From: a virus
DNA: 28,311 nt
IMG/VR virus record: IMGVR_UViG_3300047548_000472
Coordinates: 1-28,311 of that record
Reading direction: 5' to 3' (one strand)
Within the stretch, counting starts at the first letter, position 1. Every line of letters starts with the position of its first letter. The notes under the pieces were generated by a model. The model saw nothing but the letters and a program-made list of their open reading frames with translations, was not told the DNA's origin and searched no databases. The position numbers and the translations under genes were made by a program. This document shows, piece by piece, positions 1-28,311 of this stretch.

Positions 1-168
1 GCGTACTGCAACAGCATCGGTCTGCCGGGTACTTGGGTTGACACCTCGTACACGGGTTCCCGCAGAGGGAAGTATGCGGGGATCGGGGATGTGTTTGATG
101 AGGAAGCGAATGAGTTTCGTAGTCCTGTAGTGGAGTCTGTTGTTGAGACATCATCGGAGACAAAGTAA
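1..168 (+). CDS. C-terminal fragment of a virion-associated phage protein (partial)
   Basis: The open frame runs from the window edge to a TAA at 166-168, giving the last 55 residues of a protein whose start lies outside. It contains the stretch RRGKYAGIGDVFDEEANEF (residues 23-41). This resembles the (R)K-Y-AGIG-x-x-(Y/F)D-x-x-x-x-x-F motif common in short structural or tail-associated proteins of environmental tailed phages. The tail after it is acidic and rich in Val, Ser and Glu. It lies directly before small genes and the endolysin-like gene, which fits the end of the tail block. The exact role is unknown; the family link is from memory of the motif. Confidence 0.55.
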   Translation, partial: AYCNSIGLPGTWVDTSYTGSRRGKYAGIGDVFDEEANEFRSPVVESVVETSSETK

Positions 169-287
169 TGAGTGATGATGAGGTTGTTGTAGATGATGGC
201 ACACCATACCCGGATGACTTTGAACCATCGGACGAGGAAGTAACGGAAACGATTACTGTTTCTGTTGTGGAAGGTCCGGGGGAATGA
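168..287 (+). CDS. small acidic hypothetical protein
   Basis: A 39-residue frame starts at an ATG overlapping the previous TAA by one base (TAATG) and ends in a TGA overlapping the next ATG. A GGAG sequence lies about 8 bases before the ATG. The product is strongly acidic (many Asp and Glu, almost no basic residues) with no membrane segment or Cys motif. The tight overlaps on both sides support translation as part of the late operon. No function can be assigned. Confidence 0.55.
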   Translation: MSDDEVVVDDGTPYPDDFEPSDEEVTETITVSVVEGPGE

Positions 288-781
288 GTACGAATCTGCA
301 AAATGCTAATACGCGGGTGTCGTGGCGTGGCGTGACGGTGGATGCCCGGACTAGGGACATGTTGCGGTGGGCTGAGAAAAAGTCAGGTGTTCGGATTACT
401 CCAACGCAGGGCTCATTTTCTACTTCTGTGGCGGCATCGGGTAACACACATGCCGGGGCTGGAGCGGTTGATATTAGTACCCGTGTGTTGACTCGTAAGG
501 AGCGTGTGCGGCTTATGCACGCTTTGAAGGATGCGGGTGCGGCGTGTTGGTATCGGACACCGGATCAAGGGTTTTCGCCGCATATTCATTGTTTGACTAT
601 TGGTGGCGGTAAGGATGGTACGGAGGATATTGGCGGTAATCGGTTGTCGTCGGCGGCGCAGTGGCAGATACGTCAATACGATAAGGGCATGAATGGTTTG
701 TCTAACGCCGGCAAGGATAATACTTATCGTGCGTCGAAGCGTAGATTTTCGTTTAAGCAGGGTAAGCCGGTTGCCCGATAA
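284..781 (+). CDS. endolysin-like metal-dependent peptidase (M15/LAS type)
   Basis: This 165-residue protein carries the metal-site pattern of M15/LAS-type D,D- or L,D-peptidases: THAGAGAVDI gives His56 and Asp63 (an H-x6-D spacing as in HxxGxAxD), and SPHIHC gives His100 and His102. Actinophage lysins with an L-Ala-D-Glu or D-Ala-type peptidase domain show the same NTH...VDI...HIH arrangement. It has no signal peptide and no separate wall-binding domain; the last 40 residues are basic and may bind the wall. The start overlaps the previous stop (ATGA) behind a GGGGGA sequence. Its position near two small membrane proteins fits a lysis role. Cleavage specificity cannot be read from sequence. 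Confidence 0.75.
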   Translation: MSTNLQNANTRVSWRGVTVDARTRDMLRWAEKKSGVRITPTQGSFSTSVAASGNTHAGAGAVDISTRVLTRKERVRLMHALKDAGAACWYRTPDQGFSPHIHCLTIGGGKDGTEDIGGNRLSSAAQWQIRQYDKGMNGLSNAGKDNTYRASKRRFSFKQGKPVAR

Positions 782-959
782 TATAGACATTGTTGTGGAT
801 AATGTTCTACGGCAGTCTAGGTTGTTTGGGTGGTCGCGGGAGGAAACTGACCGTGCCATAGAGGAAGCGGTGCGGAATGTACCTACAGGATTTGAGGAAC
901 ATACACGACGGCGGGGACGTGTATGTGGTTGGTTCCGGTGCTTCTCTTTCTTACGTTGA
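771..959 (+). CDS. small helical hypothetical protein, long overlap with next gene
   Basis: A 62-residue frame from a TTG at 771, preceded by AGGG about 8 bases upstream. It overlaps the endolysin stop by 11 bases and the next gene by 83 bases. Residues 1-37 look like a real amphipathic, acidic helical segment (VDNVLRQSRL, EETDRAIEEAV). The last 20 residues, encoded over the start of the next gene, are Arg-, Cys- and Phe-rich and look like out-of-frame coding. The N-terminal part may be the functional unit. An ATG exists earlier in this frame at 693 but lies inside the endolysin gene. Function unknown. Confidence 0.45.
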   Translation: MPDNIDIVVDNVLRQSRLFGWSREETDRAIEEAVRNVPTGFEEHTRRRGRVCGWFRCFSFLR

Positions 960-1557
960 TCCTAGATTCTTTGATAATAAGATTATTGTTGCGACGAATC
1001 TTGCCGCGCATGGTTTGATGTTGACGGCTGAGAAAACGTATGTGCATTCGCACTATCATGAGAATATTAGTTTTCAACGGTTGCATCATCCGGGTTGGGT
1101 GTTTGTTACTCCTGAGGGTGATAGGGGTTTTGCGGGTTCGCCTGATCCTCGTCTAGATGATGTGGTGTATTACCGGCATCATGCTACGGGCGCGGAGTTT
1201 GATGTTAACGATATGTGGTTGGATGATGGGTTGATTGTTGGTTCGTCGTCTATTCATGGATCTATTCATTTAGCAGCATGGATGGGTGCCGCGAATATTA
1301 TTCTTGTGGGTGCTGATTGTGGTCTTATTGATGGGGCCACTAATTATGCTTTGTATGTGGATGAGCGGGGTAACACTCAGTCGGGTGATTTGATTCATAA
1401 TGACACGTTGTTGTGGTTGGGTCGGTGGGAACGTCATTTACGGTCGGTGAAACGGAAACTTGTCCGTGAGTATGGTGTGCGGATTTACAGTTTGAATCCG
1501 TTTGTGAATTTGAATCTTGAAGGGCATACGTTCACCGGGGTGACTGATGACTACTGA
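877..1557 (+). CDS. DUF115-like (MptE/MAF-type) putative glycosyltransferase-fold protein
   Basis: The 226-residue product opens with a glycine-rich nucleotide-binding-like turn, VYVVGSGASLSYVDPRFFDNK (residues about 16-36), followed by VATNLAA. Near the middle it has GSSSIHGSIHLAAWMGAANIILVGADCGL (about 123-151). This layout matches DUF115-type proteins (motility accessory factor/MptE-like Rossmann fold), some of which act on sialic-acid-like sugars. A GAGGAA sequence lies about 10 bases before the ATG. The conserved N-terminal motif requires this start despite the 83-base overlap with the preceding small frame. It may modify a tail or wall glycan; that is inference. Its end overlaps the minor tail gene start by 11 bases. 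Confidence 0.6.
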   Translation: MYLQDLRNIHDGGDVYVVGSGASLSYVDPRFFDNKIIVATNLAAHGLMLTAEKTYVHSHYHENISFQRLHHPGWVFVTPEGDRGFAGSPDPRLDDVVYYRHHATGAEFDVNDMWLDDGLIVGSSSIHGSIHLAAWMGAANIILVGADCGLIDGATNYALYVDERGNTQSGDLIHNDTLLWLGRWERHLRSVKRKLVREYGVRIYSLNPFVNLNLEGHTFTGVTDDY

Positions 1558-2638
1558 GTATCGGTATTTGTTTGCTGATCTTCTCACTAATAGTGTGTTG
1601 GCTGAGTTGCCGTTAACTAACGTTAATTTTAATAAAGAGTTGAATACGGCGGGTTCGTTCACGGGGCAGATTCTTTTAACTGATTCGCGGGAGGATGTGT
1701 ATTCGATTCAAACGAACACTGTTCCGGGTCGTACTGCTTTGTATGTGGATCGTTCGGGGACGATTGTGTGGGGCGGTATTGTATGGGGCCGGTCGTATTC
1801 GTCTACGGGTCAGGCTATCCAGTTTCAGGCGCGGGAGTTTGAATCGTATTTTGAGAAGCGGCGTATTTTGTCAACGTATGCGGCTAATGGTGTGGATCAG
1901 TTGCAGGTCGCTAAAGCGTTGATAGATCAGATACAGGCTGTCGCGTCGGGCAATATTAACGTGGTGGTGCCGTCGTTAACTTCTGGTGTGCTTGTTACGA
2001 AAACCTATAATTCGTGGGATCAGAAACCGTTGAGTGAAGCGTTGTATGAATTGTCTCGCGCTAATAACGGGTTTGATTGGAATATTGATGTGTCGTATGA
2101 CTCTAATTATTCTGTTGTGAAGAATCTTGATTTGGCGTATCCGCGTCGTGGTACTGCTTATTCGTCGTCGTCTACGACTGTTCCGGTGTTGGAGTTTCCG
2201 GGGAATGTTGTGGAGTATTCGTACCCGGAGGAGGGTGGGTCTATTGCGACGGTGATGATTGGTGTGGGTGCGGGTAATGGTGAGGGTAAGTTGTTTTCGA
2301 CTCAGACGAGTACAGCACAGTTGACGGCTGGCTGGCCTGTACTTGAACAGTCAGTTTCGTTAACTGATTATGCTAGTCAGTCGTTGTTGGATCAGATGAC
2401 GTTGGCGCATTTGAATGCGTATGTGAATCCGATTGTGAATATGCAGATGGTGACGGAGGCGTATAACGATCCGATTCTTGGGTCGTTTAAGACGGGTGAT
2501 GATGTGCGTGTTCGGATTACTGATCCGCGTTTCCCTGACACGTTTGATACTTATCGGCGTGTGCAGTCTTTTAGTGTGCAACCGGGAGAATCCGGCCCGG
2601 AGCGTATTACTTGGAATCTAGTTATCTCACCATCGTAG
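1547..2638 (+). CDS. minor tail protein, siphovirus Gp37-like
   Basis: This 363-residue protein matches the Siphovirus ReqiPepy6 Gp37-like family of actinophage minor tail (baseplate-hub-like) proteins. Its signs are an N-terminal beta-rich region with YVDRSGTIVWGGIVWGRSYSS (about 67-87), a central LSEALYELSRANNGFDWNIDVSYD segment, and a C-terminal TGDDVRVRITDPRFP followed by YRRVQSFSVQPGESGPERITWNL. Such proteins sit at the tail tip downstream of the distal tail protein. Length is ordinary for the family. The ATG at 1547 follows GGGGTGACTG. It is followed at once by the jelly-roll protein, and both are likely virion components. Confidence 0.75.
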   Translation: MTTEYRYLFADLLTNSVLAELPLTNVNFNKELNTAGSFTGQILLTDSREDVYSIQTNTVPGRTALYVDRSGTIVWGGIVWGRSYSSTGQAIQFQAREFESYFEKRRILSTYAANGVDQLQVAKALIDQIQAVASGNINVVVPSLTSGVLVTKTYNSWDQKPLSEALYELSRANNGFDWNIDVSYDSNYSVVKNLDLAYPRRGTAYSSSSTTVPVLEFPGNVVEYSYPEEGGSIATVMIGVGAGNGEGKLFSTQTSTAQLTAGWPVLEQSVSLTDYASQSLLDQMTLAHLNAYVNPIVNMQMVTEAYNDPILGSFKTGDDVRVRITDPRFPDTFDTYRRVQSFSVQPGESGPERITWNLVISPS

Positions 2639-2646
2639 GAGACATT

Positions 2647-3198
2647 GTGCCTGTTGTGAATACTCCACCGGAGTTGAAAACTATTGTTGGTGATTTGGAT
2701 AAGCGGATTCGGAAACTGGAGCAGTCGCCAGAGAAACGCCCGTATGCGGAGGCGTATGATACGACGGTTCAAACGGCGGCTAGTGCTACTACCGCATACA
2801 CGATGAGCATTAACACGTTGGCTGATTCGAACCTTATTACTTTAGGGTCTAATGCTTTTACTGTTCAAAGGACGGGCGTGTATTTCATTATGATTAGTAT
2901 TCAGTTTTATAACACGGATACAGCGGATTCGGATGGAGAGTTTTGGTTGCAAGTTGATTCTGTTGATGTGCCGTGGTCGAATTCGCGGGTGAGTGTTCCC
3001 GGTAAGCATGGGTCTACTAGCGGCCATATTTTGGCGAGTGTTAATTATATTGCGGCTTTGAATGCGGGTCAGTCGTTCCGATTCCGGTGGGAAGTTGAGA
3101 CTACGGCTGTGGGTATTTTGTCAGAGACGGGTTTGATTAGTCCTACGCGGCCTAGTATTCCGGGCGTGATCGTAACTGTTAATGAGATTGCGTGGTAA
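2647..3198 (+). CDS. C1q/TNF-like jelly-roll virion protein
   Basis: Translation most likely begins at the GTG at 2647, six bases after TAGGAG, rather than at the ATG at 2611 inside the previous gene. The 183-residue product has a short N-terminal coiled coil (LDKRIRKLEQ) and then a beta-rich domain with the features of phage C1q-like jelly-roll proteins: AYDTTVQTAASATTAYTM, a central TGVYFIMISIQF, VSVPGKHG, and a closing SPTRPSIPGVIVTVNEI. Trimeric C1q-like domains are frequent in tail fibres and tip appendages, so a host-contact or decoration role is likely. The coiled coil would suit trimerisation. Family assignment is by pattern only. Confidence 0.65.
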   Translation: MPVVNTPPELKTIVGDLDKRIRKLEQSPEKRPYAEAYDTTVQTAASATTAYTMSINTLADSNLITLGSNAFTVQRTGVYFIMISIQFYNTDTADSDGEFWLQVDSVDVPWSNSRVSVPGKHGSTSGHILASVNYIAALNAGQSFRFRWEVETTAVGILSETGLISPTRPSIPGVIVTVNEIAW

Positions 3199-3242
3199 GT
3201 TTGATGTGGGCGGTTTGTTCTATTTTGAAAGGATAAACTGTC

Positions 3243-3497
3243 GTGGGTGACTTAAACGTGTGGGCGAATATTGCTCAGATTGTTTCCGTTATCGGCCCTA
3301 TTGTGTTGTTTATTTTCGTGGTGATTATTCGACGTGAAGTGTCGGCAGTGTATCGGGAGCAGAAACCTAACGGTGGTTCTAGCATGTTGGATAAGTTGAA
3401 TAAAAGGTTTGATCGGCAGGATGAGAAGTTTGATGCGCTGGCGCGTGAAGTGTCGGAGATTAAGGGCGCGTTTAATCAACACATGCGGGAGCAGTAA
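3243..3497 (+). CDS. single-pass membrane protein with coiled coil (lysis accessory/holin-like)
   Basis: Starts at GTG 3243 with AAAGGA about 10 bases upstream. The 84-residue protein has one strong membrane segment at about residues 8-30 (IAQIVSVIGPIVLFIFVVII). A charged heptad region follows (MLDKLNKRFDRQDEKFDALAREVSEIKGAF, about 49-78) that should form a coiled coil on one side of the membrane. This architecture is common for phage holin-cassette or antiholin proteins next to a second holin gene. The two-helix membrane protein follows with a one-base overlap. No sequence motif proves the role. Confidence 0.6.
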   Translation: MGDLNVWANIAQIVSVIGPIVLFIFVVIIRREVSAVYREQKPNGGSSMLDKLNKRFDRQDEKFDALAREVSEIKGAFNQHMREQ

Positions 3498-3700
3498 TGA
3501 AGTCTATGTTTGCGGATTACGGTAAGTCTTTGTTGGCGTGTCTTATTACCGCGTTCCTCATGCTCAATAAACCGTTATTCGATTTGGGTGTGGAGGATTG
3601 GAAGGCTGTGGGGTCGGCTGCTGTCGCGGCATGGTTGCCGGTTATTCTTGCCGCGTTAAACAAGAATGATGATAGGTACGGTCGTACAATATCCGAATGA
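3497..3700 (+). CDS. putative holin (two membrane segments)
   Basis: This 67-residue protein has two predicted membrane helices at about residues 10-24 and 38-55, joined by a short loop with LGVEDWKAVGSAAVAAW, and a charged C-terminal tail (NKNDDRYGR). The DWKAV...AAAWLPVILAALN layout recalls actinophage holins, in which a Trp-Lys turn precedes an Ala-rich second helix. A GGGAG sequence lies 6 bases before the ATG. The previous single-pass protein and the endolysin-like gene 3 kb upstream would complete a lysis set. A terminal ATGA overlap couples it to the glycosyltransferase gene. Confidence 0.65.
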   Translation: MKSMFADYGKSLLACLITAFLMLNKPLFDLGVEDWKAVGSAAVAAWLPVILAALNKNDDRYGRTISE

Positions 3701-4779
3701 CGGGTATTCAATCTGTAGCGTTTTGCACTCTGGATTTCACTCCGCACACTGTGCCGCCTCTTCCTGGCGGGTGCGCTTACTATAGGTGTTTTCTACCTAT
3801 GCAGGCTGTTGGTGTTGTCTCCCATATGGGTATGCCGGCGTGGGAGTCTAGTTCGGGTTTCGGTATTCGTGTGGATAGTAAACATGCCGAATTTGGTTTC
3901 GATGTTGCAGTGTTAAAACTATTGATGCAACGTCAAGTACCGGAGCAGATTAAACGCGCACAAGCCATTGGGCAGAAGATCGTTATTGATATTGATGATT
4001 TTTATGATGATCTTCCCGAATCAAATTTGGCACATAAGGCGACTGATCCTAGCGAGAATAGGATCGCTAATCGGGATCATTACCGTAGGGCTATTGAAGT
4101 TGCGGATAGGTTGACTGTCGCTACCCCGTTTCTTTATGACTATTATTCGAAGATTCACCCGGATGTTCGACTTGTGCGTAATGGTGTTTTGCCGGATGAG
4201 TTTACGCGCCGGAAGGTGACGGAACGTAAGCCGGTTATTGGTTGGGTGGGTGGTATTCCGTGGCGTGGTGGTGATCTTGAAACACTGTCGGCATGGTTGC
4301 CAGATTTCTTAAATGATAATGATTTGATGTTTCATCATTCGGGTCATGCGGAAGCGGTTCCGGGTAAGCCGTCTGTGCCGTCGTTCGCTGAGGTTGTCGG
4401 TATAGACACGGATCGTGTTACTACGTCACCGTTGCAGACGATTGATAAATACCCGTCGTTGTTTATGTTTGATATTGGGTTGATTCCGTTGAATGATATT
4501 CCGTTTAATCATGCGAAAAGTTTCCTTAAGGGTGTGGAGTATTCGGCGGCGGGTATTCCGTTTGTCGCGCAGGGTTTACCGGAGTATGAGTTTTTGAAAA
4601 GTACTGGTGTGGGTCGGGTGGCGTATTCGCCTGATGATTGGGTGCGTGAGGTTTCCGCGTTGTTGGATTTTCGGACGCGGAAAAAAGACGCACGGGTTAA
4701 CTATGAGAATGTGATGCGGTATCACACGATTATGGAACGTGAGAATGATTGGCGCTCTGCTCTTTTAGAGTGGTCATAA
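3697..4779 (+). CDS. GT-B fold glycosyltransferase (GT4-like)
   Basis: The 360-residue product has the outline of a GT-B glycosyltransferase. The N-terminal half includes PPLPGGCAYYRCFLPM (about 20-35) and KIVIDIDDFYDDLP, typical of phage and bacterial family-4-like enzymes with an Asp-rich strand. VATPFLYDYYSK and VRLVRNGVLPDEF mark the end of domain one. Domain two starts with KPVIGWVGGIPWRGGD, and FNHAKSFLKGVEYSAAGIPFVAQGLPEYEFLKSTGVGRVA is the nucleotide-sugar-binding Glu-rich region. The start overlaps the holin stop (ATGA) without its own Shine-Dalgarno site, suggesting translational coupling. The substrate is unknown; virion or host-wall glycosylation is inference. Confidence 0.75.
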   Translation: MTGIQSVAFCTLDFTPHTVPPLPGGCAYYRCFLPMQAVGVVSHMGMPAWESSSGFGIRVDSKHAEFGFDVAVLKLLMQRQVPEQIKRAQAIGQKIVIDIDDFYDDLPESNLAHKATDPSENRIANRDHYRRAIEVADRLTVATPFLYDYYSKIHPDVRLVRNGVLPDEFTRRKVTERKPVIGWVGGIPWRGGDLETLSAWLPDFLNDNDLMFHHSGHAEAVPGKPSVPSFAEVVGIDTDRVTTSPLQTIDKYPSLFMFDIGLIPLNDIPFNHAKSFLKGVEYSAAGIPFVAQGLPEYEFLKSTGVGRVAYSPDDWVREVSALLDFRTRKKDARVNYENVMRYHTIMERENDWRSALLEWS

Positions 4780-4940
4780 TGGATTTCGATGTAAGCCTGT
4801 TGCAGCAAGAGACGTATCGGCGTGCATTAAAGGATGCGATCCTTCGTTTAGAGGATGTGGCAAAGTTGAATTACGACATGCCACAATGGAATAACGCAGT
4901 ATCTGCGTGTATTAATGCCGTGAAAGAATTACAGGATTAG
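4779..4940 (+). CDS. small hypothetical helical protein
   Basis: A 53-residue frame begins with an ATG sharing one base with the previous TAA (TAATG). The product is helical and acidic-amphipathic (QETYRRALKDAILRLEDVA, NNAVSACINAVKELQD) without a recognisable motif. The pattern of helix, short Pro-containing turn and second helix recalls small phage helix-hairpin proteins. Its TAG stop shares bases with the stop of the convergent transglycosylase gene (TTAG at 4937-4940), so the + late operon ends here with no room for a separate terminator. Function unknown. Confidence 0.55.
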   Translation: MDFDVSLLQQETYRRALKDAILRLEDVAKLNYDMPQWNNAVSACINAVKELQD

Positions 4941-5377
4941 TAGCATTGTGGATGCGCCCAATGGTGTAGTCCTTCACCGAATCGTGCAGCAGTGTAGAAG
5001 GCGCGATCTTGCCAGTAGCGGGGCCATTTATTAATCGGTATGGCGCGGAGTTGTTTCGCTTCGTCGGCTAAACCGTCTTTCGTTTTTTTCGTTTCGGCGA
5101 GGAACATCCATACGAGTCCTTGCCGCCATTGGCTGTCTAGGAATTGGTATGCGCCGCGTGCGCTGGAGATGGGGTTAGCGGCCCGATAGTTACCGTGAGA
5201 TTCGATCATCATTATGCAGCGGCGTTCATCTTCTAGGCGGGGCGTATACCAGATGCCGCGATAGACGGAGGGTTTAATTCCCATCATGGAGTGGTGTTGT
5301 GTTGCTCTTTGTTCCTCTGTGTGAATGTTGACGGGTGTAGCGAGTAGTGCAGTGCTGAGAAGGATAGAAGCGATCAT
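4937..5377 (-). CDS. secreted transglycosylase/Rpf-like lysozyme-fold protein
   Basis: The 146-residue minus-strand product starts with a hydrophobic stretch (residues 2-14, ASILLSTALLATP) that looks like a short signal peptide or anchor. It then shows a goose-lysozyme/transglycosylase-like core: RRCIMMIESHGNYRAANP places the probable catalytic Glu at 59, followed by SSARGAYQFLDSQWRQGL and NKWPRYWQDRAFYTAARFGEGLHHWAHPQCY. The SARGAYQFL and H-W-A-H endings are common to actinobacterial Rpf/transglycosylase-like domains. The two Cys (54 and 145) could form a disulfide. It lies opposite to the late operon and ends convergently with it. It may be a second wall enzyme or act at infection or superinfection exclusion; the role is inferred. 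Confidence 0.7.
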   Translation of the reverse strand: MIASILLSTALLATPVNIHTEEQRATQHHSMMGIKPSVYRGIWYTPRLEDERRCIMMIESHGNYRAANPISSARGAYQFLDSQWRQGLVWMFLAETKKTKDGLADEAKQLRAIPINKWPRYWQDRAFYTAARFGEGLHHWAHPQCY

Positions 5378-5471
5378 TGCGGTCCAGACACTAGGGGACA
5401 GGGATGCACGCGTTGGCGCGTGACGGGCGGGAATCTCACCGGCCCGATTAGTTTCACGTTACCATATTTGT

Positions 5472-5543
5472 ATGGAGTGGGTCGCTGGCGTGTTCATGGC
5501 GTTAATTCTTTTGTTTGCGTGGTTGGCGGCATGGTTCGATTAG
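5472..5543 (+). CDS. candidate 23-residue membrane micropeptide upstream of WhiB
   Basis: A 24-codon frame, MEWVAGVFMALILLFAWLAAWFD plus stop, encodes almost nothing but one membrane helix flanked by acidic ends. It overlaps the proposed WhiB start by 13 bases. No Shine-Dalgarno site precedes the ATG. A -10-like TACCAT at 5460-5465 ends six bases before it, which would give a leaderless message. The hydrophobicity could be chance coding, so this is a tentative call. If real, it would be translationally linked to the WhiB gene. Confidence 0.35.
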   Translation: MEWVAGVFMALILLFAWLAAWFD

Positions 5544-5752
5544 ATGACAGGCCGGATGATTGGCGGTCGGATGCGGCGTGTTCGTGGGGTTATGACCCGG
5601 ATTTGTGGTTTCCGCGTAACGAGTTTGAAGAAAGGTTTGCTAAGTCTGTGTGCGCTACTTGTCCTGTTATTAGAGAGTGTGAGGCGTATGCGCGGAGGAT
5701 TCGCCCGTTGTATGGGATTTGGGCGGGTACACACGCCTACAAGTTACGTTAA
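5531..5752 (+). CDS. whiB: WhiB-family [4Fe-4S] transcription regulator
   Basis: The 73-residue protein from ATG 5531 has the complete WhiB signature: Cys17 in AACSWGYDPDLWFP, then Cys41-x2-Cys44-x5-Cys50 (VCATCPVIREC), then the GIWAG turn at 62-66 and a short basic tail (HAYKLR). The four Cys bind a 4Fe-4S cluster, and WhiB proteins act by binding the housekeeping sigma factor. A longer frame opens at GTG 5420, but its first 37 residues carry no family feature. WhiB proteins are confined to actinobacteria and their phages, which fixes the host phylum. Phage copies are thought to alter host gene expression; the target here is unknown. Confidence 0.9.
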   Translation: MVRLDDRPDDWRSDAACSWGYDPDLWFPRNEFEERFAKSVCATCPVIRECEAYARRIRPLYGIWAGTHAYKLR

Positions 5753-5899
5753 TAGGTATGGGTCGAAGGCGTTGTAGAGGATGTTTCGGGCGTTGTTTTG
5801 TACGTCTAACCGTATGTCTCTAGGTGTGTGGGGTAGTCCGTATTCGTCTGCGTAGGTGTCTGTGTCTATGTCTAGTGTGAGGGTTATTTGAATACGCAT
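5744..5899 (-). CDS. small hypothetical protein
   Basis: The frame is open further upstream, but the plausible start is ATG at 5899, just after the neighbouring minus gene ends at 5913. It gives 51 residues beginning with a beta strand (RIQITLTLDIDTDTY) and ending with a helical part (DVQNNARNILYNAF). The longer version would overlap the conserved neighbour in another frame and is rejected. The end overlaps the WhiB stop region by nine bases in convergent orientation. Probably co-transcribed with 5913-6239. Function unknown. Confidence 0.5.
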   Translation of the reverse strand: MRIQITLTLDIDTDTYADEYGLPHTPRDIRLDVQNNARNILYNAFDPYLLT

Positions 5900-5912
5900 T
5901 AACGTTATCCCG

Positions 5913-6239
5913 TCAGTAGTAGAAAAGTTCGTCGTTGATTTGGCGGAGAAAGAAAGGCAGCGAATCGGCGTCCACGCGCTCGTAAAGGTAGGTCGTGGTG
6001 ATTGCGAGGTTGCGTCGAATCTTGTAAGCGTGCAGGGTGTAGTCATCTGTTCCGGGCCGGTAGGTGATGTCGCAGTAGTTCGCTAGTCCGTGGTTGCTGC
6101 CGAACCGGAATTTTAGGAACGTGTCGCCGTTGGTGTTGCCGTAGGTGAAGGATCGTGCGGAGATTGCTAGGCGGGTGTCTGAGCCGATTTGCTGCCAAAT
6201 GGTGTCGGCTATGGCGGCGTCTGTGCTGGTGGCGTTCAT
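5913..6239 (-). CDS. conserved phage hypothetical protein (early)
   Basis: Start chosen at ATG 6239, which has AAAGGA six bases upstream; the frame also opens 11 codons earlier without such a site. The 108 residues read TIWQQIGSDTRLAISARSF, then NGDTFLKFRFGSN, then a Y-D-x-x-x-x-x-K-I-R region and a C-terminal VDADSLPFFLRQINDEL. This resembles a family of small phage and plasmid proteins with the pattern (T)I-x-QQ-I-G ... F-x-F ... Y-x-V ... (Y/D)ADxLxxxF, whose biochemical role is not known to me. It has its own promoter-like sequence upstream (6278-6306). Confidence 0.6.
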   Translation of the reverse strand: MNATSTDAAIADTIWQQIGSDTRLAISARSFTYGNTNGDTFLKFRFGSNHGLANYCDITYRPGTDDYTLHAYKIRRNLAITTTYLYERVDADSLPFFLRQINDELFYY

Positions 6240-6277
6240 GGTGGTTCCTTTCGGTTGGTGTCTTTCTGACAAGACAG

Positions 6278-6306
6278 ACGTTACTCCCCGGGCGAGGGGT
6301 ATGCAA
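6278..6306 (-). promoter_or_regulatory. early leftward promoter with C4/G4 inverted repeat
   Basis: Reading leftward, TTGCAT (complement of 6301-6306) and TAACGT (complement of 6278-6283) are 17 bases apart, a normal sigma-70-type spacing. The spacer contains the inverted repeat CCCC-gggcga-GGGG (on +, 6286-6299). The same TACTCCCC...GGGG arrangement occurs at 9478-9494. It precedes the 5913-6239 gene by about 40 bases. Confidence 0.45.
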
Positions 6307-6333
6307 GTACCTTCACCATATCCGTTACCAAAC

Positions 6334-6345
6334 CGTTATATAACG
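6334..6345. repeat. 12-bp perfect palindrome CGTTATATAACG
   Basis: This palindrome overlaps the stop codon of the leftward gene 6336-6671. It is preceded at 6322-6327 by another CCGTTA, so CCGTTA occurs twice in 17 bases. It lies about 30 bases upstream of the -35 element of the 6278-6306 promoter. An operator is possible; nothing else supports it. Confidence 0.3.
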
Positions 6346-6671
6346 TATTTGGATACAATCCGCTGTACCCCGGACGACCCCGCACGGGTCACAACCTCCC
6401 CCAATACCTCTAAAACGGCTATACGCGCATCCTGGCGGAGTTCCCCGCACCGCTTCGAGTATTCGGACCCTAGGCTAATCCCGGCCCGTACAGCCGCTTC
6501 CTCGTCCGTTAACCCTTCCGGGTAGGCATCCTTAAACGCCTCCAACAACTTCGCCTTCTGCGACCCCGCACGATAGGCAACACTATTCGCGCCGGCAACA
6601 CTCGTCGTCCAATCATCCACACGATGCCGGCCCGGACGCGGATCGAACATAGTTAATTCTTCAACAGTCAT
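6336..6671 (-). CDS. winged-helix/HTH phage protein
   Basis: The 111-residue protein starts at ATG 6671, which overlaps the upstream TGA as ATGA. An earlier ATG at 6683 sits directly against GGAAGGA and is less likely. The central region GSQKAKLLEAFKDAYPEGLTDEEAAVRAGISLGSEYSKRCGELRQ (about residues 36-80) is a recognisable winged-helix/HTH layout. It is seen in many actinophage early proteins, where a (E)GLTDEEAA helix is followed by a recognition helix and R-x-x-EL. The N-terminus contains DPRPGRHRVDDWTTS. It is the last gene of the recombination operon and may regulate or assist it. Confidence 0.6.
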   Translation of the reverse strand: MTVEELTMFDPRPGRHRVDDWTTSVAGANSVAYRAGSQKAKLLEAFKDAYPEGLTDEEAAVRAGISLGSEYSKRCGELRQDARIAVLEVLGEVVTRAGSSGVQRIVSKYVI

Positions 6672-7300
6672 AGCCCGGAACATCCTTCCGTTGAGTGATA
6701 GTAAGGACAGAAACCTTCACAAAATTTCCGGTGTTTTTCCGGCTCTGGCGGTTCCGCTAATTCCCGAATATCCGCAAGCCAATCCAAACCTTGTAACGCG
6801 ACACTCTCGTCATACGGTTCCGTAAAAATATTCACATCGGTTTCGTGACCATCACGCGCAATAAACACTAACGTCACATCGTTAACCGGATAATCATTAT
6901 GTGCTAGTAGATAGCCGTATAGGTGTACTTGTGTTCTCTGTTGATCGGTTGGTGCTTTGCTCATATTCTTTTTCGTTGTCGTTTTCCAGTCGATCACTTC
7001 ACCCGTCGTCACGTCATAGCAGTCCACATGTCCCGTCAGACCATGCGCGGAAACTTCAAGTTCCGTTAAATACCGTTGCTTGAATGGGTCAAGGATTTTC
7101 AACCGTCGTTCAATATGGGCGTGTATCGCGGTGCCCATTGTTGCCGCTAGTTTCAACGTGTCATTAACGGTGGGTGTGTTGTTGATTCGATACCAGACAC
7201 GGCGACCGCACCCGCCTATCTCCGACGGGCCAATATCGGTTTGCTTATCCCGGTCGGTTTGACCACCGACAAGAATGTCTAACAAATCATCCCGGTTCAT
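6668..7300 (-). CDS. Cas4/RecB-like PD-(D/E)xK exonuclease with Fe-S cluster motif
   Basis: The 210-residue protein shows the PD-(D/E)xK nuclease order: GPSEIGGCGRRVWYRI with Cys31, an AIHAHIERRL helix (His60), GHVDCYD with Asp93, EVIDWKTT with Asp104 and Lys106, and QVHLYGYLLA. The C-terminus has CEGFCPYYHSTEGC, giving Cys194, Cys198 and Cys207. With Cys31 these form the four-cysteine 4Fe-4S site of Cas4/AddB-type nucleases. In phages such enzymes supply DNA end resection for recombination. ATGA overlaps couple it to the genes on both sides, and the annealing protein lies two genes upstream. No CRISPR locus is present, so an adaptation role is not suggested. Confidence 0.85.
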   Translation of the reverse strand: MNRDDLLDILVGGQTDRDKQTDIGPSEIGGCGRRVWYRINNTPTVNDTLKLAATMGTAIHAHIERRLKILDPFKQRYLTELEVSAHGLTGHVDCYDVTTGEVIDWKTTTKKNMSKAPTDQQRTQVHLYGYLLAHNDYPVNDVTLVFIARDGHETDVNIFTEPYDESVALQGLDWLADIRELAEPPEPEKHRKFCEGFCPYYHSTEGCSGL

Positions 7301-7662
7301 AAGGCTTCCAGACTGGCGCGAACAGACGTACCTAGCGACCGGCCTATATCTATTTGTGTCCGTATCCGGTTGAGGTTGGCGCGTGCCGCTTTAACTGTCG
7401 CTTCCGTCGTATAGTGCACGGTCAATTCATCTTGGCAACGCAGCAATGATTCGTCGTCCACTTCCGCAACCGTAATCTTCACACCTTTTTCTAACGCTTT
7501 CGCGCGTATCGTCATGCGCCATTTCGCGGAAGCAACCTCATACGCTGCTTTCGCTTTCATATAGTCATGCTCTGCATCCGTCAGAAACACGGTCGCGTCA
7601 TCTAGTTCCTTACCTAAATCAATGAGGCGACGTTCTATCTGCATAGGCGTTAGTTCAGTCAT
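7297..7662 (-). CDS. coiled-coil protein in the recombination operon
   Basis: The 121-residue protein is almost wholly helical, with heptad patterning (LIDLGKELDDATVFLTDAEHD and KAKAAYEVASAKW) and a closing segment RANLNRIRTQIDIGRSLGTSVRA. Very similar small coiled-coil proteins, ending in R-x-x-I-x-x-GRSL, sit between the nuclease and the annealing protein in actinophages. It lacks a catalytic motif. The gene overlaps both neighbours (ATGA at 7297-7300 and eight bases at 7655-7662), so its product is probably made in fixed ratio with them and may be an accessory subunit. Confidence 0.6.
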   Translation of the reverse strand: MTELTPMQIERRLIDLGKELDDATVFLTDAEHDYMKAKAAYEVASAKWRMTIRAKALEKGVKITVAEVDDESLLRCQDELTVHYTTEATVKAARANLNRIRTQIDIGRSLGTSVRASLEAL

Positions 7663-8341
7663 GGATATCTTCCCTCATAGAAGTAACAGCCTTACCGATC
7701 AATTCGCGTACACGTTCCCCGGTAGACAAATGCCGGTCAAGATCACCGCACGTTTCCCAAATAGTCCTAAGGTCATCTTCATTCTTCGCCGCAAACACAG
7801 CCGCAACTAGCGCATCTTCCTCATCACGCGACAACACGTTAGATGATTCTGATTCGATCACTATTCCGTCAGGTGGGCACAACGTATGCCCAACAACATC
7901 ATGCCGGGAACCATTGTTATACAGGCTCAAACCGAATTGTGTTCCTAGATTAATCGCGGCCCGTTTCAACGCATCCGACTCCGCTGTCTTAACCGCCATA
8001 TCGTGCGCTTCCCCGCGTTGCGGAAGAGTGGAGAAACCTACAGCGGCCTCCGCATATTCACAACCAAGAGCCGGAACAGATAAAACGCCAGTGACCCGAT
8101 ACCCAACAGAGTAACGAGTCTTGCCGTCTTTACTTTCGATATCTTCAAACGCGAGCGCGATATCGTTCACGCGCCACGACCAGCCGCCGAAACCGAAAAT
8201 GCGGATCAGGTGCGCTTTAATATCCCATGCTTCAACGTAGGCCAGTGATCGTCCGGCTTGTGTCCGGTTGGCTACGCGACTAGCGGCAAGTGGTTTTAAC
8301 AGTATGTCGTACTGCTCTGCTGTGATTCCCGTCCGGTTCAT
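7655..8341 (-). CDS. Rad52/Sak-like single-strand annealing protein
   Basis: The 228-residue protein has the order seen in Rad52-type phage recombinases. LAASRVANRTQAGRSLAYVEAWDIKAHLIRIFGFGGWSWRV spans about residues 18-58. Next come GYRVTGVLSVPALG, EAAVGFSTLP and GEAHDMAVKTAESDALKRAAINLGTQFGLSLYNNG (about 110-144). These features (Y-x-E-(A/G)-x-x-x-x-x-x-x-IFG-x-(G)-W and K-TAE-(S/T)-DA-xKRA) are typical. The C-terminal third is acidic and variable, as in proteins contacting SSB. AGGAAAGG lies about 8 bases before the ATG. With the Cas4-like nuclease it forms an exonuclease/annealase pair. Confidence 0.85.
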   Translation of the reverse strand: MNRTGITAEQYDILLKPLAASRVANRTQAGRSLAYVEAWDIKAHLIRIFGFGGWSWRVNDIALAFEDIESKDGKTRYSVGYRVTGVLSVPALGCEYAEAAVGFSTLPQRGEAHDMAVKTAESDALKRAAINLGTQFGLSLYNNGSRHDVVGHTLCPPDGIVIESESSNVLSRDEEDALVAAVFAAKNEDDLRTIWETCGDLDRHLSTGERVRELIGKAVTSMREDIHD

Positions 8342-8344
8342 GTT

Positions 8345-8548
8345 CTAGCCTTTCCTGTTGTCGTATCGCTTGTTCCGGGTGTTGTCCCATGCGCGGATAG
8401 TGGCAGGTTTCCATAAGGGTGTGACACCGTAAACATGGTCGGGGTCGGGCATGGTGCCATTCTTGCGGTGCATCTTTATCGTTTCGAGTGTGACGCCGAT
8501 CAGGTCGGCGACTTCCTGACGTGTGAGTAAAACAGTCACATTAGACAT
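8345..8548 (-). CDS. MerR/excisionase-type HTH DNA-binding protein
   Basis: The 67-residue protein contains LLTRQEVADLIGVTLETIKMHRKNGTMPDP (about 7-36), the helix-turn-helix of the HTH_17/excisionase group, followed by a strand-rich wing (TPLWKPATIRAWDN) and a basic tail. Such proteins are small transcription regulators or recombination directionality factors. No integrase is visible, so regulation is more likely. The start shares a base with the previous stop (TAATG), and the next gene downstream is the annealing protein. Confidence 0.75.
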   Translation of the reverse strand: MSNVTVLLTRQEVADLIGVTLETIKMHRKNGTMPDPDHVYGVTPLWKPATIRAWDNTRNKRYDNRKG

Positions 8549-8661
8549 TAGTTCATTCCTCCTTCAATCCATCCGACGATTCCCCACAATGTGAGGAACA
8601 GAAATAGAAACGCACATTGCGCGACGATCATGCCGCGTCGGGTCAATCTCCAATTAGTCAT
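8548..8661 (-). CDS. 37-residue single-pass membrane protein
   Basis: The short frame from ATG 8661 encodes WRLTRRGMIV and then a hydrophobic helix (about residues 10-31) with a Trp/Gly-rich end. Small proteins with (L)TRRG before one membrane helix are frequent in actinophage early regions. A GGGG lies about 5 bases upstream. It overlaps the upstream gene by eight bases and the downstream HTH gene by one. A longer frame to 8916 runs antiparallel in composition to the conserved neighbour and is rejected. Function unknown. Confidence 0.55.
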   Translation of the reverse strand: MTNWRLTRRGMIVAQCAFLFLFLTLWGIVGWIEGGMN

Positions 8662-9064
8662 CACTACCCCACACGGGTTGAGCCATGATCCAATCAGCAA
8701 TTGCTTGCGGATCGTCACTAACGAAGTCTGCGACAAAACCCCATTCGCGGGGTTCCAAATATGTTGCTTCGCACACAATGGTTTCTTGCGTGACGAGGAA
8801 ACTACCGTTGTGGATGGATACCTCGAAGTCGTCTTTCGGGTTTCCGTGAGGCTTTTCAATATCGCAGATGCGGAAAGTTTTGCTGTCCCAATACCATGAG
8901 CCGTCGCGGTCAACAATGGCGACGATGACGGGCGCTAGTTGAATCCATGCGTGGATTTCTTCGGGTGATGCGTCACAGCAGGAAGGGCATCCGCAGTCTG
9001 TGTAGCAGGTGTCGTATTCGCCGCAGTACGGGCATTCGAGTGGTATGCAAAGGTTGGCGTTCAT
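8654..9064 (-). CDS. hypothetical protein with N-terminal cysteine cluster
   Basis: The 136-residue protein opens with eight Cys in 25 residues (6, 11, 14, 20, 24, 26, 29, 30: CPYCGEYDTCYTDCGCPSCC), a likely zinc-binding knuckle. A domain rich in Asp, Trp and Glu follows (IVDRDGSWYWDSKTFRICD, REWGFVADFVSDDPQAIADWIMAQP). GGAG lies about 8 bases before the ATG. I do not recognise a family. Position within the early leftward operon suggests a host-interaction or regulatory role, but nothing shows it. Confidence 0.65.
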   Translation of the reverse strand: MNANLCIPLECPYCGEYDTCYTDCGCPSCCDASPEEIHAWIQLAPVIVAIVDRDGSWYWDSKTFRICDIEKPHGNPKDDFEVSIHNGSFLVTQETIVCEATYLEPREWGFVADFVSDDPQAIADWIMAQPVWGSDD

Positions 9065-9090
9065 TATTGTTTCTCCGTCCTAGAAGAGTG

Positions 9091-9120
9091 CCTACACGGG
9101 AAGGGTACTACATGTGTAGG
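9091..9120. repeat. inverted repeat CCTACAC...GTGTAGG in the early leader
   Basis: CCTACAC at 9091-9097 and GTGTAGG at 9114-9120 form a perfect 7-bp inverted repeat with a 16-base loop. Within it CTACA-TG-TGTAG (9108-9119) is a second, nested palindrome competing for the right arm. It lies 27-56 bases before the start of the 8654-9064 gene and just beyond the end of the 9131-9466 gene. Possible roles are an intercistronic hairpin, an attenuator or an operator. Confidence 0.4.
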
Positions 9121-9130
9121 GGATTTGGGG

Positions 9131-9466
9131 TTAATTTGCGTATCGTGTTTGCCATTCTTTTGTGACCCATGCGACCGGCCCGGAAGTTGTGGGGTATCCG
9201 TTGCGCGTGATCACGCCTTTACGGTCGTTGGTGTACAGGGTGAAGTGTGTTCCGTATTCGGTGTGGCTTGCGGTTAGGGCTAGGCCGGCAATGGGGTTGC
9301 CGTAGTCGGCAGGCTTAACGTTGAAACCTAGGATTTTCTTGGCGCATTCTGCGCCGACGCGGGAGCCGTCGGACAGGATGAGTACCCACTTGAGTCCGTG
9401 GCGCTGGCACTCTTGGCAGTCTCCGTTGCCTTCGTGGTTTTCTACGCGAACGATTGTGGTTGTCAT
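9131..9466 (-). CDS. zinc-ribbon-like early hypothetical protein
   Basis: The 111-residue product begins with a Cys17-x2-Cys20 knuckle (GDCQECQRHGLKWVL) and GAECAKKILGF with Cys41. This pattern is seen in a family of small phage proteins of the form C-x-x-C-x-x-x-G-L-x-W ... DG-x-x-VG-x-ECA. The remainder is short beta-strand-like segments. There is no Shine-Dalgarno sequence. The -10 hexamer at 9474-9479 places the transcription start at or next to the ATG, so a leaderless message is likely. It is the first gene of the leftward early operon. Confidence 0.65.
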   Translation of the reverse strand: MTTTIVRVENHEGNGDCQECQRHGLKWVLILSDGSRVGAECAKKILGFNVKPADYGNPIAGLALTASHTEYGTHFTLYTNDRKGVITRNGYPTTSGPVAWVTKEWQTRYAN

Positions 9467-9473
9467 AAATCAG

Positions 9474-9504
9474 AGTGTACTCCCCTAGCCGGGGAGATAG
9501 TCAA
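9474..9504 (-). promoter_or_regulatory. leftward early promoter, probably leaderless
   Basis: Reading leftward, TTGACT (complement of 9499-9504) and TACACT (complement of 9474-9479) are 19 bases apart; a second TTGACT-like copy overlaps at 9504-9509. Seven bases separate the -10 from the ATG at 9466. The spacer holds CTCCCC-tagcc-GGGGAG (9480-9496 on +), a perfect 6-bp inverted repeat similar to that at 6284-6299. Confidence 0.55.
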
Positions 9505-9539
9505 GTCAAAAGTGCTGGAAAAATATTTTTATTTTCTAC

Positions 9540-9570
9540 TTGACAAATACCCGCGCAAGGGGTTTAACTA
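9540..9570 (+). promoter_or_regulatory. rightward early promoter
   Basis: TTGACA at 9540-9545 is a perfect -35 match, followed by a -10-like TAACTA at 9565-9570 (19-base spacer) or TTTAAC at 9563-9568 (17-base spacer). The spacer has CCCGCGCAAGGGG, again a C-run and a G-run. It diverges from the leftward promoter 36 bases away, so 9467-9622 is the switch region between the two early operons. Confidence 0.6.
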
Positions 9571-9622
9571 TGTCTTACCGGGATACGGCGACGGGCCGAC
9601 CCACTACCCGAAAGGGGACACC

Positions 9623-9781
9623 ATGAACACCTACGGATCACGCACCATCGGAGACACCATCCCCGGCATCGGTGTCATCGAACAAGTCTCACTCACTGCC
9701 TACCGTGTCGGCACACAATGGGTGCCATTCTCGCGCGTAGACGATATGACGCCCGTGGAGCCGCTCGTTATCCTGACGTGA
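9623..9781 (+). CDS. small hypothetical protein, first gene of rightward early operon
   Basis: From ATG 9623, six bases after AAAGGGGA, the frame encodes 52 residues with a strand-rich pattern (GDTIPGIGVIEQVSLTAYRVGTQWVPFSRVDDM). This looks like a small SH3-like or beta-barrel domain. The frame is open upstream to 9398, but that part is antisense to the 9131-9466 gene and crosses the promoters. The + strand here is rich in A and C, unlike the following genes. No family is recognised. Confidence 0.6.
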   Translation: MNTYGSRTIGDTIPGIGVIEQVSLTAYRVGTQWVPFSRVDDMTPVEPLVILT

Positions 9782-9805
9782 TGATACGATAAGTCGCACA
9801 AAAAA

Positions 9806-9838
9806 GTCCCGGTCTCGCCACACAGACAAGACCGGGAC
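9806..9838. terminator. perfect 10-bp hairpin flanked by A6 (bidirectional or leftward terminator/attenuator)
   Basis: GTCCCGGTCT (9806-9815) and AGACCGGGAC (9829-9838) pair perfectly around a 13-base loop. Six A residues (9800-9805) precede it, so on the minus strand this is a classic GC stem plus U-tract. On the plus strand no T-run follows. It may end the short 9623-9781 transcript in the actinobacterial style, act as an attenuator before the replication genes, or block leftward read-through. Confidence 0.6.
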
Positions 9839-9860
9839 AGTCGGCTGATAGGGAGCCAAC

Positions 9861-9902
9861 ATGAAGAATCATACATGTACGCTAATGGTTAGTTCACCAT
9901 GA
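9861..9902 (+). CDS. 13-residue leader peptide coupled to the initiator gene
   Basis: An ATG at 9861 with a strong GGGAG five bases upstream opens a frame MKNHTCTLMVSSP ending in a TGA that overlaps the start of the next gene (ATGA at 9899-9902). The next gene has no Shine-Dalgarno sequence of its own. Ribosomes finishing this mini-ORF would therefore restart there. Together with the hairpin just upstream, this looks like a translational control device for the replication gene. Confidence 0.5.
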   Translation: MKNHTCTLMVSSP

Positions 9903-10672
9903 CGTATTTCCGCGTATCAGATTGTTTCTGGTCATCTCCGAAATCAATAACCCTTAGTGATTCTGCCGTAGCGTTATGGACTAGGGCCGGTTCCTATTGC
10001 GGCCAGCATTTAACGGATGGGTTTGTTTCGGCGCAAATTTTACCCATCCTTCAAGGCAATGAATCGACGGCGAATGAACTAGTCGCATCGGGTTTATGGG
10101 TCACGGTTGACGGCGGTTATTTGTTCCATGACTGGTCGGATTACAACCGTGATAGTGAGTCTGTGAAGCGTGAGCGTGAGGCGAATAGGGAACGTCAACG
10201 GGCGTGGGTTGCTCGCAAACGCGCTAGTGAATCTGTTAGTGATGATGTTATTTCGCGCGTGAATAACGATGTTACTAACGGCGTTAGTGACGGTGTTACT
10301 AACGACAGCGACGGGGTAGGAAAGGAAAGGAATGGAAAGGAACGGAAAGGAATAAATACTAAAAAGAATTGTGACGATTCTTTTAACGAGTTTTGGTCTG
10401 TGTATCCGCGTAGGGTTGGGAAGCAAGCCGCACAAAAAGCATTCCTTAAAGCGTTAACTTTCGCTGATGCTTCCGTTATTATTGATGGTGCGAGGCGGTA
10501 CGCGAACGATCCGAATAGGTCAGATGAGTTCACCGCTCATCCGACGACGTGGATTAATCAAGGACGGTGGGAAGATGATCCGTTACCTGCGCGGCGTGAT
10601 GATAGTAAGCAAGGGCAGAGGCGAGCCAATTTTGAGGCGTTCATAGGACAGGGGCAGATCAGTGCAGGCTAA
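9899..10672 (+). CDS. replisome organiser / replication initiation protein (DnaD/lambda-O-like layout)
   Basis: The 257-residue protein has an N-terminal winged-helix-like region (YFRVSDCFWSSPKSITL, AVALWTRAGSYCGQHLTDGFV, NELVASGLW, GGYLFHDWSDYN; residues about 3-83). A charged linker follows (about 88-158). The C-terminal domain (FNEFWSVYPRRVGKQAAQKAFLKAL ... HPTTWINQGRWEDDPLP, about 163-230) is typical of phage replication proteins that recruit the helicase. The linker is encoded by a 12-bp periodic repeat and a purine tract, a possible origin inside the gene. Translation seems coupled to the 13-codon leader. The next gene overlaps it by 11 bases. Confidence 0.8.
   Translation: MTYFRVSDCFWSSPKSITLSDSAVALWTRAGSYCGQHLTDGFVSAQILPILQGNESTANELVASGLWVTVDGGYLFHDWSDYNRDSESVKREREANRERQRAWVARKRASESVSDDVISRVNNDVTNGVSDGVTNDSDGVGKERNGKERKGINTKKNCDDSFNEFWSVYPRRVGKQAAQKAFLKALTFADASVIIDGARRYANDPNRSDEFTAHPTTWINQGRWEDDPLPARRDDSKQGQRRANFEAFIGQGQISAG
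10223..10306. repeat. 12-bp periodic iteron-like array inside the initiator gene
   Basis: Seven 12-base units run in phase from 10223: GCTAGTGAATCT, GTTAGTGATGAT, a diverged unit, GTGAATAACGAT, GTTACTAACGGC, GTTAGTGACGGT and GTTACTAACGAC. GTTAGTGA occurs at 10235 and 10283, and GTTACTAACG at 10271 and 10295. The latter is nearly the reverse complement of the former, so sites alternate in orientation. The protein shows the matching 4-residue repeat V-(S/T/N)-(D/N)-(D/G). Confidence 0.6.
10318..10352. repeat. purine tract with GGAAAGGAA-type repeats next to the iterons
   Basis: Thirty-five bases contain only two pyrimidines (10333, 10343) and repeat GGAAAGG four times at roughly 6-11 base intervals. 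An A-rich stretch follows, AATAAATACTAAAAAGAA at 10351-10368. The combination of iterons followed by a strand-asymmetric, AT-rich segment is the layout of an origin with a DNA unwinding element. Confidence 0.5.
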
Positions 10673-11114
10673 CGAGATTGCGGCAATGTTGTTGTTCGCT
10701 TCGACTTTGGATTACCGCATTAATAATGAGCCGGACACGGTGCAGGCGTGGATGCTTGTTTTGGATGAGGGGATGTCTGCTGAGTGGGCGTCTAAGTTTG
10801 TGCGCCAGCATTACCGGACGACGCAAGCGGTGTTGACGCCGGCTGTGTTGAATATGGCGTGGGTGGAGTTTCGTTCGCACAGGAATCCTGCTCTTGGAGA
10901 TGAAGCGCATTGCGGGAAGCAGGGTTGTTTGTGTACGCATATGGACCCGTGTTTTAAGGGTTGGGTTCCGTCTGTGCGTGAGGGTATGACTGCTCCGTGT
11001 GGTGTGTGTCGTGCGGATTTGGTGCGCGTGTTGGGTGAGATTAATCCAGCGGGGTTGCGTAACGATGGTGATTTTGCACGGTTGCGTAACCGGACTAAGG
11101 ATGTGGGGATGTAA
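10662..11114 (+). CDS. replication-associated protein with zinc-ribbon cysteines
   Basis: Starts at GTG 10662, about 8 bases after AGGGG, overlapping the initiator gene. The 150-residue product has an N-terminal helical domain (ANEIAAMLLFASTLDYR, DTVQAWMLVLDEGMSAEWASKFVRQHYRTT, LTPAVLNMAWVEF). This is the usual outline of the small partner gene found after actinophage replisome organisers and resembles helicase-loader-type helical domains. Six Cys follow (84, 89, 91, 97, 113, 116), including CGVCR, likely a zinc site. It probably works with the upstream initiator at the origin; the exact reaction is unproven. Confidence 0.65.
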   Translation: MQANEIAAMLLFASTLDYRINNEPDTVQAWMLVLDEGMSAEWASKFVRQHYRTTQAVLTPAVLNMAWVEFRSHRNPALGDEAHCGKQGCLCTHMDPCFKGWVPSVREGMTAPCGVCRADLVRVLGEINPAGLRNDGDFARLRNRTKDVGM

Positions 11115-11116
11115 TC

Positions 11117-11338
11117 ATGGATGCGTTAATGATTGTTGTTTTGATTATCACGTTTGTGTGTGTGTTCATTATTGGTGGCGCGTTTGGTGTGACTGCCGGC
11201 AGGAAGTCGGCGGCGCAACATGTGGCGGATATGCAACCGGCGACTGTGCTTGTGGTGGCTATGAATGAGTTTGAGAATGTGCATGTGCCGTTTGTGTTGC
11301 AGTCGGATGCGGTGCTTGTGGCGAGGGGGCAGCGGTGA
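11117..11338 (+). CDS. small membrane protein with N-terminal anchor
   Basis: The 73-residue protein has a hydrophobic N-terminal helix (residues about 3-25, LMIVVLIITFVCVFIIGGAFG), a basic GRKSAAQH turn and a soluble C-terminal part of short strands. GTGGGG precedes the ATG at suitable distance. Its stop overlaps the next GTG (GTGA). This is a common phage small-protein layout with no known function. Confidence 0.6.
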   Translation: MDALMIVVLIITFVCVFIIGGAFGVTAGRKSAAQHVADMQPATVLVVAMNEFENVHVPFVLQSDAVLVARGQR

Positions 11339-11472
11339 AGAGGTTTAGGGATGCGGATGTGTTTCGTTGTCGTGGGTGTGGATCGTGGCGTATTCGGTCG
11401 TTGGGTTCGTGTGTGACGTGTCGGGTTAAGTTTCATCGTGATTCTGTTTTGACGTTGTTGGGTGAGTTATGA
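11335..11472 (+). CDS. 45-residue zinc-ribbon microprotein
   Basis: GTG start at 11335 behind AGGGGG, overlapping the previous stop as GTGA. The product VFRCRGCGSWRIRSLGSC followed by VTCR has two CxxC-type pairs (Cys12/Cys15 and Cys26/Cys29) in a very basic chain, the classic form of a zinc ribbon that may bind nucleic acid. Its TGA overlaps the ATG of the next gene. The composition is still strongly T/G-rich, in contrast to the cassette that follows directly. Confidence 0.6.
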   Translation: MKRFRDADVFRCRGCGSWRIRSLGSCVTCRVKFHRDSVLTLLGEL

Positions 11473-11717
11473 GCCACGACCCGCTATGCCCTGACCCTGA
11501 CCACCCGCTGCCCCGCAAATGCGTGGACTGCAACCTCATCCGTGAGGTGCGTGAGGACATGCTGCGCCGCTGTGAGGAAGCCGCCTACACCGATCTGCTC
11601 TCGCTGGAGGACGACATGCGGGAAGCGTTCGGCAAAGGCAGTGACGCGGCACGGATTGTCGCTGGGTACCGCTCCGCTATGCCAGGGTTCCGGCAGTTCT
11701 ACAAGGAGAAGCCATGA
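11469..11717 (+). CDS. cassette protein 1, HDPLC / CxxC family
   Basis: The 82-residue product starts MSHDPLCPDPDHPLPRKCVDCNLIREVREDML. The signature is a HDPLC box, a Cys-x2-Cys pair and LI-x-x-VR-x-D, a recurrent pattern in short actinophage proteins between replication and terminase genes. It ends in KEKP, encoded by the shared boundary GGAGAAGCC before the next ATG. The Cys may bind zinc. Codon choice turns sharply C-rich here compared with the previous genes, suggesting a separate origin. Function unknown. Confidence 0.65.
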   Translation: MSHDPLCPDPDHPLPRKCVDCNLIREVREDMLRRCEEAAYTDLLSLEDDMREAFGKGSDAARIVAGYRSAMPGFRQFYKEKP

Positions 11718-11980
11718 CACACGACCCGCTATGTGAATGGGACGGCAACCCGCACTCTCATTGCGATTGCGACCTCATCGCCAAGGTGCGTAAGGACGAG
11801 CGTTACCGAGCAATCGAGAACGCTGTGAACGTGGTCCTGAGGATGCCGTCTGGCGCCGTGATGGAGATTGCCTGCGCTGCTTGTAATTGGGATTACGGCT
11901 ACGAGTCCGACCTTGCTGACTTGTTCGGCGCATACGACGACCACAGAGACAACTGCCCGAACACTTATGAGGACATGTGA
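11714..11980 (+). CDS. cassette protein 2, HDPLC / CxC family
   Basis: The 88-residue paralogue of the preceding gene begins MTHDPLCEWDGNPHSHCDCDLIAKVRKDERYRAIENA, keeping the HDPLC box, paired Cys and LI-x-K-VR-K-D. It then diverges: residues about 50-85 carry a second Cys/His set (CAACNWDYGYESDLADLFGAYDDHRDNCPNTY) that resembles a zinc finger. It starts in the exact GGAGAAGCCATGA boundary and ends with TGATG coupling. Function unknown. Confidence 0.65.
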   Translation: MTHDPLCEWDGNPHSHCDCDLIAKVRKDERYRAIENAVNVVLRMPSGAVMEIACAACNWDYGYESDLADLFGAYDDHRDNCPNTYEDM

Positions 11981-12177
11981 TGATCAAAGAATCCTGCTCC
12001 TGCGGAGCCACCTTTGAGACGCATGACGACCGCTGGGTAAACGGAAGCGACTTCACGACGACGATTGAACAGCAGGCGGCTATCGCGTGGCGTGCTGATC
12101 ACCAGCACCAACACGCGTTTCCGGTATCTCAATTCTTCGGGCCAACTCAGTTCCACGCTTTTGAGGAGTCTTCATGA
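11980..12177 (+). CDS. cassette protein 3, small Cys/His protein
   Basis: ATG 11980 shares a base with the previous TGA; a GTG one codon earlier (11977) is an alternative. The 65-residue product begins MIKESCSCGATFETHDDRW and contains HQHQH. The CSCGA-x-(F/W) opening is typical of short zinc-binding phage proteins in which Cys-x-Cys is followed by a C-terminal His cluster. It ends with EESS in an ATGA overlap with the next gene. No function is known. Confidence 0.55.
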   Translation: MIKESCSCGATFETHDDRWVNGSDFTTTIEQQAAIAWRADHQHQHAFPVSQFFGPTQFHAFEESS

Positions 12178-12338
12178 CTGACAACCGCTGCCCTTACCCA
12201 GCCGATTACTGCACTCACCGCATTGACTATCAGCGCGAAGTGGCGCAGGAGAACTACTGGCAAGGCGTGATCAACGGTGCAGTAGTTGGAGCAATCATCG
12301 CCGTCATGGCGTGGGCCGTCGCTGGAAGGTGGTTGTGA
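12174..12338 (+). CDS. cassette protein 4, single-pass membrane protein
   Basis: A 54-residue frame with start in an ATGA overlap and GAGGAG seven bases upstream. The N-terminal half is hydrophilic with two Cys (NRCPYPADYCTHRIDYQREV). Residues about 31-51 form a Gly/Ala/Ile/Val membrane helix (GVINGAVVGAIIAVMAWAVAG), followed by RWL. It ends in a TGATG overlap. It is one of the shortest genes of the cassette. Function unknown. Confidence 0.55.
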   Translation: MTDNRCPYPADYCTHRIDYQREVAQENYWQGVINGAVVGAIIAVMAWAVAGRWL

Positions 12339-12634
12339 TGCCCAGCGTTCCCGAATGGTGGCCGTCATACGAGTCGGCGGAGATGAACGCAGCATGGTGG
12401 CACGGATACAACTTCGCGTGTCGCTCAGAAGGCATCATCGGTGCGATTGAGTTGGGTGCTATCGGTGAGGCGAATCGGCAGGCGTACTTGAACGGTCAGC
12501 GGGAAATGCTCGCCAAGTGCATCGAGGCAGTAGGAGAAGGCCGCATCACGACGGAAAGCGCCTGGTCACGCGGTTACGAAACCGCTTATGAGGAAGTTCA
12601 TGCCGCCCTTCGTGCCATGGAGGAGAAGCCATGA
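12338..12634 (+). CDS. cassette protein 5, MLAKCIEA ... ALRAMEEKP family
   Basis: From ATG 12338 the 98-residue product is helical with several Trp (PEWWPSYESAEMNAAWWHGYNF). It then contains REMLAKCIEAVGEGR and ends HAALRAMEEKP. The MLAKCIEA box and ALRA-x-x-EKP ending recur in the next genes of the cassette, the second encoded by the shared 13-mer boundary. The two halves look like exchangeable modules. Function unknown. Confidence 0.6.
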   Translation: MPSVPEWWPSYESAEMNAAWWHGYNFACRSEGIIGAIELGAIGEANRQAYLNGQREMLAKCIEAVGEGRITTESAWSRGYETAYEEVHAALRAMEEKP

Positions 12635-12804
12635 AGCGTGATGACCTTTTCGCAGGCTACGAGCAGGGCCAGCGGGACATGCTCGCCAAGTGCATTGAGG
12701 CCCTAGAGCAGATGCTCGACGTAGACCCATGCGACTGCGACCGATGCCGCACCTACACCATGGCGCAAGCAATCCTGCGTGCCTTGCAGGAAGGCGAGAA
12801 GTGA
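12631..12804 (+). CDS. cassette protein 6, minimal MLAKCIEA protein with CDCxxC
   Basis: This 57-residue gene starts in the exact 13-mer boundary. It reads FAGYEQGQRDMLAKCIEALEQ, then DPCDCDRCR, then AQAILRALQEGEK. It is the shortest complete form of the cassette layout: MLAKCIEA helix, Cys loop (C-x-C-x-x-C), ALRALQE helix. The 17 bases coding the MLAKCI segment are identical to those in the previous gene, so the pair reflects recent duplication or recombination. Confidence 0.6.
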   Translation: MKRDDLFAGYEQGQRDMLAKCIEALEQMLDVDPCDCDRCRTYTMAQAILRALQEGEK

Positions 12805-12995
12805 TGTGGTTTAGAAAGCAACACACAGTAACCCCAGTTCCACCCATTCGATTTAATCGACCAAAGCCGACAACGATTCAGGAATATCTATCGTTACCCG
12901 TTTCTGAACGTAACGGAGCAATCCTTACATCGGAATTATTCACAGACGTTTGTGAAGCAGTAGCGGCTCTGCGTGCCCTACAGGAGAAGCCATGA
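12804..12995 (+). CDS. cassette protein 7
   Basis: ATG 12804 overlaps the previous TGA. The 63-residue product starts MWFRKQHTVTPVPPIRFNRPKPTTIQEYLSLP, a Pro-rich basic segment unlike the other members, but ends VCEAVAALRALQEKP, as they do. The N-terminal part is more AT-rich in codon use than its neighbours. It appears to be a foreign N-terminus joined to the common C-terminal helix. Function unknown. Confidence 0.5.
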   Translation: MWFRKQHTVTPVPPIRFNRPKPTTIQEYLSLPVSERNGAILTSELFTDVCEAVAALRALQEKP

Positions 12996-13261
12996 GCGAT
13001 TCCGTATCAAATACATACGTTCCCGCACATGACCCGTTGTGTAATCAGTGGTACGGGTGGCACGGGATTCCCGCCCAGCAAGACCCTGACGATTGCAGCA
13101 TCTGTGAACTAATCGACACCGTTACCGAGCAGACCATTCAGGGCTGTATCAAAGCGGTGGACATCTGCACCGTCGACAAGGGCTACGTCTACAGCGACAC
13201 AGAGACTGGCATCAAGTGGGCGATTGCGGCCCTGCGTGCCCTGCTTGAGGAGAAGCCATGA
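12992..13261 (+). CDS. cassette protein 8, HDPLC / CxxC with ALRAL ending
   Basis: The 89-residue product combines the HDPLC box near its start (PAHDPLCNQW), a Cys-x2-Cys pair (DDCSICELIDTV), a degenerate KCIEAV-like helix (QGCIKAVD) and the ALRALLEEKP ending. It thus contains all three cassette modules in one chain and may represent the full-length form. It begins and ends in exact copies of the 13-mer boundary. The Cys residues suggest zinc binding. Confidence 0.6.
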   Translation: MSDSVSNTYVPAHDPLCNQWYGWHGIPAQQDPDDCSICELIDTVTEQTIQGCIKAVDICTVDKGYVYSDTETGIKWAIAALRALLEEKP

Positions 13262-13464
13262 GTCGTTGTGATGATTGGGCTGACGGCTGGAACGAAGTCT
13301 ATGCAGAGGGCGAAGCCGACATGCTCGCAAAATGCTTAAAAGTATTAGATGAACTTTCGTGTAATTGTACTTTCAATGTTGCTTTTTGGGGTCATGCGGA
13401 TGAATGTTTTAAGCGCATTGTTTATGTTGCATTAAATGCAAATGAGGAGAAGTCACATGAGTGA
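13258..13464 (+). CDS. cassette protein 9, MLAKCLKV variant
   Basis: The 68-residue product reads WADGWNEVYAEGEADMLAKCLKVLDEL, then a Cys loop (SCNC), a second helix (DECFKRIVYVALNANEEKS). The first third resembles the C-rich cassette style, while from about 13335 the DNA becomes AT-rich. The chain keeps the layout, but the ending has drifted from ALRALEEKP to ALNANEEKS. The stop overlaps the next gene by eight bases. This looks like a mosaic of two sources. Confidence 0.55.
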   Translation: MSRCDDWADGWNEVYAEGEADMLAKCLKVLDELSCNCTFNVAFWGHADECFKRIVYVALNANEEKSHE

Positions 13465-13612
13465 TTTAAACGAGTGTTGCGTTAATACGATTAATGAATG
13501 TCTGAGATTGATTGATGTTATAACGGGTGTGCCAACGCGGATACCGTTGTATCAAGCCGAACCAAAAATTCAAGATATTATTTCGGCTTTGCGTTATGTA
13601 CGGGATCAGTAG
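13457..13612 (+). CDS. cassette protein 10, small helical protein
   Basis: ATG 13457 follows GGAGAAG. The 51-residue product reads NECCVNTINECLRLIDVITG and ends IISALRYVRDQ, a divergent echo of the KCIEA ... ALRAL layout with AT-rich codons. Its TAG shares a base with the GTG of the RusA gene (TAGTG), so it closes the cassette. Function unknown. Confidence 0.5.
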   Translation: MSDLNECCVNTINECLRLIDVITGVPTRIPLYQAEPKIQDIISALRYVRDQ

Positions 13613-13962
13613 TGGAGTGTTTCGTTGCCGGTGATCCCGTCCCGCAAGGATCAATGATGTGCATTAACGGGAGGGTTATTCATAATCGTTCCCGACAGTT
13701 GAAGCAATGGCGTACCACTATCGCACATGCTTTCCCGACCAATCCTATAACGGATCCAATTAGCCTGACTTTACGCTTTCAAATCGCCCGTAAGAGAACA
13801 GTGACCCGACCCCTACCGACAGTAGCCCCGGACCTAGATAAACTGTCACGGGCCGTTTTAGACGCTTTAACGGGCATCCTGTACCGGGACGACTCGCAAG
13901 TGATTGAACTACGCGCGTCAAAAACGTACGACACTCCCGGTGTGTGGATATGCGTGAACTAA
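13612..13962 (+). CDS. rusA: RusA-like Holliday junction resolvase
   Basis: GTG start at 13612. The 116-residue protein opens FVAGDPVPQGSM, the first RusA strand and turn. It carries VAPDLDKLSRAVLDALTGILYRDDSQV (about 72-97), which supplies the acidic residues Asp74, Asp76 and Asp93/94 expected for metal-dependent junction cleavage. Length is normal for RusA (about 120). RusA enzymes resolve branched DNA made by recombination or replication before packaging, which fits the Rad52-like annealase encoded 5 kb away. The + strand becomes A/C-rich from here to about 15.5 kb. Confidence 0.85.
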   Translation: MECFVAGDPVPQGSMMCINGRVIHNRSRQLKQWRTTIAHAFPTNPITDPISLTLRFQIARKRTVTRPLPTVAPDLDKLSRAVLDALTGILYRDDSQVIELRASKTYDTPGVWICVN

Positions 13963-14270
13963 TCCACCAACGATGTAACGGATACTGTGAAAAGTGCGGC
14001 AAACCATTACCAGAATCATGGGCGTTACATCACCGCAAGTTACGCAGCCGTGGCGGCAAAGACGACATCACCAACCTGTTAGCGTTATGTCACCCGTGTC
14101 ACAATCTAGGAACGGACTCCGTACACGCTAATCCACATACCGCGACACAACGGGGATTCATGGTCGCATCGTGGGCAAATCCCGCCGACATTCCTGTAAT
14201 ATTACCGTCAGGCATACCCGTGTTGTTAACCGATGACGGCGGGTACATCTATCGAACGGACGGACAATGA
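13950..14270 (+). CDS. HNH endonuclease
   Basis: From ATG 13950 the 106-residue protein has a zinc-dependent HNH motif: Cys13-x2-Cys16 (CEKCGKPL), WALHHRKLRSRGGKDDITNLLALCHPCHN with His27-His28, Asn42, and Cys47-x2-Cys50-His51. A GTG two codons upstream is also possible. Small phage HNH enzymes close to terminase genes often act with the packaging machinery, but others are free-standing homing or early nucleases. Here it sits five genes before the large terminase. It overlaps RusA by 13 bases and SSB by four (ATGA). Confidence 0.85.
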   Translation: MRELIHQRCNGYCEKCGKPLPESWALHHRKLRSRGGKDDITNLLALCHPCHNLGTDSVHANPHTATQRGFMVASWANPADIPVILPSGIPVLLTDDGGYIYRTDGQ

Positions 14271-14632
14271 ACAAAGCAACAATCATTATCGACGGTCATC
14301 TAGGACGTGACCCCGAACTACGGTACACACCTAAAGGCGACCCCGTAACATCACTCGCAGTCGTAGTAACGGAACGTAAGAAAGTTAATGACCAATGGCA
14401 AGATGGTGACAAAACATGGTTCAAAGTCAGCGTGTGGGGTAAAGATGCCGAACCTGTAGCCGAACACGCAAGGAAAGGGGACCGTGTTGTTGTTGTTGGA
14501 ACAATCAAACTATCCACATACGAGAAAAACGGTGTAACAAAAACCGTCGCGGATGTTCGCGCAGACTCATGCGCCATATGCCCAAAACCATTACCGTCAA
14601 TTAGTCAAGAAAAGGAATCAGCACCGTGGTAG
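14267..14632 (+). CDS. ssb: single-stranded DNA-binding protein
   Basis: The 121-residue protein has the SSB OB-fold sequence: ATIIIDGHLGRDPELRYTPKGDPVTSLAVVVTER (about 4-37), TWFKVSVWGKDAEPVAEHARKGDRVVVVGTIKLSTYEKNGVTK (about 50-92), then a short C-terminal tail. The usual acidic DDxPF-type tip is missing; the chain ends SQEKESAPW. This may limit interaction with host SSB partners or leave that to the annealing protein's acidic tail. Starts in an ATGA overlap with the HNH gene. Confidence 0.92.
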   Translation: MNKATIIIDGHLGRDPELRYTPKGDPVTSLAVVVTERKKVNDQWQDGDKTWFKVSVWGKDAEPVAEHARKGDRVVVVGTIKLSTYEKNGVTKTVADVRADSCAICPKPLPSISQEKESAPW

Positions 14633-14928
14633 ATAACTGGCCCTGGACCACCAACGAAACCACCACCGAAACCGTTAACGAGAACGTTACCGAAAACGTG
14701 GTAGACGCAATACCTGACAAGCCACGACCACACGACCGGATGCGCGAACTAGACGCAAACCCCGAATACGTCAACAGCAAACAAGCAGCCGACATGATCG
14801 GAATAACACAAAACAACCTACGTCAGTTAGTGTTTAAAAAGAAACTAGCCGTAGCCGAAAAAGTAGGACGAAACACCTACTACCGCACAACCGACATTAA
14901 CGAAACCATTACCCAACGAAAAAAGTAA
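14626..14928 (+). CDS. HTH DNA-binding protein with acidic N-terminal tail
   Basis: GTG start at 14626 with AAAGGA eight bases before. Residues 1-45 are low-complexity (Thr, Glu, Asn, Val: ETTTETVNENVTENVV). Residues about 46-96 form an HTH_17-like domain (EYVNSKQAADMIGITQNNLRQLVFKKKLAVAEKVGRNTYYRTTDINE). The gene lies directly before the terminase genes and just ahead of a promoter-like -10 sequence, so it could regulate late transcription. A link to packaging initiation is an alternative. It resembles the HTH protein at 8345-8548 only in fold class. Confidence 0.65.
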   Translation: MVDNWPWTTNETTTETVNENVTENVVDAIPDKPRPHDRMRELDANPEYVNSKQAADMIGITQNNLRQLVFKKKLAVAEKVGRNTYYRTTDINETITQRKK

Positions 14929-14940
14929 TAGAATCAAAAC
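14929..14940 (+). promoter_or_regulatory. candidate -10 element for a leaderless late transcript
   Basis: TAGAAT at 14929-14934 is followed by six bases and then the ATG of the small terminase gene, which has no Shine-Dalgarno sequence. This puts the expected transcription start at the ATG itself. No good -35 hexamer is seen at the right distance, so an activator or an alternative sigma may be needed. Confidence 0.35.
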
Positions 14941-15411
14941 ATGTCACTACCTGATCCCGACGTAGCCGAACGCGAAACACAAGCACTCGCACTACGAAGA
15001 GCCGGACTAACATTCGACCTCATAGCGCAAAAAATCGGATACGCAGACCCATCCGGCGCACGCGCCGCATATCAACGCGCACTACAACGCATCGTCTACT
15101 CAGACGTAGAAGAAATACGCAACGAAGAAAAAGACAGACTAGACATAGCACAAGCAGCCATATGGGATCAGGTACTACACGGCGAACCACCCGCAATACA
15201 CGCATTAATCAAAATCATGGAACGTCGCGCAAAACTATTAGGCCTAGATATGCCGGTGAAAATTCAACAAGAAATCACCGTATGGAATGGGGACGCCGAC
15301 CTTGACCGCGAAATCCAAGACCTTATCGCCAGAGTTAGCGGCAATGGTGATAGCGCGGAAGAAATGGCAGATCGACCAAGCCAGACCGGAACAGTTACCA
15401 CCAGCGGGTAA
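14941..15411 (+). CDS. terS: terminase small subunit
   Basis: The 156-residue protein begins with a DNA-binding-like helical region (QALALRRAGLTFDLIAQKIGYADPSGARAAYQRALQRI, about 13-51). A coiled-coil helix with DRLDIAQAAIW follows, then AIHALIKIMERRAKLLGLDMP (about 84-104). This is the standard layout of actinophage small terminases, which recognise the packaging site and load the large subunit. The last 42 residues are encoded over the start of the large-subunit gene. The + strand is A/C-rich throughout, unlike the following genes. Confidence 0.75.
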   Translation: MSLPDPDVAERETQALALRRAGLTFDLIAQKIGYADPSGARAAYQRALQRIVYSDVEEIRNEEKDRLDIAQAAIWDQVLHGEPPAIHALIKIMERRAKLLGLDMPVKIQQEITVWNGDADLDREIQDLIARVSGNGDSAEEMADRPSQTGTVTTSG

Positions 15412-16648
15412 CTGGTCAACATGGCTCTATCTTGCAGGACGCGGCGCAGGTAAAACACGCACAGCAGCAGAATGGCTAGCATACGAGGCGATCACTTGCC
15501 GTAAATCCCGGTGGGCGATAGTCGCACCAACCTTCACAGACGCTAGGGATACTTGCGTTGAAGGTGAGTCCGGCATCTTGAACGTGCTTAACAGATACGG
15601 CGCTGTCCAGTCCTATAACCGTTCCAATGGTCAAATACGTTTGCGTAACGGTTCGATCATTCAACAATTCTCCGGAGAGGAACCTGACCGGCTGCGAGGG
15701 CCGCAACATCACGGGGCGTGGGTAGACGAATGGGCCGCGTTCCGGTACATGAAGGAAGCATGGGATCAGTTACAGTTCGGTTTACGGTTAGGGCAGCATC
15801 CGCAAACACTCGTCACGTCCACACCTAAACCCCGCAAACCACTACAGGACTTGTTAACACGGGACGACGGGACAGTCGTGGTAACACGCGGGTCAACGTT
15901 CGATAATGCCGCGAACCTTGCACCTAGCGCACTACTAGAGTTAAAGGCACGCTATGAGGGGACACGTCTAGGCCGGCAGGAACTATACGGTGAACTATTA
16001 ACCGACGTGGAAGGGGCGTTGTGGACTCTCGCGTTGATCGAAACACATCGTGTCCCCACTCTCCCCGGTAACATTATTCGCCGTGTGGTTGCGGTTGATC
16101 CTGCCGCGACAAACAATCCCGACAGTGACGAGACAGGTATTATCGTCGCGTCCCGTGACGCCGATGGGCACGGCTATGTCGAAGCGGATTGTTCCGTTAA
16201 AGGCACACCTATTGAGTGGGCGAAAACTGTTATCGCCGCGTATGACGAATACGAATGTGACGCGGTGGTGGTGGAAACGAATCAGGGCGGCGACATGGTG
16301 GCATCTACGTTACGCACGATCCGGCCACATTTACCGATCCGTGAAGTTCACGCATCGAAAGGTAAACGCACTAGAGCGGAACCTATTAGCGCAATGTATG
16401 AGCAGGGCCGGATACATCATGTGGGGGTTTTAGAAAGACTCGAAAATCAGTTAACATCGTGGACACCGGATGATCCGAAATCACCCGACCGTCTAGACGC
16501 ATTAGTGCATGGTTTGACTGATCTTATGACGAGTGGGGGAGCGCAAGCATATTTGCGGTCTTTGGCGGTAGTGTGTGCTTGCGGCTATCCGAATACGAAA
16601 GACGCGGGTGCGTGCGTGCAATGTGGGCAACTGTTGAAGGCAGGTTAA
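15287..16648 (+). CDS. terL: terminase large subunit
   Basis: The 453-residue protein has the ATPase Walker A GRGAGKT at 51-57, Walker B GAWVDE at 143-148, and a coupling region VTSTPKP at 176-182. The RNase H-like nuclease domain has Asp271 (VAVDPAAT), Glu330 (VVVETNQGGD) and Asp401/Asp404 (DRLDAL). It translocates DNA into the prohead and cuts at the end. The C-terminus has a Cys430-x-Cys432 ... Cys443-x2-Cys446 zinc-ribbon-like ending that is not part of the core. The start overlaps terS by 125 bases; a shorter start at ATG 15344 would keep Walker A and is an alternative. Confidence 0.95.
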   Translation: MGTPTLTAKSKTLSPELAAMVIARKKWQIDQARPEQLPPAGNWSTWLYLAGRGAGKTRTAAEWLAYEAITCRKSRWAIVAPTFTDARDTCVEGESGILNVLNRYGAVQSYNRSNGQIRLRNGSIIQQFSGEEPDRLRGPQHHGAWVDEWAAFRYMKEAWDQLQFGLRLGQHPQTLVTSTPKPRKPLQDLLTRDDGTVVVTRGSTFDNAANLAPSALLELKARYEGTRLGRQELYGELLTDVEGALWTLALIETHRVPTLPGNIIRRVVAVDPAATNNPDSDETGIIVASRDADGHGYVEADCSVKGTPIEWAKTVIAAYDEYECDAVVVETNQGGDMVASTLRTIRPHLPIREVHASKGKRTRAEPISAMYEQGRIHHVGVLERLENQLTSWTPDDPKSPDRLDALVHGLTDLMTSGGAQAYLRSLAVVCACGYPNTKDAGACVQCGQLLKAG

Positions 16649-16649
16649 T

Positions 16650-18845
16650 ATGGGTGTGCGGGATAGAATCGCTAAGGCTTTAAATCTTCCTGCCGGTGCG
16701 ACGACTCAGACAGAGGCACAGATAGCGGCGCAGGTTCCCCCATCGGGTGCACTGGCTACACCTATGGAGCGGCGTGGTGAGGATGCGTATGTGCCGTTCG
16801 CTCCGGGCCGGCCACTTATCCCCGCTCTGATTAATCCACCGCGTGAAGATGGTAGGACAGCACCTCGGCGTTACGAGTTTCCGGTTGCGTGGAACCTTCA
16901 AATCACGGAGCAGCGCGTTGTCCCGTTCCGTTTGTTGCGTGACGTAGCGGATGGAAGTGATCTTGTTCGTAAGTGTATTGAGGCGGTGAAGTCTGCTGTT
17001 GCCGGTATGGAATGGGAGATTGTCCCGCAGCAGGAAGCAGTGCAAAGGATTCTTTCGGAACAGCCGGATATTGGTTCGGCGTCGGCGGCACGACTGGCCC
17101 GGGAACAGTTAGCACCGGAAATTTCACGGGTTAAAGATTTCTGGAAAATGCCCGACCGTATTAACGGGATGTCGTTTCCTGAGTGGGTCGCTATGGCCGT
17201 AGAAGAAATGCTCGTTATTGATGCGTTAACGATTTACCCGAATAAGACTTTGGACGAAGAGAATCTGCATAGCCTGGAGATTCTTGACGGTGCAACAATC
17301 AAGCCTCTGTTGGATGATCGTGGTTCGCGTCCGATCCCGCCGCATCCGGCGTTTCAACAAATCTTGTGGGGTTTCCCCCGTGGAGAGTTCACTGCCAGTG
17401 CGGATGCTGACGGCGAATTCACGGTGGATGATCTTATTTACGCGCCACGCACACGACGACCGTTCACACCTTACGGCTATTCGGCGGTGGAACGTTCACT
17501 GCCGATGGTGGATTTGTACATGAAACGGTTGCAATGGTTGCGTACGGAGTTCACGGACGGTGTGACCCCGGACATGATGATTAAAACGGATGCGACGTTT
17601 GGTGAGAATGCGGAATTGTTGCGTGCCTATGAGCGTGTGTTTAATGATGAGTTGAGTGGTAAGAGTGAGTCACGTCGTCGCGCTAGGTTACTTCCTGCCG
17701 GCATGGACCCGATCATTACTCCCGGTTTGGATGTGAAGTATAAGCCGGACTTTGACGAGTATCTTGTGAAGCAGGTGTGTACTCATTTCGGTGTGTTGCC
17801 GACTCAGATTGGTTTCGCACCTAAGGGCGGTTTGGGTGGTTCGGGTGTTCAAGAGGGCGAACGAGAATCCGCTGATATAACGGGTTTGCGTCCGGTGATT
17901 ATGTGGTTGACCGATTTACTTAATCAGTTGTCGTATCGTTTCTTGAACATGCCCCGTGATCTGTCATTTGTGTTATCGACGGATAGTGATGAAGATACGT
18001 TGACGGAGGCGCAGCGGCGTGCGGCTGAGTTGTCGTCGGGTCAGATCACGTTGAATGAGTCGCGTGCGGAAACGGGCCGTGCTTTGTTTACGTTTGCTGA
18101 GGCGGATATGCCGTTGGTGGCGTCGAATCTTGTTCCGCTTGCTGACGTGCAGGAAATGTTGCAGGCGCAGGGCACTGTTATTAGTGAACCGGAATCGGAG
18201 GATGAGCAGGGGTTAGATGATATGACTCAGGCGGTTGATCCTGTCCGGTTGGAGTTGGATGCGTTCCGTAAGTGGGCGAAGGGTTCCCGTTCGCGTGGTT
18301 TCGTGTTTGAGTTTGTGGACGCGGAACGCGGAAAGTCTCTTAACGCTCTGGCGAAGCATGATCCTGTCGCGGCACGCGATCTCGCGTTACTGTTGAAAAA
18401 GAATTATAAGGCGGATGAGGATGGGTTTACTCCACCTAAGGGTGTGCAGGAAGCGGCGCAGCGTGCGTTGGAGTGGATTGGTGAGGGGTACGCGGGTTCG
18501 GGGTTTACGGATGTGGGTCGTAAGCGTGCGGCTGATCTCGCGCGGGGCGCTACTGTGTCGCGTGAAACTGTGGGCCGTATGGCTGCCTATTTTGGTAGGC
18601 ATGATGGTGATAGAAATGCGGAGGGGTTTAACGCGGGTGAGAAAGGTTTCCCGTCGCCGGGGCGTGTCGCGTGGGATGCGTGGGGCGGTGATGCGGGTAA
18701 GTCATGGGTTGACGGTATTTTGAGTCGTGAGAAGGGCGCGTATGTTGAAGGAAATAGCCCCACGGGATTGGCCGGGGGCGGCAAGGGACGCGCGTCTTAT
18801 GACGATTTACACGGGGCGTCTAGCGGATTCTCTTGGAGCCGTTAA
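16650..18845 (+). CDS. portal protein with C-terminal extra domain
   Basis: Residues about 80-500 are the portal: KCIEAVKSAVAGMEWEIVP, PEWVAMAVEEMLVIDALTIYP, YGYSAVERSLPMVDLYMKRL, then KQVCTHFGVLPTQIGFAPKGGLGGSGVQEGERESADI and LLNQLSYRFLN. This twelve-subunit ring joins capsid and tail. At 731 residues it is longer than usual (about 450-550). Residues about 530-690 add a separate domain with DGFTPPKGVQEAAQRALEW, GSGFTDVGRKRAADLARGATVSRETVGRMAAYFGRH and GFPSPGRVAWDAWGGDAGKSW. This is a domain of unknown role that recurs in phage head and protease proteins. The last 35 residues overlap the next gene. Confidence 0.9.
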   Translation: MGVRDRIAKALNLPAGATTQTEAQIAAQVPPSGALATPMERRGEDAYVPFAPGRPLIPALINPPREDGRTAPRRYEFPVAWNLQITEQRVVPFRLLRDVADGSDLVRKCIEAVKSAVAGMEWEIVPQQEAVQRILSEQPDIGSASAARLAREQLAPEISRVKDFWKMPDRINGMSFPEWVAMAVEEMLVIDALTIYPNKTLDEENLHSLEILDGATIKPLLDDRGSRPIPPHPAFQQILWGFPRGEFTASADADGEFTVDDLIYAPRTRRPFTPYGYSAVERSLPMVDLYMKRLQWLRTEFTDGVTPDMMIKTDATFGENAELLRAYERVFNDELSGKSESRRRARLLPAGMDPIITPGLDVKYKPDFDEYLVKQVCTHFGVLPTQIGFAPKGGLGGSGVQEGERESADITGLRPVIMWLTDLLNQLSYRFLNMPRDLSFVLSTDSDEDTLTEAQRRAAELSSGQITLNESRAETGRALFTFAEADMPLVASNLVPLADVQEMLQAQGTVISEPESEDEQGLDDMTQAVDPVRLELDAFRKWAKGSRSRGFVFEFVDAERGKSLNALAKHDPVAARDLALLLKKNYKADEDGFTPPKGVQEAAQRALEWIGEGYAGSGFTDVGRKRAADLARGATVSRETVGRMAAYFGRHDGDRNAEGFNAGEKGFPSPGRVAWDAWGGDAGKSWVDGILSREKGAYVEGNSPTGLAGGGKGRASYDDLHGASSGFSWSR

Positions 18846-20949
18846 CCCTATTCGTTTAGCGACTCTGGCGGTTAATGAGAAACCGTCTGATTTTGATGCG
18901 TTTGTTCGAGCGCAACGGTTGCAGATTCTTGGCGAACCTGCCGTAACAATTTTACAGGATTTGTATTACGAGTTTACGGTGTTGGGTTGGCTTGCTGGCC
19001 GTGGTCAGATTAAGGATGGGTTGAAGGCGGCGACGGTTGGTGTTGATTGGGAGTCGTGGGAGCCGGGGAATCCTGAGGTTGCGCGGGTGTTGTTGGGTGA
19101 TGCGGATGTTCCGGGTTTGAAGCAGTTGTTGGATAAGGCGAGTATCACTATGGCGGGTATTCGTGATACGCGGTTGCGGGATCTTGCGCGTGTGTTGGCG
19201 CGGTCTGCGGAGCGTGGTGATTCTGTGCAGGCGTCGGCTAAGGCGATTCGTGAACAGTTTACGGGGTCGCGTGCGTGGGCTAAGACGGTTGCTCAGACGG
19301 AGGGTAGGCGTGCGGCTACGGCGGCGTCTTTGGATTCGTATAGGGCGGCTGAGATTGGGTTTATTCGCTGGTCTGTGGCGTGGGGTAATGCGTGTGAGAT
19401 TTGTGCGGATTATGCGTCTATGGGTGCGGTGCCTATTGATGAGGGGTTTGGGGATACGGATGGGCCGCCGGGCCATCCTAATTGTTTGTGTGTGATTGTG
19501 CCGGTGGTGTTGCCGGATACGGAGTTACCACCATTACCAGAGCCTGCTGAGGTTGAAGGACAACCGACTGTTGCTAGTGATGAAGATATGCCGGAATTGG
19601 TGCCGGATGCGGATGGGTTTTATAAACGTGAGGATTGGCCGGATTGGGCGAAAGAGTCTGATTTAGGTTCGATATTGGATGAGTTGCCTACGGATCGTGC
19701 GGATATTGGGATTCGCGTTCAGTCACGCGAAGAATTGATACGCGAGTGGGAACAGTCAAAATCTGGTTATCCTGATTTGTCGGTTATTGAAGAGGAAGCG
19801 GCTAAAGCAGAAAAACAATTACCGAAAGATCAAAAGAAATTAGATGATGCACAGAAGCGGTATGACGATTATGTGAAGGCTAATCCGGGTTTAGCGGAAC
19901 GTCTAGATACAACTTTGATGCGAGATTTATATCGTGAATATCCAGAGTTATCACAATATGAAGTTGATCGTAATATTGCACAGCGCAGGGTGGATGCTCA
20001 TCAAGTTAATATTGATCGTCGGGATACTGCTGTGCGGCGTATTGCGGAAGCGAAAGAATTAGAACCGGATTGGGAATCAACGTTAGTTCCTCGAAGGATT
20101 GTTGATATTGACCCGGATACGGGTAAACCGGGGGACGTGTTGCGAGGTCATATGGATTCGGTTAAACGTGCGGGTCAAATTGTTGAGGATGAAGTACAAC
20201 GACGGTTGCCACAACATTTACGCGATATGCCAGAAAGAGTTATGAGTGATGAAGAATTAGTAATAGTGCGGGATACGCGCGTAAAAGTTATTAGTGAAGT
20301 GCGGCCTATGGATACTGGCGCGGATATATTTCGACCATTGAACGATGCAGAGGCACGGGCTACGGGGTCAAGAGGATACGGGCCGTATAGGGGTGCAGAT
20401 CAAGAATTGATTGATTTAATTCAACCATCGTTAGATTATTATCCGTCTGCTTGGATTAATGAAATACGCGGTGATTATCCAGAGATTAAAATTTTCTCAT
20501 CTGCTCGCGGCTACAATCAAGACGGAAAGATTATTACGGTGTCGGGGCGTGGTGATCGTGGTATATCGACACTTGTGCATGAGGTTGGACATACAGCGCA
20601 AAAAAGTATTGATGGTTTGCGAAGGTTGGAATGGGTGGAGTTATACGACCGGAGTGTTAAGCCGACAGGAAAGTTACCGGGATTAACATCTATTTATGGT
20701 TCTAGTAAGGAAAAGGCATTTAAGGATCACAGATTTGCCGGTCGATATACCGGGAAGATGTATGGAAAAACAAGCGACGTTATTTATTATTTGAGTAGGT
20801 CCGAGACTGTTCCAACATGGGCACCTAGTTTTGAAGTGTTCACTACAGGTATGCAGGGCGCATTTCCACGGATTAAAGACGATACAAGTTATGGGGATGA
20901 TGATGGGTCATTTCAGAAAACAATTATGGGAATGTTGATTGCATTATGA
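18742..20949 (+). CDS. MuF-like minor head protein fused to a zinc metallopeptidase-like domain
   Basis: Start at ATG 18742, seven bases after GAGAAGGG; ATG 18799 is an alternative. Residues about 1-255 are MuF/SPP1-gp7-like: a helical stretch, AWAKTVAQTEGRRAATAASLDSYRAA (178-203) and the metal-binding NACEICADYASMG ... GPPGHPNCLC (217-250). Residues about 260-560 are a charged linker with coiled coil. Residues about 565-710 hold an HEVGH motif at 613-617 (STLVHEVGHTAQKSIDG), FAGRYTGKMYG (665-675) and SFEVFTTGMQGAF (696-708), where Glu698 may be the third zinc ligand. From about 19.7 kb the DNA is more AT-rich. MuF fusions often carry injected effector domains. Confidence 0.8.
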   Translation: MLKEIAPRDWPGAARDARLMTIYTGRLADSLGAVNPIRLATLAVNEKPSDFDAFVRAQRLQILGEPAVTILQDLYYEFTVLGWLAGRGQIKDGLKAATVGVDWESWEPGNPEVARVLLGDADVPGLKQLLDKASITMAGIRDTRLRDLARVLARSAERGDSVQASAKAIREQFTGSRAWAKTVAQTEGRRAATAASLDSYRAAEIGFIRWSVAWGNACEICADYASMGAVPIDEGFGDTDGPPGHPNCLCVIVPVVLPDTELPPLPEPAEVEGQPTVASDEDMPELVPDADGFYKREDWPDWAKESDLGSILDELPTDRADIGIRVQSREELIREWEQSKSGYPDLSVIEEEAAKAEKQLPKDQKKLDDAQKRYDDYVKANPGLAERLDTTLMRDLYREYPELSQYEVDRNIAQRRVDAHQVNIDRRDTAVRRIAEAKELEPDWESTLVPRRIVDIDPDTGKPGDVLRGHMDSVKRAGQIVEDEVQRRLPQHLRDMPERVMSDEELVIVRDTRVKVISEVRPMDTGADIFRPLNDAEARATGSRGYGPYRGADQELIDLIQPSLDYYPSAWINEIRGDYPEIKIFSSARGYNQDGKIITVSGRGDRGISTLVHEVGHTAQKSIDGLRRLEWVELYDRSVKPTGKLPGLTSIYGSSKEKAFKDHRFAGRYTGKMYGKTSDVIYYLSRSETVPTWAPSFEVFTTGMQGAFPRIKDDTSYGDDDGSFQKTIMGMLIAL

Positions 20950-21725
20950 AGTATCGGCTTATTGCTCAGGAATTAGACGAAGATGACATGTGGGTGGGAG
21001 ATGTTGTATCGCTTGCTGTTGTAACGGATAACAAGGCACGGGGCAAACTAGCCGGAATCGTTAATGAAATATTACAAATGGATGGTGTTCGTTTAGGGTT
21101 GGCTGGTGAGTTTATAAAAATGACTGGTCAACCGTGGCTTGTCGGCTATGCGTTAACTATGCGTAATGGGGATTTGATTAAATCAAAAATACCGACTTCA
21201 GGGTATGTGCGTGCGGTGACTATGGACGGGGAAGAAATCCCTATGCCTAAAAGGTATGCGGCGAATTTGATAGATGATGATTTACCGCCACTCGAAGAGA
21301 TTGAATTAGCAGAGTTGCAGGATAAAACGATTAGCGCACTGCTCATTAAGGCTAGTCGTAACGTTATCCAAGATGCGTTAGATAGACTCGCAGGTATCCC
21401 TCGCGTCGATAACAAACACATTGCAGTGCCATGGCCCGTAGCGGAACGCCCCAAACTAGAACCAGAACAATGGGCAGAATCCGTTATCGAATCAGTGATG
21501 TTAGAAAACCTATACGCATCACAACAACTATTGAACGCTAACCGTGTTGAATACTATGTGAAGTATCCCGGTGCGATTGAAGAGGGACGTCGTGCGTTTG
21601 CCAATGTGTACGACACGAACGGTAGATTAGTGATAGTAGACGGTCACCACCGTCTTGCGGCATTATGGTTACTAGGGGCGGATATGGCTAACGTTTGGTA
21701 TTTGGAGAATGATGCAGACCGCTAG
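20946..21725 (+). CDS. ParB/Srx-fold-like protein, chimeric composition
   Basis: The 259-residue product follows the MuF fusion with an ATGA overlap. Residues 1-120 (KYRLIAQELDEDDMWVGDVVSLAVV ... LAGEFIKMTGQPWLVGYAL) are strand-rich and not recognised. Residues about 170-255 contain RVEYYVKYPGAIEEGRRAFANVYDTNGR and LVIVDGHHRLAALWLLGADMANVWYL, the DGHHR box (232-236) of ParB/sulfiredoxin-fold proteins, which bind or cleave nucleotides. The DNA coding the C-terminal domain (about 21350-21545) is A/C-rich while the N-terminal part is T/G-rich, so the gene looks assembled from two sources. It may be the partner or immunity protein of the metallopeptidase-like domain; this is inference. Confidence 0.65.
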   Translation: MKYRLIAQELDEDDMWVGDVVSLAVVTDNKARGKLAGIVNEILQMDGVRLGLAGEFIKMTGQPWLVGYALTMRNGDLIKSKIPTSGYVRAVTMDGEEIPMPKRYAANLIDDDLPPLEEIELAELQDKTISALLIKASRNVIQDALDRLAGIPRVDNKHIAVPWPVAERPKLEPEQWAESVIESVMLENLYASQQLLNANRVEYYVKYPGAIEEGRRAFANVYDTNGRLVIVDGHHRLAALWLLGADMANVWYLENDADR

Positions 21726-22824
21726 TGTTTTCGCGCCCATCCTTAAAAAGGAACGCCAGTCGGACGGCACTCTACTTGTGACCGGCATTGCAACAGATGA
21801 CACTCTTGATATTGATGAACAGGTGTGTGATCCTGCGTGGCTTGAACAGGCTATGCCGGCGTGGTTTGAGTACGGCAACATTCGAGAGCAGCATTCTAAT
21901 ATTGCTGCCGGTGTTGCTATGAAACTGGAACAGGATGGTTCCCGCCATATTGTGACGGCGCGGGTTGTTGACCCGACATCTGTTATGAAGGTGGAATCGG
22001 GGACGCTTAAGGGTTTCAGTATTGGTATTCGTGATCCTCGCATTATTAGCGATAAGTCTGCTCCGGGTGGTCGGATTGTTGGCGGGGAGATTGTGGAAGT
22101 GTCGCTAGTTGACCGGCCTGCTAATCCGTCGTGTCTTATTGAACTAGCGAAGTCTGTTAATGGTGCGGTTCGTCAGGTTGAAACACTCATTGAGAAGGAA
22201 GGCACGCTAATGGAGCGGTGTTCTAAGTGCGGAAAGGCGTGCAAGACTGACGACCTGACCGACAAGATGTGTAAGGAATGTAAGGCGGTTGAGGCTTCCG
22301 AAATGTCGGAGGAGGAAGTTTCATCGGAGCAGTCGGTTGGTGATGAGACTACGGCTGAGGAGGAAGGCACCGCTATGGCCGTGGAGGAGGAATCTTCACA
22401 GCCTGTTGGTGAGGAGTCGTCACAGCCGGAAGGTGAGGAGTCGTCTCGTCCGGGTGGTGTTGCGGGTGTCGCCGGTAAGGAAGATGAGGAGTATGACGCT
22501 GAGGAACACATCTCCGAAGAAATGGGAATGCTTAATAGTCTCATGGAGGCGGTTGCGCGGATTGAGACAATACTGGCAGAATCGGGCAAGGCAGACACAG
22601 AGGCTACCGCTAAGAGCATCAAATCATTTGATGAGCGGCTGGCGAAGGTGGAGAAAACTGCCAGTCGTGGACCGGCTCGTACTAACGTGAAGTCTGCTGT
22701 TGTTCAGGTGGATGAGAAGGCTGCTCTTGCTGCCGCGTATCGCGCTAAGGCTGCGTCTACTAGTGATCATGCACTCGCCACGGGCTATCTGCTTATGGCC
22801 GATGAAATCGAAACTTCTAACTAA
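21709..22824 (+). CDS. prohead protease fused with scaffold domain
   Basis: The 371-residue protein joins an HK97-type prohead protease (residues about 1-145) to a scaffold. The protease has DTLDIDEQVCDPAWLEQA, Glu60-Gln-His62 (REQHS), Ser104 (LKGFSIG) and Glu129 (EIVEVSLVDRPANPS), the expected catalytic set. After residue 168 come a zinc-ribbon-like CSKCGKACKTDDLTDKMCKECK, a long Glu/Ser-rich linker with three 8-residue repeats, and coiled-coil segments ending in MADEIETSN. Cleavage of the scaffold and capsid delta domain during maturation is the known role. ATG 21709 or 21712 may be used; both sit close to GGAG. Confidence 0.85.
   Translation: MMQTASVFAPILKKERQSDGTLLVTGIATDDTLDIDEQVCDPAWLEQAMPAWFEYGNIREQHSNIAAGVAMKLEQDGSRHIVTARVVDPTSVMKVESGTLKGFSIGIRDPRIISDKSAPGGRIVGGEIVEVSLVDRPANPSCLIELAKSVNGAVRQVETLIEKEGTLMERCSKCGKACKTDDLTDKMCKECKAVEASEMSEEEVSSEQSVGDETTAEEEGTAMAVEEESSQPVGEESSQPEGEESSRPGGVAGVAGKEDEEYDAEEHISEEMGMLNSLMEAVARIETILAESGKADTEATAKSIKSFDERLAKVEKTASRGPARTNVKSAVVQVDEKAALAAAYRAKAASTSDHALATGYLLMADEIETSN
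22195..22202 (+). promoter_or_regulatory. strong internal Shine-Dalgarno AAGGAAGG for a nested scaffold
   Basis: This site lies inside the protease gene, seven bases before an in-frame ATG at 22210, exactly where the protease domain ends and the scaffold-like part begins. Confidence 0.55.
22210..22824 (+). CDS. nested scaffold protein (internal start of protease-scaffold gene)
   Basis: Translation from ATG 22210 would make 204 residues: MERCSKCGKACKTDDLTDKM, the acidic Ser/Glu linker, and the helical region EEHISEEMGMLNSLMEAVARIETIL followed by SIKSFDERLAKVEKT. Nested scaffolds in frame with the protease are known from lambda (C/Nu3) and others, where the free scaffold is made in excess. The strong internal Shine-Dalgarno at 22195-22202 and the domain boundary support this. 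The zinc-ribbon-like head on a scaffold is unusual. Confidence 0.5.
   Translation: MERCSKCGKACKTDDLTDKMCKECKAVEASEMSEEEVSSEQSVGDETTAEEEGTAMAVEEESSQPVGEESSQPEGEESSRPGGVAGVAGKEDEEYDAEEHISEEMGMLNSLMEAVARIETILAESGKADTEATAKSIKSFDERLAKVEKTASRGPARTNVKSAVVQVDEKAALAAAYRAKAASTSDHALATGYLLMADEIETSN
22387..22458 (+). repeat. three tandem 24-bp repeats in the scaffold linker
   Basis: Units begin at 22387, 22411 and 22435 and code for EESSQPVG, EESSQPEG and EESSRPGG (with the first Glu of each as GAG). The DNA copies differ at a few third positions. They lengthen the acidic linker and are a likely site of length variation among relatives. Confidence 0.75.
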
Positions 22825-22838
22825 AGGAAATTAAACTA

Positions 22839-24545
22839 ATGACTACTCTGCCTCCGGCAAGTGAGTTGTTCGGAACGGATGATCCGAAGGCTCTTGCCGC
22901 TATGAAGGACGGTTTTGATACCGCCGTTAATAAGTCTATTACTGCGGGTTACCGTGGTGATTTCACTCCTAACGTGAATATTCCCGGTGCTTCTCAGGGT
23001 CCGGGTGCTGCGCTTGCCGCACTTGAGAAGGCCGCTACTGATCCGGCTCTGGCTAAGGCGATTGGTGCGGATGCTCTCGCGTCACTGCAACAGCAGGTTG
23101 TTGCTTCCCGTGAAATCGTCAAGGACATCACTATTGGTGATGGTATTACTACGGGTTCGCCTATCGGTACGGGTCTTGTCCCGTTTGATCTGGAGGCACC
23201 TGCTAAGTATCTTGCTCCGCGTCCGACTCCGCTGCGTAACAAGTTGCCCCGTGAAAAGGGCATGGGCACTAGTCGTCGTTACAAGCGGATCACGGGTATC
23301 ACGGGTTCGGGTACTGGCGGGGTCGGCGTGTTCCATCCGGGTATTTCTGAGACGACTCAGAATAATTTTGCCCCGGTTGGTGCAAGCAACGCCCTGTACC
23401 TTAACCGTGGTGCGAAGATTTCGTACGCCGGTGACGATCAGATTGTTCCCTATTTCGAGTTCGGTGTGAGCGATTCGGTTTCGTTCGCCGCACAGTACGC
23501 GGGTCAAGGGTTCCAAGATGTGCGTGCATTGTCGGCACAGTCACTTCTGTACTCGTCCATGCTGCTGGAAGAGCGTATGCTCCTCATGGGCCGTGGCGCT
23601 AACACGTCGTACTTCTCCGGTGCGCTTGCTTCACCTACCGCTGTCACTGTCGCTAATGCGGCACCTGCCACGGGTGAGACTGCTATCTCCGGTGCGACTA
23701 CGACGATTTGGGTTAAGGTCACTGCGGATGCTGGCGATTTCGGTCAGTCCACTCCGTCGGCTATTGCTTCTGTTTCGGCTTCTGCCGGCACGGTTGCGGT
23801 TGTCACTGTGGGTGGCGCGGTGTCTGGCGCTCTTGGCTATCGCGTGTATGTGGGTACGGGTTCGGGCGCACCTGCGGATACTGCAATGTGGTACGCGGGT
23901 CGCACGGGTTCCAACGTGTTCCGTATCACGGGCGCTCTGCCCACGTCGGGTACTGCCGTGTCGGTTCCCGCTGCGGGTGATACTTCCGCTTTCACTTACG
24001 GTTACGACGGCATTATGCCTATCGTGACCGGATCCGATTCGGGTTACACGAAGGTACTTAACAGTTCCTTCAACGCGGTGTCTCCCGGTGTCGAATTCCA
24101 GAATGCTTTCGCTGCCCTGTACACGGCGGTTAAGGCTGACCCTGACGAGATTCTGTTTAACGGTACTGACCGTAAGAATCTTTCGGAGTTGTTGAAGAAT
24201 TCGTCTAGCACCAACTACCGTTTGACTCTCGCTCAGGATGAGGTTGGTAACGCTGTTATTGGTAGCGTTATTACCGCTATTCAGAATGAGGTTACGGGTA
24301 AGGTTGTTCCGATGACGGTTCATCCGTGGATGCCTCAGGGCAACACGGCGATTCTTTCCTACACTCTGCCCATTCCCGATTCGCAGGTTTCTAACGTGTG
24401 GTCGGTTGTGAATGTTCAGGACTACATGGGTATTAACTGGCCGGTTATTGACTTCCAGTACCAGATGTCGTCTTACTGGCAGGGAACGTTCGTTTCTTAC
24501 GCTCCGGCGTGGAACGGTTCCGTTACGGGTATCGCGCTTCCGTAA
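22839..24545 (+). CDS. major capsid protein, HK97 fold with inserted Ig/FN3-like domain
   Basis: AAAGGA lies 10 bases before the ATG. The 568-residue protein has an N-terminal helical delta-like part (about 1-110) likely cut by the protease, then capsid core regions (APAKYLAPRPTPLRNKLPREKGMG, YFEFGVSDSVSFAAQYAGQGFQDVRAL). About residues 264-382 form a Thr/Ala/Gly-rich beta domain (TTTIWVKVTADAGDFGQSTPSAIASVS, GALGYRVYVGTGSG, VFRITGALPTSGTAVSVP) that looks like an Ig or FN3 insertion, probably exposed on the capsid. The core resumes at YGYDGIMPIV and ends with VNVQDYMGINWPVIDFQYQMSSYWQGTFVSYAPAWNG. Gene order and size support the call. Confidence 0.9.
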   Translation: MTTLPPASELFGTDDPKALAAMKDGFDTAVNKSITAGYRGDFTPNVNIPGASQGPGAALAALEKAATDPALAKAIGADALASLQQQVVASREIVKDITIGDGITTGSPIGTGLVPFDLEAPAKYLAPRPTPLRNKLPREKGMGTSRRYKRITGITGSGTGGVGVFHPGISETTQNNFAPVGASNALYLNRGAKISYAGDDQIVPYFEFGVSDSVSFAAQYAGQGFQDVRALSAQSLLYSSMLLEERMLLMGRGANTSYFSGALASPTAVTVANAAPATGETAISGATTTIWVKVTADAGDFGQSTPSAIASVSASAGTVAVVTVGGAVSGALGYRVYVGTGSGAPADTAMWYAGRTGSNVFRITGALPTSGTAVSVPAAGDTSAFTYGYDGIMPIVTGSDSGYTKVLNSSFNAVSPGVEFQNAFAALYTAVKADPDEILFNGTDRKNLSELLKNSSSTNYRLTLAQDEVGNAVIGSVITAIQNEVTGKVVPMTVHPWMPQGNTAILSYTLPIPDSQVSNVWSVVNVQDYMGINWPVIDFQYQMSSYWQGTFVSYAPAWNGSVTGIALP

Positions 24546-24559
24546 CCCTTAAACGCTGG

Positions 24560-24599
24560 TAGGGGGAGTGATCGGTCCCGTCCCCGGTCATTCCCCCTA
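24560..24599 (+). terminator. long hairpin after the capsid gene
   Basis: TAGGGGGAGTGATCGG (24560-24575) pairs with CCGGTCATTCCCCCTA (24584-24599) over 16 bp including two G-U pairs, with an 8-base loop. It starts 15 bases after the capsid stop. No T-tract follows, as is common in actinobacteria. It may partly terminate transcription or protect the capsid message from decay. Confidence 0.7.
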
Positions 24600-24623
24600 T
24601 CGGCTCTACATGATTGGACGGAT

Positions 24624-24899
24624 ATGCCTAGGCTTGTCGCACCGAATGACACGATGAAGCAGGTTGAGATACAGGGCGCTCAGACGGGCCGGACGCGAAC
24701 GTATACGCAAGGCAGAGACGGGACGATGAGTGTTGAGAATCCTAAGCATGTGTCGGCGTTGAAGTCTCAGGGTTTCCATGAGGCGGGTGTGAATTTGGCG
24801 GTGAGTTCGGGACGGGGTTTTGTTTGCCCGGAGTGTGGCCGGCGGGGTTGGTTCCGTAAGTGCGGCAAGTGTGGTTGTGAGGATGGTCAACGTGAGTAA
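24624..24899 (+). CDS. small protein with C-terminal zinc ribbon, between capsid and connector genes
   Basis: The 91-residue product has a beta-like N-terminal half (KQVEIQGAQTGRTRTYTQGRDGTMSVENPKHVSALKSQGFHEAG). Its C-terminal zinc ribbon is FVCPECGRRGWFRKCGKCGCEDG with two CxxC pairs. Small proteins with this position and the pattern 'x-VENPKHV-x-AL-x-x-x-GF' are frequent in siphovirus head modules and probably attach to the capsid or connector. GGACGG lies about five bases before the ATG. The end overlaps the next gene by eight bases. Confidence 0.65.
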   Translation: MPRLVAPNDTMKQVEIQGAQTGRTRTYTQGRDGTMSVENPKHVSALKSQGFHEAGVNLAVSSGRGFVCPECGRRGWFRKCGKCGCEDGQRE

Positions 24900-25776
24900 C
24901 GCGATTAGTACGATTAGCCCTCAGGCGTCTACTCCGTATTTGACTATTGCGGAGTTTAAGCAGGCTCCTACTGCTATTGATGTGGATGATTTGGTTGGTG
25001 GCGGCACGTCTGCTATTAACGATCAAGAGTTGGCTAATGTTATTGCGCGTGCGTCGTCGTGGATTGATTCGCATTGTGGTCAAGTGTTGGCGTCCACTCA
25101 GGATACGGATGCGTTGAGGGCGAGTATTGATCGTCGTGGTTTCTTGAAGATTCATCCTCGTTATTGGCCGATTACTCAAGTGGTGTCTTTGTCGTATGGG
25201 CCGGTTCCTAGTCTTATGGCGAGTGTTGATCCGTCGATTCTGTGGCTGGAGTCGGAGTCGGTGATTGTTCCGATTATGGGTATTTCAACGGCGTTTAGTG
25301 GCGCTATCCAATTCACGGGTAATTATTCGACGACTCAGGAGCAGTTCGTTTCCATCACTTACGTTAACGGGTTTCCTAATACGGAGTTGACTGCTTCTGT
25401 GTCTGCGAGTGCTACATCGTTGCCGGTTAAGGATGTGACGGGTTTCGCGCCGGGTATGCCGTTCACTATCTATGACGGGTCTACTACGGAATATGTGACC
25501 GTAGGAACGTCTTTCACGGCTTCTACGGGGTCAGGGAACCTTCCCGTGACTGGTATGAAGTATCCGCATAATTCGACTATTAGCGTGTCTGCATTGCCTC
25601 CTGCCGTGAAGCAGGCATGTATTTATGTCACGTCGGCTATCTTGAAGGCACGCGGTAACGCTTCTCTTGTGATGACTCAGTTGACGCCGGGAACGTTTCA
25701 GACGTCTAATCCGTCGGCGCTCGCAGACTATAACGCTGCCGTTGATATCCTTAAACCCTACCGACGGATTCGTTAA
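24892..25776 (+). CDS. head-tail connector (adaptor) protein with inserted beta domain
   Basis: GTG 24892, eight bases after GAGGA, is the best start; the frame is open further upstream within the previous gene. The 294-residue product has a helical adaptor start (YLTIAEFKQAPTAIDVDDLV, INDQELANVIARASSWIDSHCGQVLA). Next come GFLKIHPRYWPITQVVSLSYG and VSITYVNGFPNTELTASVSASATSLPVKDVTGFAPGMPFTIYD, a small inserted beta domain. It ends with a helix (LPPAVKQACIYVTSAILKARG) and DILKPYRRIR. This matches gp6/gp15-type adaptors binding below the portal. Confidence 0.75.
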   Translation: MSNAISTISPQASTPYLTIAEFKQAPTAIDVDDLVGGGTSAINDQELANVIARASSWIDSHCGQVLASTQDTDALRASIDRRGFLKIHPRYWPITQVVSLSYGPVPSLMASVDPSILWLESESVIVPIMGISTAFSGAIQFTGNYSTTQEQFVSITYVNGFPNTELTASVSASATSLPVKDVTGFAPGMPFTIYDGSTTEYVTVGTSFTASTGSGNLPVTGMKYPHNSTISVSALPPAVKQACIYVTSAILKARGNASLVMTQLTPGTFQTSNPSALADYNAAVDILKPYRRIR

Positions 25777-26264
25777 TGTCTAGGGCGACTGTCCGGTCAG
25801 CGGTACAAACGTTTTTTGATCCGCCTGCCGTGTCAGGTTTGAACGCGGTTTATACGTCTTTCCCTAAGCGTATTCCTGGCGGTGATTTCCGTAAGGGCCA
25901 GCCGTCGGGTACAAAGTCGGGTGCGGTCGGTGTGGTGCATATTTTGACGGAACGTGAGGAACGTATCGCTATAGGTGGTGCAACATCGGGTAAGAAATGG
26001 GTGCATTACACGGTTGAGTTGCAGGTGTATTGTCATTCCATCGAAACACATGCAGAAACCGCTATGGACTTTTTCGATTCCGTTATTGACGGGGTGAAAA
26101 CGCATCTCCGTTCCGACCGCTGGCTTAACGATTATCCTGTTATTTTTGAGGCGGGTGAGCGGGAACTATCCGGTTATTACGGTGAACCGCGTGTGTTAAA
26201 TGATGGTGCGTCGGAAATTTGGGGCGCGGTGCGTTTTGAAGTTTCGGAAGTTCTCACTACCTAG
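25776..26264 (+). CDS. head-tail joining / tail terminator-like protein
   Basis: Start shares a base with the previous TAA (TAATG). The 162-residue protein opens SRATVRSAVQTFFDPPAVSGLNAVYTSFPKRIP and contains KKWVHYTVELQVYCHSIETHAETAMDFFDSVIDGVKTHLRSD and a closing GASEIWGAVRFEVSEVL. The helix-strand layout, size and place between connector and tail tube fit the tail terminator or neck protein that ends tail growth. The assignment is positional plus pattern, not motif proof. Confidence 0.65.
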   Translation: MSRATVRSAVQTFFDPPAVSGLNAVYTSFPKRIPGGDFRKGQPSGTKSGAVGVVHILTEREERIAIGGATSGKKWVHYTVELQVYCHSIETHAETAMDFFDSVIDGVKTHLRSDRWLNDYPVIFEAGERELSGYYGEPRVLNDGASEIWGAVRFEVSEVLTT

Positions 26265-26278
26265 TTAGGATTCGAGTT

Positions 26279-26449
26279 ATGTCAAAGTTTCAATCTGTTG
26301 AGTCCCGCGTATATCCTACGTTGGGTCTTACACTTAAAGCCGGTCAAGTTGTAGACTTGCCGGTAGATACAAACGTGACGGGACTTGTTGCAGTTACCGA
26401 TAAGGGCAAGGCCGACCCTGCGCCCGTTACAGAGAAAGTTGGTGAGTAG
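26279..26449 (+). CDS. small beta-rich protein before the tail tube gene
   Basis: The short frame has AGGA nine bases before ATG 26279. The 56-residue product contains SRVYPTLGLTLKAGQVVDLPV, matching a pattern (Y-x-P-x-LG-x-x-(V/L)-x-(P/A)G-x-x-V-x-(V/L)P) seen in short proteins beside tail genes of many siphoviruses, and a charged tail. It fills the gap between terminator-like and tube genes exactly. Likely a virion or assembly component. Confidence 0.6.
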   Translation: MSKFQSVESRVYPTLGLTLKAGQVVDLPVDTNVTGLVAVTDKGKADPAPVTEKVGE

Positions 26450-26452
26450 CGA

Positions 26453-27448
26453 ATGGCGCTGCCCCGCTCAAGGTCTTATCTAGGTATCGCTAAGGAGACA
26501 CGCCCTACGCCGGGTGCTTCTCCTACTGCTGTTGCCGCTACTGACTTCATTCCGTATACCGCTATCACACCATTCGATAACATTACTTATCTTGACGATA
26601 AGGGTATTCGTGGTTCGATGGTGGAGCAGTACAACACGATTCAAGGCAAGATTCATTCTGAGTTTGATTTCTCCGGTGACGTGTTCCCTGACACGGTGGG
26701 TTATGTGTTCGCTGGCGTGTTGGGTGATGTTGCTACTACTGCGAGTGCGGCCCCGTACACGCACACGATGGCACTGTTGAATTCGCAGGCGAACGGCGCA
26801 CAGCCGACTACTTACACTTTGTCGGATTACTATTCTTTGGGTTCGTCGTCTACTCGCCTGTTTTCGGGTGTGCAGTTTGCGAGCATTGATACAAAGTTTT
26901 CTGCGGATGCCCTGTTGACGTATTCGGCTAAGGGTTTCGGGTATCAGTCGATTGTTTCCGCGAATCCTTCTCCGTCGTTTTCTACGGTGTCTCCGTTGCC
27001 GTCGTGGACAGGTTCGGTCACTCTTGCAGGTTCTGTTACTGCGATCATGTCTGAGGGTAACGTGAACATTACTCGTCCGGTTACTCCGATTCACACGGTG
27101 GATGGAACGCAACGCCCGTATCAGTTGTTCGCTGGGCCGCTCACGGTTGAAGGTTCCATGCTTCTGGTGTTGGAGTCGGATGCTCAACTTAACTACTACT
27201 TGAATAACACGCAGCCGTCTTTGGTTGTGGACTTCAGTGCGGGTTCGGGTGCGTCGTTGACTGAGGTTCGTTTCCAGATGACTAAGTGCGCGTTTAAGGT
27301 TGCGAAGATTGAACGCGGTAAGGATTATGTTGAGTTGAATGTGAACTATCAGGCGCAGGCGAATACGACGGATATTGGTGCGTCGTCTGGCTATTCACCT
27401 ATAAAGGTAACGCTTCAAAACGCTAAGGCGTCCGGTACTTACGTCTAA
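26453..27448 (+). CDS. major tail (tube) protein
   Basis: The 331-residue protein begins ALPRSRSYLGIAKETRPTPGASPTAVAATDFIPYTAITPFDNITYLDDKGIRGSMVEQYNTIQGKIHSEFDFSGDVFPDTVGYVFAGVLGD, the typical tube-protein opening with early strands and the (D)-x-G-x-RGS-M segment. The rest is beta-rich with YTLSDYY, FTSIDTKFSADALLTYSAKGFG-like repeats and TRPVTPIHTVDGTQRPYQLFAGPLTVEG. It precedes the chaperone genes, as expected for the tube. The start has only a weak GGTGAG upstream and may be coupled to the previous small gene. Confidence 0.8.
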   Translation: MALPRSRSYLGIAKETRPTPGASPTAVAATDFIPYTAITPFDNITYLDDKGIRGSMVEQYNTIQGKIHSEFDFSGDVFPDTVGYVFAGVLGDVATTASAAPYTHTMALLNSQANGAQPTTYTLSDYYSLGSSSTRLFSGVQFASIDTKFSADALLTYSAKGFGYQSIVSANPSPSFSTVSPLPSWTGSVTLAGSVTAIMSEGNVNITRPVTPIHTVDGTQRPYQLFAGPLTVEGSMLLVLESDAQLNYYLNNTQPSLVVDFSAGSGASLTEVRFQMTKCAFKVAKIERGKDYVELNVNYQAQANTTDIGASSGYSPIKVTLQNAKASGTYV

Positions 27449-27465
27449 AGAGAAAGGGACGGGTA

Positions 27466-27843
27466 ATGAGTAAGCATATTGTTAATGATGGTTGGGTACT
27501 GCTCCGCGATCCACGTTTGGTTTCGGAGCGGTCCCGCCGTCCTATCATTGCGAAGATGACGACGATGCAGGCTGTTGCTGAGAAGGTGACAGGTGAAGGC
27601 ACGACGGTAGATGAGGCAGAGTTTAATGCTTTGTATGCGTTTAATGATCTTGTCGCTATTGCTTTGATTAAAGAGTGGTCGTGGGATGTTCCGGTGACTA
27701 TTGATGGTTTGCTTGATCTGCCGGCGGCTGATTATGACGCTATTTTGAAGATTACGGCACCGTTGGTTTCTGAGTTGATGCCGTCGTTTTCACCGGATGG
27801 GGCGAATGATCCTGAGTCCCCTACCGTGCCCTCCGTCGAATAG
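27466..27843 (+). CDS. tail assembly chaperone, upstream (G-like) product
   Basis: GAAAGGGA lies about 9 bases before ATG 27466. The 125-residue protein has DGWVLLRDPRLVSERSRRPIIAKMTT, FNALYAFNDLVAIALIKEWSWDVPVTIDGLLDLPAADYDAILKITAPLVSEL and an acidic, Pro/Ser-rich tail. The W-(S/T)-W ... LLDLPAADYDA pattern is typical of siphovirus tail assembly chaperones that hold the tape measure during tube growth. The stop at 27841-27843 is crossed in the -1 frame by a second coding segment. Confidence 0.8.
   Translation: MSKHIVNDGWVLLRDPRLVSERSRRPIIAKMTTMQAVAEKVTGEGTTVDEAEFNALYAFNDLVAIALIKEWSWDVPVTIDGLLDLPAADYDAILKITAPLVSELMPSFSPDGANDPESPTVPSVE
27818..27822 (+). other. candidate -1 frameshift site CCCCT
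   Basis: In the chaperone frame the codons are TCC CCT ACC. A proline tRNA on CCT can re-pair with CCC after a one-base backward slip. The -1 frame has a TGA at 27813-27815, so the switch must occur between 27816 and the zero-frame TAG at 27841; this C-run is the best spot in that interval. Confidence 0.4.
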
Positions 27844-28061
27844 CGCATGTTTTCGGCGGGGGCGAAAGCGATTCCCGTTACCCGTTGCCGCTTGAAGTTC
27901 GGGATTACTGGTTGGCGAAAAGGTTTGGTTTTGGGTATCAGGATATACAGGATTCGCCTGCTGTTTGGTTAGACTGGTTGTTAAGCATTGACGGGGTTGC
28001 GGCTGAGATTGAGTCGAAGAGGAGTCCGTTCGATGCCGGAGGTTTCGGTCAGGGTAGATGA
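27819..28061 (+). CDS. tail assembly chaperone, frameshift extension (T-like)
   Basis: The -1 frame from 27819 to the TGA at 28059-28061 codes for about 80 residues: HVFGGGESDSRYPLPLEVRDYWLAKRFGFGYQDIQDSPAVWLDWLLSIDG and AAEIESKRSPFDAG. It has no good start codon of its own near the beginning. The YWLAKRFG ... WLDWLLSIDG pattern is typical of the second part of G-GT chaperones made by programmed frameshifting just ahead of the tape measure gene. The fusion would be about 200 residues. Confidence 0.65.
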   Translation, partial: PYRALRRIAHVFGGGESDSRYPLPLEVRDYWLAKRFGFGYQDIQDSPAVWLDWLLSIDGVAAEIESKRSPFDAGGFGQGR

Positions 28062-28311
28062 CGACCGTTTTATGGCCGTGTTTAACAGGATTCGTGACGA
28101 CTTGCAGGGTAAGGCTATTGAAGTTGCGTTGCGTCAGTCTGCAATGGTTGTTGAGGCGAAAGTTAAATCGGATGTGTTGACTCGTTCGGGTCACCATGAT
28201 GAGGGTACGCCTACACCTTCCGCACCGGGACAACCACCGGCGAATGTTACTAACCGTTTGCGTGAGTCGATTACGACGACTGAGCCGGAACGTTCCGGGT
28301 TTGGTAATTAC
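28033..28311 (+). CDS. HK97 gp10-like protein (partial, runs off the window)
   Basis: ATG 28033 overlaps the chaperone extension by 29 bases. The first 93 residues read PEVSVRVDDDRFMAVFNRIRDDLQGKAIEVALRQSAMVVEAKVKSDVLTRSGHHDEGTPTPSAPGQPPANVTNRLRESIT. The closing (P)S-x-PGQPPA-x-x-T-x-x-L-x-x-SI is the marker of the HK97 gp10 family of neck/tail-completion proteins. The C-terminus is missing at the window edge. In most siphoviruses this gene precedes the tail tube gene, so its place after the chaperones is unusual. Confidence 0.7.
   Translation, partial: MPEVSVRVDDDRFMAVFNRIRDDLQGKAIEVALRQSAMVVEAKVKSDVLTRSGHHDEGTPTPSAPGQPPANVTNRLRESITTTEPERSGFGNY

Follow-up and report, generated by a model that had tools for sequence, protein, structure and literature searches.

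The window analyzed here comprises the whole IMG/VR record of 28,311 bp, which derives from an uncultured phage and is classed as linear. It encodes a WhiB regulator, a Rad52-type annealing protein, a PD-(D/E)XK exonuclease, RusA and SSB, and its terminase is less than 60% identical to that of every phage in the reference set. No near DNA match to the window was found among phages, and a single-protein query gave no useful close relatives in viral, genome or plasmid collections. The replication initiator of the window matches the profiles PHROG_2447 (E = 2.8e-38) and PHROG_9474 (E = 9.7e-34; phage replication initiation protein), with no O-like PHROG among its 15 matches. It reached the cut-off of no Pfam family, so iteron-plasmid Rep proteins (Rep_3 and similar) are not matched, and a comparison of its fold with the PDB produced zero matches at E ≤ 0.001.

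In the AlphaFold2 model of the initiator, the N-terminal domain has a pLDDT of about 97, and its helices and strands follow one another in a winged-helix-like order. Next come a long helix reaching residue 121, a linker and a helical C-terminal domain. The linker shows pLDDT values below 50 at residues 124–128 and 134–154 (most of the segment 124–154), and it is in this predicted disordered linker that most of an array of iterons, a purine tract and a hairpin is encoded (Table 1).

Table 1. Position of the initiator gene and of the DNA elements within it (window coordinates)
Feature	Position	Strand	Description
Replication initiator gene	9899–10672	+	257 aa; predicted winged-helix-like N-domain, disordered linker and helical C-domain
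Degenerate 12-bp units at array start	10223–10257		one weak iteron at 10234–10244 (8/11)
Four iterons	10258–10304		11-bp palindrome CGTTA[G/C]TAACG every 12 bp
Purine tract	10318–10352	+	35 nt; 5-bp period (GGAAA/GGAAT/GGAAC), read as GKERNGKERKG
AT-rich stretch	10353–10392		75% A+T
Hairpin	10362–10384		AAAAGAAT-TGTGACG-ATTCTTTT; perfect 8-bp stem, 7-nt loop, within the AT-rich stretch

The good iterons start at positions 10258, 10270, 10282 and 10294 and agree with the shared motif at 9, 10, 10 and 10 of 11 positions, the motif having been built from 64 units in 20 loci with the window's own units included (a mild circularity). The repeats, whose 12-bp phase is in frame with the linker codons, form the only palindrome cluster of this kind in the window. 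The original prediction from this DNA described seven 12-base units in strict phase and in alternating orientation. The 12-bp phase is real, but only four units fit the shared motif, one more, at 10234, fitting weakly and the remainder being degenerate. The apparent alternation in orientation is better explained by a single near-perfect palindrome with G or C as the central base. The tract and the AT-rich stretch were described correctly, the tract containing exactly two pyrimidines. With a period-5 score of 22/25, it is the sole place in 28.3 kb that scores at least 18/25, and its sequence has no other match in the window within 3 mismatches (0.00 expected). The nearest DnaA-box-like site lies 9 kb away and the period of the tract is 5, hence it is no DnaA-trio element, which is a 3-nt repeat beside a DnaA box. 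The hairpin, missed in the original prediction, starts about 10 nt past the tract. DNA folding of positions 10355–10390 gave a z-score of −3.1, and an Rfam search returned no match. Cumulative GC skew, proposed as a check for a turning point at the array, was calculated and gives none that is usable in this 28-kb fragment, because skew tracks gene orientation in the window.

Two other repeats were observed in the window. At 14647–14699, a second 12-bp-period coding array (TTNETTTETVNENVTENV) lies in a small ORF, HTH/excisionase-like in type, that immediately precedes the terminase genes; its V-x-x-N layout is similar to that of the initiator array, whereas its DNA motif differs (GTTAACGAGAACGTTACCGAAAACG), and it is possibly a packaging or excision site. 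A 24-bp tandem repeat (22387–22459, 3 copies) encodes an EESSQP-rich stretch in an ORF located just upstream of a 568-aa ORF (22839–24545).

The contributions of DNA and protein sequence to these elements were compared using synonymous shuffles of the initiator gene that followed the codon usage of the phage itself (20,000 shuffles for the tract and iterons, 2,000 for the hairpin stem). In these regions, which were picked after inspection, the tract scored 22/25 against a mean of 12.9 (P = 0.0001), four iteron palindromes were present against 1.02 expected (P = 0.0006), and the hairpin stem gave P = 0.011. The 12-bp period by itself was not beyond what the protein sequence gives (P = 0.10). 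The original prediction had suggested that the 4-residue protein repeat could be a by-product of DNA-level selection. The peptides TRPDPTRPDP, GKERNGKERK and the like correspond to three-frame readings of 5-bp repeats.

Relatives were collected using an alignment query of eight N-terminal domains, which found 346 in viral contigs. The best 80 of these 346, together with reference actinophages, yielded 88 non-redundant initiator genes with related N-terminal domains. The iteron palindrome, the 5-bp tract and often the hairpin are found again in relatives with only about 24–62% protein identity, and synonymous shuffles that keep the codon usage of each phage do not reproduce the codons of these elements. 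Several classes of linker iterons were found, including CGTTACTAACG (the class of the window), GTCACGCGTGAC, GAACGTTCG, GATGGCAA and others. Among possible specificity residues, position 50 varies with iteron class: 15 of 20 GTTCG-class proteins carry Arg there and other proteins mostly a hydrophobic residue, a difference that could also come from shared ancestry.

The 5-bp tract is usually found 3' of the iterons, with units such as CCCGA, CCCGT, CCCAT and TCCAC. It scores at least 20/25 in 43 of the 88 related initiators and has a synonymous P value below 0.01 in 54 of them. Across the relatives' loci, 42 tracts of at least 20/25 are present in 29.8 kb of linker sequence versus 0 in 429 kb elsewhere, and among periods from 3 to 15, none but 5, 12 and multiples of 5 occurs often. 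In some tracts the spacing alternates between 5 and 6 bases, with the C-runs retained. The encoded peptides are wholly different between phages (TRPDP, GKERK, EEKRR, IPSHP), whereas the DNA period remains 5. Conservation of the repeats at the DNA level in relatives, named beforehand as a point on which the original prediction should stand or fall, was therefore found. Judged by codon comparison, the preservation of these elements shows selection on DNA, and the amino acids of the linker appear to be largely dictated by DNA signals. The iteron sequence changes while the plan of tract and hairpin persists, suggesting that the recognition and opening modules evolve separately.

Several loci depart from the common arrangement. 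Three of them (L025, L027 and L028), with N-terminal domains among the closest to that of the window, have a mirror layout in which an AT-rich/TCCAT tract is located ahead of GTGACTCACG iterons. Only a few loci (L028, L037 and L042) have DnaA boxes within the initiator gene, and such boxes were dropped as general partners of the array for this reason; in L028 and L037, perfect DnaA-box-like sites (TTATCCACA / TTGTCCACA) occur near the array, 321 and 469 nt into the gene, respectively. Across loci L025–L104, several unrelated C-terminal domains are fused to the same N-terminal domain with the iteron/tract/hairpin module at the junction, an arrangement in which the origin might serve as the joint where recombination swaps domains.

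A perfect stem of at least 8 bp directly 3' of the tract is present in 29 of 61 genes, compared with 2.4% in synonymous shuffles. In a separately fetched set, which has a few contigs in common with the first and is not fully independent of it, a post-tract hairpin was found in 22 of 59 (2.1% in shuffles). About half of the tract-bearing relatives have no strong hairpin. The stems compared for covariation were selected for pairing, so only the rates against synonymous shuffles count as a test. The stem sequences vary freely, and the loop is constrained, with mostly a C-G closing pair around TAAC, TGAC, TTAC, TAAA, TAC or TTC. In its full form, which about half of the tract-bearing relatives show, the hairpin has a stem of at least 8 bp, a closing C-G pair and a 3–4 nt loop beginning with T. 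On the opposite strand, most of the constrained loops read C-GNNA-G or C-GNA-G, loop types which may be unusually stable in DNA, although the papers searched gave no confirmation of this. The hairpin of the window, with its 8-bp stem, a closing pair other than C-G and a 7-nt loop instead of the usual 3–4 nt, appears to be the counterpart of the relatives' post-tract hairpin, but a looser member of the group.

The 5-bp tract was also found beyond this family of N-terminal domains. In scans based on DNA patterns only, (GGAAN)6 and CCCGACCCGACCCGACCCGACC, at least 75 of 103 and at least 54 of 94 ORFs, respectively, among the matches listed correspond to a replication-initiation PHROG. These matches include initiator families unlike that of the window, and the GGAAN-matching ORFs show another N-terminal consensus, M-RIRT-KPEF. 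A degenerate EEKRREEKRREE pattern gave 17 matches, for some of which length or resemblance to initiators is insufficient for a verdict; among the matches are (GAGAA)n tracts in several more genes resembling initiators, one of them in a locus with 33% GC. In the viral contigs L301, L308, L328 and L332, CCCGA tracts lie outside any sizeable ORF and some are followed by inverted repeats; these are possibly non-coding forms of the same module, or host repeats.

Based on these sequence comparisons, the segment 10234–10392 very probably represents the core of a phage replication origin embedded in the initiator gene, as the original prediction proposed for a candidate and as DNA-level conservation in the relatives supports. 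It is best read as a lambda-type intragenic origin, in a variant with the 5-bp tract and often a hairpin as a recurrent module. In such an origin, the N-terminal domain of the initiator would bind the palindromic 12-bp iterons, and the bound array would strain the adjoining DNA and, by analogy with lambda, cause the 5-bp tract and the AT-rich stretch to open. The initiator or replisome proteins might then hold one strand of the tract in 5-nt steps, which is the weakest step of this scheme. The C-terminal domain, together with a host or phage loader, would be expected from established initiator biology to bring in the helicase, and the hairpin past the tract, once exposed on opening, could provide a boundary, loading or priming signal.

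A quite different explanation is that the repeats are a feature of the protein: selection for spacing or for binding of a partner would have favored a flexible linker of low complexity, made of V-[ST]-[ND]-[GD] repeats and charged G-K-E-R repeats, and the DNA repetition would be a by-product of short duplications. The location of the array, in codon frame and within a predicted disordered linker, agrees with this, as do the low complexity common in initiator linkers and the lack of significance of the 12-bp period alone given the protein (P = 0.10). We nevertheless consider it very unlikely, since synonymous shuffles seldom regenerate the tract, iterons or hairpin, and completely different peptides across phages are combined with a DNA period constant at 5. 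Translation passes through the 5-bp repeat in each of the three frames, which indicates that the DNA determines the peptide and not vice versa. Slightly less probable still is an autoregulatory operator, or a partition/incompatibility site, formed by the iterons and bound by the initiator, with the true origin elsewhere. The array is positioned over 330 bp inside the gene, far from the promoter region, it is joined to a tract and an AT-rich stretch as in known intragenic origins, and no similar palindrome cluster exists in the rest of the window; moreover, the annotation of phage Tuc2009 places the origin in its rep gene, which has the same tract. The operator or partition role would be in line with the absence of a GC skew mark at the array and with the general knowledge that initiators often repress their own genes and that iteron arrays can serve control as well as initiation.

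The tract might also keep the origin open by acting as a G-quadruplex, or its C-rich partner might do so as an i-motif. CCCGA, CCCGT and CCCAT tracts produce perfect G3N2 repeats on the complement, and C-runs are retained in the tracts with alternating spacing, but the window tract is G2N3, capable of at most a weak two-tetrad structure, and a strict 5-bp period is not needed for a G-quadruplex. This makes it the least probable of the three alternatives for the window, and as a general explanation it is ruled out by the (GAGAA)n tracts of other initiators, which have no GG runs.

For the intragenic origin, a further proposal, to which we give slightly less than an even chance, is that the pentanucleotide tract, often with a covarying loop-constrained hairpin (C-TNNC-G or C-TAAA-G; other strand mostly C-GNNA-G), constitutes a previously undescribed origin-opening module. 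It would be common to phage initiators with unrelated DNA-binding domains, in phages of 33–72% GC, and would be a counterpart of DnaA-trios, selecting strand and direction for helicase loading. No earlier description of the tract/hairpin module was found in the open-access papers searched. Intragenic origins of the lambda type are well known, and to our knowledge most actinophages and metagenomic phages are without a mapped origin. The restriction of the period-5 tract to linkers is specific enough to place candidate origins from sequence alone, and tract-based origin calling could supply phage replicons for vectors. The puzzling TRPDP, GKERK and EEKRR linkers would be explained as DNA signals, which raises the question of what reads five nucleotides at a time.

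Among known systems, the origins of mycobacteriophage-type RepA proteins, placed in or beside repA with no repeats found (PMC7157519), were set aside as a match, the proteins being different and the repeats absent. The window shares three features with lambda-type origins: iterons inside the initiator coding region, their inverted-repeat structure and an adjoining AT-rich, strand-asymmetric region. Inverted-repeat iterons are likewise located mid-gene in the lambda origin in gene O, in P22 gene 18 and in Stx-phage origins, and in lambda and lambdoid origins the iterons are followed by a strand-asymmetric AT-rich stretch and accompanied by an inverted repeat (PMC7466680). In lambda, O binds the iterons; opening requires the AT-rich tract next to them, whereas binding of O does not (PMC7466680). 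The lambda-like placement pointed out in the original prediction holds as an analogy of layout. So does the difference it noted in period, lambda iterons being 18 bp long and spaced 20–24 bp, compared with 11 bp every 12 bp in the window. By sequence, the initiator of the window is outside the lambda O family, and its origin would be lambda-ori-like in working without O-family membership.

The 5-bp tract is absent from lambda O (14/25), P22 gp18 (16/25), 80alpha gp20 and TP901-1 rep, and is therefore not required of intragenic origins in general. The annotated origin of P22 ends in the hairpin CCCCC-TAAA-GGGGG. In Staphylococcus phage 80alpha, the putative origin annotated inside the initiator gene gp20 has repeats, a repetitive AT-rich stretch and a terminal hairpin (GTCGGG-CAA-CCCGAC). 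Unlike the window, its AT-rich stretch is made of TAA/AAT triplets with a 3-nt period and has no 5-bp repeat (13/25).

Closer parallels are provided by Gordonia phages BritBrat and Murp, Microbacterium phage Warren and Arthrobacter phage MrSmee, whose initiators have N-terminal domains 43–56% identical to that of the window over about 100 aa, as well as linker iterons and a 5-bp tract. Their iteron sequences and C-terminal domains vary, and the coding strand of their tracts is rich in C (CCCGA and similar), as in most actinophage relatives, whereas that of the window tract is rich in G. The rep gene (orf16) of Lactococcus phage Tuc2009, annotated in its record as 'contains origin of replication', has linker repeats followed by a GGATA-type tract (21/25) that is G-rich on the coding strand, as in the window. 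Its N-terminal domain (annotated as a DnaD-like helicase loader) and iterons are different, and no clear hairpin was seen 3' of its tract.

In Bacillus subtilis, a repeated motif on the strand opposite the DnaA-trios is read by DnaD in single-stranded form (PMC10201434). The DnaA-trios and the DnaD Recognition Element of oriC resemble the arrangement in the window in logic only, with a short repeat beside initiator boxes and one strand read after opening (PMC10201434); they consist of 3-nt or TnnT units in a chromosomal origin, compared with a 5-nt repeat in a coding region. By this analogy, the 5-nt tract could, speculatively, be the phage counterpart of the motif read by DnaD.
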